Positions 1-64,000 of a stretch of DNA of 64,000 nucleotides are shown here, in pieces. The translations under genes were made by a program, and so were the position numbers. This stretch comes from Desulfomarina profundi (GTDB lineage Bacteria; Desulfobacterota; Desulfobulbia; Desulfobulbales; Desulfocapsaceae), in the NCBI RefSeq assembly GCF_019703855.1, contig NZ_AP024086.1:124001-188000 (forward strand), given 5' to 3'. The notes below the pieces were generated by a model. The model was not told the DNA's origin, ran no database searches, and worked only from the letters and a program-made list of their open reading frames with translations. The number at the start of each line of letters is the position of its first letter. The first letter of the stretch is position 1.

Positions 1-2
1 AG

Positions 3-128
3 GGGGCGGAAGAAAACAAACTTTTTAAAAAAAATATAATGAAATTTGATTATGATGATTTTCTGGAAGGAAAAAAGGTAGAAAGGAATATTTTTATAAA
101 ATCAGGTGATTATATTATCGTGCATTGA
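3..128 (+). CDS. C-terminal end of a polysaccharide export (Wza/SLBB-type) protein, partial
   Basis: An open frame enters from the window edge and stops at the TGA at 126-128. Its last residues, ERNIFIKSGDYIIVH, have the form that closes the SLBB/ligand-binding region of Wza-family outer-membrane export proteins (N-I-x-x-K-x-G-D-x-I-x-V). Only about 41 residues are in the window, so the call rests on this motif and on context: a beta-barrel, EpsI and exosortase follow on the same strand. The stop lies 19 bases before the next start, which suggests one operon. Confidence 0.6.
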   Translation, partial: GAEENKLFKKNIMKFDYDDFLEGKKVERNIFIKSGDYIIVH

Positions 129-147
129 TGACATGGAGGGCTGTCTG

Positions 148-1622
148 ATGTCTGTTAAATTCTATGTAACCAGGATTTCTGTTGGAGTAATATGCCTGGC
201 TTTTTTGAGTCCTCTTGTTTCTTCTGCAAGGGAAAACAGCCTGACTGGAGGAATGAGTGTTTCCTATGATTACAATACCAGATCTAAGGATAAAATTGCT
301 GATGATCCTGCCACATCTGTAGATGAATCTCTCCAGAATGGTGACAGGAATTATCGCAGTATTACTATTACTCCCCTGGTGAAATTCATTTCCAGAAGCG
401 AGAGAGACAGTCTTGAATTGCGGAGTGCACCGGGGCTGAAATATGATATCAGGGAATCAGAAACAAACTGGGATTATGACCTGTATGCGGGAGCAGACCG
501 TTTTTTTACGAAAGCCTGGCAGATACGACTCTCTGATTCTTATGTCAAAACAGATTATTTTCAGACCAGTTTCTCGGGCAACCAGGGAGCAACCGATTCC
601 GGGGAAAATGTTGTGACATCAGGATCTGATGAACTCTCTCCTGATCTCGGCAGGAGACGATACTGGACCAATACCCTGAGCCTGTTTTCTGATTACACCT
701 ATTGGGAAGACAGCCTTTTTCAGGTTGGAGTCAATTATGTGGCCTTAAGGAACGACGATACCGGCGTCAATGGATATGATGATTATGACAGATATACATT
801 GAGCCTTCGCAATGAACATCGGTTTACATCCATCTGGAAAACAATTACTGATCTGAGTTTTGTCCGGGGGAATTTGATACAGCTGACCAGCCCATAATAT
901 CAGACGTAAATGGGCAGGACATTCAGCAGAATACTCAGGGGTCGGATGATGTGAAGGAATATCGTGCCACGTTGACGGTGGAAAACTATTCGTTTATTAA
1001 AAATGTCCTGTCTCTCATGTACAATTACGTCGGTTCCAAATATGATGAAGAGGCACTTAATGACAGTGATATTCATCAGCTGCGTGTCACATGGAAAAAA
1101 GATTACTCGCCCCATGTGTACACAATTGTGGGCCTGGGACCCTCATATCAGAAGACGGAAGGGCGGGATGCGGATTGGGGTGCAAATGGTACGGCGGAAT
1201 GGAACTATGTTCTGGAGCAGGGTAATTTGAATTTTCTGCTTGATAAGAGATATGATGTAAACAATTTTTCAGGAAATGGTGATCGGGGCTTTGTTGATAC
1301 CTGGGAAACACGGTTTTCTTTTAATCAAAACCTGCTCGAAAGTTTTGGAATGAACGGTTTTCTTTCCTATATTTATGAAAACAGAAAAAGTTCGCAGACA
1401 ACGCAGGATGCCAGCATCGAATCCGATCAGGCACAGCTTGAGGAATTTTACCGAAACCGATATAGTGCCGGCCTTGGTTTCTCGTATTCTTTTATGAAAT
1501 ATTACAGCGTTGGTCTGAACTATATCTACACAAAACTGGATTCAGAAAGAACTGACGAAGAGTATGATGATCATAGAGTTTTTCTCACTTTTTCCTGGAA
1601 CAGGGAACTTTACCGCTGGTAA
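148..1622 (+). pseudogene. Outer-membrane beta-barrel protein of the EPS/exosortase locus, frame broken once
   Basis: A secreted protein of about 490 residues rich in alternating aromatic/polar beta-strands, of the putative beta-barrel porin type found beside exosortases and Wza genes. It probably sits in the outer membrane as part of the polysaccharide secretion machinery. I chose the ATG at 148 because GGAGGG lies 7 bases upstream and a clear signal peptide follows (hydrophobic core, cleavage near LVSSA-RE). The first frame stops at 897. The second frame stays open through the same stretch and ends at 1622 with a typical barrel C-terminus (FSWNRELYRW). Adding one G to the G5 run at 866-870 joins them (VRG-EFDTADQP) with no loss of homology style. 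It is therefore most likely one intact gene with a missing base in the sequence; a real null is the alternative. Confidence 0.65.
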
Positions 1623-1634
1623 CAACCGCAGCCT

Positions 1635-2300
1635 ATGAGAAATACGATACAAATCTTCAGAGTTATAATTGTACTCATTCTTTTTGGATTGACCTGGTAC
1701 CTGTTGCAGTTGACAACCAGTGTCGCAAAAATAAGCATAAAAAAATCGCTCTCCACTTTTCCCCATGAGATTGGAGAATACCGTCTCTCAAATTCCTTTC
1801 AGTCTTCAGCGGCCGTCATTGAAATGCTTGGTGTAGATGATTACATCCAGTATAATTATGTCAATGATCAGGGAGATATCATTAATTTATATGTGGGGTA
1901 TTACAAGGCTGTCGGTGTTGACGGAGGGTATCATTCTCCCAAAAATTGTCTTCCCGGAGGTGGTTGGGGAATTGATCAGATCAAAACACAAAATCTTGAC
2001 AGTGGTATAGAGGGTAGAAAGAAGTCAACTGTTTCTGAAATGCTGATCAGGGAGGGGGATAGTTATCGTATAGTTTTCTACTGGTTTCAGAATAGAGGGC
2101 GTATTATTGCTTCTGAATACTGGGAAAAGATCTATCTTGTACTTGACGCGCTATTTAAAGGACGCAGGGATGGTACATTTGTCCGCGTAATGTCTATTGT
2201 GCCGGGGAAAGATTTAGAAACAACACGTGCCAGGGTTAAACAGTTTTCTGAGCAGGTCATGGTGCTGCTTGAAGATTATCTGCCGGGGGCGAAGATATGA
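1635..2300 (+). CDS. epsI: EpsI family protein (exosortase-associated, DUF3485)
   Basis: A 221-residue protein with one N-terminal membrane anchor (about residues 8-28) and a periplasmic domain. The hallmark is the HSPKNCLPGGGW stretch at residues 100-111, matching the conserved His-Ser-Pro...Cys-Leu-Pro-Gly motif of the EpsI/DUF3485 family. EpsI proteins are always found with, or fused to, exosortases in EPS loci; their biochemical role is not established. The stop overlaps the exosortase start as ATGA, so the two are translationally coupled. It begins 12 bases after the beta-barrel stop and has only a weak ribosome site, consistent with being inside an operon. Confidence 0.88.
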   Translation: MRNTIQIFRVIIVLILFGLTWYLLQLTTSVAKISIKKSLSTFPHEIGEYRLSNSFQSSAAVIEMLGVDDYIQYNYVNDQGDIINLYVGYYKAVGVDGGYHSPKNCLPGGGWGIDQIKTQNLDSGIEGRKKSTVSEMLIREGDSYRIVFYWFQNRGRIIASEYWEKIYLVLDALFKGRRDGTFVRVMSIVPGKDLETTRARVKQFSEQVMVLLEDYLPGAKI

Positions 2301-3145
2301 TAGTTCGACAACCCGTGTGGAGTGGAAGAAATATTTTTTCAGCCGGGATCCTTCTGGTTGCACTCTTTATTCTCTATTGGCCATTTCTCATAAAACTTGT
2401 TGCGGACTGGGGGACGAATGATGATTATTCCCACGGGTATTTCATCCCTGCTCTAACACTGTATTTCATATATCATATTCGTGACAAATTACGGGACCTG
2501 ACTATCCGACCGAGCTTTTTCGGTTTATTTGTCATTGTTGCAGGACTCGTGCAACTTGTAATCGGAAAAATAGGATCAGAGTTTTTTCTGCAACGCACTT
2601 CCTTAATTATAGTATTATACGGTCTGGTTCTCTTTTTTCTGGGCTGGGCCTATTTGAGAAAACTGTTTCTGCCGTTATCCTATCTCTTTTTCATGGTTCC
2701 TCTTCCAGCCATTATCTGGAATAAAATCGCATTTCCCATGCAGCTTTTTGCATCGGCTCTCACCGAGAAGGTTGTCTATGCACTGGGAATAGCAATTTAT
2801 CGTGAGGGTAATGTCCTCCATCTTGCTGAGACAACATTGGAGGTGGTCGCTGCCTGCTCTGGATTACGTTCGCTGATGACCATGTTTGCTCTCAGTGCCG
2901 CGCTTGCTTTTCTGTCTTCTCTATCCAGGTGGAAGAAAATCATCCTGCTTCTGTCTGCTGCCCCCATTGCAGTTATTGCAAATATTCTCCGGTTGAGTGG
3001 AACAGCCGTACTTGCCTCGCGTTATGGATCCGAAGTCGCACAGGGTTTTCTCCACGAATTCTCTGGGATTGTCGTATTTATGCTTGGTCTCGGGATGCTG
3101 GTTGCTGTAAATACCCTGTTGTCGAAAATCGGGAGAAAAATATAG
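2297..3145 (+). CDS. Exosortase (PEP-CTERM transpeptidase-like membrane protease)
   Basis: A 282-residue polytopic inner-membrane protein. The three catalytic positions of exosortases are visible: Cys187 in AACSGLRSL, Arg232 in ANILRLSG, and His253 in FLHEFSG, each on a membrane edge. It should cleave and process proteins bearing the C-terminal PEP-CTERM signal, two of which are encoded in this window (22950-23573 and 29806-30564). EpsI is a separate upstream gene rather than a C-terminal fusion, so the enzyme ends soon after the His helix. I do not assign an Xrt subclass. The ATGA overlap with epsI shows coupling. Confidence 0.9.
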   Translation: MIVRQPVWSGRNIFSAGILLVALFILYWPFLIKLVADWGTNDDYSHGYFIPALTLYFIYHIRDKLRDLTIRPSFFGLFVIVAGLVQLVIGKIGSEFFLQRTSLIIVLYGLVLFFLGWAYLRKLFLPLSYLFFMVPLPAIIWNKIAFPMQLFASALTEKVVYALGIAIYREGNVLHLAETTLEVVAACSGLRSLMTMFALSAALAFLSSLSRWKKIILLLSAAPIAVIANILRLSGTAVLASRYGSEVAQGFLHEFSGIVVFMLGLGMLVAVNTLLSKIGRKI

Positions 3146-3294
3146 CCATATGGTTTTTCAAACTTTTAATAATTTAGACGGCTATATTTGGCTGTCCGGG
3201 AATCGCTGTTATTATTTTAAATAGTTGATTGGTTTCCTTTTTGTGTTTTGATCAACTCCGAAACTTGAGACTATAATTCGAAGAAATAATAAAA

Positions 3295-4212
3295 ATGATT
3301 ACTTTGAAAATCCATGTAAGTGTAATTATTCCTGCGTATAATGCTGCCGAATTTATTTCCGATACGATTCAAAGTGTTTTGGCGCAAAGTTATCAACAAT
3401 TTGAAATTGTGGTAGTTGATGATGGGTCAACAGATCTAACAGCATCTATTGTTAAACGCTACCAAGCAAAAAACGAAGGAAAAATTCGTTATGTCTTTCA
3501 GGAGAATGGAGGCGTATCTGTTGCTCGGAACACAGGAATTCACTATGCGAAAGGATCTTTAATTGCTTTTTGTGATGCAGATGACTTATGGAGTGTAAAT
3601 CATTTAGAGGTGTTAACTCAAGTCTTTAAAGAAGACCATTCTTTAGGTTTGGTTCATTCTAATATTATGAAGATTGATATATTTGGTATTGAAAAGGGAG
3701 TTCCGGTTCGGGAACCATCTTTGTTATCTGGGTATATTTATGATGCCATCTTTTTACGTCAAGCTGATATCGCGACATCTTCAGTGATTTTTCAGAAAAA
3801 ATGTATAGAACAAATCGGAAATTTTGACATTTATTTAAGCTTTTTAGGTTGTGAAGATAGAGATTTCTGGTTGCGATTAACTCGGAAATATCCGGTTAAG
3901 TATGTCGATCAAGTTTTAACGTTCTATCGAGTGAGGAATAATAGTCTTAGCAGAAATCAATCGAAAATGCTGAAAGCACGACTATATGTCATTGATAAGT
4001 ATACATCTGAGAATAGAAAAGATCAGCAGTTAAAAAAAAGTGCATTAGCACGTGTCTATCGCGATTTAGGAGACCAAGCATTGATGCAACACGATTTTGT
4101 CTGTGCCAGAAACCATTATCAAAAATCATTAGGATATAAAATATGGAATCGCTGGGCTTGGATTAATTTAATTAAGGCCTTTTTTAAAATAAATGTGAGA
4201 TATATGCACTAA
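3295..4212 (+). CDS. Glycosyltransferase family 2
   Basis: A 305-residue cytoplasmic GT2 enzyme with the GT-A nucleotide-binding start (VSVIIPAYNAAEFI), VVVDDGSTD, and the metal-binding FCDADD (DxD) near residue 97. It then has a GCEDRDFWLR segment typical of GT2 acceptor regions. The C-terminal 70 residues look like a TPR-type helical tail (LARVYRDLGDQALMQ). It would add a sugar to the growing EPS unit; donor and acceptor cannot be told. Its DNA is clearly more AT-rich than its neighbours, with many TTA, AAA and ATT codons, and it is flanked by non-coding AT-rich stretches. This suggests separate acquisition. Confidence 0.87.
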   Translation: MITLKIHVSVIIPAYNAAEFISDTIQSVLAQSYQQFEIVVVDDGSTDLTASIVKRYQAKNEGKIRYVFQENGGVSVARNTGIHYAKGSLIAFCDADDLWSVNHLEVLTQVFKEDHSLGLVHSNIMKIDIFGIEKGVPVREPSLLSGYIYDAIFLRQADIATSSVIFQKKCIEQIGNFDIYLSFLGCEDRDFWLRLTRKYPVKYVDQVLTFYRVRNNSLSRNQSKMLKARLYVIDKYTSENRKDQQLKKSALARVYRDLGDQALMQHDFVCARNHYQKSLGYKIWNRWAWINLIKAFFKINVRYMH

Positions 4213-4620
4213 TTGGAAAACAAATACTGGTAAATATTGTTAGATTTAAATTGAAAGGTACTGAGATAGTAACTAGACTTTGGGGCAATATGCTTACAAC
4301 AATCCCTGTGGAAAATGGTTCGCTAATTTTTTTCCCTTGTGCAATTTCCTGATCATAATTCTGAAAAAGTACATAATTTACACTCTTGTTTTTTCTTCAA
4401 AATCATTTCAATTTTTCCAGCCATTAATTCCTGACAATGTACTGTATTCGTTGGATATCCATCTTACAGGTAATAATTACTTCATTTTTCCATGGAAAGA
4501 GCATACACTATATGGATAGGAAAGTTGTTTTCCCGAAATAAAGAAACATTGTTCTGCTTTCTTGAGAAGTGTGTAGTGGCGGATTGGTTTGCTGAAAAAC
4601 CTGCCGGGAGGAGACGACAG
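4213..4620. other. AT-rich gap without a supported gene
   Basis: About 400 bases between the GT2 gene and the MshEN gene. One short open frame (4280-4519) has no ribosome site or recognisable features. The last bases (GGGAGGAGACGACAG at 4606-4620) supply the strong ribosome site of the following gene. Confidence 0.5.
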
Positions 4621-5451
4621 ATGGCTAAAAAAATGCGTTTGGGGGAGTTACTGGTTGCGGAGAATCTTGTCAAGCAAGATGTTGTAAATGATGCTTTACG
4701 GGTACAGGTTGGTGGAAACAGGAGGCTGGGGAGTATTCTGGTTCGTATGGGAAAACTTTCGAGCGACGTTCTGGCAACTACTCTTTCCAGGCAACTGGGA
4801 AAGCCATTGACTGATATTGATGCAGTTTTCGAACGTGAAGTGAAAAATATCCTCCCGCGATATCTGTGTCGTAAATATGATGCGTTACCTCTTGCTCTGA
4901 AGGACAATAATATCCTTCTTACTGCGATGACTGATCCGTCTGATACCGAGGCGATAGGTGATCTGGAGAATTATACAGGCAAAGTGATTGAACCCTGCCT
5001 GGCAAAGCAATCGGATATAGAAAAAGCAATTTCAGGAAAAATTTCCTATTCATTAAAAGACCTGTTCAATCCCCAGGTGAGTACCCGGCTTACAAGAATA
5101 ATTGCAACAGCAGCATTTGTTCTGGTTGTTGTACTGGGAGTCGCGGGCTATAAATATGTGCAGTCAGTAAAGTATGGCAAAGTTTCTCGTCTTGCTCACT
5201 CCACGGTCTATGAACACCATGATCTCATGGTGGGGTTTGATAGGTCGGGAAACATTTCTTTTCTCGGGCATAGTGCCTTTTCTGATGGTTATTATTCCGC
5301 TTCTTTTCGTGATGTCAAGGCATTACGTTCTTTCATTGTTGATAAGAAAGATGATTTTTCAATGAAGCAATATGAATGGTTGCAGTATGTGATGAATAGA
5401 GAGGACCGTCATCATCTGACTACAGCAAGTCTTGCTCAAAATGGAGATTGA
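4621..5451 (+). CDS. Membrane-anchored tandem MshEN (GspE N-terminal) c-di-GMP receptor
   Basis: A 276-residue protein. I chose the ATG at 4621 for its strong ribosome site (GGAGGAGA); an earlier in-frame ATG lacks one and adds an unrelated leader. Residues 6-29 and 35-58 are two copies of the MshEN motif (RLGxxLxxxG...Lxxx L xxQ) separated by exactly five residues. This is the tandem 24-residue c-di-GMP-binding unit known from MshE and related secretion ATPases. The domain continues to about residue 138 (LPLALKDNNILLTAMTDPSD). There is no ATPase domain. Instead a single membrane span (about 158-180) is followed by about 95 extracytoplasmic residues. It is likely a c-di-GMP sensor that signals across the inner membrane to EPS assembly; that role is inferred. 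Confidence 0.8.
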   Translation: MAKKMRLGELLVAENLVKQDVVNDALRVQVGGNRRLGSILVRMGKLSSDVLATTLSRQLGKPLTDIDAVFEREVKNILPRYLCRKYDALPLALKDNNILLTAMTDPSDTEAIGDLENYTGKVIEPCLAKQSDIEKAISGKISYSLKDLFNPQVSTRLTRIIATAAFVLVVVLGVAGYKYVQSVKYGKVSRLAHSTVYEHHDLMVGFDRSGNISFLGHSAFSDGYYSASFRDVKALRSFIVDKKDDFSMKQYEWLQYVMNREDRHHLTTASLAQNGD

Positions 5452-5956
5452 CAAGGGTTTTACCAAATGTCTGCATGCTGGATCATACGGTTGGAAAAAA
5501 TCTTTTCATTGAGCAGGCTATTTTAGAATAATTCATAATATTGTCAGCATATTTTGATCTTCCAGGGAGCGTCTCTTGTTAAACCCTGTCAATTAGATGC
5601 ATTGTTCTGTTGGTCGAATTACCCGGAATGTTCGGTGGTTAATCTGGAAAGATGATAAGGGCCAGTTCAAAAAACAGGCATACCGGAGCAGATAAAAACC
5701 TCGGCTGCTTCATTACAAAAACGTAACTGGAGGGTGATCTTTGTACAGAAGGGTTATAAGGATGGAAGTGAAGAGCAAGATTGAGCAAGGTATAAAGAAA
5801 TTTTTTAAGCAGGAAAGATATTGTAAACCGATTTTTTAGAAAAAGCATTATTTCAATGCTTTCAGTGAGTAGTTCAATGGGGTGAAAAATTTTTTTTTAG
5901 CATTTTATAAACTGCTATTTTGATCTTGATTGGGGACATTGGGGAAAAAATAATTT
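5452..5956. other. Intergenic region, no supported gene
   Basis: About 500 bases upstream of the sigma-54 site. Small open frames on both strands lack ribosome sites and homologous features. It could hold activator (enhancer) binding sites for the sigma-54 promoter at 5957, but no clear repeated site was found by eye. Confidence 0.4.
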
Positions 5957-5972
5957 TGGCATGGAATATGCT
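5957..5972 (+). promoter_or_regulatory. Sigma-54 (-24/-12) promoter for the large PKD protein
   Basis: TGGCATG-GAAT-ATGCT: the GG (5958-5959) and GC (5970-5971) dinucleotides are separated by exactly 10 bases and the -24 box matches TGGCAYG. One mismatch occurs in the -12 box (ATGCT for TTGCT). Transcription would start near 5984, leaving a leader of about 130 nt before the ATG at 6113. PEP-CTERM/exosortase regulons are known to be controlled by the PrsK/PrsR pair, in which PrsR is a sigma-54 activator. Confidence 0.65.
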
Positions 5973-6112
5973 TGGTTGGAAAGTGATTTGGGCGGTTAAG
6001 TCCTTTAATCCGGATTTCTCAGAGGGATGAACAAAGGAGCAGAATAAACTTGGATTTTACTCTACAGTTCGTTTCACGGGAATGCGGCTAAACAGTGTTA
6101 TCACTATCCGTT

Positions 6113-9037
6113 ATGAAAAAAATACTACAATTATTAATTGCGATTTATTGTCTACTGCCCATTCTTTCCTACGGAGACCCTTCTCCCCATGATATTCATA
6201 TTGAATGGTCGTTTGATGACCAGTCAGTAGAGGGAAAAAGTCTTGTCGGTTATAATCTTTATAAGGAAGGAATCAAAGTTTGTTCTGACAGTAGTCCGGA
6301 AGATAAAAAAATGGACTGCGTGATTGTTTCGGAACCGGGAACATATGAATTTACCCTCACAGCATTATATTCTGACTACAGCGAGAGTCCCCACTCTCCA
6401 CCATATAGTTTTCACCTGGGCACGGAGCAGCCGCCAGGCGGGGAAGAAGGCGATCATAGTTTTACCTTTAAGTGGGAGATTGAAGGCGATACAACAGAGA
6501 TCGCGGCTTATAGAATATATTTGAATAATAAAGTCCTCTGTGAAACTGCAGATGCTGAAACAAATGAAATAAGTTGTAAAACTAATCTGTTATCGGAAGT
6601 CATGTATTTTACGATAACTTCCCTGTACACCGATAACACGGAAAGCAATCCTTCAAATCTTTTAAAATTTGATCCTTCAGAATATCCACAGCTTTCAAGC
6701 ACCAGGCTTCTGAGTTTTTCATGGGAATACCCTGATGATCCGGATCTGGCAGGTTTCAAGGTCTATTACAATGGGCAACAGATATGTGAGACAACCAATC
6801 CCGGTGACAGACAGCTTTCCTGTACTGCAGCAATAAACAGTGATACGCTGATTTTTTCCATTTCCGCTGTATTTCAGGACCAGAGTGAAATAGCTCTGAA
6901 AAACAGCCTTACATATACTTCAGAAGACAATTCCCAGGGCAGCGGTGATCTGCAGGCTGTGATTGATACCAATACGGTCAGTGGAGCAGCTCCTCTAATG
7001 GTATCATTTGGAGCAACAGGATCCACCGGAGATATCACCTCCTATTCATGGTCTTTTGGAGATGGGGCTACCGCTGATGCCAGCAGTGTTGATCATCAAT
7101 ATATAACTCCAGGCACGTATAATGCCAGTCTTACAGTGACAGACTCTTCAGGATCAATGAGTTCGAAAACTGTTTTGATTCAAGTTACTGAAGGAACTAC
7201 CGGCAATACACCACCCCAGGCTGTTATCTCATCGTCAACTGCTCTTGGGTCGGCACCACTTACCGTTTCTTTCAGTGGGGCGGGTTCCACTGCCTCCGGT
7301 ACTGTTATTACAGTTTATCACTGGGACTTTGGTGATGGAAGTGATGCAACGGGTGAAAGTGCCAGCCATCTTTATTCAAAACCTGGAACGTTCAATGCTG
7401 TGTTGACTGTTACGGATGGTAACGGTTTAACAGACTCAGTCAGCACACCGGTTATTGTCAGTTCATCGCAGCAGGAAAACCAACCACCCCAGGCTGTTTT
7501 CACTGTAACTTCAAGTAGTGGCAGTGCACCTCTTACAGTGACGTTCAATGCTGCCGCCAGCATTGATAATGACGGCAGCATCAGCAGTTACAGTTGGCAG
7601 TTCGGGGATGGTGCAACCGGTAATGGAAGAAGTACAACACATACCTATACCAATGAAGCAGCCTTTACAGCTACACTTCTGGTAACAGATAATGATGGAG
7701 CAAAAAGTTCTTATAGCAAAATAATATCTGTTGTTTCAGAAGAAGATAACTCTCCTTTCAATATAGAAGTGGGTGAGGTTGCGGTGAACAGTGAATGGGC
7801 TACTGTGAATATAAACTCCTCATTTAAAAATCCTGTAGTTGTTGCCGGGCCACCTTCATCTTCCGATCCTGAGCCCTGCGTTGTTCGGTTACAAAATATC
7901 AGCACAACAGGTTTTGAAATTAAACTCGAGGAGTGGGGGTATCTGGACGGCAGGCATACTGAAGAAAATGTGAGCTATATTGTGATGGAAAGAGGCCATT
8001 TTATTTTACCAGATGGAACGCATGTCGAGGCTGGTAATTTCAGTGGTACTACAAATTTTGTAAACAATGTTTTTAAAGAAACTTTTAATTTAAAACCAAT
8101 TGTTCTTACTACCGTTGCGTCAAATAACGAAGCAGAGGTTGTAAGTGGACGTCTCCGTAATATAACAAAAAACGGTTTTGATTATTATTTCCGCGAGCAG
8201 GAAAAGAACAACAATGAACATTTAATTGAAACCGTAGATTATATTGCCTGGGAGCAGGGCACAGGTGAAACAGATACTTTCTCTTTTGAAGCTCAAACGA
8301 CTCCGGACAGTGTCACCCATGTACCATATGACATCGTCTATAAAACAGCTTTCAGTACCCCTCCATATCTTTTCGCTAATATTCAAACTACTTACAGCCC
8401 CGACACAGCAGCTCTAAGAGTCGAAAATCAGGGTAAAAGTTCAATCTCAGTGAGTGTGGAAGAAGAACAATCCCAGGATGATGAAATTTCTCATGCTCCG
8501 GAGAGCGTTGGTTATTTAGCCGTGGGGTCTAAAGGGAGCGAAACTATCGATCAAAAAGAACGATTGTTTACTTTCCATTGGGAATATGATCAAACCGGTC
8601 AGGAATTAATCGAATTCCGTTTTTACCTCAACGGAAAATACTTATGTTCTACGGAAAATGTGGCCGATCGTACCCTGTCTTGTACAGCACCACTGCTTTA
8701 TGAGGAAATGGTGTTCTCTATGACAGCAGTGACAAGCAACAATGAAGAAACTGTGCCTTCAACTGTACTGCGTTTTGATCCAACACTATTTCCACAGCTC
8801 GCTCCTACCAGGCTGGTGACGTTTGCCTGGGATTTTGACAGAGGAGCTGAGGATTTGATTTCCGGTTTTACAGTGATGGCCAATAACAGTAAAGTGTGTG
8901 AAATAGCAGATCCGACAGCAAGGCAACTGGTTTGTGAGATTGATACACCGAGCAGTGAAACTCAATTTGCCATCCAGGCTGTAAAGACTGATAACAGCAC
9001 CATTCAATTTAAAAACAGTATCTTATATGCACCTTAA
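6113..9037 (+). CDS. Large secreted multidomain protein with PKD and H-lectin-like repeats
   Basis: About 974 residues from the ATG at 6113, which opens a signal peptide (MKKILQLLIAIYCLLPILSYG). Domains in order: three beta-sandwich repeats of a fibronectin-like type with a paired-Cys pattern (about 25-102, 115-187, 196-268); three PKD domains with FGDG motifs (about 280-360, 365-449, 460-540); two or three repeats resembling H-type lectin domains (about 546-632, 660-720, 725-810; EWGYLDGRHTEE is characteristic). It ends with two further copies of the first repeat type (about 816-890, 900-973). The terminal repeats of each block (DPSEYPQLSSTRL and DPTLFPQLAPTRL) show a block duplication. It is probably a matrix or adhesion protein that binds polysaccharide outside the cell. 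There is no PEP-CTERM tail. It is preceded by a sigma-54 promoter. The start has a weak ribosome site, so GTG at 6095 is possible. Confidence 0.75.
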   Translation: MKKILQLLIAIYCLLPILSYGDPSPHDIHIEWSFDDQSVEGKSLVGYNLYKEGIKVCSDSSPEDKKMDCVIVSEPGTYEFTLTALYSDYSESPHSPPYSFHLGTEQPPGGEEGDHSFTFKWEIEGDTTEIAAYRIYLNNKVLCETADAETNEISCKTNLLSEVMYFTITSLYTDNTESNPSNLLKFDPSEYPQLSSTRLLSFSWEYPDDPDLAGFKVYYNGQQICETTNPGDRQLSCTAAINSDTLIFSISAVFQDQSEIALKNSLTYTSEDNSQGSGDLQAVIDTNTVSGAAPLMVSFGATGSTGDITSYSWSFGDGATADASSVDHQYITPGTYNASLTVTDSSGSMSSKTVLIQVTEGTTGNTPPQAVISSSTALGSAPLTVSFSGAGSTASGTVITVYHWDFGDGSDATGESASHLYSKPGTFNAVLTVTDGNGLTDSVSTPVIVSSSQQENQPPQAVFTVTSSSGSAPLTVTFNAAASIDNDGSISSYSWQFGDGATGNGRSTTHTYTNEAAFTATLLVTDNDGAKSSYSKIISVVSEEDNSPFNIEVGEVAVNSEWATVNINSSFKNPVVVAGPPSSSDPEPCVVRLQNISTTGFEIKLEEWGYLDGRHTEENVSYIVMERGHFILPDGTHVEAGNFSGTTNFVNNVFKETFNLKPIVLTTVASNNEAEVVSGRLRNITKNGFDYYFREQEKNNNEHLIETVDYIAWEQGTGETDTFSFEAQTTPDSVTHVPYDIVYKTAFSTPPYLFANIQTTYSPDTAALRVENQGKSSISVSVEEEQSQDDEISHAPESVGYLAVGSKGSETIDQKERLFTFHWEYDQTGQELIEFRFYLNGKYLCSTENVADRTLSCTAPLLYEEMVFSMTAVTSNNEETVPSTVLRFDPTLFPQLAPTRLVTFAWDFDRGAEDLISGFTVMANNSKVCEIADPTARQLVCEIDTPSSETQFAIQAVKTDNSTIQFKNSILYAP

Positions 9038-9116
9038 CACTATGAACATCATGATCGCGAATAACATAAACCAACTGAAGACTATACCCATGCCCTACAA
9101 CAGAGGAGGCATTGTA

Positions 9117-9992
9117 ATGAAAAAGGAAAATGGTATTATTCAACTGCACCAGTTTACATGTTTTTTATATTTCCTTGTGTTTGTTTTTTTTCCTGTTTCA
9201 AGTTTTTCTTCTGAATTTACCGGGACGTTGGGGAGTGTCACCATAACAGATGCCCAGGGAGTGAATACACCACCGGCAGCGTCATTTACTTATACGGTGA
9301 ATGAAAATGATGTTTTTTTTGATGCAGGAAGTTCTGCTGACACTGATGGTACAATCCTGGAATACAGGTGGGATTTTGGAGACAATTCTTCTGGCTCCGG
9401 AGTGAACGTAACTCACTCTTACGCAGAACCGAATGTATACCAGGTCACACTTACTCTTGTTGATAATAAGAATGGTATCGCATTACTGCAGAAGGAAGTA
9501 TCGACAATACAGTCAGGGACTGCGGTTGAACAACTGAATGAAGATGGGGACACTGGTAATATAATTCAAAACAGGACATACGGGCAGGGAATTATTTTCC
9601 CGACTCCTATATCAGTTTCGTCTATCACAATAAAGTCAGGTCCATCGAAATATGGGAATCCGCCGGTGAGAATCAGGATTGGAAAGAGCCTTGATCTTTC
9701 TTCTTCCTACCTGGGTGAATCGGAAGAAGTTGTGTTTGACAATAAGAATACAGAATATGAGTTCACTTTTTCTCCCGCCGTTACCCTTGATGCCAATACA
9801 CAGTATTTTTTTGCTGTTGCTGTTACCAATGATCTTGGGAGTAATTTTATTGATATTAAAAAATCAAATACCGATGCCTTTAATCCTGATAATGCTCCTG
9901 AGTGTAAAAGATATCAAAGTTCTAAAGAAAGGTGGAATATGACTGATGGTTGGACATATAATGATGATCTCTATTTTAAGGTGAAACAGTGA
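9117..9992 (+). CDS. Secreted PKD-domain protein
   Basis: About 291 residues. The ATG at 9117 follows GAGGAGG (9103-9109) and starts a signal peptide ending near SSFSSE. A single PKD domain (about 55-135, with YRWDFGDNSSG) is followed by a beta-sandwich of about 140 residues (YGQGIIFPTPISVSS...). This resembles the galactose-binding-like/choice-of-anchor domains of exported proteins. It begins 79 bases after the preceding gene and its stop overlaps the next start (GTGA), so it is in the same operon. The likely role is extracellular and associated with the polysaccharide matrix; no enzyme motif is seen. Confidence 0.65.
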   Translation: MKKENGIIQLHQFTCFLYFLVFVFFPVSSFSSEFTGTLGSVTITDAQGVNTPPAASFTYTVNENDVFFDAGSSADTDGTILEYRWDFGDNSSGSGVNVTHSYAEPNVYQVTLTLVDNKNGIALLQKEVSTIQSGTAVEQLNEDGDTGNIIQNRTYGQGIIFPTPISVSSITIKSGPSKYGNPPVRIRIGKSLDLSSSYLGESEEVVFDNKNTEYEFTFSPAVTLDANTQYFFAVAVTNDLGSNFIDIKKSNTDAFNPDNAPECKRYQSSKERWNMTDGWTYNDDLYFKVKQ

Positions 9993-11715
9993 GAAGTTTA
10001 TTGTTTGTTTTATTATTTACCTTTATTGCAATTCAGGGTGAAGCTGCGACCTATTATGTCCGCCCGGGGGTGGTATCAATGGTGTATGTGATGGGACTGT
10101 AAATGTTGATGCTCCCGGGACTGATGGACATTGTGCCTGGTCACATCCTTTTGAGGCCCTGGGTGTGAAAGACTCAACCGTATATTTACCCCATATTTCC
10201 GGAGGGGATACTGTCATTATTGCCTCAGGGTCATATAGAATGGGACATACTCCCGGAGTTTATGATTCAAACAGGTGTTATGAGTTATGGCCGTGGGATT
10301 GTTCCATGGCAACCCCTCCAGCTGGTCTTGATCCTGATCATCCTACAAGAATACTGGGTGAAGGGTGGAACAGTGGGTGTTCTAATCCGCCTGAACTATA
10401 TGGCGTTGAGAAATCTGCCCAAGTGATTTCTATGTTTAATACAGCAAATATAGAAATGCAATGCATTGAAATTACGGACCATAGTAATTGTTCAACAAAT
10501 AATAATCTGGGCGAATCAGTGCAAAAATGCAGTAGTAGCGGATATCCATATGGAGACTGGGTGCAACGTGGAATTGAAATGAGAAATGTCCAAAACTGGT
10601 ATATGAAAAATATTAATATTCACGGCATTACCGGACCTGCGATTCGTGGAGCTGAAATAACTGACTGGACAGTAGAAGATTCAAGATTCAGTTATAATAA
10701 TTCCGGTGGAATAAATGCTGAAACTCCAGGTAAGACTCCGAACAGTTTTTATGGAACAATGAGATTTAACCATGTAGATATTTCCTGGAATGGTTGTGTT
10801 GAAGATTATCCAAATACAGGCTCTATCGTAGCTGGTTCCTGTGTCGGTGGTAACAACGGTGGTTTTGGTGATGGTGTTGGACTCGCGGAGACAGGAGGAA
10901 CATGGTATTGGGACAACAGTACATTTATTGGCAATGTAGAGGACGGGCTGGATATGCTCTATATGAGGACAGGAAGCGGTATATCATTTATTTCCAACAG
11001 CCTGTTTATGCACAACGCAGGAGATGATTTGAAAACAGGCGGGAATACTGTTATAAAAAACAATATATTGACAGGTGATTGCAGTTATTTTCGGGGAAAG
11101 CCAATAAATGGTGATGTGGTTCACTGCAGAGGGAATGCAACATTATCTGTAACGTTACAGAAAAATAGTGCTTCTGCAACTATTATAAATAACAGTCTAG
11201 GTGGAAATTCAGACATAATGGTCTCTATTTCAAGTTCGGCTGGAAGTAGTATCGATTGTGATGGAACCGAAAGAGTAGACATGACAAATAATATATTTAG
11301 AGGCGGCAAACACGTTTTAAATCCGGAAACAAAAAAAGTTGATGCGTATTATATTTATAATACATGTTCCGGATTTGAGAAATCTGTAAAAAATAATTTA
11401 TTTTATAATGCCAAGGATGGGGGAAGTGATTGTACAAACTCAGTAGATTCTATTTGTGGGCAGGATCCATTGTTTGTCGCTTTTGATGAAGTTGATGATA
11501 TTTATGATTTTAGAATTCAGTCTGGATCTTCTGCCATCAACGCTGGTTTACCCGTCAATACCCAAGTCGGATATAATGATGCAATAACTACAATTCCAGC
11601 TACTGATTATTTTGGTCATGCCAGGGATATTGCAGATATTGGAATGCATGAATTCAATGGCATACCTGCTCCAAATATACCGATTCCAACTATTCAATTA
11701 ATAGAAGAAAATTGA
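9989..11715 (+). pseudogene. Secreted right-handed beta-helix (pectate-lyase-like) protein, frame broken once
   Basis: The GTG at 9989 overlaps the previous stop and begins a signal peptide (MRSLLFVLLFTFIAIQGEA) followed by TYYVRPG, the usual start of secreted parallel beta-helix proteins. The frame then breaks at the G5 run 10066-10070. One added G continues as RPGGGINGVCDGTVNVD and on to the 11715 stop. The body (about 540 residues) has repeated asparagine-rich turns (NNSGGINAET, NNILTG, NNSLGG, NNIFRGG) typical of PbH1 repeats. It ends with the DIGMHEF motif common at the end of such domains. It is likely a polysaccharide lyase, epimerase or binding protein acting on the EPS; no catalytic residues are assigned. 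Probably intact in life, with a missing base in the sequence. Confidence 0.65.
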
Positions 11716-12910
11716 TCCAGAAGACAAAAGGAAACCCGGCCATTGTTCTCGGGCTCACCGCAAATGGACTGGGAGTAACTCGTAGCCTGGGAAAGAGAGG
11801 TATAGAGTGTTTTGGTATCTACTGCAGTAAAAAAGAAGAAGTTGGGTATGCATCAAAATATCTTAAATCTGCAATTAAAATATCAGAAGATTGGAGTGAC
11901 GAATCTCTGCTTGCCACACTTCATTCCCTTTATGAAAAGGCAGGAGTTAACCCCTGTGTTCTTTTTCCTACTTCTGATACGTATGTGAGATTTATTGCCA
12001 GAAACAAAAGCAGGTTGGAGGGATCATTTCTCTTCCATTATACCGAGGAGGATCTTCTCTCATCGCTAAACGATAAAAGCAGGACTGATGATCTGATTCA
12101 GCTTGGACTTCATCTCCCTTTCACGATCTATCCTCACAATGAGCAAGATTTGGAAGTGTTTGCTGCAAAACATTGTTTTCCAGCCATTATAAAACCAACA
12201 CTCTCTGATGTTCCAGGCTTCCCGGCTAAAGTGGTTCTTGTGAGTGATGCCCAGGAATTGCAGAATTTTTTTCGTACATATTCCTTTCTTTTCGAAAAAT
12301 GTATCATACAGGAATTTATCCCAGGGGGGATGAGGCTACCTGGGAGGTTGTCTCCTTTTGTGCTGAAAATTATCCATCTCCGATCATGTGTATTTTACAC
12401 AAAATTCGACAGTATCCACCTGCTTCAGGTATTAGTTCATTTCTTTGTACGGAGTATAATCCTGAATTGGAAGATACAGTAATGAAGACTTTGAAAAAGG
12501 TTGGTTATTATGGTTTGGCGGACTGGGACTTTCTATATGATCAAAAACAGAAAAGGTTTATACTTATCGATATTAATTGTCGAATCGGTATGACAAATCA
12601 AATTTGTTCTGATGCAGGAGTTGACCTGATTTGGGCCGCATACAACAGCCTCGTTCATAAACAGGTGCCGGAGGGTACTTTTTCTGAAACACAGAAAGAT
12701 AATTTGCACTATATAAATTTTGAGTGGGATATAGGATCATTTTACAGGAAAAAAAAGGAAGGTACCATATCGGATACAGAATGGTTACGGAGTTTAATGA
12801 GGGCGCGTTCTTATGCGTTTTTTTCATTACAGGATCCATTACCTTTTCTGTTGACAACATTAAAAATTATGAAAATAATCACCCGAAAATTATTTATCCC
12901 TCTGCATTAA
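11712..12910 (+). pseudogene. ATP-grasp domain protein (carboxylate-amine ligase type), frame broken once
   Basis: Starts with TTG at 11712, overlapping the previous stop. The N-terminal domain (NPAIVLGLTANGLGVTRSLG) is the pre-ATP-grasp fold of the family found in exosortase and EPS clusters. The ATP-grasp core follows (FPAIIKPTLSDVPGFPAKVV, then CIIQEFIPGG). The frame stops at 12482 after the G6 run at 12324-12329. One extra G restores GGDEATWEVVSFC and the rest to 12910, including the metal-binding FILIDINCRIGM. It would ligate a carboxylate to an amine or thiol using ATP, perhaps an amino acid on the polysaccharide; the substrate is unknown. The last 21 bases overlap the convergent deacetylase gene on the other strand. 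Confidence 0.65.
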
Positions 12911-13927
12911 CTCTTTAATAAAAACCATAAAGCCACTGGTTTCAGAGAGAAATCTACTCGGTGAAAATTTGCCGAAAGGGTTAAGAAATGAAATCATTGT
13001 TACAGGGATTCGTTTGAGTTTCAGTATGTCAGATGAAGAAGTGTTGATGCCATAAACAGTTGTAACTGCAGATTTGCAACCTGCTTTCCTGACTAAATTG
13101 ATCGTGTCTTTGTTGAAATCTATATTTCTTCCATTGGGATAGGAAAAATCAAGAGGTGTGTTAGTATGAATTCTTTCACAGATTGTTGCAATGCTGCCGA
13201 CTATTTCATGCTTTGCTTCCAATGTTGAAATTTGAGATAAAATTGCATGATTCATTGTATGCGCACCAATGGTTACACCAGCTTCAGCTAAAACCTGCAC
13301 CTCATTCCACGTTAACATACGACCAGCCTGAGTTAGTTGATTGATGCTGCATCTTTTAATGATTTCCTCAACTTGTTTCGATAAAAGAGTGTTTGGAAGG
13401 GTTTTCAACCATGTATTTATTTCCTGTAAGGCAAAAATTTTCTGCTGTCGTGTACGTATCTGGTACTTCTGCCTATTAATATCAAGTAAATTGAGAACGT
13501 TAACCTGGGAATAAATAACAGCATCAGTCAATTTCTGAGGCCACAGCAAATCCTTGCCGATATGACTGGTTGCCAGGTAAACTATGGAGGGAATTCCCCT
13601 CTTCTGATATGTTTTCAGTACAATATTGTCTGCGTAACCATCGTCAAATGTTAATACATAAACATGTCTTTTTGTCGAGGTCTTGAGAATATACAATGCG
13701 CTGTCGAGAGAAACAATTTCGGATACATATTTGATTGTTTTAATAATCATATCAAAACGATCAAGATCCACGGAAAGTAATAAAGGGTCATCGTAAGACC
13801 CGAGACGATGAAAAGTCAAAATCGTACAGGATGGTTGGCGGAAATGTCGTATAAAAGTGTCAAGTCCACTGTATCTACACAATATGGATGCTGTCCAAAG
13901 AATTAAGGTTTTGATTAAATATTTCAT
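12890..13927 (-). CDS. Polysaccharide deacetylase family protein (CE4/NodB-like)
   Basis: A 345-residue protein with the NodB-type order: TFHRLGS, then LTFDDGYADN (metal-binding Asp pair), GAHTMNHAILS (His-x-x-x-His, near residue 225) and FSYPNGR. It would remove N- or O-acetyl groups from the EPS, or act on the lipid-linked unit. A short hydrophobic N-terminus (LIKTLILWTASILC) could anchor it. It starts directly after the GT4 stop at 13928, so it is the last gene of the minus-strand operon running from the ligase gene at 20945. Confidence 0.85.
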   Translation of the reverse strand: MKYLIKTLILWTASILCRYSGLDTFIRHFRQPSCTILTFHRLGSYDDPLLLSVDLDRFDMIIKTIKYVSEIVSLDSALYILKTSTKRHVYVLTFDDGYADNIVLKTYQKRGIPSIVYLATSHIGKDLLWPQKLTDAVIYSQVNVLNLLDINRQKYQIRTRQQKIFALQEINTWLKTLPNTLLSKQVEEIIKRCSINQLTQAGRMLTWNEVQVLAEAGVTIGAHTMNHAILSQISTLEAKHEIVGSIATICERIHTNTPLDFSYPNGRNIDFNKDTINLVRKAGCKSAVTTVYGINTSSSDILKLKRIPVTMISFLNPFGKFSPSRFLSETSGFMVFIKELMQRDK

Positions 13928-15079
13928 TTAAATCTGAAATTTCTGAAAAAAAGCATTGTATGATTCAAGAAGCTGACCTGTACTGAATTTAAGACAGGCC
14001 ATTTTTCTGGATTTTTTGGAGAACTCAAAAAGATCACAGTTATGACAAAGATGCAGCATTTTGTCTGCCATTTCGGCAGAATTCGCAGGTCTACAAAGGA
14101 ATCCGTTCGTACCATCCATAACAATTTCTCTATTACCTCCTACGTCCGTAGCAATTATAGGAAGACCACAGGACAAACCTTCAAGAAGTGCATTGGAGAG
14201 TCCCTCTGAAAGGGAGGCAGACACAATGAAATCACATTCTTGCAGGATACTGCTTATGTCAGTGCGTCCTCCCAGTAAGAAAACAGATTTGTTCAATGAA
14301 AGGTTTTTGATCTGATTTATTATATCATTCTCACTTCCATTGTCTTCGCCTACCAGCAGTAATTGACTTTCTGGAAATTCGTTTAAGAATATTGAAAAGG
14401 CTTCGAGCAGATAACGATGACCTTTAACTTCTTTTAAATTCCCAATGCATGCGATTTTATATTTTCCGGTTATAGCTTTCTTGTGGCTACTGAGAAAGGT
14501 CTTATCATTCGGTACATAAAAAGAAGTGTCTACACTGTTGTGAATCACATGCATTCTGTCTTCAGGAAAATTTTCGATTTCTGATACTTTGTCAAGAATC
14601 GCTTTACATGGTGCAGTTATATAGTCATAAAATGGTGAAAGCAGTTTGCGTAAGTTCAGCAGAAAAGAACTTGGACAGATATACATGTCCCTCCTGCTTG
14701 AAATTTTTACAGGTTTCCCCTGTTTGTTTTTGAATAAAAGAGCGTTGATAATATCAGATTTTTCATGAAATGATATCGTAATATCAATTTTTTCTTTTCT
14801 TACAATTCGGGACAAGATGAACAGAGCTTTCAATGCCCCGGTGCCATAAATACGTTTAACATCAAGTTTGATCAAGCTGACATTCGGCCATGTTTTTTCT
14901 TCTAGAATATCATTTTTTGTTTTAAGTGAATCTGCTCCCTGAAATTCGGCAACATGAAACTCAAAGGTCAAAAGGTCAAGATTATCGAGGATAAAACGAA
15001 TATGTTTTTCACTGCCTCCAAGCCCTGACACTCTTGTGTCGGTGATGATTAATATTTTTATTTTCCTGGTTTGAGACAT
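13928..15079 (-). CDS. Glycosyltransferase family 4
   Basis: A 383-residue GT-B enzyme. The N-terminal Rossmann half starts ILIITDTRVSGLGGSEKHIRF. The C-terminal half has CIGNLKEVKGH, LLLVGEDNG and SLSEGLSNALLEGLSCGLPIIATDVGG, the EX7E-type nucleotide-sugar site of GT4. It would transfer a sugar to the lipid-linked EPS unit on the cytoplasmic side. It abuts the flippase upstream and the deacetylase downstream with no gap, a tight operon. Donor and linkage are unknown. Confidence 0.88.
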   Translation of the reverse strand: MSQTRKIKILIITDTRVSGLGGSEKHIRFILDNLDLLTFEFHVAEFQGADSLKTKNDILEEKTWPNVSLIKLDVKRIYGTGALKALFILSRIVRKEKIDITISFHEKSDIINALLFKNKQGKPVKISSRRDMYICPSSFLLNLRKLLSPFYDYITAPCKAILDKVSEIENFPEDRMHVIHNSVDTSFYVPNDKTFLSSHKKAITGKYKIACIGNLKEVKGHRYLLEAFSIFLNEFPESQLLLVGEDNGSENDIINQIKNLSLNKSVFLLGGRTDISSILQECDFIVSASLSEGLSNALLEGLSCGLPIIATDVGGNREIVMDGTNGFLCRPANSAEMADKMLHLCHNCDLFEFSKKSRKMACLKFSTGQLLESYNAFFQKFQI

Positions 15080-16528
15080 TTATAATTTGTCCCTGAAAAA
15101 GTAATTTTTTAGGTAACCTGATAGTTTTCGATCAGTTGCAATGGTCAATGAGCTGTATATTAAGATAAAAATAATAGAAGAGAGAATAAGCGGTAGAAGT
15201 TTTGTTTCAGTAAATAAAAATGATGGTAAAACAGCACAGATTGCAAAAGATAGATAAAGGAAGCATGAGGTTACAGGAAATTTGATTTTCAGCAATCGGT
15301 CTGCATTGTGTTTGACGAGAAGAAATAAAAACATAAAGGAAAGTAGAGTAGTAAAAGCAGCTCCCACATACCCGAATACACTGATAAAATACCAGTTCAA
15401 TATTATATTGCTAATTGCTGCATACACAGTAATTTTTCCAAGAATTTTTGTATTTCTTGATAAATAAAGACCTGCACTTATTATTGGCACTGCACCATTG
15501 ATGAGGTTCCCCAAAAAAACTATCGGGACAACAGTTGCTGCAGCTTGATACTTTTCTGAAGCGAGAAAACTCAACAAGATTTTTGCGTGGACTGTGAGAA
15601 AGATCAGTAAAGGAATTGTAACTGCAAAATAATACCGGAGGACTGTATCTAAAAACAGGCCTGTTTCTGTTTCTCCCTTTTCAGTAAAAAGTTTATTATA
15701 TATAGGATAAATAGCAAGACTCAAAGGTTGGGTGATAATTTGCTGCATATATTGAGCTAGATTATAGCCTGCAGTGTAAAGACCTACTGATTTTGCATCA
15801 TTCAGATAACCAATCTGATACCTGTCTCCAAAAGTCATAATAATCATCGAGATTTCCAGCCAGACAAGAGGTATCCCGAATGACAGAAGCTTTTTAATAA
15901 GTTCTTTTGAAATAATTCTGTCTAATTTATCGAGCAGTCTAAGGGGAAAATAGAGTGCAAGTATTATAAAAATAGACTCAAAAACGATTTTCGCTTTAAA
16001 AATCTCATCTACAGTCGGAACAGAGAGAAAAAGAAAAAATAGAACAGTAATGGTGGATCCCGTTTCCAGAGAGGCGGAAAGAATGTTGTACTGAGTTATT
16101 TTTTCACGAGCTTGAAGCCGTGACAGGGAGACTGCAAAAAAATTGCGAAAAATCACGAGAATGGGTAGAAAGTAGAAAAAAACCGGAACACTGAAAAAAT
16201 GTTTAATAATGAATAAGAAAAGAAGATAGGTGCAACAGGTAAGCAAGGTTGTGCCTGAAACTGTCAATAATGCGTTGAAATAAATGTTGTTGGTAGTTGT
16301 ATGTGCCTTCTCAGATAATTGTGTAATAAGTGAATTTGGAATACCAGATTTCCCTATTGCATAGAGAAATAATAAAGCAGTATTCGCCAGAGCAAGAAGA
16401 CCGTAATCATGCACGGTTAATAAACGGGTGACTACAGGGAAGGAGACAAACCCGGCAAGTCTCGATAATATTTGTGTGATTAGATAACCGCTACTGTGAC
16501 GGATAGTTTTTTTTATTAGTGACGGCAT
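15080..16528 (-). CDS. Polysaccharide flippase (Wzx/MATE-like, PST family)
   Basis: A 482-residue integral membrane protein with about 12-14 hydrophobic helices. The start KKTIRHSSGYLITQILSRLAGF is the usual first helix of O-antigen/EPS translocases, followed by FPVVTRLLTVHDYGLLALA. It should flip undecaprenyl-linked repeat units across the inner membrane. With the O-antigen ligase/polymerase-type gene downstream of the same promoter, it implies a Wzx/Wzy-type assembly route. It lies between the acyltransferase gene (32-base gap) and the GT4 gene. Confidence 0.88.
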   Translation of the reverse strand: MPSLIKKTIRHSSGYLITQILSRLAGFVSFPVVTRLLTVHDYGLLALANTALLFLYAIGKSGIPNSLITQLSEKAHTTTNNIYFNALLTVSGTTLLTCCTYLLFLFIIKHFFSVPVFFYFLPILVIFRNFFAVSLSRLQAREKITQYNILSASLETGSTITVLFFLFLSVPTVDEIFKAKIVFESIFIILALYFPLRLLDKLDRIISKELIKKLLSFGIPLVWLEISMIIMTFGDRYQIGYLNDAKSVGLYTAGYNLAQYMQQIITQPLSLAIYPIYNKLFTEKGETETGLFLDTVLRYYFAVTIPLLIFLTVHAKILLSFLASEKYQAAATVVPIVFLGNLINGAVPIISAGLYLSRNTKILGKITVYAAISNIILNWYFISVFGYVGAAFTTLLSFMFLFLLVKHNADRLLKIKFPVTSCFLYLSFAICAVLPSFLFTETKLLPLILSSIIFILIYSSLTIATDRKLSGYLKNYFFRDKL

Positions 16529-16560
16529 TTATTTAAAGAAACAATGTAAGTAAAGCTGTG

Positions 16561-17112
16561 TTAACTGTTTTTAACCTTAATAACAGCTGGGATGCCGACA
16601 GCAATTGAATTGCCAGGTATGTCTTGCAAGACAACTGCGTTGCTGGCAACAATAACATTATTGCCTATATTAACAGGGCCTATAACCTTGCAGCCATTCA
16701 TTAATTTCACATTATCGCCAATAGTTGCAGCGCCTTCTCCCTTGTTATTTGCAGAATGAACCACTGAGGCTCCTGAAAAGACAGTACAGTTTGTACCAAT
16801 AACTGCTTCGGCTGTAATTACGACGCCAACGCTTGTATGGATAAGAAATCCTTCTCCAAGTTGAGCGCCATTAAAGATTCTGGTACCAGACATTCCCTGT
16901 ATAAATGGACGGAGAAACAAGAGGACAATATTGAGCAAGGAACCTGGAAATCTGTTTAATTCAAGGGTCAGTTCCTCCAGACGCAGCAGTAATACAGGCC
17001 AGAAGTCAATTATAAAAATTAATTTGATTGATAAATTTAAATCAAGGTCAGTGAGATATCTCCGGATATCCTGTTTGAGTTTCAGTAATGACGGATATTT
17101 TTTTTTATTCAT
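16561..17112 (-). CDS. Serine-acetyltransferase-like hexapeptide-repeat acyltransferase
   Basis: About 183 residues. The last 110 show left-handed beta-helix hexapeptide repeats (GAQLGEGFLIHTSVGVVI, AVIGTNCTVFSGASVV, GPVNIGNNVIVASNAVV) ending VGIPAVIKV, as in CysE-type and sugar O-acetyltransferases. A helical N-terminus (LLKLKQDIRRYLTD) resembles the short serine acetyltransferases in EPS clusters. It probably acetylates the polysaccharide or a serine/sugar substituent; the substrate is not determinable. I prefer the ATG at 17112; a TTG nine bases earlier is equally possible. Confidence 0.8.
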   Translation of the reverse strand: MNKKKYPSLLKLKQDIRRYLTDLDLNLSIKLIFIIDFWPVLLLRLEELTLELNRFPGSLLNIVLLFLRPFIQGMSGTRIFNGAQLGEGFLIHTSVGVVITAEAVIGTNCTVFSGASVVHSANNKGEGAATIGDNVKLMNGCKVIGPVNIGNNVIVASNAVVLQDIPGNSIAVGIPAVIKVKNS

Positions 17113-17197
17113 TAGGTTCAAGTCCTATTTGTGAAAAACGGCCGAGGATTGTTCTGTGTCGTAATATTTCTTTTAAATAGTACACAAAATAACAAAA

Positions 17198-18079
17198 TCA
17201 GACGGTAGACCAGTTTACTGAAGTTTTTGAGCCCACATGAAAGCCAAGCTCCTCCAGCAGATCACCTGTTACAGTGTTGAGAATTGCCTGGTCTTCAGAA
17301 GAGAGGCTTGTTTTCCATTTGTCAACAGCGCTACTTGAAAAAATACGATTTTTTTCTGATTTTATGTTATCACTGTAGACAGAATTATTTTTTTTCAGTG
17401 AACTATATCGGTTGTTTTCCAAGATTTGTAAATTGATTGTTGTTCCTGTAAAAACGGATAATTCTTGTAAAACTTTTTCCGGATTCTCAATAAGCTCCTC
17501 ATAAAAGAGCTCCATATAATTTCTGTCTAATTTTTTCCCTTGTTTTCTTCCCTGTTTTACTTGAGTCTTCCAGTGTATACCTGCACTTATCATCCTCAGT
17601 GCAGGGTGTTTGAGAGAAATCCAGTTGAGTTTGTCCAGAGAGGATGCAACTGCCCTTCCATCTCTTATAACATGGATAAATCTGGCGTCGGGGAAGTGTT
17701 TTGCTATATTAGTAATTTCCAGGATATGGTTAGGAGTGTTTTCAGCCCAGCGGAATTTTCCCTGATCTATAGCTATGGATGTCATAAAAAAATCTAGAAA
17801 ATCTAGATAATTAGAGCTGTGATTCGGAGCGTTGAGTAAAAAACGATCCTGGTTGAGACCAGAACGAATAAATTGTTTGGACTGTACCCAACCCTGAATA
17901 AATTTATTATAATTACGCTCTCTGTTTAATTTTCCATATTTGTCGGCACAGGTACGCAGTAAGAGAGTTTCAGCTTCATAGTGGGCAAATTCATTGCTTG
18001 CCAGGAGTATTGAGTAGACAAGACTGGTACCGGAACGGGCACATCCAACAACAAAAACAGGAGATTTTAGAGCAGTCAT
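17198..18079 (-). CDS. Sulfotransferase (PAPS-dependent)
   Basis: About 293 residues from the ATG at 18079, chosen because it overlaps the ligase stop as ATGA and directly precedes the domain; a longer upstream start would lie inside the ligase. The 5'-phosphosulfate loop is VVGCARSGTSLVYSILL (about residues 9-25) and the 3'-phosphate site is ARFIHVIRDGRAVASSL, both standard sulfotransferase family signatures. It should transfer sulfate from PAPS to a sugar hydroxyl of the EPS or its precursor. The PAPS-making Sat-CysC and PAP-removing CysQ genes lie in the same locus (26739-29277), which supports this. Confidence 0.85.
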   Translation of the reverse strand: MTALKSPVFVVGCARSGTSLVYSILLASNEFAHYEAETLLLRTCADKYGKLNRERNYNKFIQGWVQSKQFIRSGLNQDRFLLNAPNHSSNYLDFLDFFMTSIAIDQGKFRWAENTPNHILEITNIAKHFPDARFIHVIRDGRAVASSLDKLNWISLKHPALRMISAGIHWKTQVKQGRKQGKKLDRNYMELFYEELIENPEKVLQELSVFTGTTINLQILENNRYSSLKKNNSVYSDNIKSEKNRIFSSSAVDKWKTSLSSEDQAILNTVTGDLLEELGFHVGSKTSVNWSTV

Positions 18080-18965
18080 AATGTTAAGCTCTCGGATTCT
18101 GAAGTGGAAGATGCAGACTGGTTTATGAGAACCAGGACAATACCGTTTAAAATCCAGTAATATCCTGTGAGGACATAATAACTCCATCTGTCACCAAAAA
18201 GGTTTCCTATGAACAGCGAAACGGTCATGGCGCACATACCCACCCCGAATGAACGGGAAAACTCATTTTTTCCTGTCTGTGCAAGGTGGTTTGAGTCTCT
18301 GAATGAGGCAATAAATAACCATATAAAAAACAGATAACCTATAAGACCTCCCTGGACAAAAATATTCAAATGCTGATTATGGGGATTTCTCCAGTGGCTG
18401 TATCTGAAACTTAACAGCCCATGGCCGAAAACAGGTGCTTTTTTTATCATAGATACAGCCTCCTTCCACATAAACACTCGGCTTTCAATGTCCTGGTCTG
18501 CCGCAACTCCCAGGTCATTTTTTTCAAAAGACATCTGTATGCGTTCAACAACCGCTTCGGGGAGGACTACTGTATAGCAGAGAGGCAATGCCAGGAGAAG
18601 CAGGATATAGGCATATTTCCTGGCCTTTATTAAGAGATAGGTGATACCGGCGATAAGGGCTGCATATCCACCCCTTGAAAAAGTAAACAGCAGAACAATA
18701 ATATTTGCGATCGCAAGAATTTTTAATGAAATATTAATCGATTTCCTTTTAAATTTGTTTAATAATGCTATGATCAATAATGTATACGTTGAAAAAAATG
18801 CAGCCCACTCATTACAGCCGCCAACATCGCCGAAAGTTCCATTCACAGTTTTCATTTTATCGGCAAAATTATCAAAATTCATCCATCTTACCCAGCGCCA
18901 GAAGTAGATGTCCATATAGATGTTTGCCACAAACATCACTGCAAGTATGATGAGGATCTTTCTAG

Positions 18966-20595
18966 AGTATCCTCAAAAAGTCATCTGTTTGGCACAAGGA
19001 TCGTACTCCAGCGCATAACCTGAAATACAAAAACGGATAATGCTTCGGCCAGCAAGTTGGCAAATAGGTCTTGTTGGACCTTTTTTGATACACCTGTTAG
19101 CAGAGCACAGCAAAACCTGAGCAGAACCATCAGGTTCATCACCAGGAAAATGCTATTAATCCATGCTTCTGATGTTTTCAGTGTTCTGGCACGGATATAG
19201 TTGAGCCGATAGCCATTTTTACCTTGGCCAAACTTGCCCTCTATCGGAATTCGATCAAGGGCATCTTGTCTTCGTTGCAGTTTCTCCTGCTTGAGTTGCT
19301 CTGCATTCCCTGCTGTTTGTCTCTTGGGACGACCAAGAGGTTTACCGCCAAACCGGATATTGTTTTGCTTCATGTATTTCCGATTAGCTCTGGTGCCATA
19401 GATGCCATCGGCAAGAACAACTTCCGGGAAACACCCATATCGCCTTTTGTACGCTTCAATCTGCGTGATCAAGTCAGTACTTTCATTAAAGGCATCCCAT
19501 CCGAAATGGTCGACCAGGGCAATACCATCAACCATGCTGACACTCAGTTTCGAGCCGAACTCTACCTTATGGCTTGCTTTGCCGCGAACAATAGGACGAA
19601 CATGCGGCTGAGAAATACTAACGATGCGGTCATCACAACGTCGTTTCTTCTCTTTGTACATCCTGTACTGCTGTCCATACAAATGGTGGATGATCCAATA
19701 CTGCCGCTGCCGGTTATGGTGCAGCGGGAAGGACCTGCCACCGATCATGTCGAGCAGCATCTCTATATGTCGAAAGTTTCTGCGCAAATACTGCAACTGC
19801 TCCCTGGTAGCTTTCCGGCGCAGCTTGCCGCCTGGATTTCGTTTCTTTGAAATTGCCAGGTATCGTTTTCGTGCCTGTTGACGGTATGTTCTCGGTTTCT
19901 TGGTCAAAGAGCTGATAGCGTAAAGCTCATCTATCAGTTGTTCAGATATCTCTCTTGCCTCATTCAGCAGACTGATGTCTGTGGGATAACGAATGGCCTG
20001 CTCAGCAACAGTCGCATCAACCACCATTTTGCCATGGTTCTCAGGATCATCAGAGCCTGGTAATTTCGATGTTTTCCGGTGCCTTTTTTTCTCAATACTG
20101 CTGAGAATGGTCTCTTCAAAAGATAAAAAAACTTTTCTGCCCATCCTTTTTCGGATCTCGACAAACAAACTTGCGGTGAAGGGAGGTTCGTCCTTGTATG
20201 AGGACAAACCTACAAAATATTGCAGATACGGATTCTCCTGGATCTGCAACACTGTTTCCTCATCACTCAAGTTCAGCTTGTGCTTTATAATCACTGCTCC
20301 AATCACAAGACGGGCGTCCTTGCCAGGACGTCCTTGAGTAGAGCTCATGCTCTTGTAATAGCCGGATGCGAGTTCATCCCAGGGAATCGCAAGGCTCCAT
20401 TTGACCCAGCGATTTTCAGGATTAAGTTTGCCGCCAAAGGGAAGGCTGAAACCTTCCAAGCCCAGTTGCCGCGTGCTTTTGTATCGAATCATGTGCAAGC
20501 CTTTTAGTGTAGTTTACCGCATAAGCTTACACATTATACCATTATTTCACCACATTTAGTTCATAATAACAACGTGTTGAGACTTTTTAAGGGCA
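18966..20595 (-). mobile_element. IS5/IS1182-type insertion sequence in the ligase gene
   Basis: About 1630 bp. Ends are imperfect inverted repeats: TATCCTCAAAAAGTC at the left and, read inward from the right, TGCCCTTAAAAAGTC (12 of 15 match). Identical 10-bp flanks, ATCTTTCTAG at 18956-18965 and 20596-20605, are the likely target duplication. A single transposase gene fills it. The exact terminal base is uncertain by one or two positions. Confidence 0.8.
18981..20492 (-). CDS. DDE transposase of the IS5/IS1182 type
   Basis: About 503 residues. The N-terminal DUF772-like region is followed by the DDE core: VVDATVAEQAIRYPTD (first Asp), VVLADGIYGTRANR (second Asp) and IPIEGKFGQGKNGY (Glu). 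All three catalytic residues are present and the frame is intact, so it may be active. I chose the ATG at 20492 with AAGGC upstream over a TTG six bases earlier. Family naming between IS5 and IS1182 groups cannot be settled by eye. Confidence 0.85.
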   Translation of the reverse strand: MIRYKSTRQLGLEGFSLPFGGKLNPENRWVKWSLAIPWDELASGYYKSMSSTQGRPGKDARLVIGAVIIKHKLNLSDEETVLQIQENPYLQYFVGLSSYKDEPPFTASLFVEIRKRMGRKVFLSFEETILSSIEKKRHRKTSKLPGSDDPENHGKMVVDATVAEQAIRYPTDISLLNEAREISEQLIDELYAISSLTKKPRTYRQQARKRYLAISKKRNPGGKLRRKATREQLQYLRRNFRHIEMLLDMIGGRSFPLHHNRQRQYWIIHHLYGQQYRMYKEKKRRCDDRIVSISQPHVRPIVRGKASHKVEFGSKLSVSMVDGIALVDHFGWDAFNESTDLITQIEAYKRRYGCFPEVVLADGIYGTRANRKYMKQNNIRFGGKPLGRPKRQTAGNAEQLKQEKLQRRQDALDRIPIEGKFGQGKNGYRLNYIRARTLKTSEAWINSIFLVMNLMVLLRFCCALLTGVSKKVQQDLFANLLAEALSVFVFQVMRWSTILVPNR

Positions 20596-20986
20596 ATCTT
20601 TCTAGTGTCAGTGATAGTTTTATTGACGAAAAAATAGAGAAGAAACATGAATAGAAAAGCGTCTTTCCACCAGGCAAACAGACGTTCATATGAATGAAAT
20701 CCCGGTTGAAGGAAAATCTGAAAAAAGAAGTAGAGAACAAATAAAATCAAAGGGAGTTGCAGTTTTGGGCGATATACAACTGTTTTTTCTTTGTTGCCTG
20801 CGGTTAAAATTCCCAGAGCCAGAAATCCAAATAATATATTCGTGAGATTAAAGCCATCTATTCCAAAAAAGAGATTTGGGACTTTCAGCACTATATTTCT
20901 GAGAGGAAGAAGCAGGACTAAAAACAAAAAAATAGCATAATACAATGATATAGTTCCTTAAAGTAGTAGTAAACAAGGGGAGGAAT

Positions 20987-21744
20987 ATGGCTGTTAATAA
21001 ACTGGTAGATTTTTTGCGTGCAAGTTCTCAGATACTCCCCATGTCACTTTCAGTCATTGTTTTTGGATGGTTTTTATTCTTTCGCAAGAAAAATGGCAAA
21101 GGTGCTGCACTGGTCCTGACTGGTGTTTTTTCCCTTTACTGCTTCAGTCTTTTTCCTGTAGCTGCTTTCCTGCTTCAGCCCCTGCAGGTTCATTATACCC
21201 GATATATCCCACAGCCGGATAGTCTGAATTATATTGTTGTGCTGGGGGATGGCATAAAACAAATCAACTGATACCTCTTTCAAGTCAACTTGGCGATGAT
21301 TCATTAAAACGATTAATTGAGGCTATTGTCATCTACAATCAAAACCCGGGAAGTAAACTCATTCTTTCCGGGGCACCACCGGAAGATGACCCTGTCAGCA
21401 ATGCCGAAATGATGGCTCGACTTGCTGAAGCCCTCAACGTACCTCGAAGCGATATTGCAGTCATGCCGGATCCCACAAATACAATGGAAGAGGCAAGACT
21501 TTTAAAACCTCTGCTGAGCGGGAAGAAATTTGTTTTAGTGACTTCAGCTTTCCATATGACCAGGGCTCTCAAGCTGTTTACTGCCCAAGGCCTGAATCCG
21601 ATACCTGCGCCGGTGGATTTTAAAATTCTCTCCCGAGTCCCTTTTTCTCTGAAGCCGAGCGCAAAAGCCCTGCAGACATCTCAAATAGCAATACATGAAT
21701 ATCTTGGGCTTGCCTGGGCCTGGATCAAAAAGAAGCTTACGTGA
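20987..21744 (+). pseudogene. DUF218 (YdcF/SanA-like) membrane protein, frame broken once
   Basis: Starts at ATG 20987 behind AGGGGAGGAAT. Two hydrophobic spans (about 15-32 and 40-62) lead into YIVVLG, the start of the DUF218 domain. The frame then breaks at the G5 run 21244-21248. One extra G yields VVLGGWHKTNQLIPLSSQL and joins to the frame ending at 21744, which contains the DUF218 features SKLILSGAP, DPTNTMEEARLL and VLVTSAFHMTRAL. The family acts in envelope or polysaccharide biology with no firm reaction known. It is the only plus-strand gene among minus-strand EPS genes and is divergent from the ligase gene. The 3' end overlaps the convergent GT4 gene by 8 bases. Confidence 0.72.
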
Positions 21745-22942
21745 ATTTCCTTTTTTTCATGGAAACACTATTATACACATTGAGTAGCTTTTTTCCTATA
21801 TGCTTCCACTGGTAATGTTCATTGATAAAATTCCTGGCGTTTACTGAGAGTGTTTTCCTTAGTGTGGATTGATTGAAAAGATTTTTCGTCATTTTACAAA
21901 AAGATTGTTCATCATCCGCCAGGAGAATATTTTCTCCGGATACCACCCCCAGACCTTCGGCCCCTATTGTTGTTGAAATTACAGGTTTTCCCATAGCCAT
22001 GGCATTAAGAATCTTTAGGCGCGTGCCACCGCCAATCCTGAGCGGGACAATAAAAAGTGATGCTTTTGCCATATAGGGGCGAATGTCATCAACAAAGCCA
22101 TAGCATGTGGTAGCCTGGGAATGTTTCCATGGAAATGTATCACTCATGATTCCGATTATATGCAGATGGGCGTCGGGAAAGTGATTTAAAATTTCAGGAA
22201 AAATACAGGTATCAAACCATTCCAGTGCATCGTAGTTAGGAAACCAGTTCAGCCCGCCGATAAAAATCATACTGTGAGGTTCTTCAGGTTCGGAAACAAG
22301 GGGCGCAAAATATGATGTGTCTACACCATTGGGCACCACGTCTATCTGGGTTTGCGGGGCAAAGCTCTTTAGGGTAGCAAGGTCATTCTCTGAACAGGTA
22401 ATGATCGAATGAACATTTCGACAGGCATTGCGCTCAAATTGCTCCAGGAGTTTTTGCTGTCTGCTGAAAAACCATTTTTTTATAATCCCCTGTTCATTTT
22501 CGAGTCTTCGCTGGAGTAATAGGGATTCAACATTATGTTCATTCAAGACAGTTGGCAGTCCATTGGTTTCGTCGAGAAAGACAGCCAGGGGCAGCATGTC
22601 AAAATGGATTAAATCAATTTCTTTTATTTTTGTTCGTATAGTTTCCCGCATTTGCCGTGTGTCATATTTACAGGTGACAAATGCTTTTCCTGCAAATACA
22701 GAAAGGATGAGGGTCCTGAAGAGTGTTGTTTTTGAAGTGTTTTCGGGAATATTCAGTAATGTGACTGAGCTGCAGATTGTTTCCAGTTCGGGGATTGAGT
22801 CATATTCCTGTTGATATTTCACAAAACTCAACAGATGGACAGAGTGGACAGCAGCAACCTGTTTCAAGAGGTTAAATGATCGTAAAGAATGTCCATCGTT
22901 GGTCGGCAATGGACATTTTGTAGTGATAAACAGGATATTCAT
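21737..22942 (-). CDS. Glycosyltransferase family 4, of the type linked to PEP-CTERM/EPS loci
   Basis: A 401-residue GT-B enzyme beginning ILFITTKCPLPTNDGHSLRSF. It has the LNEHNVESLLLQRR segment characteristic of the glycosyltransferase subgroup annotated with exosortase EPS systems. The C-terminal donor half carries FIGGLNWFPNYDAL, ASLFIVPLRIGGGTRLKIL and AMAMGKPVISTTIGAEGL. It starts 7 bases after the PEP-CTERM protein stop and is the last gene of the operon that begins with the GT2 at 26681. Cytoplasmic; donor sugar unknown. Confidence 0.88.
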   Translation of the reverse strand: MNILFITTKCPLPTNDGHSLRSFNLLKQVAAVHSVHLLSFVKYQQEYDSIPELETICSSVTLLNIPENTSKTTLFRTLILSVFAGKAFVTCKYDTRQMRETIRTKIKEIDLIHFDMLPLAVFLDETNGLPTVLNEHNVESLLLQRRLENEQGIIKKWFFSRQQKLLEQFERNACRNVHSIITCSENDLATLKSFAPQTQIDVVPNGVDTSYFAPLVSEPEEPHSMIFIGGLNWFPNYDALEWFDTCIFPEILNHFPDAHLHIIGIMSDTFPWKHSQATTCYGFVDDIRPYMAKASLFIVPLRIGGGTRLKILNAMAMGKPVISTTIGAEGLGVVSGENILLADDEQSFCKMTKNLFNQSTLRKTLSVNARNFINEHYQWKHIGKKLLNVYNSVSMKKRKFT

Positions 22943-22949
22943 GTGGTTT

Positions 22950-23573
22950 TCAGTACTTCTTTTTTATTGATGTGGCCAGGAAAAATATTCCCATGATGAA
23001 GAGAAGCATGGCAGCGGGTTCTGGAACAGGGTAGCCGCTTAATTGAATATTTGAACCATAGCATAAACCTCTAGCAGGTCCACCTTCAATGCCCAACCAG
23101 TAAGTACCAGGTGTGAGCCACAGTTCAAGAGGTTCTGAGGCAACCTGTTCATGGGATCCATCTCCAAACAGACTGATTACATTACTGTGTTTTATTGCAC
23201 TTGAGATGTCGGGAACAGTACCTCTTAAATCATCATTTACTATGGTATTCCCATAAAAAATATATGTGAAGTCAGCCATGAAACCATCACTTGATTCATA
23301 AAAAGACGCTGCCATGTCATAGATAAAAAAATCTGCTGATACATACTGTATGAAGGTTCTGCAGGACACTGCAAATTGCCTCGCTCCACCACGGATATTC
23401 ATGGCAGCCGGACCACCGAAAGAAATTGCTGATCCAGCACCATGACCTTCTTCCAGATATCCTGGAGTATCAAATAATTGAGCGGTTACTCCGGTGAATT
23501 CAATTGAGAATGGTGTGGCCTGAGCCTGATATGGAATAAATAACAGCAGCATACAGACGATATATTTATTCAT
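22950..23573 (-). CDS. PEP-CTERM protein
   Basis: A 207-residue exported protein with signal peptide MNKYIVCMLLLFIPYQAQA and a C-terminal sorting signal YPVPEPAAMLLFIMGIFFLA ending in basic SIKKKY. This is the tripartite PEP motif, hydrophobic helix and basic tail recognised by exosortase (encoded at 2297-3145). The middle is beta-rich with no recognised enzyme. The ATG at 23573 has a GGAGGAGG ribosome site and overlaps the upstream glycosyltransferase stop (ATGA), so it is made as part of the EPS operon. Confidence 0.87.
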   Translation of the reverse strand: MNKYIVCMLLLFIPYQAQATPFSIEFTGVTAQLFDTPGYLEEGHGAGSAISFGGPAAMNIRGGARQFAVSCRTFIQYVSADFFIYDMAASFYESSDGFMADFTYIFYGNTIVNDDLRGTVPDISSAIKHSNVISLFGDGSHEQVASEPLELWLTPGTYWLGIEGGPARGLCYGSNIQLSGYPVPEPAAMLLFIMGIFFLATSIKKKY

Positions 23574-24700
23574 TTCCCCCCCTCCTCCATTACGCAATGC
23601 TTATATTGTTTGTAATACTCCTCTGCCATGAAAAAGCTGGAAAAAGAGTGTCTGACTGTTTCCTTTCCAGTTTCTGCGAATTGTTTTCGAAGGTGACTGT
23701 CTTTATATAACGTTTTTATCGCTTCATAAAGTTCTCCAGGTTTATCGGGCATCCACAGCAGCCCGTTTTTCCCATCTCGAATAATATTTGGAACAGCTCC
23801 TACTTGAGAGGAAATAATTGGAATTCCGGCAGCCATTGCTTCAAGCAGAACCATGGGCAACCCTTCTGTTGTTGAGGAGAGAACGAAAATATCAAAGGCA
23901 CTGTACAATTTACGGGCATCATCACGGTTACCGGTCATTATTATCTGGTCTTTCACTCCAAGCGATCTGGCCGTCATTTTGATTGTCTCGTACTCAGGCC
24001 CGTCTCCAACCAGAACCAGTTTTAAATTGGCTGTTTCTTTAAACTTGGCAAGTGCGTGGAGCAATGCAAGGTGATTTTTTTCAGGCGTAAGCCTGGCTAT
24101 ATTCCCTATGACAAAATCATCCTGTGCTATATCAAGCAATAGTCTACTTTCAGTTGCTGGTGTTTTAAAGGCCGGGTCCTCTACGTTTATGCCGTTATCA
24201 ATAATATATATTTGCTGAGCCTTGATTCCAGCCTCTATCATCTGCTGTTTTACATCTGTTGATACTGCGATGATTTTATCGAAAAACCTCAAAGTTATGG
24301 CGTCAACTTTTTGATAAAAAAACTCCCTGCTGGTAGTACCTATCCAGTTGTGATTGGTTGCTATGAGAAGAGGGGATGACTGGGAGAGATATCGGGCAAA
24401 GAGAGCGTATAAATTTGATTTATATCCATGGCAGTGCACAATATCTATCTTGTTTTTTTTGAGATATTGGCTGATGCTGCGTATTGTCTTGAGATTGAGT
24501 GTGCCCTGACCGTTGAATCGAATAACAGTTACCTTACTGTTATTGATTACTTTTTTGAAAATATTTTCAAGATCATCGTTGACAGCAAGTATTCCGACAT
24601 GGACTGTGGCGCCATGATGCGACAGGGCTGAAGAGAGTTCTGCCGTTACCCGTTCTGCGCCGAAAAAGAAAACACTGCTGATTAACTGTAGTATACGCAT
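23570..24700 (-). CDS. Glycosyltransferase family 4
   Basis: A 376-residue GT-B enzyme. The N-terminal half starts ILQLISSVFFFGAERVTAEL (acceptor side). The C-terminal half has IGNIARLTPEKNH, LVLVGDGPEYE and FVLSSTTEGLPMVLLEAMAAGIPIIS, the EX7E motif of GT4. It likely adds one sugar of the EPS unit. It is operonic: 24-base gap after the deacetylase, ATGA overlap with the PEP-CTERM gene. Confidence 0.88.
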   Translation of the reverse strand: MRILQLISSVFFFGAERVTAELSSALSHHGATVHVGILAVNDDLENIFKKVINNSKVTVIRFNGQGTLNLKTIRSISQYLKKNKIDIVHCHGYKSNLYALFARYLSQSSPLLIATNHNWIGTTSREFFYQKVDAITLRFFDKIIAVSTDVKQQMIEAGIKAQQIYIIDNGINVEDPAFKTPATESRLLLDIAQDDFVIGNIARLTPEKNHLALLHALAKFKETANLKLVLVGDGPEYETIKMTARSLGVKDQIIMTGNRDDARKLYSAFDIFVLSSTTEGLPMVLLEAMAAGIPIISSQVGAVPNIIRDGKNGLLWMPDKPGELYEAIKTLYKDSHLRKQFAETGKETVRHSFSSFFMAEEYYKQYKHCVMEEGGK

Positions 24701-24724
24701 TGTTCGAATGGGCAGGTTGGTTTC

Positions 24725-25543
24725 TTATTTCCTGTTGAGCAATGTGATGCGAAGTTTTTCATAAAAGGTGTTTCCCAGTAACTTTTTCAGGGAAGAAAGG
24801 ATAGAAGATTTCAGCTTGTATCTCTGTATCAAATTGGCGTCTTTGTGAACGATTTTTTTAAAAACGGCCATATCCATACCGGCTTTGACTGGTATGCGTG
24901 GAACAGGTCTAAATTTGTTGTTCAGCGTAAAGAGAGCAAATTCGGAAGTGCACAGGAGGTTGTATCCAATTCGTTCAGCAATTTTTACTGTGTTGGCATT
25001 CATTCTCCCACCCGGAGCTGAAAAAGAAGTTATTAAACTGTCAGTGCAGTGTTCGAGGAGTAGCTTTGACTGTGCCAATTCCTTTTCTGCCCGGGGTAAT
25101 TCCATCTCATTGAAATATGAATGGCTCGTTCCATGAGAACCAATTTTCATCCCTTTTTCAACAAGTTTCAGAATTTCTGTTGTGTTTAGAAAACCTGGAG
25201 TGTTTATCCAATCAGTTGTTATAAAAAAATGGGCCTTGAACCCGAATTGTTCCAGGACAGGAAGGGCGATAGTATAATTTGATTCATGCCCATCATCAAA
25301 GGTCAGAACCACTGCATGTTCAGGCCACTGCTCCAGTTGCAGCAGGTCCTCGAGTAAAAATACCTTGAAAGCATTTTCAAACAGATACTTCATCTGGCTG
25401 TAAAAAGTATCTTTATGCAGTATATACAGTTGTTCACCCGGGTCTTTTGCGTGGGCAGGATGATCCTGATCTTCCAGTGCGTGATACATGAGCACTGGAA
25501 CATTCTGCATGTGACAATTTCTTATGACTTGTTTGTTGTCCAT
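24725..25543 (-). CDS. Polysaccharide deacetylase family protein (CE4/NodB-like)
   Basis: About 272 residues. It starts near VPVLMYHALED, then VVLTFDDGHESNY (metal Asp pair), IGSHGTSHSYFNE (His pair) and SFSAPGGRMNANT, the CE4 order. It probably deacetylates the exopolysaccharide or its precursor. The start could be ATG 25543 (22-base overlap with the GT2) or ATG 25510 just before the domain. It lies between the GT2 and GT4 genes in the same operon. Confidence 0.85.
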   Translation of the reverse strand: MDNKQVIRNCHMQNVPVLMYHALEDQDHPAHAKDPGEQLYILHKDTFYSQMKYLFENAFKVFLLEDLLQLEQWPEHAVVLTFDDGHESNYTIALPVLEQFGFKAHFFITTDWINTPGFLNTTEILKLVEKGMKIGSHGTSHSYFNEMELPRAEKELAQSKLLLEHCTDSLITSFSAPGGRMNANTVKIAERIGYNLLCTSEFALFTLNNKFRPVPRIPVKAGMDMAVFKKIVHKDANLIQRYKLKSSILSSLKKLLGNTFYEKLRITLLNRK

Positions 25544-26681
25544 ATGGTCTTACACCCGCCTGTGATCCAGATAAAAAAACCTTTGAGTGCAGCGAGATTG
25601 AGAACACAGAAAAAATAACTGATTTGAAAAATAAAAAAATTCCTGGTAGATGGTATGAGAAATGCGATCAGCGCCGCAGAATAGAACAATAACTGCAGCA
25701 CGGTAAAATAATTATAGTAGACATCTTTCTGCAACATGCCTGTTACAAGAAGAAGGATAAGGAAAAAAGGGACAATAATACGGGCGATCTTATGGGATAA
25801 AAAACGAAACCATAAAGGATTCAGACGTGGAACCATAAGGGCAGGATTAAGGCTGAGCATTTGCCAGTTTCCTGCCAGTGTCCTAACTTTTCTATGCCAT
25901 TCCTGTATTGTATTCTTTGAAAAAACATCATAAGCAACAGCAGATGAATCAAAAATAACTCGATACCCCTGCATGACAATGTTCATCGGTACCATAACAT
26001 CATCTAGAATAGCAGTGTTCTGCAATTGCTGGTACAATTCCCTGCGAATGGAATAAATAGCTCCGGTCACTCCCACAACAGAACCGGTATTACTTTCCAT
26101 CTTACGAATCATTTTTTCATACTGCCAATACGCTCCCATCTGAATTTCGATATTGCTTGTTCCGTCTTTCACAAAAATGAGTTCGCCGCTGACTCCCCCA
26201 ATCTCCGGGTCGGAGAAATTTGCTACAAGTTCAGTGATGACATTTTCGGCAAAAAGCTGCCTTGCATCGGTAAACACTATGATTTCTCCGGCAGCTTTTG
26301 TAATACCGGTATTCAGGGCTGTTGGTTTTCCCTGTGACGGTGTGTATTCATAGCAGGATATTTTTGGGAGAAAGCCAGTCTGCTCACTTGCGATTTTCCG
26401 TACTTTTTCTTCTGTCCCATCATCTGAACCATCAGAAATAACGATTATTTCATATTTTTCCGGGGGATAATCCTGTTTCAGCAGGTTTTTAATTCTGCCC
26501 TCAATTTTCGACGCTTCATTTCGAGCTGCAATAATAACGGAAACTTGCGGGGATATTTGGGATATTTCCTGGCAACAGAACGTGGAAAAAGCTTCGATTG
26601 AACGTAAAGAACGAACGGATACCCCAGGTAAGTATATAAAATAACAGCTAGTGATATGAAAAACAGTATTTTGGTTGTCAT
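25522..26681 (-). pseudogene. Membrane glycosyltransferase family 2 (processive type), frame broken once
   Basis: About 386 residues when repaired. An N-terminal membrane segment (ILFFISLAVILYTYLGYPFVL) precedes a GT2 domain. The frame breaks at the C4 run (plus-strand G4 26549-26552). One extra base gives PPQVSVIIAARNEASKIEGR and then ISDGSDDG, GKPTALNTGI, IVFTDARQLF, LDDVMVPM and a QEWHRKVR motif, the equivalent of the QxxRW of synthases. Three or four C-terminal membrane helices follow. This layout fits enzymes like poly-GlcNAc or hyaluronan-type synthases. It is the first gene of its operon. Most likely intact in the organism. Confidence 0.75.
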
Positions 26682-26738
26682 ACTGTATTGCTGATTCTCC
26701 GTGGTGGATAAAATGGGCTCATTGTCAGTCAGTTTTGA

Positions 26739-28451
26739 TTATTTTGTATAGCCGGCTCTTTCCAGGAACAGGAGAATTTCCTGAACGGACTCATCTGGTG
26801 TCATATCGGATGTGTCAATAAAAACTTCCGGATTATCGGGTGCTTCATATGGGTCATCGATGCCTGTTACACCTTTGATAATACCTGCCCGGGCTTTGGC
26901 GTACAGGCCTTTTCTATCTCTTCCTTCGCAAATGTCAAGAGGTGTGCCGACGTGGACTTCAATAAATCCTCCGTAGCTTTCAATTAATTCTCTGATCTGT
27001 CGTCGGGTTGAGGTGTAGGGGGCAATCGGTGCACATATTGCGATTCCACGGTTTTTTGTAATTTCACTTGCCACAAAACCAATCCGGCGCACATTGATAT
27101 CCCGATGTTCTTTTGAGAAACCCAGTTCACTGGAAAGGTTCATACGGACAATATCACCGTCAAGCAGTGTTACAGGACGCGAGCGAATTTCCATAAACCG
27201 AGCGTAAAGAACTTTAGCAATAGTGGATTTTCCTGCCCCGGAAAGACCGGTTAAAAATATTGTAAAACCCTGTTTGTGTCTGGGTGGGTACGCATGACGG
27301 ATAGTTTCAACAATCTCGGGAAAGGTGAACCATTCGGGAATTCTTCTGCCGGTTCTCATTTTTTCATGAAATTCGTCGTTGGACAGGGTCATTGGTTTGC
27401 TGTCCGGGGGAATTTCGTTGTTTGGAACATAGATGTCATCTTCGTACAGGTAGACCATCTGTTCAAAAGAAACGATTTCTATACCTATTTCTTTGGCAAA
27501 CCTGTTCAGCAGTTTTCTGCCTTCCTCAGGCTTATATTGCAGCGTGTTGTTTTTTTCATCACCCGGGTCGGCATGACCATGGCCTAAAATAAAATGTGTA
27601 CAGCCATAATTCTTTTTGACGATTGCATGCCAGAGAGCTTCCCGTGGACCGGCCATTCTCATGGATAGTGGCAGTAAGCTGAGAAGCATCATGTTGGGAG
27701 GATAATATTTTGCGATATCCAGATAGCAATGGATTCGGGTAAAATAATCAATTTCTCTTGATCTGATCTGTTCTGTTACAGGATGCAGGAGGAGGCTGGC
27801 TTTTGCTTCAGCCATTGCACGCAGTGTCATTTCGTATTGGGCTCTGTGCAATGGGTTCCTTGTATGAAAGCCGACGATTCGCCTCCAGCCCATTTTTTTG
27901 AAAAGGTTCCTCAATTCTGCAGGGGTGTGTCGATAGCGTTTGAATGCGGAATGCAGGGGAAGCTGGATTCCTTCGAGAGGGCCGCCCATGTAATGGGTGC
28001 CTTTTTTGTTAAAAAGATGATTTACGCCGGGATGTGTATGGTCCTGTGTCTCAAAAAGGATTTCAGCTTCACGTTCTTTGTCAATGGGCCATATATTCTC
28101 AATATGCATGATGGCCAGCATGAACCCTTCACTGTCTCGAACGGCAACAGATTGCCCCACGTTAAAAGTGTTTGCTTCTTTTTCAGAGATATCGAGACAA
28201 ATTGGAATTGGCCAGAGAGTACCGTTCCCCAGTCGCATACGATCAAGGACTGATTCGTAATCAGTTTTGTTCATGAAACCTTTCAGAGGTGAGAAGCCAC
28301 CATTCATTAAAAGTTCCAAATCACTGATGGAAGGATCCGGTAGAGTGACGCTCTCCAGATTTCTGGAGAGCGTTTTTAAGGTCTCTGCTCTGCTTTTGTC
28401 GACAATGAGATTGACCAGTTTTCCGCCATGGGCAATATGAAGGTATTTCAT
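26739..28451 (-). CDS. Sat-CysC fusion: ATP sulfurylase-like domain with adenylylsulfate kinase
   Basis: About 570 residues. Residues 1-385 are an ATP-sulfurylase fold (AHGGKLVNLIV, GFSPLKGFMN, PLSMRMAGPREALWHAI). Its usual active-site motifs are altered: QTRN is HTRN (196-199), HRAH is HRAQ (202-205) and GRDHAG is GHGHAD (290-295). Residues 395-570 are a canonical APS kinase: P-loop GLSGAGKS (402-409), LDGD, HRDINVRRIGFVA, APIAPY and GLYAKARAG. The kinase makes PAPS from APS; the first domain may be weak or structural. PAPS would feed the sulfotransferase at 17198. It follows cysQ by 17 bases. I chose the ATG at 28451 although no ribosome site is obvious; GTG at 28487 is possible. Confidence 0.85.
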   Translation of the reverse strand: MKYLHIAHGGKLVNLIVDKSRAETLKTLSRNLESVTLPDPSISDLELLMNGGFSPLKGFMNKTDYESVLDRMRLGNGTLWPIPICLDISEKEANTFNVGQSVAVRDSEGFMLAIMHIENIWPIDKEREAEILFETQDHTHPGVNHLFNKKGTHYMGGPLEGIQLPLHSAFKRYRHTPAELRNLFKKMGWRRIVGFHTRNPLHRAQYEMTLRAMAEAKASLLLHPVTEQIRSREIDYFTRIHCYLDIAKYYPPNMMLLSLLPLSMRMAGPREALWHAIVKKNYGCTHFILGHGHADPGDEKNNTLQYKPEEGRKLLNRFAKEIGIEIVSFEQMVYLYEDDIYVPNNEIPPDSKPMTLSNDEFHEKMRTGRRIPEWFTFPEIVETIRHAYPPRHKQGFTIFLTGLSGAGKSTIAKVLYARFMEIRSRPVTLLDGDIVRMNLSSELGFSKEHRDINVRRIGFVASEITKNRGIAICAPIAPYTSTRRQIRELIESYGGFIEVHVGTPLDICEGRDRKGLYAKARAGIIKGVTGIDDPYEAPDNPEVFIDTSDMTPDESVQEILLFLERAGYTK

Positions 28452-28468
28452 TGATAAAGGAGGTATTG

Positions 28469-29277
28469 TTATTTGACTACAAACCACGGATTCAGCAGAT
28501 TCTCGCGGTTATAGCTCAGTCGTTTGCCTGTTTCCCAGATTGTTACTTCGCGATCTGCACCTTCTGCAATTCCCTGTCCGGCTGCAGTGTCCCATTCCAT
28601 GGTAGGTCCCAGCCGTGGATAGATGTCGGCGATGTTTTCAGCAACTCTGCAGATTTTAATCGAACTGCCTGAACTGATAAGCGTAATTTCCTTTCTTTCA
28701 TTTCGTTTTTTTTCTACAAATTGCTGTAGCTCAGGTGTGGCGTGGGAGCGTGAGGCCATGATAGTATAAGAAGAACGTGGAATCTGGAGCGGAAGTTTCA
28801 CACAGTTTTCCAGGAGGACGTCTAAATTCTCCGGCAATTTATCGGGCTCAAGTTGACAACTGTAGCTGCCGAAGTGTTTACCCCCCAGGTAGAGTTGCTG
28901 TAAAACTGGTGCATAAATTATGCCGAAAACAGGGAAATGGTTATGAATAAGGGCGATATTTACAGTAAATTCACCGTTTCGTTTTATGAATTCCTTGGTT
29001 CCGTCCAGGGGTCCACAATCCATAGCCAGTCCCAGTCTTTTCGTTCTTCATACGGTATTTTTTTCCCTTCTTCGCTGAGAATGGGGATTGATGTTTTCTG
29101 CAGTATTGAGACAATTACCTGGTGCGCTTGCTGGTCGGCTTCCGTCAGTGGTGAGTGGTCAGGCTTCTCTTCTATGGCAAAATCCGAACCCGCATAAACA
29201 GCCATGATTTTTGTTGCAGCCAGTAGAGATGCCTGTACAGCTTGAAATAAATATTTCTTTATCTGTATTTCATTCAC
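28469..29277 (-). pseudogene. cysQ: 3'(2'),5'-bisphosphate nucleotidase (PAP phosphatase), frame broken once
   Basis: An inositol-monophosphatase-fold enzyme that hydrolyses PAP, the product of sulfotransferases, to AMP. The N-terminal part has SPLTEADQQAH, ILSEEGKKIPYEER and WIVDP. The C-terminal part has LDGTKEFIKRNGEFTVNIALI and WDTAAGQGIAEGA. The metal-binding DPLDGT motif is broken across the C4 run (plus-strand G4 29008-29011); one extra C restores it exactly. It is therefore almost certainly a single intact gene of about 269 residues. Start GTG 29277. It is co-oriented with and just upstream of Sat-CysC, forming a PAPS synthesis/PAP removal pair. Confidence 0.82.
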
Positions 29278-29722
29278 TATGAGTTTTGTAGTCCGATTGA
29301 TGGTTGCACTATTGCTGATACGGGGATTGATTTCCAGGTTGCCCTTAAAACAAAAAATTTTTCGTCCTATTCGAGAAATGTTTGCTGAAGAATGATTCTA
29401 CAAAAAAACGTCTGAAACACATTTTTCTGTCCTCCAGTATTAAACTGTTTAATATCACAGTAGTTCGAATAAAGTCAAATGGTATTGTTTGTTACCGAAA
29501 TTACAGAATGATTTTGTAATGAAATATTGTGTATCAGGAGCTCTTTAGAAATTTTCTTGATCAATTTGCCAGAGGCAGAAAATACATCGTCAAATTGTTA
29601 GTAATATAGTTTTGAAACGCATTTGAGTTTTGCGAAAACAGAGTTTTTTCAGAAAGAATTACAGGTTTGGATTGCTGAAATGGACAAAAATCGCTAGTTT
29701 TGCAAATAATCGGCTAGGGCAG
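29278..29722. other. Intergenic region with a perfect palindrome, no supported gene
   Basis: Upstream of cysQ. The palindrome TATTAAACTGTTTAATA at 29438-29454 is a possible operator about 160 bases before the cysQ start. No open frame is supported. Confidence 0.45.
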
Positions 29723-29768
29723 GAACACAAAAGGGCCGAACTGGATTTAGTTCGGCCCTTTTGTGTTC
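29723..29768. terminator. Strong bidirectional rho-independent terminator
   Basis: A 20-bp perfect stem (GAACACAAAAGGGCCGAACT and its complement) with a 6-base loop. The stem carries CCCTTTT on both strands, so it can stop transcription in both directions. It lies 37 bases after the stop of the PEP-CTERM gene and insulates it from cysQ. Confidence 0.85.
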
Positions 29769-29805
29769 TAGGTTTTTCAGCTATACAACACAGTGTTTAG
29801 TGTGA

Positions 29806-30564
29806 TTATTTTTTTGACTTTCTTCTCTTGGATATTCCGGCAAGACCCAGCAGGCCAGCACCGAAAAGCATCATGGTGGCCGGTTCAGGAACAGGTGATA
29901 CCGATTCAACCATCACGACAAAATCAGTAAAATCTTGATCTCCACCACCATATAAATCTTCCCATGCCAGAATGTATTCATTACTCGTCCATTCTGCATA
30001 GTATCCGTTGTTGAATACAGAAAATTGATCACCTGTTCCCTGGTATGCAAACATGTGATCATATTGGTCAGTGTTCAGTAGAGTGTCACTGAAATATGTA
30101 TTTCCTGTAGCAGAAACATCCAAATAGTATCCAAAACTGGTAGACGAAAAAGTTTCAGTTTGAGCTGGGTCAAAACCTGCGTCTGTAGAAAACGAAGTTC
30201 CAAATTGATATAAGGATGTCAAGGCGCCATTGAGGGGACTGCCACCATGGTCTGTTCCTTCAAACAGTTCAAGCCGGTTGTTTTGGTCATTTAAATCATA
30301 AATGCCAAAACTTGTTGTATTGGCATAACTCGCAAATTCAAAAAGCAGGGTTGCCACACTTCCCCCAGATGCTGTGATGTGCCATGAACTGTCTGTATTG
30401 TCTGCAATCATGTCCGTCGTCACATCGACTGAAGAAGTGCCTCCCAGCGTACGAGCGTCCAAAGCACCTTGCAGAGTACCGCCCAAAGGCAAAGCCATTG
30501 CATTGGTTGCGATCAAGCACACAGTAGCACCTAGCAGTGTGCTTTTCAGTAATGTTTTTTTCAT
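29806..30564 (-). CDS. PEP-CTERM protein
   Basis: A 252-residue exported protein. The ATG at 30564 has GGAGAGAGAA upstream and starts a signal peptide (MKKTLLKSTLLGATVCLIATNAMA). The C-terminus, PVPEPATMMLFGAGLLGLAG then KRRKSKK, is a textbook PEP-CTERM sorting signal. The body includes AWEDLYGGGDQDFTDFVVMVE, the DUF4114/choice-of-anchor type segment common in PEP-CTERM proteins. It is probably exported and processed by the exosortase at 2297. It is monocistronic, with its own sigma-54 promoter (30685-30699) and terminator (29723-29768). Confidence 0.9.
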   Translation of the reverse strand: MKKTLLKSTLLGATVCLIATNAMALPLGGTLQGALDARTLGGTSSVDVTTDMIADNTDSSWHITASGGSVATLLFEFASYANTTSFGIYDLNDQNNRLELFEGTDHGGSPLNGALTSLYQFGTSFSTDAGFDPAQTETFSSTSFGYYLDVSATGNTYFSDTLLNTDQYDHMFAYQGTGDQFSVFNNGYYAEWTSNEYILAWEDLYGGGDQDFTDFVVMVESVSPVPEPATMMLFGAGLLGLAGISKRRKSKK

Positions 30565-30684
30565 TTCTCTCTCCATAAAAAGGATAATTAACAAATCTTT
30601 ATAGACTTAGAAAAGCCCCCCCAGTTTTTTTAAGGAGTCCAGTTGAGAATCGAGCTTTCATTATGTCTCCTTGCAAAATGCTAA

Positions 30685-30699
30685 GCAAGTTGTGTGCCA
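30685..30699 (-). promoter_or_regulatory. Sigma-54 promoter of the PEP-CTERM gene
   Basis: On the minus strand the sequence reads TGGCACACAACTTGC. It matches the -24 box TGGCAC and the -12 box TTGC perfectly, with 10 bases between GG and GC. Transcription would start near 30673, giving a leader of about 110 nt. It fits the known sigma-54/PrsR control of PEP-CTERM genes. Confidence 0.8.
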
Positions 30700-31191
30700 T
30701 TTATGAGAGTTGTTTGCTGCACAAAAGATTATGTACCGCATTGTGGCATAGGAATGAGTTGCCGGTTGTTCACCTGTAACGTAGTGCAACTCAAGGTTGG
30801 CGGAAAGGGAGATGGTTGAATCAAGAATTCGATAGGTGGAAATACCTATGTTGAATAGTTTTGTAATATCAACAAGATACTATTGTTTTCGAAATGGTTG
30901 TTTTTTTACATATTTTGTGCAGAAGAGAGAAATCTGAATTATTTTCTCACAAAAAGAAGGATTAATTCAGTGAAACCGGAAGTATTTTCCGTATTTGTGG
31001 AAAAAGGTGAGATTTTATTGGAGAACACTACTATTGAAATGGTATCAAATTCAGCTTTGAAAAGTCAAGGAGGCAATGGTTTTTTTTGTCAGTTGAGTTG
31101 AATCATGTGTTATGGTATGCATATCTGTGTAAATAAAACAATTTTTCAGGGTTTAGGATAAAAAATATGTGCTTTTTGCCGGGATCCCGTT
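30700..31191. other. Intergenic region, no supported gene
   Basis: About 490 bases between the sigma-54 promoter and moeA. Activator sites for the sigma-54 promoter would be expected here, but none can be named by eye. A short open frame at 30883-31101 lacks a ribosome site and recognisable content. Confidence 0.4.
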
Positions 31192-32397
31192 ATGAACGAC
31201 ATGAAACAGAATGAGTGTTGTTACCAGGAAGTGTTAAGAACTCTTTTCAGGGTCCTAAAACCGATGTCCTCTGAGATGATTGGACTTGAGGACGGGCTGG
31301 GGCGGGTGAGCTCTGCTTCGGTAACTGCCTCTTTCCCACGTCCCCTGTTTGATGAATCGGTCCGCGATGGTTATGTGATTGCGGAGACCACAGGGCATGG
31401 AGAATCCGTCCAGCGGTATCGGATTACCGGTGAAATTCCCGCCGGAAGCCCTTACGGAAAGGTGTTGGGGGCAGGGACGGGATGCCGGATTATGACAGGT
31501 GGCTGTGTGCCTGAGGGGGGTTCCAGAGTTATTCCCCACGAGGATTGCAGGGAAGTTGATGGAGACATTCTGGTGGAGAAAAAGAAGTTATCCTGGAATA
31601 TCTATATTCGAAGAAAGGGAGCTGATATTTCTGAAGGGGATGTTCTTGTTGGTCGGGGAATTCTGTTGCAGGCGGGACATCTTGCCCACCTGGCATCCTG
31701 TGGTGTCCAAAAAATCGATGTTGCGACCTTACCTGTTGTCGGTTTTTTCTGTACGGGAAGTGAATTGCGACATATGAATGAAAGGGATCTGGAGAATGGT
31801 CAGAAAATTTCATCAAATTCATTATTACTTCGAGGGCTTTTGGATTCAATAGGAATTCCGTGTCAAGATTTTGGGATTATCCCGGATAACCGGCAAAGCC
31901 TGCTGGATTGTTTTCTGGCAGCAAAAAAAAGTAATGTTGATGTATTGATCAGTACGGGTGGAATGGGACCGGGGAAATATGATCTTGTTGAAAAATTATT
32001 TCTTGAGGCCGGTGGTAATTTGATTTTTACGGAACTGGGAATGCGACCGGGAAAATCAGTTCTGTTTGGTACTCTGGGAAAAACACTGTTTTTTGGGTTG
32101 CCGGGACCACCCTATGCGGTGCAGACTCTGTTTAATCTGCTGGTTGTACCTGTTGTTTTTTCATTACAGGGATTAAAAGAACAACTCCCCAGGAAGACAA
32201 CAGCATATCTTGAGCATGATATTCCTGTGAAACGCAGTGACCTGCTCTGTTTTAAAGATGGTGTTCTGGAGCTGCGCGATGGAAAGTGTTATGTACGTCT
32301 GGCAGACAGGGATGAGTCGCCAAATTGTTATATAATGTTGTCTGCCGGGCAGTTATTTTTTAAAAAAGGAGAGATGGTCGAAATTTGTCTGGCTTAA
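31192..32397 (+). CDS. moeA: Molybdopterin molybdenumtransferase (MoeA family)
   Basis: A 401-residue MoeA-type protein. Domain features in order: LEDGLGRVSSASV with FDESVRDGYVI (domain I), AGTGCRIMTGGCVPEGG and VIPHED (domain II), then the MoCF/MogA-like domain with FFCTGSEL, ISSNSLLLRGLLDSIG, ISTGGMGPGKYD and FGLPGPPYAV, and the C-terminal beta-barrel. It inserts molybdate into adenylylated molybdopterin in the cytosol. TGGMGPGKYD, where the common form is TGGVSVGDYD, and FDESVRDGY, where it is FDNSAMDGY, mark a divergent branch, so a paralogue function is possible. It stands alone between intergenic DNA and the convergent mutM. Confidence 0.83.
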   Translation: MNDMKQNECCYQEVLRTLFRVLKPMSSEMIGLEDGLGRVSSASVTASFPRPLFDESVRDGYVIAETTGHGESVQRYRITGEIPAGSPYGKVLGAGTGCRIMTGGCVPEGGSRVIPHEDCREVDGDILVEKKKLSWNIYIRRKGADISEGDVLVGRGILLQAGHLAHLASCGVQKIDVATLPVVGFFCTGSELRHMNERDLENGQKISSNSLLLRGLLDSIGIPCQDFGIIPDNRQSLLDCFLAAKKSNVDVLISTGGMGPGKYDLVEKLFLEAGGNLIFTELGMRPGKSVLFGTLGKTLFFGLPGPPYAVQTLFNLLVVPVVFSLQGLKEQLPRKTTAYLEHDIPVKRSDLLCFKDGVLELRDGKCYVRLADRDESPNCYIMLSAGQLFFKKGEMVEICLA

Positions 32398-32425
32398 ATT
32401 CATCTTGTGATTTCACCTCTTCAGC

Positions 32426-33286
32426 TCACGGTTTCAAGTAACCCTTTATGGAGTTCAGCTTTTGACAGGTGGGGCAGTAAAAACTTGCCCTGCCACCAAT
32501 AGTCATCTTTTTTATCTGGTTGTTACAGTCGGAACAGTTTTTATCTGCTCGTCCGTATACCTTGAAGTTCACCTGAAAATAGCCGCTTTCCTGTCCGGCG
32601 TTAACAAAATCACTTATAGTCGAACCGCCACAGTCGATGGCATGTTTGAGTACTGAGCGGAGTTCAATGGTCAGTAGTTGCCATTGTTCCAGGGACAGTG
32701 AACCGATTTGACTGGCTGGATGAATGCCCGCCGCAAACAGGCTTTCATTGGCGTAAATATTGCCGATACCCGCTACGACACTGTTTGTCATTATAAAAGA
32801 TTTTACCGGCAGAGTTCTGTCGCGAGCCAGGGTGTGCAGGTATTCAGGGGAAAATTCCTCTGAAAACGGTTCAGGTCCCGTGGTTTTAAAGAATGAGTTT
32901 TCCAGCTCATCGGGTGTTTTGTCCCGGAGAAGATGGATTGAACCGAATCGGCGGGTGTCGTTGAACCGCAGCTCAGTATTATTATCGAAAAGGAGTTGGA
33001 GATGATCATGTTTGGCGGTTGGTGTTTCGGGGGAAAAAATACCGAGGTTACCGGTCATGCCGAAATGAAAAATAAGCAGAGCAGAAGATTGAAAATGAAC
33101 TACAAGATATTTTGCCCGTCGTGTCACCTTGCTGATCGTGTCGCCGGATAAAGAATTTTTCAGATCATCAACCGGCACCGTAGCTCTCAATTTTTTACCA
33201 CTACCCCGGATCCCCATTACAGTTCTTTCCAGGATAAGGGGGCGTATACCTCGGCATATAACTTCAACTTCCGGGAGTTCAGGCAT
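32426..33286 (-). CDS. mutM: Formamidopyrimidine-DNA glycosylase
   Basis: A 286-residue base-excision repair enzyme that removes 8-oxoguanine and cleaves the abasic site. It starts MPELPEVE (catalytic Pro2, Glu3) and has the conserved AKYLVVHF lysine region, FHFGMTG and the helix-two-turn-helix IGNIYANESLFAAGIHP. A C-terminal zinc finger has four cysteines (CSDC...CPTC). Full family length. It is convergent with moeA. Confidence 0.95.
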   Translation of the reverse strand: MPELPEVEVICRGIRPLILERTVMGIRGSGKKLRATVPVDDLKNSLSGDTISKVTRRAKYLVVHFQSSALLIFHFGMTGNLGIFSPETPTAKHDHLQLLFDNNTELRFNDTRRFGSIHLLRDKTPDELENSFFKTTGPEPFSEEFSPEYLHTLARDRTLPVKSFIMTNSVVAGIGNIYANESLFAAGIHPASQIGSLSLEQWQLLTIELRSVLKHAIDCGGSTISDFVNAGQESGYFQVNFKVYGRADKNCSDCNNQIKKMTIGGRASFYCPTCQKLNSIKGYLKP

Positions 33287-33352
33287 TGTTTTCTTCCTTC
33301 GTGCGGGTGGTTAAGGCAAGAGCGTAGTCGGAAAATGTTGCAGCAACCACAG

Positions 33353-34036
33353 TTATGGTAGGAGGGGGGCTTGCTTTTTTGACAGGAAGAATTTGAGTTG
33401 AAAGAAACGGTGGGGCTTTATTTTTATCTGAACACACTGTTGCAGGTGGATTTCCGAAAAGCCAAGCATGGTATTATGACCGAACCGTTTTTGAATGGCC
33501 TCCTTGGCACACCAGAGGAGGGCGAGTGTGTTGAGTTCGTTTTCTTTTGCAATCTCAGCAAGACGTCCCAGTTCCGATTCTGAACAGAATCTTTTTTTTA
33601 CTTTGAGGAGTTTTTTTTCAATCTTCTGCAGGTCTATTCCGCAGGGACAGGGAGAGGCAATGGCTGTTGCCATCTCTTTACTGTGGCTGATGGAAATATG
33701 GGGGGCGGCAAGGTGCGGCAATGGATGCAGAAGAGCAGCGGGGTGACCGTTTTCACGATTGACAATTTCTATTTTGTCGGCAGAAACAGGTGGAAGATTG
33801 CAGGCATGCAGGTAAATGAGTACTGCTTCTTTTGCACAGATCCTGCCCGTGAGATATTCCCGTCGTCGTTTGGTGAGTCTGTAACTGTCGAGCCTTGCCA
33901 GTTCATTTTCATGAAGGGCCTTTCTATTACGGGGAGTGTCCTCCTGTAATTTGAGAATTACAGGCGGGCAGGAAACGGATGCAGGGATCTCGTCGATGAA
34001 ATCACGAATTTCATGTTGGACAATATCTGCAGACAT
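33353..34036 (-). CDS. 4'-phosphopantetheinyl transferase superfamily protein
   Basis: About 227 residues from ATG 34036, or 242 from a TTG at 34081. It attaches phosphopantetheine from CoA to carrier proteins. Family motifs seen: HPLPHLAAPHISISHSKEM, CGIDLQKIEKK (the magnesium-binding GIDxE-like site, here Gln for Glu) and LWCAKEAIQKRFG (WxxKEAxxK). This is the Sfp/HetI-type arrangement rather than AcpS. No carrier-protein gene lies near it. It is divergent from the CvpA gene. Confidence 0.85.
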   Translation of the reverse strand: MSADIVQHEIRDFIDEIPASVSCPPVILKLQEDTPRNRKALHENELARLDSYRLTKRRREYLTGRICAKEAVLIYLHACNLPPVSADKIEIVNRENGHPAALLHPLPHLAAPHISISHSKEMATAIASPCPCGIDLQKIEKKLLKVKKRFCSESELGRLAEIAKENELNTLALLWCAKEAIQKRFGHNTMLGFSEIHLQQCVQIKIKPHRFFQLKFFLSKKQAPLLP

Positions 34037-34154
34037 CGGCTGTGTTCCAGGTGAGAAGAATAAAAAAACTTGCAGTTTCAACAGTTCATGCTACTTTTTG
34101 AAGATTCAGAATAATGGTAAAGGCTCCGTTTATCAATCCTTAAAGAGGAAATGA

Positions 34155-34751
34155 ATGAAACTGTATACAGGTATGACTGCCTATGACCTTGTTGTTCTCG
34201 GTCTTTTCGCCTTACTGATTGGTCGCGGTATCTGGCTGGGCCTTTTGAAGCAGGTGACTGGTTTGCTTGCCCTCTACTTCGGATATTTTGCCGCAGGGCA
34301 GTATAATGAGCTGATCTTCCCGATTTTGAAAGATATTTCCGATAATCCCAAGGTTGTTTTTCTCACCAGCTATGTCATCCTTTTTATAGCCACTTATATA
34401 ATTGTAATGCTTGTCGGAAAATTATTGACCTATGTCATTCAACTTACCATTGCCGGGTGGTTTGATCGTTTTCTCGGGGGACTGGTGGGGTTTGCCAAGG
34501 GATTGATCCTTGTAGTGTTGCTCCATATGATTCTGGGAACAATCCTGGCTCCGGAAAACCCCATGCTGCGAAAATGTGTGACCTGCGATGTCTTGAATGA
34601 TGCGGCAGACATAACCCGGCAGTTTATCCGTGATGAAGATGTGCGAAAGGCACTCATTCAGAAGAAGCCTGCAATCTCCATGGACACAGTCAGGGAATAC
34701 CTGGCTCCGGATGACGGGGAAGAGGGCATTGAAAAGCAGACTGAAAACTGA
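34155..34751 (+). CDS. CvpA family inner-membrane protein
   Basis: A 198-residue protein with four hydrophobic helices: AYDLVVLGLFALLIGRGIWLG, the family-typical start; LALYFGYFAAG; VVFLTSYVILFIATYIIVML; and the GGLVGFAKGLILVVLL helix with its conserved Gly-rich entry. It then has a charged tail of about 60 residues. CvpA is linked to colicin V export, envelope stress and polar localisation; its molecular activity is unsettled. The stop overlaps the ATG of the UPF0280 gene (TGATG). Confidence 0.85.
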   Translation: MKLYTGMTAYDLVVLGLFALLIGRGIWLGLLKQVTGLLALYFGYFAAGQYNELIFPILKDISDNPKVVFLTSYVILFIATYIIVMLVGKLLTYVIQLTIAGWFDRFLGGLVGFAKGLILVVLLHMILGTILAPENPMLRKCVTCDVLNDAADITRQFIRDEDVRKALIQKKPAISMDTVREYLAPDDGEEGIEKQTEN

Positions 34752-35531
34752 TGGCGGCAAAACGCAAAAAAAAAAACTCCTGGTTCCTATCGGGAACGTC
34801 ACTATCGCTCTTTTTTCGATTCATCCGACCTTGTTCCTTCCTTTGTCAAAATAAAGGACACGGATCTGCATATTTTTGCTGACAGGGATGTTACTGCTCC
34901 GGCCGAAAATCTTGCCCTGCAGTTCAGAACCCAGGTGGAAGCTTATATTGTGGAACACCCTGAATTTCTCCATTCCCTGGTTCCTCTTCCCTCTGATGAT
35001 TTGGCACCGCCTCTTATCAAAGATATGCTGCAGGCGGGCCGAACAGCCACTGTGGGACCTATGGCGGCTGTGGCCGGTGTTATTGCCGAATACGTTGGAA
35101 AAGAGTTACTGAGGATGGGTTGCGGGCAAGTCATGGTGGAAAATGGCGGTGATCTGTTTCTGCATCGCACCACCGAATGCAGGGTTGCAATTTATGCCGG
35201 GGAATCCCCGTTGAGCAATAAGGTCGGGCTTCGGCTGTCGCCCCGGGAAATGCCCCTTGGTATCTGCACCTCCTCGGGGACTGTTGGGCATTCACTCAGC
35301 TTTGGCAGGGCCGATTCGGTGACAGTTATTTCACAATCAACGCCTCTGGCAGATGCGGTGGCCACACGACTGGGTAATGAGGTGAGAGAGCAGGGGGAAG
35401 CAAGGGATTTTGGCATAAAAAAAGTGCTGGAGACAGGCCTTGCCATAGAAGGTGTTTTGGGAGTTGTTGTAATTTGTGATAAACTGATGGGAGCAGCAGG
35501 TCAGGTTGAGTTGATTAAAATAGAAAAATAA
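34751..35531 (+). pseudogene. UPF0280 (ApbE-like) family protein, frame broken at an A11 run
   Basis: The ATG at 34751 overlaps the cvpA-type stop. After KRKKK the frame breaks at the run of eleven A (34766-34776). Removing one A gives TPGSYRERHYRSFFDSSDLV and an uninterrupted protein of about 259 residues. It ends with the UPF0280 core: GPMAAVAGVIAEYVG, VENGGDLFL, LGICTSSGTVGHSLSFG and DAVATRLGN. UPF0280 resembles the flavin transferase ApbE; its function is unproven. No good start exists in the downstream frame before GTG 34935, so the full protein needs a correct A count, or transcriptional or ribosomal slippage at A11. Confidence 0.75.
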
Positions 35532-35549
35532 AAGAACTGGAGTGCAGTT

Positions 35550-35939
35550 GTGGTGGCGGGAAAAACCATTCACAATAAAAACGACCAGAGACAGGAAGGT
35601 CGGGAGAGGATCACGTTCTATTTACGTGTTTTTGATGGTATAAGCACAAGAATCGTTGGTCACCTGGTTGATATATCCACCCGGGGCATGCTGCTGCTCT
35701 GCGAGGACCCGGTTGCGGCCGGAGAGGATTACAGGCTTCGCCTCTGTCTGCCGGCAGTTGTATTGGACAGGAGGGAAGTAGTTATTTCCGCAACCAGCAG
35801 ATGGTGCAGTCGGGAGGACGATTCGGATTTTTTTCGGGTGGGTTTTCAGATAGTTGATTCGTCACCGGAAATTGTGAAAACCGTTGAGCTGCTGGTGGAA
35901 AAATGCGGCTATAAGGTGGCCAGTAATTCAACCGGTTGA
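35550..35939 (+). CDS. PilZ domain c-di-GMP-binding protein
   Basis: A 129-residue single-domain protein. The c-di-GMP-binding elements are the RxxxR-type loop (RQEGRERITF) and DISTRGMLL (D/N-x-S-x-x-G). These are followed by the beta-barrel (YRLRLCLPAV, ISATSRWC, FFRVGFQIV). It would respond to c-di-GMP and act on a partner, perhaps in EPS production, given the nearby nucleotide-sugar genes. GTG 35550 is preceded by CTGGAG. It converges on rfbD with no gap. Confidence 0.85.
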   Translation: MVAGKTIHNKNDQRQEGRERITFYLRVFDGISTRIVGHLVDISTRGMLLLCEDPVAAGEDYRLRLCLPAVVLDRREVVISATSRWCSREDDSDFFRVGFQIVDSSPEIVKTVELLVEKCGYKVASNSTG

Positions 35940-36824
35940 TTATTCGTCTTTTTTTGCTTCCTCAAGCAGTGTTTCCCCGTGTTTTTCTACAAACCTGTCG
36001 ATATCCTCCTGCCAGCTTCGAAATACTGAAAGTCCTTCTTCTTTTAAAACGCTGTTTTCCAGAATGGAGTTTGCCGGACGGTGGGCTGGGGTCGGGTATT
36101 CGGCCGTAGTGCAGGGGCGCATGGAATATGGGACCTTCATTGTGTCCAGAAAATATCGGGCTGCCTCGTACCAGCTTGAATACCCTTCCGCTGTGGTGTG
36201 CATGATGCCGGTGAGTTCGGAATCCAGCAGTTTTTCGATTTGCTGGGCCAGGGTATATGACCAGGTGAGTGAGCCGAACTGGTCGTTGACAACCTTCAGC
36301 TCTCTGTTCGGATCGGTTACGGCAAGTTTCAACATGGTTTTCAGGAAGTTTTTTCCGGTGGCTGAATACAGCCAGGCTGTTCGAAGAATGACCGCGTCCT
36401 TCTCGCAGGCAAGCACAGCTTTTTCTCCCGCCAGCTTTGATTTGCCGTATTGGGACAGGGGATTGGGTTCATCGGTTTCCAGGTACGGTTGCGGTACGGT
36501 TCTGTTGCCATCAAAAACATAATCGGTGGAGATATGTATCAGCCTGCTTCCCAGTTTTTCGGCTGTTTTTGCCACATGGCCCGGGCCTTCGGCATTGACT
36601 TTCCAGGCCAGTGAGGTCTCCTTCTCGCAGCCATCAACTGCTGTGTACGCCGCACAGTTTATTATGACCTCTGGTTTGATATCATCCAGAAATGGACCAA
36701 TGCTGTCAGGATTGGTGATATCAACGAGGGGGATATCGCAGCCGATGGTTTCATGGGTTGTGCCGAGAATAGTGGCGCAGTCTGATCCGAGTTGTCCGTT
36801 TGTACCAATTATTACAATTTTCAT
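35940..36824 (-). CDS. rfbD: dTDP-4-dehydrorhamnose reductase
   Basis: A 294-residue short-chain-type NADPH enzyme catalysing the last step of dTDP-L-rhamnose synthesis. It has IIGTNGQLGSDC (NAD(P)-binding), INCAAYTAVDGCE, ISTDYVFDG and YGKSKLAGE (catalytic Tyr and Lys). Length and motifs are standard. It is co-oriented with rfbA 159 bases upstream; rfbB and rfbC are not in this window. Confidence 0.93.
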   Translation of the reverse strand: MKIVIIGTNGQLGSDCATILGTTHETIGCDIPLVDITNPDSIGPFLDDIKPEVIINCAAYTAVDGCEKETSLAWKVNAEGPGHVAKTAEKLGSRLIHISTDYVFDGNRTVPQPYLETDEPNPLSQYGKSKLAGEKAVLACEKDAVILRTAWLYSATGKNFLKTMLKLAVTDPNRELKVVNDQFGSLTWSYTLAQQIEKLLDSELTGIMHTTAEGYSSWYEAARYFLDTMKVPYSMRPCTTAEYPTPAHRPANSILENSVLKEEGLSVFRSWQEDIDRFVEKHGETLLEEAKKDE

Positions 36825-36903
36825 ATGTTTTCCTGTAACTTATCTGAAAATCTCACCGCCGAAGGTTGTTTTGCCGCAGTTGGATTTTCATTACTCTGTT
36901 GTG

Positions 36904-36954
36904 CCCAAAGGGCATAAATACCCAAAGGGCATAAATACCCAAAGGGCATAAATT
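36904..36954. repeat. Three tandem copies of a 17-bp unit
   Basis: The unit CCCAAAGGGCATAAATA is repeated at 36904-36920 and 36921-36937, with a third copy at 36938-36954 that differs in its last base. Each holds the small palindrome CCCAAAGGG. It lies between rfbA and rfbD. Confidence 0.9.
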
Positions 36955-36983
36955 GCCAAGCCCTAAAGGCCGGTCATGTCGGT

Positions 36984-37862
36984 TTATTTCATTTTTTCTT
37001 CAGCTACAATATCCGTGATATACTGACCGTACTGGTTTTTCAGCATATCCGTAGCTTGAGCGGCCATCTCATCAAGGGTAATATAACCCAGTTGATAGGC
37101 GATTTCCTCAATACAGGCAATTTTGAGACCCTGCCTGTCCTGCACTGCCTGAACGTAGCTGGATGCCTGCTGCAGGGATTCATGGGTGCCGGTGTCCAGC
37201 CAGCAGAATCCCCGTCCCAGGGGTTTGACCTGCAGACTGCCTCGCTTCAGATACTCGTTGTTAATATCAGTTATTTCGAGTTCTCCCCTGGCGGAAGGTT
37301 TAACCTGCGCAGCAATGGTTATGACCTCGTTATCATAAAAATAGAGACCTGGTACGGCGTATTTTGATTTTGGTTTTTCCGGTTTTTCCTCTATACCTAT
37401 GACCTTGTTGTTTCTGTCAAATTCAACGACGCCATATCGCTCCGGGTCTTTGACCAGGTAGCCGAAGATCTGCCCGCCGGTGGTCAGTTTGGCGCTTTCC
37501 TGGAGAATGGCGGAAAAACCGGGGCCGAAAAAGATATTATCGCCGAGAATAAGGCAGACCGAGTCATTTCCGATAAATTCCCTGCCGATCAGAAAGGCCT
37601 GGGCCAGCCCTTCAGGTCTTGGTTGAACAGCGTAGCTGATAGAGAGCCCCAAATGGGAACCGTCTTTGAAAAGCCCGGTGAATCCCGGAAGATCATGGGG
37701 GGTTGAAATAATCAGTATTTCCCGTATACCCGCAAGCATGAGCACTGACAGCGGGTAGTAGATCATCGGTTTGTCGTACACCGGAATCATCTGTTTGGAA
37801 ATGGCCTTGGTGAGGGGGTAGAGCCTTGTGCCGGAGCCTCCTGCGAGTATTATTCCTTTCAT
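36984..37862 (-). CDS. rfbA: Glucose-1-phosphate thymidylyltransferase
   Basis: A 292-residue nucleotidyltransferase making dTDP-glucose, the first step to dTDP-rhamnose. It has the [20 protein letters not shown] signature with the catalytic Arg and Lys. [10 protein letters not shown] (metal Asp), [16 protein letters not shown] and [14 protein letters not shown] follow. Full length. Paired with rfbD downstream. Confidence 0.95.
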
Positions 37863-37993
37863 ATTCAGTAAGATGGATTGTTTTTATGTTGACAGTGATA
37901 GTCTTTGCTTTTTGTTGTCAGGCGTGGTTTTATTTGTTTTCACAGGAAAACTGCTATGAATATAATGAGAGGTAATAAAAAAGGAAGGAAAAA

Positions 37994-39352
37994 ATGGAAC
38001 TGTCTCTCCCGTCCTGTTTCAAGGCTTATGATATCAGGGGGCGCGTGCCCGACGAACTGAATGTTGAACTGGCCCGAAAAACAGGCCGCGCTTTTGCTGC
38101 ACTCTATGGATTGAAAAAAGTCGTGATCGGCAGGGATATAAGGTTAAGCAGTGTTGATCTGGCAGCGGCACTAGCTGAAGGATTGCAGGACATGGGAACT
38201 CATGTGCTTGATCTCGGCTTGTGCGGTACAGAGGAAATTTATCATGGCACTTTCAGCATGGAGAGCGAAGGGGTTGATGGGGGAGTCATTGTTACAGCCA
38301 GTCATAATCCAGCCGATTATAATGGAATGAAGTTTGTTTTGAGGGGTGCGCGTCCGGTAACAGGCGAGTCTGGTCTTGAAAAAATGGCCGAGATGATTGT
38401 GACGGAATCACTGCCGGCTCCGACAGGGCGTCGCGGAACAGTGGAAACACTTGATATAAAAAAGCGGTACAGGAATCATCTCCTTGGATACATCGACAGG
38501 AACACCCTCAAACCCTTTAAAATTGTTGTCAATGGCGGAAATGGTTGTGCCGGTCCTATTATTGATATGCTGGAGCCGGATCTGCCCTTCACCTTTATCA
38601 GGCTAAACCATGAACCGGACGGCAGCTTCCCTAAAGGAGTGCCCAATCCACTGCTTCCCGAGAAAAGAGCAGAAACGGCTGAAATGGTCAGGCGCCATGG
38701 CGCGGACATGGGTATTGCCTGGGACGGGGACTTTGACCGCTGTTTTTTCTGGGATGAGCAAGGTCGGTTTATTGAAGGATATTATATAGTAAGCCTGCTG
38801 GCCATGGAGATGCTCAAGCGGGAACCCGGGGCAAAAATTCTATATGATCCACGTTTGACCTGGAATACAGAGGAACTTGTAAGAGAACACGGAGGGGTTC
38901 CGGTGATGACAAGAACCGGCCACGCCTTTATCAAGGAAAAAATGCGCCTTGAAAACAGTGTATATGGCGGTGAGATGTCGGCCCATCACTATTTTAGAGA
39001 TTTTGGCTACTGTGATTCCGGAATGGTGCCATGGCTGCTTATTGCCTCCCTGTTAAGCAGCAGCGGGAAAAAATTATCAGAACTGGTGAAAGATCGTGTG
39101 GCTGCCTATCCTGTTTCCGGGGAGATCAACAGTCGGGTTGAAGACCCTGACAGGGTCATTGCCACCATTGAACAGGCTTACAATGATGGTGAAAAAGATT
39201 ATACTGACGGTCTCAGTATTTCGTTTCCACAGTATCGTTTTAATATACGAAAATCCAATACGGAGCCGATGCTTCGCCTCAATGTCGAAACCAGGGGTGA
39301 TATTGACCTGTTGCAGCGGAAGACGGAAGAATTATTAAAATTCATTAAATGA
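37994..39352 (+). CDS. Phosphomannomutase/phosphoglucomutase
   Basis: A 452-residue alpha-D-phosphohexomutase that interconverts mannose-6-P and mannose-1-P, and probably the glucose forms. It has KAYDIRGRVPDELN, the phosphoserine loop VTASHNPADYNGMK (Ser near residue 101), the metal loop GIAWDGDFDRCFFWDE, the sugar-specificity loop GGEMSAHHYF (the GEMSxHxxF form favouring both sugars) and RKSNTEPMLRLNVE. With manC downstream it supplies GDP-mannose for EPS. The last stop codon is partly formed by the inserted palindromic element at 39351. Confidence 0.93.
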   Translation: MELSLPSCFKAYDIRGRVPDELNVELARKTGRAFAALYGLKKVVIGRDIRLSSVDLAAALAEGLQDMGTHVLDLGLCGTEEIYHGTFSMESEGVDGGVIVTASHNPADYNGMKFVLRGARPVTGESGLEKMAEMIVTESLPAPTGRRGTVETLDIKKRYRNHLLGYIDRNTLKPFKIVVNGGNGCAGPIIDMLEPDLPFTFIRLNHEPDGSFPKGVPNPLLPEKRAETAEMVRRHGADMGIAWDGDFDRCFFWDEQGRFIEGYYIVSLLAMEMLKREPGAKILYDPRLTWNTEELVREHGGVPVMTRTGHAFIKEKMRLENSVYGGEMSAHHYFRDFGYCDSGMVPWLLIASLLSSSGKKLSELVKDRVAAYPVSGEINSRVEDPDRVIATIEQAYNDGEKDYTDGLSISFPQYRFNIRKSNTEPMLRLNVETRGDIDLLQRKTEELLKFIK

Positions 39353-39512
39353 TGATCTCGTAAAAAGTCGTTCAACGTTCTCAGATGGACTCTGGAAAAA
39401 CTTCGATATACAAGGCGTGGCGGTGTCGTGTAAGCGCAGGCGTACATATGGTACGTCGAGCATTACACGATCACCCCACAACGCAGTAGATCGGAGTTTT
39501 TACGAGTCCATC
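39351..39512. repeat. MITE-like palindromic element with target duplication
   Basis: A 162-bp non-coding element. Ends are inverted repeats (GATGATCTCGTAAAAA and, from the right, GATGGACTCGTAAAAA; 14 of 16 match). The centre is itself palindromic around CGTACATATGGTACG. It is flanked by identical ATTAAAT (39344-39350 and 39513-39519). It sits exactly in the stop codon of the phosphohexomutase gene: the old TAA is preserved at the right flank and T plus GA of the element makes a new TGA. Confidence 0.8.
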
Positions 39513-39533
39513 ATTAAATAATTGAGGAAAACC

Positions 39534-40943
39534 GTGAAAAAAATACAACCAGTAATACTTGCAGGAGGGGTCGGTTCAAGGCTGTGGCCATTGTCCAGGG
39601 AGCTCTATCCGAAGCAGCTTCTGCAGCTCACTGATAACACCTCACTGCTGCAGACCACCCTTTTGCGGGTCAGTCAGTTGCCTGATATTCTGCCTCCTGT
39701 TGTTGTCGTGGGTGAGGAGCACCGGTTTATTACCAGGAAACAGATTGATGAGCTGGATGGATATAATGAGTATACCATACTCCTTGAACCCATGGGTCGG
39801 AATACTGCTCCGGCGATCTGTGGTGCCGTGCATTTCTGCAACGGGATGGAAGAGGATATTGTCTTTCTTGTTCTCCCGGCGGATCATGTCGTTATGAATC
39901 AGAATATTTTTAATGATGCAGTAGAGCGGGCCGTACTTTTGGCTGATGAGGGATATGTTGTGACGTTTGGTGTAAAACCGACCAGTCCTGAGACCGGTTA
40001 TGGTTATATCGAAGGAGGCGATGGGCAAAGAATCCAATCGTTCAAGGAGAAGCCGGGGATAGAGCTGGCCCGTAAATACCTGGAGGAAGGGAGCTATTTC
40101 TGGAACAGCGGTATGTTCGCTTTTTCTGAAGCAACCTTTGCATCAGAGATGGAAAAACATGGACCGGAAATGTATGGTTGCATGGCCGAAGCCGTGGAGA
40201 GGGGTGAAGTCGATGATCGTTTCTTCCGCTTTGAAAAAAATGCAATGGGGAGGTGTCCTGCTGATTCCATAGATTACGCCCTGATGGAAAAGAGTGATAA
40301 AGTTGCCATGGTGGTGGCCGAAAATCTCGGTTGGAGCGATATCGGCTCCTGGCAGGCCCTCTGGGATATTCTCGATAAGGATAATTCTGGTAACGTCACC
40401 CAGGGAAATGTTTTGCTGGAAGACACGGAAAACTGCCTGGTCCGGGCTGAGGAGATGCTGATCGCCACAGTGGGGTTGGAAGATACTCTTGTGGTTGAGA
40501 CTGCCGATGCTCTGCTGGTGGCTCCGCTTTCACGTTCGCAGGATGTGAAAAAAATTGTAACCCGCCTGAAAAAGGAAAGACGAAAAGAGTTCAGTTTTCA
40601 TCGAACAGTTTACAGGCCCTGGGGAAGTTACACGGTGCTTGAAGAGTCACCAAGGTTTCAGATAAAACGAATTACGGTGAGCCCTGGAGCGAAACTTTCC
40701 CTGCAGATGCATCATCATCGCTATGAACACTGGGTGGTTGTAACGGGGACGGCAAAAGTGGTTAACGGGGATCGTGAGATATTGCTTCATGAAAACGAGT
40801 CAACCTATATTCCGGTGGGAACCCGACATCGCCTTGAAAATCCGGGAGTGATTGATCTCGAATTGATTGAAGTGCAGATCGGCAGTTATCTTGGGGAAGA
40901 TGATATTGTCCGTTTTGAAGATGTGTACGGGCGGCAGGAATAG
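39534..40943 (+). CDS. manC: Mannose-1-phosphate guanylyltransferase / mannose-6-phosphate isomerase
   Basis: About 469 residues. The N-terminal nucleotidyltransferase domain has VILAGGVGSRLWPLSRELYP, EPMGRNTAPAIC, PADHVV and FKEKPG. The C-terminal cupin domain (from about residue 355) has RPWGSYTVLEE, the metal-binding LQMHHHRYEHWVVV and LIEVQIGSYLGEDDIVR, the type II PMI part. It makes GDP-mannose and can isomerise mannose-6-P. The GTG at 39534 is preceded by TTGAGG at 5-6 bases, so I prefer it to the TTG at 39522. Confidence 0.93.
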   Translation: MKKIQPVILAGGVGSRLWPLSRELYPKQLLQLTDNTSLLQTTLLRVSQLPDILPPVVVVGEEHRFITRKQIDELDGYNEYTILLEPMGRNTAPAICGAVHFCNGMEEDIVFLVLPADHVVMNQNIFNDAVERAVLLADEGYVVTFGVKPTSPETGYGYIEGGDGQRIQSFKEKPGIELARKYLEEGSYFWNSGMFAFSEATFASEMEKHGPEMYGCMAEAVERGEVDDRFFRFEKNAMGRCPADSIDYALMEKSDKVAMVVAENLGWSDIGSWQALWDILDKDNSGNVTQGNVLLEDTENCLVRAEEMLIATVGLEDTLVVETADALLVAPLSRSQDVKKIVTRLKKERRKEFSFHRTVYRPWGSYTVLEESPRFQIKRITVSPGAKLSLQMHHHRYEHWVVVTGTAKVVNGDREILLHENESTYIPVGTRHRLENPGVIDLELIEVQIGSYLGEDDIVRFEDVYGRQE

Positions 40944-40969
40944 AGCTGCAGTCTGGGTATTTGAGGGTT

Positions 40970-41343
40970 TCAGCTGTTTTTCAGCTGCTTTTCCAACTCT
41001 GCCCTTCTGCGGCGAAATGCCTCGACGTATTTTGTAAAGACACGTCTGCCGTTTTTTGAAATTTTCAGGAAGACTACTCCTGATATATATCGGCCTTCAT
41101 GGGGGAAGCGTGGGTTGTCCTTCCTTCCAGGTCGACAAGATCATCCTCCAGGCCTACTGTGATGAGAAGTCTGGTGTTGGTTTTCAGGGGATAAACGGTT
41201 TCCAGCTTGATGCCGTCGACGCTCACATCCATCGTCCTTCCCATGGAATATTCGCAGGTGTCGCCGTTTTCATTCAGAACAACATAATCGAGAAGGTGCA
41301 GCGCATCGTAACGGATAAATTTTCTCTGCTCTCGCTGTTTCAT
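40970..41343 (-). pseudogene. PilZ domain protein, frame broken once near its C-terminus
   Basis: About 124 residues when repaired. RKFIRYDALHLLDY gives the N-terminal RxxxR-type arginines, MDVSVDGIKLETV the D-x-S-x-x-G motif, and the barrel continues to MKADIY. The frame then stops at 41074. One base lost near 41081-41089 hides a C-terminus that is typical for the family: SGVVFLKISKNGRRVFTKYV, followed by FRRRRAELEKQLKNS and a stop at 40970-40972. It likely binds c-di-GMP. Its start overlaps the mtnA stop (ATGA), so the two are coupled. This break is not in a G/C run, unlike most in the window. Confidence 0.7.
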
Positions 41344-42473
41344 GATATCCCCTGTTCCTGTCTGTTGATCTGCCCACCTTCGGGAAAAAGGTTGTGGATT
41401 GCGTTTTTTTCTGCTGCAACAATACCCCTTTCCGTAATGAGACCCGTAATCAGGCGGGCGGGAGTTATGTCAAAACTGTAATTGGCAGCTTGTGTCCCGT
41501 CAGCTGCCAGGGAAATAGTGGATATTGAATTATTGTTGTCCATTCCGGTTATCGTTGTGATTTCCTCCCCTGTTCTTTGTTCTATAGGAATTTCCATGCC
41601 ATTGTCAAGTGTCCAGTCAATTGTGGAGGAGGGTAGGGCCACGTAAAACGGGATATTATTGTCATAGGCAGCAAGGGCCTTGAGGTAGGTGCCGATCTTG
41701 TTTGCCACATCCCCGGTATGAGTAGTCCTGTCAGTGCCGACAATGACCAGGTCAACCAGGCCATGCTGCATGAGGTGTCCTCCCGTATTGTCACAGATAA
41801 GGGTGTTGTCTATTTTTTCCTGTTGCAATTCCCATGCCGTCAGTTTGGCACCCTGGTTCCAGGGGCGGGTTTCGTCAACCCAGACATGGATGTTGATCCC
41901 GGCGTCCCTGGCCGCATATATTGGAGCAGTCGCACTGCCATAATCTGCAAAGGCCAGCCATCCAGCATTGCAATGGGTGAGGATGTTGACAGTTTTTCCT
42001 TTCTTCTGGTTCCTTATCTTCCTTATGATTTCAAGGCCGTGTTTGCCGATTTGTCTGCAAAAGAAAACATCTTCGTCGGCAATATTGTTTGCCTCCTGAA
42101 AAGCGATTTTCCGTTTCTGCTCTGGTGTGTTGACCGTCTCCATTGCCCTGCATACTCTTTCAACCGCCCATTTCAGGTTTCTGGCTGTTGGTCTGCTGTT
42201 GCCAAGTTCGGTGGAATTTTTCTTGATGCATTTATCGAAACAGTTGTCGGGGGCAGCCAGTGCGGCGAGATAGATACCATAACCTGCTGTGATACCGATC
42301 AGTCCCGCACCTCTGACATGCATCTCTTTTATGGCAGTGATGGCATCCTCTACAGTTCGCAGAGTTTCCGTGACAAAGAGATGGGGGAGTTTTCTCTGGT
42401 CGACGATGATAATTTCAGTCCTGTTTTCAGGATTTGGCCAGATGGTTCTGTAATGCTTCCCGTTTACAATCAT
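41340..42473 (-). CDS. mtnA: S-methyl-5-thioribose-1-phosphate isomerase
   Basis: A 377-residue member of the MtnA/eIF2B-alpha family; it converts methylthioribose-1-phosphate to the ribulose form in methionine salvage. It has IKEMHVRGAGLIGITAGYG, LTHCNAGWLAFADYGSA (catalytic Cys), VWVDETRPWNQGAKLTAWEL, VIVGTDRTTHTGDVANKIGT (catalytic Asp) and the terminal FDITPARLITGLITERG. Start ATG 42473 with AAGG upstream. No other methionine-salvage gene is nearby, and a related role in ribose-phosphate metabolism is possible. Confidence 0.9.
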   Translation of the reverse strand: MIVNGKHYRTIWPNPENRTEIIIVDQRKLPHLFVTETLRTVEDAITAIKEMHVRGAGLIGITAGYGIYLAALAAPDNCFDKCIKKNSTELGNSRPTARNLKWAVERVCRAMETVNTPEQKRKIAFQEANNIADEDVFFCRQIGKHGLEIIRKIRNQKKGKTVNILTHCNAGWLAFADYGSATAPIYAARDAGINIHVWVDETRPWNQGAKLTAWELQQEKIDNTLICDNTGGHLMQHGLVDLVIVGTDRTTHTGDVANKIGTYLKALAAYDNNIPFYVALPSSTIDWTLDNGMEIPIEQRTGEEITTITGMDNNNSISTISLAADGTQAANYSFDITPARLITGLITERGIVAAEKNAIHNLFPEGGQINRQEQGIS

Positions 42474-42491
42474 ATGTACCTTGTCCCCTGC

Positions 42492-42643
42492 CTGTCCATA
42501 AATGGCCTTTTTGCCCGATTTCTACGTCGCTACGAAAAATAAAAATGCTCACATATGTCTAATATGCTGGGCTTTTTATTTTCCTATGCTCCTCGGAGTC
42601 TACGCTTACCTGAACTCGAACAAAAAATCTCATTTCTGGACAG
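42492..42643. repeat. MITE-like palindromic element
   Basis: About 152 bp, with ends CTGTCCATAAATGGCCTTTTT-like on the left and, read inward from the right, CTGTCCAGAAATGAGATTTTT-like. No coding capacity. A second copy of only the left end (TGCCTGTCCATAAATGG) occurs at about 47246-47262 between glnD and glnA, so the sequence is dispersed. No target duplication was found. It sits just upstream of mtnA. Confidence 0.65.
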
Positions 42644-42785
42644 ATAGTTGTCTAGTCTGGAGCAATTTCGTGAATGATATGCATGGGCACCCATATGTAA
42701 TCAGCATACTGGTTGGTGAGAAAAATGTAAACTTCTCCTCTTGGAAAAAGGTTGTGAAAAAGTAGGTACCCGGGGAGGGGGATAT

Positions 42786-42831
42786 AACAATTAAATTTAC
42801 ATTTATGTTGCAAAAAACAATTAAATTTACA
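42786..42831. promoter_or_regulatory. Pair of identical 16-bp direct repeats upstream of amtB
   Basis: AACAATTAAATTTACA occurs at 42786-42801 and 42816-42831, a 30-bp period (three helical turns), about 160 bases before the amtB start. The spacing suggests a regulator binding on one face of the helix. The regulator is unknown. The rest of 42644-42987 shows no gene. Confidence 0.5.
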
Positions 42832-42987
42832 ATAATGTAATCAAAAGTGATTTAATGCTGTTTCTGTTTTTCTTTTGAACGGCGTTGTTGTCGGGATTAA
42901 GAAGAATGTGAAAATGTGTGAAATTGTGACTTCCGGTCTGGTCGGGTCGCAGGCCAATAAAAAAACAGAACTATTGAGGTGAATTGA

Positions 42988-44207
42988 ATGAATAAGGCGG
43001 ATACCGCATTTATCCTGGCATCCGCAGGTCTGGTGTTGTTGATGACACCGGGACTTGCGTTGTTTTATGGTGGCATGGTTCGGAGAAAGAATGTTCTCGG
43101 GACTATTATGCAGAGTCTGATAATGATATCCCTGGTTTCGATTGAGTGGGTTTATCTGGGGTATTCCATGTCATTTGGTCCCGATGTGGGTGGTTTTGTC
43201 GGGAATTTGTCCTTGTTCGGATTGAGCGGAGTGACCAGTGCCCCAGTCCTGATTACGCCACAACAATTCCCCAGACAGTTTTTATGATTTATCAGTGCAT
43301 GTTTGCTATAATCACTCCGGCTCTGATTACAGGAGCCTTCGCTGAGCGGGTCAGGTTTGTTCCTTTTCTGATTTTTTCATTGTTCTGGACAATTCTTGTG
43401 TACAATCCTGTCTGTCACTGGGTGTGGGGCAAAGGCGGATGGCTGGCCGGACTTGGTGTCCTCGATTTTGCCGGCGGCCTGGTGGTTCATGCCACATGCG
43501 GTGCAGCCGCCCTCGCTGGTGTGCTTGTGATCGGTGCGAGACGGGGGTATGGTAAAACTAATTTCATGCCCCATAATCTGCCCATGACCATGCTGGGGAC
43601 GGGGCTGCTCTGGTTTGGCTGGTTCGGTTTTAATGGTGGTTCTGCTCTGGCGGCCAATGAAATTGCTGCAACAGCTTTTGTCGCCACCCATATGGCTGGA
43701 ATGGCGGGGATGTTTATGTGGGTGGTTATGGAATGGCTGACCCTGGGGAAGGCCACGACCCTTGGGGCTGCCTCCGGGGCGATCAGCGGGTTGGCCACTA
43801 TTACTCCTGCGGCTGGTTTTGTCGGCCCTAATGCGGCGATTGTTATTGGATGTCTTGCCGGGCTCTGCTGTTTTCTGGCAGTAAGTGCCAAAAGCAGGTT
43901 TAATCTGGATGATTCTCTTGATGTCGTGGGGATTCATGGAGTTGGTGGGATACTGGGTACATTCTGTCTTGGCCTCTTCGCTTCCAAAAGTGTTAATCCC
44001 GATGGTGCTGACGGGTTGTTTGCCGGAAATGTGGCTCAACTGTACTATCAATGTGTCGGTATTGTGGCAGTGGCTCTCTATGCCTTTATTGTCAGCTGGG
44101 TTCTTTTTAAAGTTATTCATTCCGTGATGGGAATGCGTCTTGAGGAGGATGCCGAAGTGGAAGGTATGGATTCCACAGAACATTCAGAAACCGCTTACAA
44201 CAATTAG
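42988..44207 (+). pseudogene. amtB: Ammonium transporter, frame broken once
   Basis: About 407 residues when repaired: an 11-helix inner-membrane ammonium channel. The start MNKADTAFILASAGLVLLMTP has a GAGGTGA ribosome site. Family features are LALFYGGMVRRKNVL, ITGAFAERV, GLLWFGWFGFNGGSAL and DVVGIHGVGGILGTF (pore histidine region). The frame breaks at the C4 run 43241-43244; one extra C gives TSAPSPDYATTIPQTVFMIY, the expected sequence. The next gene encodes its P-II partner, which blocks the channel when nitrogen is sufficient. Likely intact in vivo. Confidence 0.85.
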
Positions 44208-44300
44208 TGCATGGTGTGGGGTTTCTGTGGTATGTTTTTATGGCAGAAATCCTGACTATCCCGTCAGGGAGTTTGTGCTGACGGGTTTGATGAAAAATGA

Positions 44301-44648
<348 letters not shown>

Positions 44649-44651
44649 CGG

Positions 44652-47234
44652 ATGGTTGCCGAGTTTCAAAAGAAAAGAGAACCCCTGGAACAACAGTGGG
44701 CAAAAGGGCTGGGGAGTGATCAGCTGCTCCTTGAATACAGCGATCTCGTAGATCATTTTATTGTACGCTGTTTTGACTCTCTTGAAGTGGACGGTAAAGA
44801 TTCTGTCGCACTTGTTGCCCTTGGGGGATATGGACGGCGTGAGTTGTTCCCCCGGTCCGATATTGACCTTATGATTCTCTACAAGGGCAGGTCTTCCAGG
44901 GTGAACAGTATTGCTGACGGGATTCTTTATCCGCTCTGGGATCTCGGTCTTGAAGTTGGTCATGGTGTTCGCACGGTGAAAGAGTCTGTTGCCCAGGCCC
45001 GGGAAGAATATTTTTCACGTGTTGCCCTGTTGGACAGTCGTCTTGTCTGTGGTAATGAGCAGCTCTTTTCCAAGCTGATGAAGGTCTATCGAAAACGTTT
45101 TGTTGATGGTCGGCGTGAAGATTTTGTTGTTCTGATGAAGGAACATCGTGCTGTCCGTCAAAAGCGGTTCGGTAGTCATGGTTATCTTCTCGAGCCGAAT
45201 ATAAAGGAAAGTCGGGGTGGGATGAGAGATATTCAGGCCATGTTCTGGACAGCCAAGATGGTTTTCGGGCTTGATGGACTTGATGATATGTGCGGAGCCG
45301 GGCTGCTCCTGGATGAAGAAAGGGAAGAGTTCGTTGGTTCCCGGCAGATGCTCACACGTCTGCGTGGTTATCTTCACAGCCAGAGCAGAAGGAAAAACGA
45401 GCAGCTCTATTTTGAGCAGCAGGAGGACGCGGCCGCGGTTTTTGGTTACCGTAGCCGCAGTGGAGTGCTCGGGGTTGAGAGTTTCATGCGGGATATCTAT
45501 GCCGCCCTGCAGAATATTGCAGTTATTACGGATCTCTTTTTTGATCATGTGGATGAAGTCCTTGGCCTGGCTGCGAAGGTGAGAGGAATCAAGGACAAGA
45601 ATGTTGAAAAAGGTATTGAGATCCGCAAGGGAAAGATTCATCTCACTGCCGGTATTGATCAGTTGCGGGCCAAACCCCATATCCTGGTGCGCCTCTTTCT
45701 GGTGATGGCCCGGACCGGTCTGGTACTGCATTATCGGACCAGAAAGATGATTGCCGGGCACCTGGGGCTGATTGACGGGAAGGTGTGTGGTTCACCTCGT
45801 CTGACGAAGGCATTTGTGAATATTCTTCTTGAAGCAGGAGATATTTTTCCGGTTCTGGAAACCATGCTGGAGACCGGAGTTCTCACCGCCTGCATACCCG
45901 AATTTTCCAGGATTGTTACCCTCTCTCAATATGATGTATATCATATTTATACTGTCGACAGGCATTCACTGCAGACCGTCGCCGAGCTGAAGCAGTTGCA
46001 GGAAGAGATGGGGAGAGTCTTTAAAAATGTAAGATCACTGAAAGTGTTGTATCTTGGTGCGCTTCTTCACGATATCGGTAAGGGGTCGGGGCGTGACCAC
46101 AGTATTGAAGGGGCCGGAGTGGCAATGGAGGTTGGCAAGCGGCTGGGGCTCAATGGGGCCGAGTGTGACGGCTTGCAGTTTCTGGTGCGCTATCATCTTT
46201 TTATTCCCGAAAATGCCCTGAGAAGGGATCTCAATGACACGCTTTTTCTCCGAAGATGTGCCGAGACCATAGGCAGTCTTGACAGGCTTTCCATGCTGTA
46301 TCTGCTTTCCGTTGCCGATTCGAAGGCGACCGGGCCGTCCGCCTGGTCATCCTGGAAGGCTGCTTTGATGGAAGAGCTGTACCTGAAAGTCTATCCCTAT
46401 CTTGATTTTGCCCACCGGGGGCGTGGGGAGATTGGTGTTGAGTTGGAGGATCATGTTGAACAGGGAGTTGAATGGCTGAGAGGGCAGGTTGGGAAGCTGT
46501 TGGCAAAAGAAAAAGGGTTGCGCGTGGATGTGGCTACCCTGTCTGCTGATTATATGCTTTCCTTTGAGCCTGAAGTCATCGTAGACCATGTGCTCAACCA
46601 CAGGGATCATTATCAGCTGTTGCGACAGAAGTCGCTTGTCAGGGCCGTTGAGAGTGAAGATGGCTGGTCTCTTCTGATCATGTCGTTTGACCGTCCGGGC
46701 CTGCTGGCCAAAATATGCGGAGTGATGGCCCTGAATAATCTTGAGGTTGTCAGAGCACAGATTTTTACCTGGGATGACGGCACCGTGGTGGATGTGATTG
46801 ATGTTCGACCGACGGACGGGCTTGACTTTCAGGAGAAAGACTGGCGTGGATTGAATGAGGATCTGGACAAAGCTATCAGTCACAGGCTGGGGCTCGGGCA
46901 CCGCCTTTACAGGAAACTTTCCTCAGTTTACGGCAGAAAGCGCGAGTTGGCAGGTGAAGTGACCACCAAAGTTGTTATTGATAATAACAGTTCTGATATT
47001 TATTCAGTGGTGGAGGTCTATTCGGCTGATCTTCCGGGGCATCTCTATCGAATTGCCCAAACCCTGGCTGATTTCGGTATTAATATCCATAAGGCGTACA
47101 TTGCCACCGAGGTGGGCCAGTTGATTGATGTGTTTTACGTTCTCGACAGCCGGGGGAAAAAACTGCTTGACGAGGAATTTCGGCAGGAAATAACTCAGGG
47201 ATTGCTGTATTCAGTGGGCCAAATGGCCAGTTGA
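44652..47234 (+). CDS. glnD: [Protein-PII] uridylyltransferase / uridylyl-removing enzyme
   Basis: An 860-residue bifunctional nitrogen sensor. The nucleotidyltransferase domain has LGGYGRRELFPRSDIDLMIL (catalytic Asp pair) near residue 60. The GlnD helical region has NIKESRGGMRDIQ. The HD domain (about 410-600) has GALLHDIGKGSGRDHS with the metal His-Asp. Two C-terminal ACT domains (from about 675 and 780) begin LLIMSFDRPGLLAKI and VEVYSADLPGHLYRI. It adds or removes UMP on P-II Tyr51 according to glutamine. It starts directly after the P-II gene. Confidence 0.95.
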   Translation: MVAEFQKKREPLEQQWAKGLGSDQLLLEYSDLVDHFIVRCFDSLEVDGKDSVALVALGGYGRRELFPRSDIDLMILYKGRSSRVNSIADGILYPLWDLGLEVGHGVRTVKESVAQAREEYFSRVALLDSRLVCGNEQLFSKLMKVYRKRFVDGRREDFVVLMKEHRAVRQKRFGSHGYLLEPNIKESRGGMRDIQAMFWTAKMVFGLDGLDDMCGAGLLLDEEREEFVGSRQMLTRLRGYLHSQSRRKNEQLYFEQQEDAAAVFGYRSRSGVLGVESFMRDIYAALQNIAVITDLFFDHVDEVLGLAAKVRGIKDKNVEKGIEIRKGKIHLTAGIDQLRAKPHILVRLFLVMARTGLVLHYRTRKMIAGHLGLIDGKVCGSPRLTKAFVNILLEAGDIFPVLETMLETGVLTACIPEFSRIVTLSQYDVYHIYTVDRHSLQTVAELKQLQEEMGRVFKNVRSLKVLYLGALLHDIGKGSGRDHSIEGAGVAMEVGKRLGLNGAECDGLQFLVRYHLFIPENALRRDLNDTLFLRRCAETIGSLDRLSMLYLLSVADSKATGPSAWSSWKAALMEELYLKVYPYLDFAHRGRGEIGVELEDHVEQGVEWLRGQVGKLLAKEKGLRVDVATLSADYMLSFEPEVIVDHVLNHRDHYQLLRQKSLVRAVESEDGWSLLIMSFDRPGLLAKICGVMALNNLEVVRAQIFTWDDGTVVDVIDVRPTDGLDFQEKDWRGLNEDLDKAISHRLGLGHRLYRKLSSVYGRKRELAGEVTTKVVIDNNSSDIYSVVEVYSADLPGHLYRIAQTLADFGINIHKAYIATEVGQLIDVFYVLDSRGKKLLDEEFRQEITQGLLYSVGQMAS

Positions 47235-47425
47235 GGTGAGTTGGTGCCTGTCCATAAATGGTTGGAGCACGTGTGAAAAATGACAAACTTGTAATAAAAA
47301 TTGATTTTTCTTGCAGAAACTGTCAAAAATGTTATGTAATGGTAAATATTTTTTGACTCGGATGCCGGGCCGTTCCTTATATGGGGTTCAGGCAAAATCT
47401 TATCGAACACAAGGAGGCTGTGAAA

Positions 47426-48754
47426 ATGACTAGGGAAGAAATAATGCAGACAATTGAAGATGAGAATATTCAGTATTTTCGCCTTCAGTTTGTGGATATT
47501 CTGGGCTTTATGAAGAATGTAGCAATTCCGAAAAGCCAGATAGGCAAAGCCCTTGACGGGGATATGATGTTTGACGGTTCCTCCATTGACGGATTTGTCC
47601 GCATCAACGAGTCGGACATGTATCTCAAACCTGATTATAACACTTTTACCGTACTTCCCTGGCGGAACAGGGATGGTGTGGCTGCCGCTCGTATAATCTG
47701 TGATGTTTATAAGTCTGACGGTACTCCTTTTGGTGGATGTCCCAGGGTCAATCTCAAGCGTGTTCTGGCTGAGGCCAGAGAAATGGGATATACCATGAAC
47801 GTGGGAACAGAAGCGGAATTTTTCCTCTTTGAAAGGGATGAGGATGGGGCGCCCACAACCATAACAAACGATGTCGCCGGTTATTTTTCACTGGATCCTG
47901 AGGATATGGCCAATGATTGCCGCCGTGAAATCATCGAGACCCTTGAAGCCATGAACTTTGAGATTGAGGCATCCCATCACGAGGTTGCCGAGGGACAGCA
48001 TGAGATCAATTTCAAATATGCTGATGCCCTTGAGGCAGCGGACAATACAGTCACATTCAAATGGGTTGTCAAGTCAATCGCTGCCAAATATGGTCTGCAC
48101 GCGACCTTTATGCCTAAGCCTATCTTTGGTATTAATGGTTCGGGTATGCATACCAACCAGTCCCTTTTTAACCTTGATGGCACCAACGCCTTTTTTGACG
48201 AGAGCGATGAACTGCAGCTTTCCAAAGTTGCCTATTCCTATATAGCCGGCTCCCTGAAAAATGCCCGTGGTTTTGCTGCGGTGACTAATCCCCTGGTCAA
48301 TTCCTATAAACGCCTTGTTCCCGGGTATGAGGCACCGGTTTATGCCGCATGGTCTGCTTCCAACCGTTCAGCACTTATCAGGATCCCGGCTGCCCGTGGT
48401 CTTTCTACCCGTACCGAGATTCGTTGCCCGGATCCGAGCTGCAACCCCTACCTTGCCCTGGCGATGATGCTTAACTCCGGGTTGGACGGGGTTAAAAACA
48501 ACCTGACGCCACCTGCAGAAGTTGCAAAGGATATCTTCAAAATGAGTGGAGCCGAGATGGAAGAGGAAGGCATCAAGGTTATGCCTGCCAGTCTCAAGGA
48601 AGCTCTTGAAGAATTGAAAACGAATCCTATTGCCAGAGAAACCCTTGGGGATCATATCTTTGAAAAATATATCGAAGCCAAGGAAAAGGAATGGGACAGC
48701 TTCAGAACAGCAGTGACCGATTGGGAACTGGATGAATACCTCACTATTTATTAA
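47426..48754 (+). CDS. glnA: Glutamine synthetase type I, alpha-like
   Basis: A 442-residue GS. I chose the ATG at 47426 with AAGGAGG 8 bases upstream. It has [19 protein letters not shown], in which the Arg after GFV corresponds to the glutamine-feedback Arg of Bacillus-type GSI-alpha. Also present are [35 protein letters not shown], the [13 protein letters not shown] Arg loop and [20 protein letters not shown]. The length and this Arg point to the alpha type, which is controlled by feedback and not by adenylylation, although GlnD/P-II lie just upstream. A terminator follows. Confidence 0.95.
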
Positions 48755-48778
48755 TTCCTGACCGGATGCTCGTAATCG

Positions 48779-48812
48779 GCCCCTGCACTTCGCCACAGTG
48801 CAGGGGCTTTTT
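48779..48812 (+). terminator. Rho-independent terminator of glnA
   Basis: An 11-bp GC-rich stem (GCCCCTGCACT with AGTGCAGGGGC) and a 7-base loop, followed by TTTTT, 24 bases after the glnA stop. Confidence 0.92.
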
Positions 48813-48939
48813 CTGTTTTGGGGGTTCGGGTATAACAATTCTTGCCAATTTTTTTAATTAAAAGTAGTGTCTGTTTCCAGGATACCTTGAATCCGTAGTG
48901 GATTCAGGGGGTGAATTTTGATGATATTGACCAGGGATA

Positions 48940-49419
48940 TTGACTGGAGTGAAAAAAAAGAAGGCAAGATCGCTTGCGGGGTTGCTTCCTGAGCTTGTAC
49001 GGGAGCAGGGATGGGAAAAACAGCTGGATTTGTATTCAATTTTTCCACGCTGGCGGGAACTCGTGGGTCAGGAAATTTATACATATGTCCGTCCTCTTAA
49101 AATTGTGCGGAATGTACTCTGGATTGAAGTAGAAAATTCATCCTGGCTGCAGCAGATGCAGTTTGAAAAGATGCAGCTTCTGGACGTGTTGAATCAGGCT
49201 CTTCGTCTGAACCGTCTTGACGATATTAAAATGGTTCTTCCTGTTGGAGAGAAGAGTGATGAGAAAACATCGATACAATCTGTAACATTTGTCAAACCCG
49301 ACAAGGAAGAAGTGGCGGCGTTCGAGCGGCAGGTCAGCATTATTGCAGACGAAAAATGTCGAGACGCCCTGATGCAGTTCTGGTATCTTTCCCGGGCATG
49401 CAGAATTAAAGAAAAATGA
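48940..49419 (+). CDS. DUF721/DciA-like protein
   Basis: A 159-residue basic protein. Residues 10-100 match the DUF721 pattern: SLAGLLPELVREQGWEKQLDLYSIFPRWRELVGQEIYTYVRP, given here only as key residues Leu-Leu, the W near 24 and the Trp-Arg-Glu-Leu-Val-Gly core, then LWIEVENSSWLQQMQFEK. The family includes DciA, a loader of the replicative helicase. It has an unusual C-terminal extension of about 60 residues. The start is TTG 48940 after CAGGG, or GTG 48949. It lies 28 bases before the CysK-CysRS fusion gene, probably the same transcript. Confidence 0.75.
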   Translation: MTGVKKKKARSLAGLLPELVREQGWEKQLDLYSIFPRWRELVGQEIYTYVRPLKIVRNVLWIEVENSSWLQQMQFEKMQLLDVLNQALRLNRLDDIKMVLPVGEKSDEKTSIQSVTFVKPDKEEVAAFERQVSIIADEKCRDALMQFWYLSRACRIKEK

Positions 49420-49447
49420 AAACAAGTAGCCTTCAAAGAAATAGAAT

Positions 49448-51781
49448 ATGTTACACGATAATATTTTAAGCGCTATCGGCTATACGCCCCTCGTAAGAAT
49501 CAATAGACTTTTTAAAGATGATTCCGTACAGATATATGGAAAGTTGGAGTCCTGCAATCCAGGTGGTTCCGTGAAGGAACGGATTTCGCTTTCCATGATT
49601 GAAGCGGGAGAAAAAAGCGGCGAGCTGACAAAAGATAAAATCGTGCTGGAGGCTACCAGCGGCAATACGGGTATCGGTCTGGCTATGGTCTGTGCCGCTA
49701 AAGGTTACAGGTGTACCCTTGTCATGCCCGAGTCCGCTTCCATCGAGCGGCGAAAAATAATGCAGGCCTACGGTGCTGAAATTCTGCTCACTCCAGCTAA
49801 AAGGGCAACTGACGGTGCTATTGAAAAGGCCTACGGCATGGCACGGGAATACCCGGAGCGATACTTTCTCGCTGACCAGTTCAATAACGAGGCCAACTGG
49901 CGTGCCCATTATGACCGGACTGCACCGGAAATATGGGAACAGACGGAAGGCAGGGTGACTCATCTTGTGGCGACACTCGGGACATCCGGAACCGTCATGG
50001 GGCTCTGCGCCTGGTTTAACGAGTTTCAGCCCCATGTGAAGGTCATCGCTGTTGAACCGCATCTTGGTCACAAGATTCAGGGACTGAAAAATATGAAGGA
50101 GTCCTATCGTCCCGGTATTTTTGATAAAAATATTCCGTCTGAAGTGGTGTCTGTAGATGATGAACCATCCTTTGCCATGGCCAGGAGTCTTGCTAAAGAG
50201 GAAGGTCTGCTTGTGGGGATGAGCAGTGGAGCGGCTATGTCTGCTGCCATTCATTATGCTGAAAAACTGAATAAAGGTCTGGTCGTTGTTATGCTGCCGG
50301 ACGGTGGTGAGAGATATCTCAGCACACCTCTTTTTTCCATTGAAAAGAAAGAAAAAAAAGAGGATCAACTGCTTTTCTACAATACGATGAGCAAGAAAAA
50401 GGAACCCTTTGTCCCTCTCCAGAAGGGCAGAGCCACTTTTTATTCATGCGGCCCTACTGCTTACGAATTTGCCGACCTCCAGATATGTAGACGCTTCGTG
50501 GTGGCAGACCTTATTACCAGAACTTTGGAGGAAAAAGGGTTTACGGTGGATTCCTATATGAATTTCACCGATATTGATGACCGGACAATTGAAGGCGCGG
50601 AAAAGGCGGGACAACCCCTCAAAGAATTCACTGATCGCTATATAGCCAGTTTTCTGGAGGATATTGAAACTCTGGGAGTTAAGCCGGCAAAAGATTACCC
50701 GAAGGCCTCCGAATATATCGGCAACATGATCGAGATGTCCCATGAGCTGATTCACAAGGGGTATGCTTATGAAAAACACGGTTCCATCTATTTCGATATT
50801 TCCAAATTCAAAAAGTACGGGCGTTTATCCGGTATCGATCTTGGAAAAATTCAACTCGGTAAAACCGTTGACCTGGATAACTACGAAAAAGATAATCCTC
50901 GGGATTTTACACTTCTCAAACGCTCAACACTGGGTGAGTTAAAAAAGGGGATCTTTTTTGAAACAGACTGGGGAAACGTGCGACCGAGCTGGCATGTGGA
51001 ATGCTCCGCCATGGCTACCACCAACCTTGGCTCGACTATGGATATTCATACATCCAGCAGAAACCTGATCTTTCCTCACCACGAAAATGAAATAGCCATT
51101 GCCGAGGCACTGACCGGAAAACCCCTGGCCAATTACTGGCTCCATTCGGAAATGGTTGTGGTTGATTCGAAGAACATGTCAAGGGAGGCCGGTAACAGAG
51201 TAACCTTGCGGGATCTGCTGGCACGCGGATACAGTGGACGGGAAGTGCGCTTCATGCTGCTTTCAGTTCACTATCGGAAGCCGATTAATTTTTCCTTGAA
51301 ACGCCTTGAATCAGTGCGGACGGCATTACGGCGTCTTGATGAATTCACCTGCAAACTGCACTGTCTTCCTCCTGGAATGCCCCATCCCGAGGTAACTGCT
51401 TATGTCTCGACCATGGAAAAACAGTTCTTCCGGGCTATGGATGATGACTTGAATGTTTCAAAGGGGATGAGTGGTATCTATACCTTTATCAAAAAACTCA
51501 ATCCCATTCTCCAGGTGAATCATCTGGATCAGGACCAGAGAAACTATATTCTTGAGACTCTGGAGAAGATTAATCGGGTTCTCAATATCTTCAGACTGGA
51601 AGGCTGTCCACTGGCACCTGATGTCAATGCCCTGATAAAGTTGAGGGAAGAGGCCCGCCTGAAAAAGGACTGGCTGGCGGCGGATGCCGCAAGGGATGAA
51701 CTGGCACGGAAAGGAATCACTGTTATTGATACGGAAAACGGCCCGATCTGGAAACGGATCTGCGAAGGGAAACTGAACTGA
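49448..51781 (+). CDS. Cysteine synthase fused to a cysteinyl-tRNA-synthetase-like domain lacking HIGH and KMSKS
   Basis: A 777-residue fusion. Residues 1-298 are a PLP cysteine synthase: Lys43 in NPGGSVKERI, TSGNTGIGLAM, TLGTSGTVMG and GMSSGAAMSAA, all normal. After a charged linker (SIEKKEKKEDQ), residues 308-777 align with CysRS from end to end. The zinc ligands are kept (Cys334, Cys519, His544, Glu548) as is FPHHENEIA. But HIGH (expected at 343-346) is DLQI, KMSKS (576-580) is NMSRE, and the GGGSD loop is TSSRN. These are the ATP and adenylate-handling motifs, so ordinary aminoacylation is doubtful. It may use cysteine made by the first half in another reaction, or be regulatory. The frame is intact and well conserved elsewhere, so it is not simply a decayed gene. 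Confidence 0.85.
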   Translation: MLHDNILSAIGYTPLVRINRLFKDDSVQIYGKLESCNPGGSVKERISLSMIEAGEKSGELTKDKIVLEATSGNTGIGLAMVCAAKGYRCTLVMPESASIERRKIMQAYGAEILLTPAKRATDGAIEKAYGMAREYPERYFLADQFNNEANWRAHYDRTAPEIWEQTEGRVTHLVATLGTSGTVMGLCAWFNEFQPHVKVIAVEPHLGHKIQGLKNMKESYRPGIFDKNIPSEVVSVDDEPSFAMARSLAKEEGLLVGMSSGAAMSAAIHYAEKLNKGLVVVMLPDGGERYLSTPLFSIEKKEKKEDQLLFYNTMSKKKEPFVPLQKGRATFYSCGPTAYEFADLQICRRFVVADLITRTLEEKGFTVDSYMNFTDIDDRTIEGAEKAGQPLKEFTDRYIASFLEDIETLGVKPAKDYPKASEYIGNMIEMSHELIHKGYAYEKHGSIYFDISKFKKYGRLSGIDLGKIQLGKTVDLDNYEKDNPRDFTLLKRSTLGELKKGIFFETDWGNVRPSWHVECSAMATTNLGSTMDIHTSSRNLIFPHHENEIAIAEALTGKPLANYWLHSEMVVVDSKNMSREAGNRVTLRDLLARGYSGREVRFMLLSVHYRKPINFSLKRLESVRTALRRLDEFTCKLHCLPPGMPHPEVTAYVSTMEKQFFRAMDDDLNVSKGMSGIYTFIKKLNPILQVNHLDQDQRNYILETLEKINRVLNIFRLEGCPLAPDVNALIKLREEARLKKDWLAADAARDELARKGITVIDTENGPIWKRICEGKLN

Positions 51782-51874
51782 CTCCAGGTAAGAATGGTGT
51801 TGCATTTTGTTCTACGTTGGTTATAGTACCGTCCGTATTTATGCACGGTTTCTCAAGCTGGTTGGTAATATAGT

Positions 51875-51951
<77 letters not shown>

Positions 51952-52613
51952 AATATATCAGTCACTTAGTTGGTTTGACTAGACGGCTGTTTTTGTTTGG
52001 TCAGATGCCCGTCAGATGAGATACATGAACTTCTGTCTCTGTTTGTAGAGTAGAGGTTATTCTTTTATAGTGACATACCTCTTTACATCCTCCCATATAT
52101 CAAGACGTATACCGACCAGCTTATGCATGGCATCCTTTTTGCGAAATAGGTCACCCCTCGCGTCCAGACATTTTTTTTGGCAGAATTTTTGGCAGAAGGT
52201 TATTTGATTTGGTGCTTTGTCCTTTCCTCCCTTCCGCTTTAGCGGGAAACTAAGGGCAGATGGTAAAACAACCGACAAAGTAATTACGAAGCTCGGGCAA
52301 TGTCGCATAATGACTTCGGTTATGTTTAATGGCCTGTTGTATGAGCTGGTGGTGATGATTCATCTGAACTGGATTCAATAGAGAAACTGTGGAAGAGATG
52401 CCATTATTCATAATCGACATTATGCGGTGGAATGATTTGACACTGCTATTTGCGACTTTTCATTTTTGCAAATTAGTAGTGACAGATCATGTAACAGAAC
52501 ATTGCGTCCTCGAATAACCACTGAACTTAATTGCCGGGTGGGCCTGTAGTTTTATCTTTGCATGGCCCAGCCCTACGTTGCCAGCCGCAACAAATATTAC
52601 AACCACAACGGAA
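51952..52613. other. Region between tRNA and IS1380 element, no supported gene
   Basis: About 660 bases. A small minus-strand open frame at 52057-52308 has no recognisable domain. No integrase or second copy of the tRNA 3' end was found. It may be the decayed edge of an integrated element. Confidence 0.4.
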
Positions 52614-52634
52614 CTAGCCCGGATTTCTCATCAA

Positions 52635-52677
52635 GTCCAAAGCTGACCAGCATTTTCAGGTCTGGCCAGCTTTGGAC
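52635..52677. terminator. Hairpin inside the left end of IS1380
   Basis: A 16-bp stem with one A-C mismatch (GTCCAAAGCTGACCAG with CTGGCCAGCTTTGGAC) and an 11-base loop. It could block outside transcription entering the element. There is no clear T-tract, so factor-independent termination is uncertain. Confidence 0.5.
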
Positions 52678-52817
52678 CAGTGTCACCCTATGCAAATACC
52701 TTCCGGCTATCTGGTATTGATAATTTCTAGCTCAAAAACCTTACTCATTCGGCAAAATAAGCCAAAACCTGTGTTTCTAGACACAGCTCCGCTATGGTTT
52801 TTCACGGAGCCGGTTTT

Positions 52818-54235
52818 TTAGCCTTGCACGGGTATTCCAGCTAATCGGTAGAGAATCGTGTCCCAAAGCTCCTTATACGGATAGCCAGTTGCCAGGCTTA
52901 TCCATACTTTCCGTACCGTGATTTTGACTTTGGCCACAATTATTAATATTTTCAGTCTGATAGTATCGCATTGAGCCCTTGCCATTTCTGTCCCTGTCAG
53001 GCAGAGCTGTCGCAGTGTTTGCAACAGAATGTATGCGATTGACGAGAAGTAGAGGCGTATTTGATTGCTCCTCATTTTACTGGTGCTGGTCCGCGCGGCA
53101 AAGAGCATTAACTGCTGCTCTTTGATTCGATTCTCCATGTCTCCCCGCGCACAGTATATCTGCTCATATAAAACCTTCGCGTCGTACTGTGACTCTGGCA
53201 GCGATGTAACAATAAACCGAGGATTTTCGCCTTTTGGCAAATACTCAGCTTTACCAATAACTCTCCGATACCAGCGCCAGGTATTCAAGGTCCTGCAACA
53301 AAAATCCTTGAAGACATGCGATGAATTACCACTGCATTGGAACAGAGCTTTGACCAAGGCCATTTCTTCTTCTATCTCGGCCTTCAATCGGCTGTTTTTT
53401 TTGCGACACCAAGAACGAAATCGACATCATTGTCTTCGCACCAACTCATCAGTTCTTCACGGCAAAAACCACTATCACCTCGAACAACTATTTGGGTATT
53501 CGGCCACCTGTTACGAATACGTTCAACAATCGGTGCCAACTCTTCCACTGTCCTGGAAGCTGCATCATTATCTGCCGTGCGCAGTCGGGCACAGAGCAAG
53601 TGCTCACCACAGAAAATGTAGAGAGGTAAACAGCAGTATGTCTTGTAGTAACCATGGAAGAACCGTCCCTCCTGATTGCCGTGCAATGGGTCGTCAGTTG
53701 CGTCAACATCGAGGATGATCTGCGGTGGCGCTATTGGCGTTGACTCGAGAAAAATATCAACCAACAGATTGTCTACTTTCTCTTCATCAAGCCCTATCTT
53801 CTTGTACATGCTACCTGAAAGATCACCCTGAGCTGATAGCTCAAGACGATTGAGCGTACTCTTTTGGGCGAGTGGTTTCCCTTTATCTTTTAATGACTTA
53901 CGATCATTGCCTGTGGGATCACTTTTGCCAACAGCTACCGCCAGCATTTGATCTTTTGACAGCTCGTCATGATCATTAAGATCCTCATACCCCAGAGCAA
54001 GACCAAACACCCGTTGAGATACCAGCGAAACAACATCATGTTCTATTCGCCTTGGATCACGGAAATCTGTAAAACACTCTGCAAATCGCCTGACAATTGC
54101 TGTACGCTTTTCAACCTCGCGAAGAAGCAGAGCCCCTCCATCGGAACTGATTGAACCCCCATCGAAATCTGCTCTGATTTCTCGTTTTCCCAGCGCTTGA
54201 AATCTGCTTTTAATTTGAGTACACTCTGTTTTCAT
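52818..54235 (-). pseudogene. IS1380-family transposase, frame broken at an A8 run
   Basis: About 472 residues overall. The first part (ATG 54235) has ADFDGGSISSDGGALLLREVE, LDVDATDDPLHGNQEG (catalytic Asp) and VVRGDSGFCREELM (second Asp). It stops at 53384 after VAKKTAD. The second part, in the -1 frame, continues from NSRLKAEIEEEMALVKAL through VTSLPESQYDAKVLYEQIYCARGDMENRIKE-type residues, holding the final Glu. The switch point is an A8 run (plus-strand T8, 53395-53402) that reads A-AAA-AAA in the first frame, a possible slippery heptamer. Without evidence for programmed shifting in this family, an indel is more likely. Confidence 0.75.
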
Positions 54236-54489
54236 AGGCTATTTTTGTTGTTTGAGTTATCGTTCTGGAATAACGACAATATTACAACATTTATAGCCTA
54301 TTTTCTTTATTTTAATGAGAAATCCGGGCTAGAGTGAAACGAAAGGCGAGCGTTAGCGGAGGGCTTGCCCCGAGGATCTTTATTTACCAGAGAGGAAAAG
54401 AAATCAAAAATAACATATGAGTCATTATGCTGGAATAAACTTTTGAAAGAATTTTATTCTGCAACCCTAAATCTAATTTAATTACGTCT

Positions 54490-55560
54490 TTGGTTATAAA
54501 AGTGTACATTATTCTCCTTCTAATTGTGTTCTTCTTTTTTTGGTACGTAAAAAACGTCATCAAAGAGGAAGAAAGAATCCATAAAGAAATAATTCTAAAA
54601 AGGCAACGAGAAGAAGCTAGATTAAGAGCGATCAGATTGTCAAATGTCGACAATCTGAGTGGTCTTGAGTTTGAAAAATATATTGCATGGCTTCTTGGTC
54701 GAAAAGGATACCAAGAAGTAGAGATTACAAAGGGATCCGGTGATTTTGGTGTGGATATCGTTGCCTCATTTGGAGGTAGTAAATATGCAATTCAAGTAAA
54801 GCGCTACTCATCAAACGTATCAAGAAGAGCTGTAAGTGATGCGGTTGCGGGTAAAGGCCATTACTTTTGCTCAGAGGCCATGGTTATTACCAACAGTCAC
54901 TTTACCAAGCAAGCAAAAATTTTTGCGGAGAGTGTGAATTGTGTACTGGTAGATCGAGACATCCTCATTTCATGGATTATGGAATGTTACTCTGAAGACA
55001 GGAATTATATTGAGCCAATTGGAGCGATAAATACTACCATTCCTGATGATGTGATGGAGCAAATATGCAAATATGCCAAAGAAACTTGGCCAGACTCCAT
55101 ACACTTGCAACAAACCGATATTGAGATCAATGTTGAAGCCTATAATAAAATTAGTAGGATTAAAGATCGAGGGAATAATAAAATTCCTAAAAAGGTCTGG
55201 AATTTTATTATTCAAAGTGCAAAGGAGGATTCCCATGGGGATTTCAGCATTGAATTAGAAAACCTACAAAACAACATTAAGTGGTGGGAAAATGAACTAA
55301 ATCTAAAAGAAGCTCCTCAGTCAGTCATTAATAATATTTTCAATTACTTTTATGACGACAAATACGAGACACTTTTTAGTAAAAGATATTCTATTGAGCG
55401 TGAGGCAGAAGGTTATCATTTATTGAAAGAATTAAAAAAGAGCAGAAGTCTTCCCAGAATCGAATTTAACAAATTATATGCTAAAGCACAAAGAGAAAAC
55501 CCAAAATCTTACAGAGGTACCTACAACGACTTGAAGACATCACTTGACAATTATAAATAA
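54490..55560 (+). CDS. Membrane-anchored Mrr-type restriction endonuclease-like protein
   Basis: About 356 residues. An N-terminal membrane helix (residues 4-20) and a charged coiled coil (21-48) precede a PD-(D/E)XK nuclease domain of the Mrr_cat type. Key residues: Glu60 in LSGLEFEKYIA, Asp89 in GSGDFGVDIVA, and the QVK site (Gln102, Lys104) in AIQVKRYSSNV. The next 40 residues (VSDAVAGKGHYFCSEAMVITNS) complete the fold. The C-terminal 190 residues are unrecognised and helical. It may cut foreign or modified DNA at the membrane. It sits between two IS elements in the island, an expected place for defence genes. The start is TTG 54490; GTG 54502 is an alternative. Confidence 0.75.
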   Translation: MVIKVYIILLLIVFFFFWYVKNVIKEEERIHKEIILKRQREEARLRAIRLSNVDNLSGLEFEKYIAWLLGRKGYQEVEITKGSGDFGVDIVASFGGSKYAIQVKRYSSNVSRRAVSDAVAGKGHYFCSEAMVITNSHFTKQAKIFAESVNCVLVDRDILISWIMECYSEDRNYIEPIGAINTTIPDDVMEQICKYAKETWPDSIHLQQTDIEINVEAYNKISRIKDRGNNKIPKKVWNFIIQSAKEDSHGDFSIELENLQNNIKWWENELNLKEAPQSVINNIFNYFYDDKYETLFSKRYSIEREAEGYHLLKELKKSRSLPRIEFNKLYAKAQRENPKSYRGTYNDLKTSLDNYK

Positions 55561-55565
55561 ATTAT

Positions 55566-56889
55566 AGGGTTCTTTGCAAAATAGCCGAATAAAATCATTG
55601 TAGCCTTTAGAAACCATGGCAAGAATATAGAAATTAATGTATATTTACAGCATGTTACATAACGGGACTGCTCTAGATTACTCTCTAAGAGGTGAGGCTA
55701 TGAATCAACCAGGATTATTTGACTACAGCAAGCGCCTTGCACGTATTGATAACGTTGGCGATCCTCTTGCAAAACTCAACGAAGTAATCGACTGGGAGCA
55801 GTTCAGAAAGTTAATTGACCTGTCGAGAGAAAAGCCGAGAAAATCTCCTGCTGGTGCAAAGGGTTATGATTCAATTTTAATGTTCAAAGTTCTGATAATT
55901 CAGGCTCTGTACAACCTTTCTGACGAGAAACTTGAATTTCAAATTCTTGACCGTTACTCGTTTTCGCGATTCCTTGGTATCCGTGAAGGCGATAAGGTAC
56001 CAGATTCTACCACCATATTTCGTTTCAGGGAAGAGTTGGCGAAATCAAACATTATCGAAATCTTGTTTACTCAATTTGACCAGTTTCTCCGTGACAACGG
56101 GTTTCGTGCACAGAAAGGTCAGATTGTAGGTGCCAGTATTGTCCGTGTGCCGATTCAAAGAAATACTCGAGATGAAAATAAAGAGATTAAGGCTGGCAAA
56201 AAGATAAAGTCGTGGAGTACGGCCAAAAAGAATCAAAAAGATATTGATGTCCGGTGGACGAAGAAAAACGGTAAATCATATTTTGGCTACAAAAATCATA
56301 TCAGTGTAGATGTTGGTTACAAGTTTATCCGGAGCTATGAGGTTACCGATGCAAGTGTTCATGACAGCCGGGTTTTTACTGACCTTCTTGATCCGTGTAA
56401 CACAAGCAGGGACGTGTGGGCGGATTCAGCTTATCGTTCTGAAGAATCTCTAACCGAGTTGAAAATACAAGGTTTTCGTGAGCACATTCAGCGCAAAGGT
56501 TCGCGAAAGAAAAAGCTCACCAAAAGAGAACAGCAAGGGAACAGAACCCGATCACGTATTCGCAGTCGAGTTGAGCATATCTTCGGCGTTCAAGCTATGC
56601 GTACAGGAGGAACGCTCTTGCGGGGGATAGGTTTTATTCGAATAATAGCGAAAATTGGTTTGAGAAATATGGCGTTTAATCTTACTCGGTATGTTCAACT
56701 TGTGACTACTTGATGGGGGTAGTCTACTCTGTTTGAAGAAGAACAGAGCAAGCCAGCGAAAAGCTGGTTCAAATGAGAGCATTACAGGCTCATTTGGCAT
56801 CCAGGAATGTACGTTCATTCTCTGCGAGTGGGAATATTTACTATGTGGTGAAATTTCTTGAGCTGAATCTTAATTTTTCAAAGTAGCCT
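55566..56889 (+). mobile_element. IS5-family insertion sequence
   Basis: About 1320 bp. The left end AGGGTTCTTTGCAAAAT and the right end read inward AGGCTACTTTGAAAAAT match at 14 of 17 positions. A target duplication is not evident, which suggests rearrangement or an old insertion. Confidence 0.7.
55700..56713 (+). CDS. IS5-family transposase with a substituted catalytic Asp
   Basis: About 337 residues from ATG 55700, which has GAGGTGAGG just upstream. DUF772 region (FQILDRYSFSRFLGI, PDSTTIFRFREEL) then the DDE domain. The first catalytic Asp, normally in VDAS/VDAT, is Gly144 here (IVGASIVRVP, codon GGT). The second Asp (VWADSAYRS) and Glu (RSRVEHIFG) remain. The protein is probably inactive for transposition. 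The frame is otherwise whole. Confidence 0.85.
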   Translation: MNQPGLFDYSKRLARIDNVGDPLAKLNEVIDWEQFRKLIDLSREKPRKSPAGAKGYDSILMFKVLIIQALYNLSDEKLEFQILDRYSFSRFLGIREGDKVPDSTTIFRFREELAKSNIIEILFTQFDQFLRDNGFRAQKGQIVGASIVRVPIQRNTRDENKEIKAGKKIKSWSTAKKNQKDIDVRWTKKNGKSYFGYKNHISVDVGYKFIRSYEVTDASVHDSRVFTDLLDPCNTSRDVWADSAYRSEESLTELKIQGFREHIQRKGSRKKKLTKREQQGNRTRSRIRSRVEHIFGVQAMRTGGTLLRGIGFIRIIAKIGLRNMAFNLTRYVQLVTT

Positions 56890-56951
56890 TCAGATGCTTC
56901 TATTTATGAAAGAACCACACTCGGCAAAAGACTCTTTCCGGGATTACATGA

Positions 56952-57212
56952 TTATTTGCTCAGCTCCCGAACAGCCCGCATCGATTTCAGTGATTGACCA
57001 TAGGCGCGGAAGGCAACATCCAAATAAGCCTTCTTCGCATATAACTTCTCGTATTTTTCTGCTTTTTGTAAAAACTCATTACCAACCAGATGAAGCGACA
57101 AGGCTTGTTGCAAAAGCAGTTGGCTGAGAGCGGAGTAATTACCTGCAGAAACAGCTTGTTCCAGTTCTATTAGCTGATTTTCGGCTTCGTTTATTATTGC
57201 TATTTCTTTCAT
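56952..57212 (-). CDS. Small hypothetical island protein
   Basis: 86 residues, mostly alpha-helical and charged (EAENQLIELEQAV, LQQALSLHLVGNEFLQKAEKYE). I do not recognise a named domain; it resembles small proteins encoded beside ALKHG-type proteins on mobile islands. Its start overlaps the stop of the upstream gene by 4 bases, so the two are translated together. Confidence 0.6.
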   Translation of the reverse strand: MKEIAIINEAENQLIELEQAVSAGNYSALSQLLLQQALSLHLVGNEFLQKAEKYEKLYAKKAYLDVAFRAYGQSLKSMRAVRELSK

Positions 57213-57412
57213 TTTATTTCCTTCAATAATTTGTTGTTGCGTGAAATAAGGTTGTTGGCCTGCCGGAGAATGCCGCCTCTGAAACCATGCTTAAGAGCAT
57301 TCTGAGAGGCAATTTTTTTACCTTCTCTGCTTCTGGGGCCAGAACTGTGTTTCCAAGGTTTCGTTTCTTTACATATTTGAGCCTGTTTTCTTCTACGTTC
57401 TTCTGTCCACAT
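57209..57412 (-). CDS. Small island protein with the GPRSREGKxxxSQNALKHG motif
   Basis: 67 residues. KHSSGPRSREGKKIASQNALKHGFRGG matches a short motif seen in many small proteins of phage and integrative elements; here the key residues are Gly-Pro-Arg, Glu-Gly-Lys and Asn-Ala-Leu-Lys-His-Gly. The function is unknown. The first 20 residues are strongly basic, suggesting nucleic-acid binding. Coupled to the following 86-residue gene. Confidence 0.65.
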   Translation of the reverse strand: MWTEERRRKQAQICKETKPWKHSSGPRSREGKKIASQNALKHGFRGGILRQANNLISRNNKLLKEIK

Positions 57413-57744
57413 GTGGTACTCTTCAGTTCGTTGGTGGAATATAACCTAACACATTAATTATATCATAATTCAAGGGTGCATGGAGAATACGTTGGTACCC
57501 AAATAAGCCCCGTTTCAATCGGATCCTTTATGACAATGACTGAACGCATGTCCGGGCTACCCTCCTATTTTCAAAAACTTTTTAGTAATCCTAATTTATT
57601 TTTTATAATTTATTTAAAATATAAATAGTTTCTAAAATAGGGTAGACATGGTAGACATAGAGTATAACTATACGAAAGATAATCATATATTTATGTCCGG
57701 CCTCGCTCAGAGCCCGGACATTTTAACGCCAGGCCGGACACTAC
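57413..57744. other. AT-rich intergenic region with inverted repeats
   Basis: CTACCCTCCTATTTT near 57558 and AAAATAGGGTAG near 57634 form an inverted pair around about 60 bases of nearly pure A/T. GTAGACATGGTAGACAT follows as a tandem repeat, and GTCCGG-type palindromes lie before the primase gene stop (57663-57742). This is a plausible replication origin or control region for the element encoding the adjacent primase/helicase, but no iteron series was proven. Confidence 0.4.
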
Positions 57745-60564
57745 TTACGCCTCTCGTTCAATTTCAAACCCAGTCGCTTCTTTAAATATCGTTCTAGCGT
57801 CGTCAATTGCTTGGAATTTCACACAATTTAACCTTTTATTGTTATCTGATGGTTTGCAAGTTGTTATCAGTCCAGGTATGTCACGGTTAATCAGCCTAAA
57901 AAAAACATCTTTACTGACGGGAGTGTCGTGCCGACTATTCTTGCAAAAAATCTGATACATTATGAATAAATCGTCCTTAATAACAGTCCACCCATCTGCA
58001 TTCCAAACTAATTCGAGAGGATGATCCATTTCTGTGAAATTTTTATTCCTACGATATGATTCAAAAAGAGGGTCACCCAGGATATCAGATATGAACTTGA
58101 TATGAGGGGCAGCTGACTGCAGCTGGTCAGTTAGGCGCTGGGCGCTCTGATTCGCAGGCATCCTGGTAAGATCAACATCACTCAGATCCCTGTTCAGCAT
58201 TTCATAGAGAAAAGCAGCACGCCCTTTATTCTCTATCTGAGATACCAGATTTTTGAAATACACAGCATCTCCCTTTTTATGATCAGAGACGGGTAAATAC
58301 ACAAACCTCCTGTCACCTATTTCAGTGGGTGCCACCCATGATTCATTGGAGGAGAACAGCAGGTGCGAGCAGTTAGAAACCTTAGTCCCTTCATGGTACT
58401 TACGCTCTATAGTGATGTATCTATCTGTAATAAGGGCTTTGAGAATACCCTGTTTTTCTTTGTTACCACCCCAAACCGCCTCGTTGACGAAAACGAACAC
58501 GGCATGCCCTAAAGCGCTATTAAAGCGTCCTAAGAAATCATCAGCTCTATTTGCTATAAGAGCATGGATACCGAAGAAGTAAGCTATTACTTTGTCAGCA
58601 ATTATGTTCTTCCCAGCTCCCTGCCCAGACCTTAATACAAGTGCTGTTTTGCCTGGTCTCTCCGGGTGCTGAAACATATCAGCTAGCCAGTTAAGGACAT
58701 ACTCATACATCTCTTCATCTCCACCACACCACACTTCACGGATATGCTGCAGGATCAGTGAACAATCCCCCTGAGCAGGAATCAAGGTGTAGCCCTGCCA
58801 GAGGTTATATTTACCGCCTTGCTGTATTACTCTATCCCCTGACCGAAATGTTGTTGAGTCGGGCTTGAAAATAACATCGTCAAAAGTGTTCCTGTTGCAT
58901 GACTTCAACCAGGCTTGAAATATATTCTGCCTTTTTTTTGTGTTTGGGTTGGTAATAGGTTGATTTGCATAATAGTCGGAAAGTTCTGTAGACTTATGGA
59001 AAGCAATGGAGTAACACTCTAACACCTCATCATATTTCTCTTCAATTATGACAGTTTTCCCGCCATATGTTGCTACACCATATCTGAGATTCAGGGTATC
59101 AGATAGCTCAGTCTTATACTGCTCTTCGTCCTCTACGGAGTGATTTGTTGTCTGGGCTTGTGCATTTTTTAATGCAGTACGTACAATCTTCGCTCCCAGG
59201 CTGAGTTTATTTCGGATTTTTTGAATAAGCACCTCATACTCTGCATCAGTGACATCGGCATTAACTAATAACTCTGCGCTTTCTGCTAAAGAGATACGAG
59301 GGCCGTTTGTAAACATTTCATCAAGATCTTTAAAATCATAAAGCAGGAAATATGTTCGTTCTCCGTGGGCGAAACTATGGATGAGAGGAACCCCTGATTC
59401 AGCGTTGGCATAGAGAATTGCTTTGTTACGTCCGCCACCATAATCTGGTTCAAGAGGATCAGGCATGGTTTTGCCATCATACAGCTCAGGATTCTGTAGA
59501 ATAATTCGAACGGTTGATGAAGTGCCATTGTCGAAATTTATGATATCGTCCCCGCTTAAAATACCCTTTGAACGACTCTCTATTCTTTTCTCAGCTTCCT
59601 GAATGGGTATATTGTGTTCTGTTGCAATTCTTTTACCTTCCTTCTTGATGAATTTAGCGTGTATTTCTTCAGCTTTTCCTTTGTTTTTATCTCGTAGTTC
59701 CCGCAGGATATTTTCGTACTGGATGATCTCAGTTCCACTGAGTTCCTGGAGTTGAACCGTATCCAAAGCCTTACCCTTAATATATTTTGTGTTAGTAATA
59801 CTCTGTTCAATGTCACCAACCAAAATTGGGGGAGCTTCGAAAATCAATCGCTCAGGGCTGTATACATATTGATCAACTAAAGTTCTAATCAGAATCTTGC
59901 CATCTTTTGAAAATTCAACATGGCCGTGTCCTGCAAGAATTAATCGCTCGTGGAGGACTTTCCCGAATCTCTGGATATCAGCGGCATTTTGGACTAGTGC
60001 ATAAATGTGAGCACTATTTCCACCGGAAAGTTGTTTTCCCGTTGATTTTCTGTGAAGGCCTGCAGACACGGACGGTTTTATGATTCTTGCTGTTTGGTCA
60101 AAATCCGGGATAATTTCAGATAGAATTTCCAGAACCTCATCCACAGGGATATCACTGTCGCAATCCAATAGAATCAGCCCTTGTTTCCTCTCTGGGAAAC
60201 AAAAATTATCTAAAGTTCTAGTGATGTAAACTTTTTCAGACAGTCTGTCTATCTGCCTGCGAGAGCATATTTTAGTTTTATTTTTCGAGGAGATGCCTAT
60301 ACTTATCGCCTGGTTCTGTTCCAGGCGGTTGATGTACTTGGGGAGATCTTTAAACTTTGTTGTGACAGTTTCAGCTATACCCTCTGACAAGTAACACTCA
60401 CTGGAATCTTTTTCTATCGTGCCATTCTCATCTAAGGAAATAGTTTTTGTTAAGTTACCATCTTTTTTAGTGAATTTGGTAAAAGAAACTAACTCATCAA
60501 TTTCTTGAGAATATCTCATCGTGTTTTGTGAGCTCGTATTTGGCAGCTCTATCTTTTTACTCAT
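57745..60564 (-). CDS. Mobile-element primase/superfamily 3 helicase (DUF5906/D5-like)
   Basis: A 939-residue replication protein. The N-terminal third resembles a primase-polymerase type region (GLILLDCDSDIPVDEVLEIL, SAGLHRKSTGKQLSGGNSAHI). Around residue 645 the SF3 ATPase starts: ALVLRSGQGAGKNIIADKV (Walker A with Asn in place of Thr/Ser), then HAVFVFVNEAVWGGNKEKQG (Walker B), LLFSSNESWVAP (sensor) and IGDRRFVYLPV. This set is found in P4-like satellites and plasmids. It lies 9 bases after the excisionase-like HTH stop with an AGGAGG site, so the two formed one operon. ATG 60564. Confidence 0.83.
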   Translation of the reverse strand: MSKKIELPNTSSQNTMRYSQEIDELVSFTKFTKKDGNLTKTISLDENGTIEKDSSECYLSEGIAETVTTKFKDLPKYINRLEQNQAISIGISSKNKTKICSRRQIDRLSEKVYITRTLDNFCFPERKQGLILLDCDSDIPVDEVLEILSEIIPDFDQTARIIKPSVSAGLHRKSTGKQLSGGNSAHIYALVQNAADIQRFGKVLHERLILAGHGHVEFSKDGKILIRTLVDQYVYSPERLIFEAPPILVGDIEQSITNTKYIKGKALDTVQLQELSGTEIIQYENILRELRDKNKGKAEEIHAKFIKKEGKRIATEHNIPIQEAEKRIESRSKGILSGDDIINFDNGTSSTVRIILQNPELYDGKTMPDPLEPDYGGGRNKAILYANAESGVPLIHSFAHGERTYFLLYDFKDLDEMFTNGPRISLAESAELLVNADVTDAEYEVLIQKIRNKLSLGAKIVRTALKNAQAQTTNHSVEDEEQYKTELSDTLNLRYGVATYGGKTVIIEEKYDEVLECYSIAFHKSTELSDYYANQPITNPNTKKRQNIFQAWLKSCNRNTFDDVIFKPDSTTFRSGDRVIQQGGKYNLWQGYTLIPAQGDCSLILQHIREVWCGGDEEMYEYVLNWLADMFQHPERPGKTALVLRSGQGAGKNIIADKVIAYFFGIHALIANRADDFLGRFNSALGHAVFVFVNEAVWGGNKEKQGILKALITDRYITIERKYHEGTKVSNCSHLLFSSNESWVAPTEIGDRRFVYLPVSDHKKGDAVYFKNLVSQIENKGRAAFLYEMLNRDLSDVDLTRMPANQSAQRLTDQLQSAAPHIKFISDILGDPLFESYRRNKNFTEMDHPLELVWNADGWTVIKDDLFIMYQIFCKNSRHDTPVSKDVFFRLINRDIPGLITTCKPSDNNKRLNCVKFQAIDDARTIFKEATGFEIEREA

Positions 60565-60573
60565 GGCTGCCTC

Positions 60574-60662
60574 CTATCTTGGCATAGTGTTATCGTTGAT
60601 GAACTTTTCAAGTTCTGACCATTTGTAACGAACGCAGCTTCCTATCTTTGTTGGGTAATCAA
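60574..60662 (-). pseudogene. C-terminal part of an excisionase-like HTH gene, split by IS21
   Basis: Reads VDYPTKIGSCVRYKWSELEK then FINDNTMPR and a TAG stop, the usual C-terminal half of MerR/AlpA-type helix-turn-helix excisionase domains. Its other half is at 63289-63434. It precedes the primase/helicase gene directly. Confidence 0.75.
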
Positions 60663-60858
60663 CGACAATTATAATTCCCGGCTGGCGACAATTATAATTC
60701 CGGCCTTAACCACATAATAATACGCAATAATATTTCATTGCTTTTTCTGTTTCTGTTGCAGTGTCCTCATCTAAAATGTAACTTATTTGTACTCATCCGG
60801 AGGATAGGGCAACGCTGAGGAGCGACCCGAGCGCCGAGATGAGTGCCGTAAGGATGAA

Positions 60859-60888
60859 GACCGGGTATAAGGATTTGCCCGGTCTTTT
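60859..60888 (+). terminator. Rho-independent terminator downstream of istB
   Basis: Stem GACCGGG / CCCGGTC with loop TATAAGGATTTG, followed by TTTTCTTT on the plus strand. Outer flanks AGGATGAAGA and TCTTCATCCT also pair, giving a longer hairpin that could work on both strands. Confidence 0.65.
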
Positions 60889-60960
60889 CTTTCTTCATCC
60901 TCATGGCCACAATGCGTTAAACCTCGGGGGTTGGGGGCAGAGCCCCCTATTCTGTGATTA

Positions 60961-61722
60961 TTAATTTTCCTCAAGGCTTTGTTTTGCTTTTTCCAGTCTG
61001 TAGCTATCAAGATTAAGTTCCAGTATTACGCTATGATGCACAAGCCGGTCTATCGCTGCAGCCGTAGTCATTGGATCTTTAAATATCTTCTCCCACTGTG
61101 AAAATGGTAAATTGCTGGTTAGCATGATACTGTTCCGTTCATAACAATACGCAAGAAGGGTAAAGAGCACTTCCATTTCTTCTCGGCTTTGCTGGACATA
61201 GCCGATATCGTCGATCAGTATGGCATCATACTTGGCAAGTTTTTTCAGAAATCTTGGAAGAACAAGCTCCTTTTTGGCCACCAGCAGATTTTGCACCAGC
61301 AGACTGCACGGAGAAAAGAAAACACGCCTATCCTTGTTAATCAGTTCCTGGGCAATGGCACAGAGCAGATGGGTTTTTCCACTACCTGGGTTTCCAAAAG
61401 CTAGTATGTTTTCACACCTGTCAAGAAAAGAACCTTCCAGCAAACTATTGACAAAGCCGCTCAGTTTGGCCGGAAGCCGATCCATTTCAAACGAAGCTAA
61501 GTTTTTTTCCAGGGGCAGTCTGGATTCTCGCAAATATCTGGTAATGCGTTTATGGCGTCTTTCTTCACACTCCCGCACAACCAGTTCCTGAAGGTATGAT
61601 TCATAGCTTAGTGATTCCTTTCTCGCCAAATCCGCCTCCTCCTGGTAACAGGCTCGGATAGTTGACAGATAAAGCTTTTTAAGAGACGCATCCAGGATAA
61701 TTCGATTATCGGTTGAACTCAT
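60961..61722 (-). CDS. istB: IS21-family helper ATPase IstB
   Basis: About 253 residues. A DnaC-like AAA+ ATPase that assists transposition: ILAFGNPGSGKTHLLCAIAQ (Walker A), YDAILIDDIGYVQQSREE (Walker B), IMLTSNLPFSQWEKIF (sensor) and AAIDRLVHHSVILELN (Arg finger region). I chose the ATG at 61722, with AGGAGG 7 bases upstream, overlapping the istA stop as ATGA. The frame is intact. Confidence 0.92.
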   Translation of the reverse strand: MSSTDNRIILDASLKKLYLSTIRACYQEEADLARKESLSYESYLQELVVRECEERRHKRITRYLRESRLPLEKNLASFEMDRLPAKLSGFVNSLLEGSFLDRCENILAFGNPGSGKTHLLCAIAQELINKDRRVFFSPCSLLVQNLLVAKKELVLPRFLKKLAKYDAILIDDIGYVQQSREEMEVLFTLLAYCYERNSIMLTSNLPFSQWEKIFKDPMTTAAAIDRLVHHSVILELNLDSYRLEKAKQSLEEN

Positions 61723-63202
61723 CTGCAACCCTCCTGTAAGAGTTGATCATAGCCTGTGAGGGCAACAGTCTGGACAGAAATATTGGTAATCGGTTCAACC
61801 GGTTTACCAGAGACAAGCAGTGTTTTTACCTGGGCAAAATCAATGTTCTTTTCATGGTCAATCAGATGACGAAGGGCATCATCTACAGCTGTCTCATTAT
61901 CTTGGGCAGCAAGCTGTAAAATAGATAAGTATTCTTTTGCTGCTCCCGTAACGGTACGAAATTTGCGCAGAGAGTCATAGGCAACCCGGAACCTGCTCGT
62001 AGGAAAAAGATCACTGCGGTATCTGTAGTTCTCAAATGCACCGGGTTTTCGAACCAGCCAGTCAATTATATGGCGGTACTGGATATAATGTTTGCTACCG
62101 CCTCGTATTCTGGGGATATTCTCAATATGTTTCTGACCGTACCAGATCTCCAGATACTCTGCATACAGCCGCACTGTGACTGTTTCTTTGATAAGTCGAC
62201 TATTCACCGAGTAAACCTTGTGCTTTACTCTGATCGTACTGCTGGGACCAACTCGAACTTCAAAACGAGTACATGTGTCGAGCTTACCCGAAGGCAGTGG
62301 ACGCAACATCGACTGTTCTTCTTGAAAGCGCTCCTGGCGGTTGCAGTTGAGTTGTGCAAACAGCTTCTGTAGAAATAACTCATATTCCTTGCGTGTAGTA
62401 AAATCCCGGTTACCTCGCAGCATCAGGGCCTGATCTACGGCTTTCTTGAAACGATGATGGCGCTGCTCAATGTCACCATTTTCGTGGGGCTTGACGAATT
62501 GATTTTACGGCCTTGCAATTTGTAATGGGCCAAAAGCCCCTGGTAGCCACGGGTAAACTCTTCCGGGTTATCCGGTTTATTCACCGCAGCTGACAACCTG
62601 TCTGTTTGATGTTGTTCTGGAACTCCGCCAAGTTTCCATAGACTCTTCTGTAATCCTTCGCTCAGGCTTTCGAAACTCTCGGAAAAACAGATCGTTCCTG
62701 TCTCCCAGTTCGAATATGTCAGCACAAAATGGTAGATCAGGTGATCAAAAGGCTGACCACCAATACTGATCTGTAATTGGGACATATCTGTAAAATCAGA
62801 CTGACTCAACCGTGCAGGCACATGCACCTGGGGAAAATAAACTTCACGTCCTGGACCTTCTGTACAACGCCAGGTTTTTACTCGACGTTGAAACGTGCGG
62901 AGCTGGCCATCTCCAAAAGAACCGGGATAAATCCTTTGAAAATGGGTAAAAAGAGTTTTGGCTTCCAAACCTTCATTAGTTTCCAGAAATTGTAAAACCT
63001 CTGGCCATATACCTTCAAAAGGATCTTTACGAGTTCGCCACTCCCTCACTCGCTCCGCACTGATCTCACTTGGCAATTTGCCATTATCTCTATACTTGCG
63101 ACCGGTTTTCTCATCCATGCCGGCTCTAGCCGCTGCTACTTCCAACGTCTTCCCTTGACTTAAGTATTTCTTCAATTTCCTCACCTGAATATCTGTGACC
63201 AT
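61719..63202 (-). pseudogene. istA: IS21-family transposase IstA, frame broken once
   Basis: About 495 residues when repaired. The N-terminal HTH (GKTLEVAAARAGMDEKTGRKY) is followed by the DDE domain: SQSDFTDMSQLQISIGGQPF (first Asp), TDRLSAAVNK (second Asp region) and HENGDIEQRHHRFKKAVDQA (Glu). The frame breaks at the C4 run (plus-strand G4 62486-62489) just before HENGDIE; one extra C restores it. The C-terminal domain ends LLQEGCR and overlaps istB by 4 bases. Confidence 0.8.
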
Positions 63203-63288
63203 CCATATTCCTCCTTTGAGAAATATGAATAATCAGATCACAATTTTCCGGGAAATTTAATTGTCGTCAAAAGGAATTATAATTGTCG

Positions 63289-63434
63289 CTGGTCACAGCG
63301 AGAGTGTTTGGTTTTACCCTCAAAATATCAGCTGCCTCCTTACGAGTGTATAAGCGATCCTTATGCATTTGGTTAGGTGAAAGGTGCGAAACTTGTGCTC
63401 TTGTGTATTGTAGTGTTTTTTCCTTTCCATTCAT
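63289..63434 (-). pseudogene. N-terminal part of an excisionase-like HTH gene, split by IS21
   Basis: Starts at ATG 63434 with GGAGGT upstream. A 30-residue leader is followed by LYTRKEAADILRVKPNTLAV, the first helices of an excisionase/AlpA-type helix-turn-helix. The IS21 end begins right after. The continuation is at 60574-60662. Such proteins control excision or the primase operon in P4-like elements; here control is probably lost. Confidence 0.78.
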
Positions 63435-63577
63435 TTTTTTTTACCTCCATCGTAAATACTAGTACAGAAAGCCCAGGCTGCGCTGTCCGAAGCCTTCTGT
63501 GATGATATTTTTGTGCACATTTATGAAGGCAAGTGTAGTCTGTTAATTCTGAAAAAATGGTCGTTTGCCAAAAAGAA

Positions 63578-63610
63578 TTGGCAATGCCAAAAAAAATTGG
63601 TAATGCCATT
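63578..63610. promoter_or_regulatory. Two operator-like palindromes
   Basis: TTGGCAATGCCAA (63578-63590, perfect inverted repeat) and TTGGTAATGCCATT (63597-63610) are spaced 19 bases apart, between the HTH gene and the partial gene upstream of it. They are candidate binding sites for the HTH protein or another island regulator. Confidence 0.5.
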
Positions 63611-63657
63611 ATTTTGCGGAGAGATGAGGAGGGGAAAACAGTAAGAAAGTATGGGGG

Positions 63658-64000
63658 CTAGACCTTGTTCTCTTGGATAGCTGTCCAGGCTTTTTTTATT
63701 ATATCACGAATTGTTCTTTCCCCAATGCCGTTAATATTGAAGTCTTTGACTTTTAGTTTTGAATGTATTGTTTCTGTTATCTGTGAGGCATTAGGGCCAC
63801 TAGGTAGATTGTAATGTTCTGCATCATAATTTATTGCTATCAGGGCTCCTATGATTTTGAGGTATTTTTTCCTTTCGGACTCCGTAAATTCCTCGTCATT
63901 AATGTTAGATGAGTCTAGTTTCGGAATGCCAGCCGTTTTGTCAGTTACATCAACCGTAATAGTCTCTTCAAGAGTATTTGTTTGCGCTGATAAAAAGTTT
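63658..64000 (-). CDS. C-terminal part of an unrecognised island protein, partial
   Basis: The frame is open from the window edge to the TAG at 63658-63660, 113 residues. The last 75 residues (ERKKYLKIIGALIAINYDAE, then SQITETIHSKLKVKDFNING, GERTIRDIIKKAWTAIQEN) look like a small helical, winged-helix-like domain. It occurs at the C-terminus of some accessory-island proteins, with a preceding acidic linker. No function is assigned. It is the first gene of the island operon on this strand. Confidence 0.6.
   Translation of the reverse strand, partial: NFLSAQTNTLEETITVDVTDKTAGIPKLDSSNINDEEFTESERKKYLKIIGALIAINYDAEHYNLPSGPNASQITETIHSKLKVKDFNINGIGERTIRDIIKKAWTAIQENKV

What the first reader, a model, noticed from the sequence alone, without database searches (positions are those of the whole stretch)
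49448..51781. Cysteine synthase fused to a CysRS-like domain that has lost HIGH and KMSKS
Seen directly: a single intact frame with a normal PLP cysteine synthase (Lys43) and a full-length CysRS-like half. The zinc ligands C334, C519, H544 and E548 are conserved. All the nucleotide-handling motifs differ: DLQI for HIGH, NMSRE for KMSKS, TSSRN for GGGSD. Known: HIGH and KMSKS are needed for cysteinyl-adenylate formation, and CysRS paralogues such as MshC do other cysteine chemistry but keep them. Inference: the enzyme makes cysteine and passes it to a zinc-bound cysteine site for a non-canonical reaction (thiol transfer, persulfide formation, sensing or tRNA-Cys binding). The intact frame and conserved core argue against simple decay.
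Basis: partly seen in the sequence, partly recalled or inferred. Interest (0 to 1): 0.8.

Follow-up and report, generated by a model that had tools for sequence, protein, structure and literature searches.

The report
Cysteine synthase with silenced CysRS domain
Many sulfur-cycling bacteria carry a cysteine-making enzyme fused to a cysteinyl-tRNA synthetase that seems to have lost its own catalytic motifs but kept the part that reads the cysteine tRNA's anticodon, which suggests that tRNA may guide or control cysteine production.

Summary
In detail: 49448-51781 (+) is one intact 777-aa frame, an OASS-type cysteine synthase fused to a full-length CysRS-like half with DLQI/TSSRN/NMSRE in place of HIGH/GGGxD/KMSKS. 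It is not local decay. The fusion occurs in 219 of 257 genomes of the class and 117 of 297 sampled across the phylum, usually beside a separate CysRS. In 191 aligned fusions (159 distinct), none keeps both HIGH histidines and both KMSKS lysines. What stays fixed is the anticodon reader: residues equivalent to E. coli Arg423, Arg427, Trp432 (aromatic), Asp436, Arg439 and Asp451 are all kept in 187 of 191 (the other 4 have Lys427), including all 22 distinct sequences lacking a zinc cysteine. I conclude that the CysRS half is retained mainly as a tRNA-Cys-binding module on a working cysteine synthase, most likely a demand sensor or docking site, HisZ-like in logic. tRNA binding, regulation and loss of catalysis are inferred, not shown. 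The least-derived members may still be active. I found no description of the fusion in the papers searched.

The parts
49448..51781 (+). Whole ORF, 777 aa: cysteine synthase fused to a CysRS-like protein with altered catalytic motifs
49466..50302 (+). PLP-dependent cysteine synthase (OASS-type) domain, aa 7-285; Lys43, TSGNTG, GTSGT, SSGAA present
50309..50359 (+). Low-confidence linker between the two halves, aa 288-304
   Evidence: pLDDT below 50
50408..51316 (+). CysRS-type class I catalytic domain, aa 321-623, zinc ligands kept
50474..50485 (+). DLQI in place of HIGH (aa 343-346)
51050..51064 (+). TSSRN in place of GGGxD (aa 535-539)
51173..51187 (+). NMSRE in place of KMSKS (aa 576-580)
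51425..51592 (+). DALR domain, aa 660-715
51611..51736 (+). CysS_C anticodon-binding domain, aa 722-763, with R733, R737, W742, D746, R749, D761 equal to E. coli R423, R427, W432, D436, R439, D451

Best explanation
The protein is a working cysteine synthase carrying a former cysteinyl-tRNA synthetase that no longer aminoacylates (in the window's lineage) and is kept as a tRNA-Cys(GCA) docking module. Most likely docking of tRNA-Cys, probably uncharged, reports demand for cysteine to the attached synthase, or places the synthase next to tRNA-Cys and the separate CysRS. Shown: domain content, conserved loss of catalytic motifs, repeated loss of zinc ligands, near-invariance of the anticodon-reading residues, presence of a separate CysRS with standard motifs in the genome. 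Inferred: that tRNA-Cys is bound, that synthetase catalysis is absent, that the synthase half works, and that binding controls or localises it.
For: 0 of 191 fusions keep both HIGH His and both KMSKS Lys, against HIGH or HVGH plus KMSKS in 30 of 30 separate CysRS from the phylum, which are the best matches and not a random draw. Anticodon set R423/R427/W432 (W, F or Y)/D436/R439/D451 complete in 187 of 191, the other 4 having Lys427; 155 of 159 distinct sequences; 22 of 22 distinct ones that lack a zinc cysteine. R427, D436 and W432 contact G34 in the E. coli complex and R423 joins a water network there (PMC12684709, passage). Within the anticodon domain R423, R427 and D436 are more conserved than random triples of sites (fraction 0.0007 of draws over 60 sites). 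Of 14 strongly diverged members shown, the four positions 423, 427, 432, 436 equal the window in 8, differ only at 432 in 5 (Phe) and at 427 and 432 in 1 (L170, Lys and Tyr), while only 9 of 45 to 19 of 45 other sites of that region equal the window. By contrast, CysRS paralogues that do not read the tRNA-Cys anticodon lack that domain: CysRS* (PMC9437257, passage) and MshC (recalled; its 414-aa PDB chain aligns to the query half only up to residue 328 of 471). The model superposes on 1u0b (CysRS with tRNA-Cys) over 307-771, Z 47.9, rmsd 4.6, 442 residues, and on cysteine synthase B 2bhs, Z 40.0, rmsd 1.8, 289 residues. PLP-site residues K43, T70-G75, Q144 are invariant in the 59-sequence alignment. 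The genome has its own tRNA-Cys(GCA) and CysRS.
Against: No binding or activity data. Anticodon-domain residues could be kept partly for folding (R439 and D451 have no contact assigned here). The review passage says the KMSK lysines of E. coli CysRS matter for persulfide formation but not for aminoacylation, so their loss alone does not prove inactivity; the case rests on HIGH, GGGxD and KMSKS changing together. 13 of 191 least-derived members keep HxGx, KMS(K/R)S, the Asp and zinc, and in three fusion-bearing genomes the other CysRS has HIGN or HLGN with KMAKS. The zinc site is kept in 144 of 191, so cysteine binding may matter in many lineages, the window's included. Other parts of the CysRS half also hold many conserved sites (connective-peptide region 14 of 30 kept). 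Gene neighbours gave no link to tRNA-Cys. 9 of 148 good-quality genomes of the class have no match, so it is not indispensable.
Confidence: 0.5

Rival explanations
1. HisZ-like allosteric domain: the former CysRS pocket senses free cysteine through its zinc and feeds back on the synthase; tRNA is not involved.
For: All four zinc ligands in 144 of 191 fusions and in the window; His at the third ligand position in 191 of 191; HisZ, a HisRS paralogue without adenylation activity, regulates HisG (PMC9437257, passage).
Against: At least one ligand lost in 47 of 191, at least 6 changes on the tree; gives no reason to keep the anticodon domain with its G34 contacts in those same lineages.
Confidence: 0.2
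2. One reading: the zinc-bound cysteine site performs a non-canonical reaction such as persulfide formation or thiol transfer.
For: Zinc ligands, Trp515 and Thr374 intact in the window; in 7 loci the gene directly follows dsrP of a dsrMKJOP cluster (subunits named on L098, L106 and L109).
Against: Zinc ligands lost repeatedly; the four lysines reported for CysRS persulfide activity are absent from the window.
Confidence: 0.1
3. The CysRS half is still an aminoacylating or cysteine-ligating enzyme with unusual motifs.
For: TIGR00435 score over cut-off; 13 of 191 near-canonical members; HIGN/KMAKS-type CysRS occur in the phylum; KMSK lysines reported not important for aminoacylation in E. coli (PMC12926118, passage).
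Against: The window has lost both His and the Gly of HIGH, both Lys of KMSKS, and the three Gly and the Asp of GGGxD; a CysRS with standard motifs is present.
Confidence: 0.08
4. tRNA-dependent cysteine synthesis: the PLP domain acts on an amino acid held on tRNA-Cys, an analogue of SepCysS.
For: A PLP cysteine synthase and a probable tRNA-Cys-reading module in one chain; SepRS/SepCysS as precedent (PMC5424206, passages).
Against: An enzyme that would load serine derivatives on tRNA-Cys was not sought; the OASS active site looks ordinary; a cysE-type gene and cysK exist separately.
Confidence: 0.05
5. The CysRS half is an inert scaffold (stability or oligomer formation) left from an ancient fusion.
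For: Many catalytic sites drift freely.
Against: Specific residues of the anticodon domain near-invariant while their neighbours vary; eight residues conserved at 97% or more only in fusions (P336, R349, K443, S446, D475, R492, L498, K499).
Confidence: 0.07

Closest known systems
HisZ-HisG (HisRS paralogue as regulatory subunit of ATP phosphoribosyltransferase)
   Same: An aminoacyl-tRNA synthetase relative without adenylation activity serving an enzyme that makes the same amino acid (PMC9437257, passage)
   Different: HisZ is class II (recalled) and a separate subunit; here a class I CysRS is fused to cysteine synthase and appears to keep tRNA anticodon recognition
MshC (mycothiol ligase, CysRS paralogue)
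   Same: CysRS-derived, outside translation, same catalytic-domain fold (3c8z, Z 43.1, rmsd 2.2, 376 residues)
   Different: MshC is ATP-dependent (passage) and lacks the CysRS anticodon domain (recalled); TIGR03447 cut-off not reached, 195.6 vs 485.1
CysRS* of Desulfobacterales (Mukai et al. 2017b, as told in PMC9437257)
   Same: Second CysRS-type protein in related bacteria
   Different: CysRS* lacks the anticodon domain and aminoacylates a SelC variant; here the reverse: catalytic motifs altered, anticodon domain kept
SepRS/SepCysS tRNA-dependent cysteine pathway
   Same: Links cysteine synthesis to tRNA-Cys
   Different: Two other protein families; nothing here shows an amino acid being loaded on tRNA
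CysK/CysM cysteine synthase
   Same: The N-terminal half is an ordinary member by profile, fold and active-site motifs
   Different: Extra CysRS-derived half of about 470 residues

Membership tests
Cysteine synthase (OASS, CysK/CysM) | PLP Lys in NPGGSxK and TSGNTG loop | tested here: met
   K43 in the window; Lys in 189 of 191, a gap in the other 2; TSGNTG in 111 of 111 rows
Cysteine synthase (OASS, CysK/CysM) | Curated profile score (TIGR01136) | tested here: met
   358.7 bits vs 344.15; the narrower cysK and cysM models stay below their cut-offs
Cysteine synthase (OASS, CysK/CysM) | Makes cysteine from O-acetylserine and sulfide | not testable with these tools
   needs an assay
Cysteinyl-tRNA synthetase (functional) | Curated profile score (TIGR00435) | tested here: met
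   396.8 bits vs 340
Cysteinyl-tRNA synthetase (functional) | HIGH motif | tested here: not met
   DLQI in the window; both His in 1 of 191 fusions
Cysteinyl-tRNA synthetase (functional) | KMSKS motif | tested here: not met
   NMSRE in the window; exact KMSKS in 0 of 191
Cysteinyl-tRNA synthetase (functional) | Zinc ligands C, C, H, E | tested here: met
   met in the window and in 144 of 191, not in 47 of 191
Cysteinyl-tRNA synthetase (functional) | Anticodon G34 contacts R427, W432, D436 | tested here: met
   R737, W742, D746 in the window; contacts from PMC12684709
Cysteinyl-tRNA synthetase (functional) | Aminoacylates tRNA-Cys | not testable with these tools
   needs an assay
MshC | Curated profile score (TIGR03447) | tested here: not met
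   195.6 bits vs 485.1
HisZ | HisRS-derived regulatory subunit | tested here: not met
   the half is CysRS-type by profile and fold; only the logic is compared

The most novel reading that the evidence does not exclude
A tRNA-gated biosynthetic enzyme: cysteine synthase whose activity or location is set by direct reading of tRNA-Cys (its anticodon, and perhaps its charging state) through a silenced cysteinyl-tRNA synthetase, used across much of a bacterial phylum rich in sulfate reducers.
Probability: 0.38. Interest if true: 0.88.

Novelty: new variant of a known kind. Interest (0 to 1): 0.72.

Why it matters
Profile-based annotation could call this protein a cysteine--tRNA ligase (TIGR00435 over cut-off), although the evidence points to a motif-stripped synthetase. 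If the tRNA reading is right, it is a direct link between supply of an amino acid and its tRNA, made by inactivating a synthetase while preserving anticodon recognition, the reverse of MshC and CysRS*, which lack the anticodon domain. It gives a natural series, from near-canonical to zinc-less, in which to watch a synthetase lose catalysis step by step, and a simple assay (cysteine synthase with and without tRNA-Cys) to decide.

Tried and rejected
Rejected: local decay or frameshift (intact frame; the losses are shared by the group). Rejected: fusion as the usual only CysRS. A separate one is present in the own genome. In the phylum sample I compared the per-genome rows by hand, judging by best E-value, and looked again at doubtful ones: the fusion-bearing genomes have a second CysRS-type match except G466, G261 and G332 (82, 79 and 62% complete, only the fusion found), with only a fragment in G278 and split pieces in G295 and G320. 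Not supported: persulfide synthesis by the CysRS half. Nothing gained: a first tRNA-Cys pattern (no match; a looser one gave 11 matches, one of which led to the gene found; the whole genome was not scanned for tRNAs, so further tRNA-Cys genes are not excluded); gene neighbourhoods across the phylum (no tRNA-Cys in 20 stretches; the most widely shared neighbour families were in 6 and 5 of 20; in one stretch, L288, the script did not pick up the fusion). An entropy ranking was spoiled by gapped columns and was redone. Domain orientation cannot be read from the model (linker under pLDDT 50, no coordinates available).

Rows dropped: one search kept loci whose best ORF exceeded 600 aa (193 rows with the window, of 199 loci plus the window); one search kept those with over 380 residues in the CysRS half (191). 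The 191 contain the window twice (also as L001) and contigs held under two locus ids; distinct rows are 159. L010 and L039 (apparently one contig) show a short garbled stretch around the second zinc cysteine, probably a sequence error, and are inside the counts of 47, 23 and 22. For the separate CysRS, one search found 40 rows; the 30 (L200-L229) were used, and ten others (short, divergent or repeated, some with HIGN/HLGN and KMAKS, one HLGN/KISKS) were set aside. The 117 and 219 counts include matches cut by contig ends. The threshold 1e-100 lies beyond the best unfused matches (CysRS 2.4e-90, cysK 1.1e-75).

Not tested: occurrence outside the phylum (the single scan of named genomes, listed the best 80 of 194; listed titles are Desulfobacterota names or broader ones such as Deltaproteobacteria, Proteobacteria and Pseudomonadota). 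Absence from print rests on the search listings and passages of PMC2922099, PMC5424206, PMC8762117, PMC9437257; only open-licence full texts are held.

Full report
What is there. The window holds one intact 777-aa frame at 49448-51781 (+). Residues 7-285 are a PLP cysteine synthase; 321-623, 660-715 and 722-763 are the catalytic, DALR and anticodon-binding (CysS_C) domains of a CysRS. An AlphaFold model (59 sequences, mean pLDDT 85.4, pTM 0.68) aligns with cysteine synthase B (2bhs, Z 40.0, rmsd 1.8, 289 residues) and with CysRS including its complex with tRNA-Cys (1u0b, Z 47.9, rmsd 4.6, 442 residues). The linker 288-304 is low-confidence, so the relative placement of the halves is unknown.

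Surroundings. Upstream lie a P-II (glnB-type), a glnD-like (recalled likeness), a glnA and a DciA/DUF721 gene, downstream a tRNA-Arg(TCT) and mobile DNA. Of the 80 fetched loci plus the window, 77 gave the fusion in the script; 71 of these have an upstream ORF, and the DciA-like gene is upstream in 41. In 7 loci (L098, L099, L101, L102, L103, L104, L106) the gene directly follows the cluster that contains DsrP; DsrP and DsrM were identified on L106, DsrO on L098 and DsrK on L109. The genome has a separate cysS with standard motifs, a cysE-type gene (TIGR01172, E 3.3e-46, 158.5 bits, below the cut-off of 210.65) followed by cysK, downstream of metX-like and metW-like genes (met names recalled from sequence likeness), and a tRNA-Cys(GCA).

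Distribution. With a threshold beyond the unfused matches, the fusion is found in 219 of 257 genomes of the class (139 of 148 of good quality) and in 117 of 297 sampled over the phylum (105 of 245 of good quality), in 42 family codes outside the window's order by my hand count. Named relatives are Desulfobulbales and other Desulfobacterota.

Conservation of the losses. In 191 fusions (159 distinct) one has both HIGH histidines (HLGH), none has exact KMSKS, none has both His and both Lys together. Thirty separate CysRS from the phylum, the best matches and so not a random draw, all show HIGH or HVGH with KMSKS. Sites at least 95% conserved in those (145 in all) are kept at 95% or more in the fusions as follows: N-half Rossmann 6 of 38, connective-peptide region 14 of 30, C-half with zinc 12 of 36, KMSKS and stem-contact part 3 of 21, DALR 2 of 8, anticodon domain 7 of 12 (region borders are mine). 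The fused halves form one group apart from the separate CysRS (SH-aLRT 100; 81 and 29 rows, quick tree); on that tree loss or regain of the zinc set needs at least 6 changes, of the two zinc cysteines 5, of the first His 8, of the second His 6. The series is graded: 13 of 191 keep HxGx, KMS(K/R)S, the Asp and zinc, and in three fusion-bearing genomes (L266, L267, L269) the other CysRS has HIGN or HLGN with KMAKS. A review passage also says the KMSK lysines of E. coli CysRS are important for persulfide formation but not for aminoacylation (PMC12926118). So I do not claim that every fusion is inactive; I claim it as the likely state for the window's group, where all three nucleotide-handling motifs have changed.

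What is kept. Residues equivalent to E. coli Arg423, Asp436, Arg439 and Asp451 are invariant in the 191; Arg427 is Arg in 187 and Lys in 4; position 432 is Trp in 168, Phe in 18, Tyr in 5. Arg427, Asp436 and Trp432 are the described contacts to G34, and Arg423 takes part in its water network (PMC12684709, passage read, citing Hauenstein et al. 2004). The set is kept in all 22 distinct sequences that lack a zinc cysteine. In 14 strongly diverged members shown, only 9 of 45 to 19 of 45 of the other sites of that region equal the window, while the four positions 423, 427, 432, 436 are identical in 8, differ at 432 alone (Phe) in 5, and at 427 and 432 in 1. Random triples of sites in the domain are as conserved as R423, R427 and D436 in 0.07% of draws. 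This is a test on sites, not on independent lineages, and structural reasons for some of these residues cannot be excluded.

Reading. The pattern, catalytic motifs free to change, zinc optional, anticodon reader fixed, cysteine synthase motifs intact, fits a tRNA-Cys docking module on a cysteine synthase. The most likely use is sensing demand (uncharged tRNA-Cys) or bringing the synthase to tRNA-Cys and CysRS. HisZ is the nearest precedent in logic (PMC9437257, passage). Eight residues are at 97% or more in fusions only (P336, R349, K443, S446, D475, R492, L498, K499); they may form a new ligand or interdomain site. Binding, regulation and lack of catalysis remain inferences.

Prior art. Ten paper searches (listings) and passages of four papers on synthetase paralogues and cysteine encoding gave no description of this fusion. 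A 2022 review table lists MshC (written MhC there) and CysRS* as the CysRS paralogues. Subscription papers were not searchable, and sequence databases probably hold these proteins under synthetase or synthase names.

Noticed in passing
window 51875-51951 and 52818-56713: A tRNA-Arg(TCT) follows the gene by about 90 bases, and beyond it lie transposase-like ORFs (52818-54235, by recalled likeness), an Mrr-type restriction endonuclease ORF (54490-55560) and a DDE transposase (55637-56713), so the tRNA may mark the edge of a mobile stretch.
   Followed up: partly
L098, L099, L101, L102, L103, L104, L106: The fusion directly follows the dsrP gene of a dsrMKJOP cluster in one branch of the order, tying it to dissimilatory sulfur metabolism.
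   Followed up: partly
L276:6884-10948: A fusion ORF of 1354 aa in which the first about 570 residues before the cysteine synthase domain have no Pfam match at 0.001.
   Followed up: partly
L266, L267, L269: Separate CysRS-type proteins with HIGN or HLGN and KMAKS in genomes that also carry the fusion.
   Followed up: partly
window 50498-51070: A sub-threshold Pfam match of residues 351-541 to RuBisCO_large (24.3 bits, cut-off 30.1), probably chance or a model artefact.
   Followed up: no
L270 (G295:C2:128200-131800): The separate CysRS of this genome is split over two overlapping reading-frame pieces, an apparent frameshift, in one of the lineages with a zinc-less fusion.
   Followed up: no
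G042: Two full-length copies of the fusion in one genome (66% and 65% identity to the window protein).
   Followed up: no
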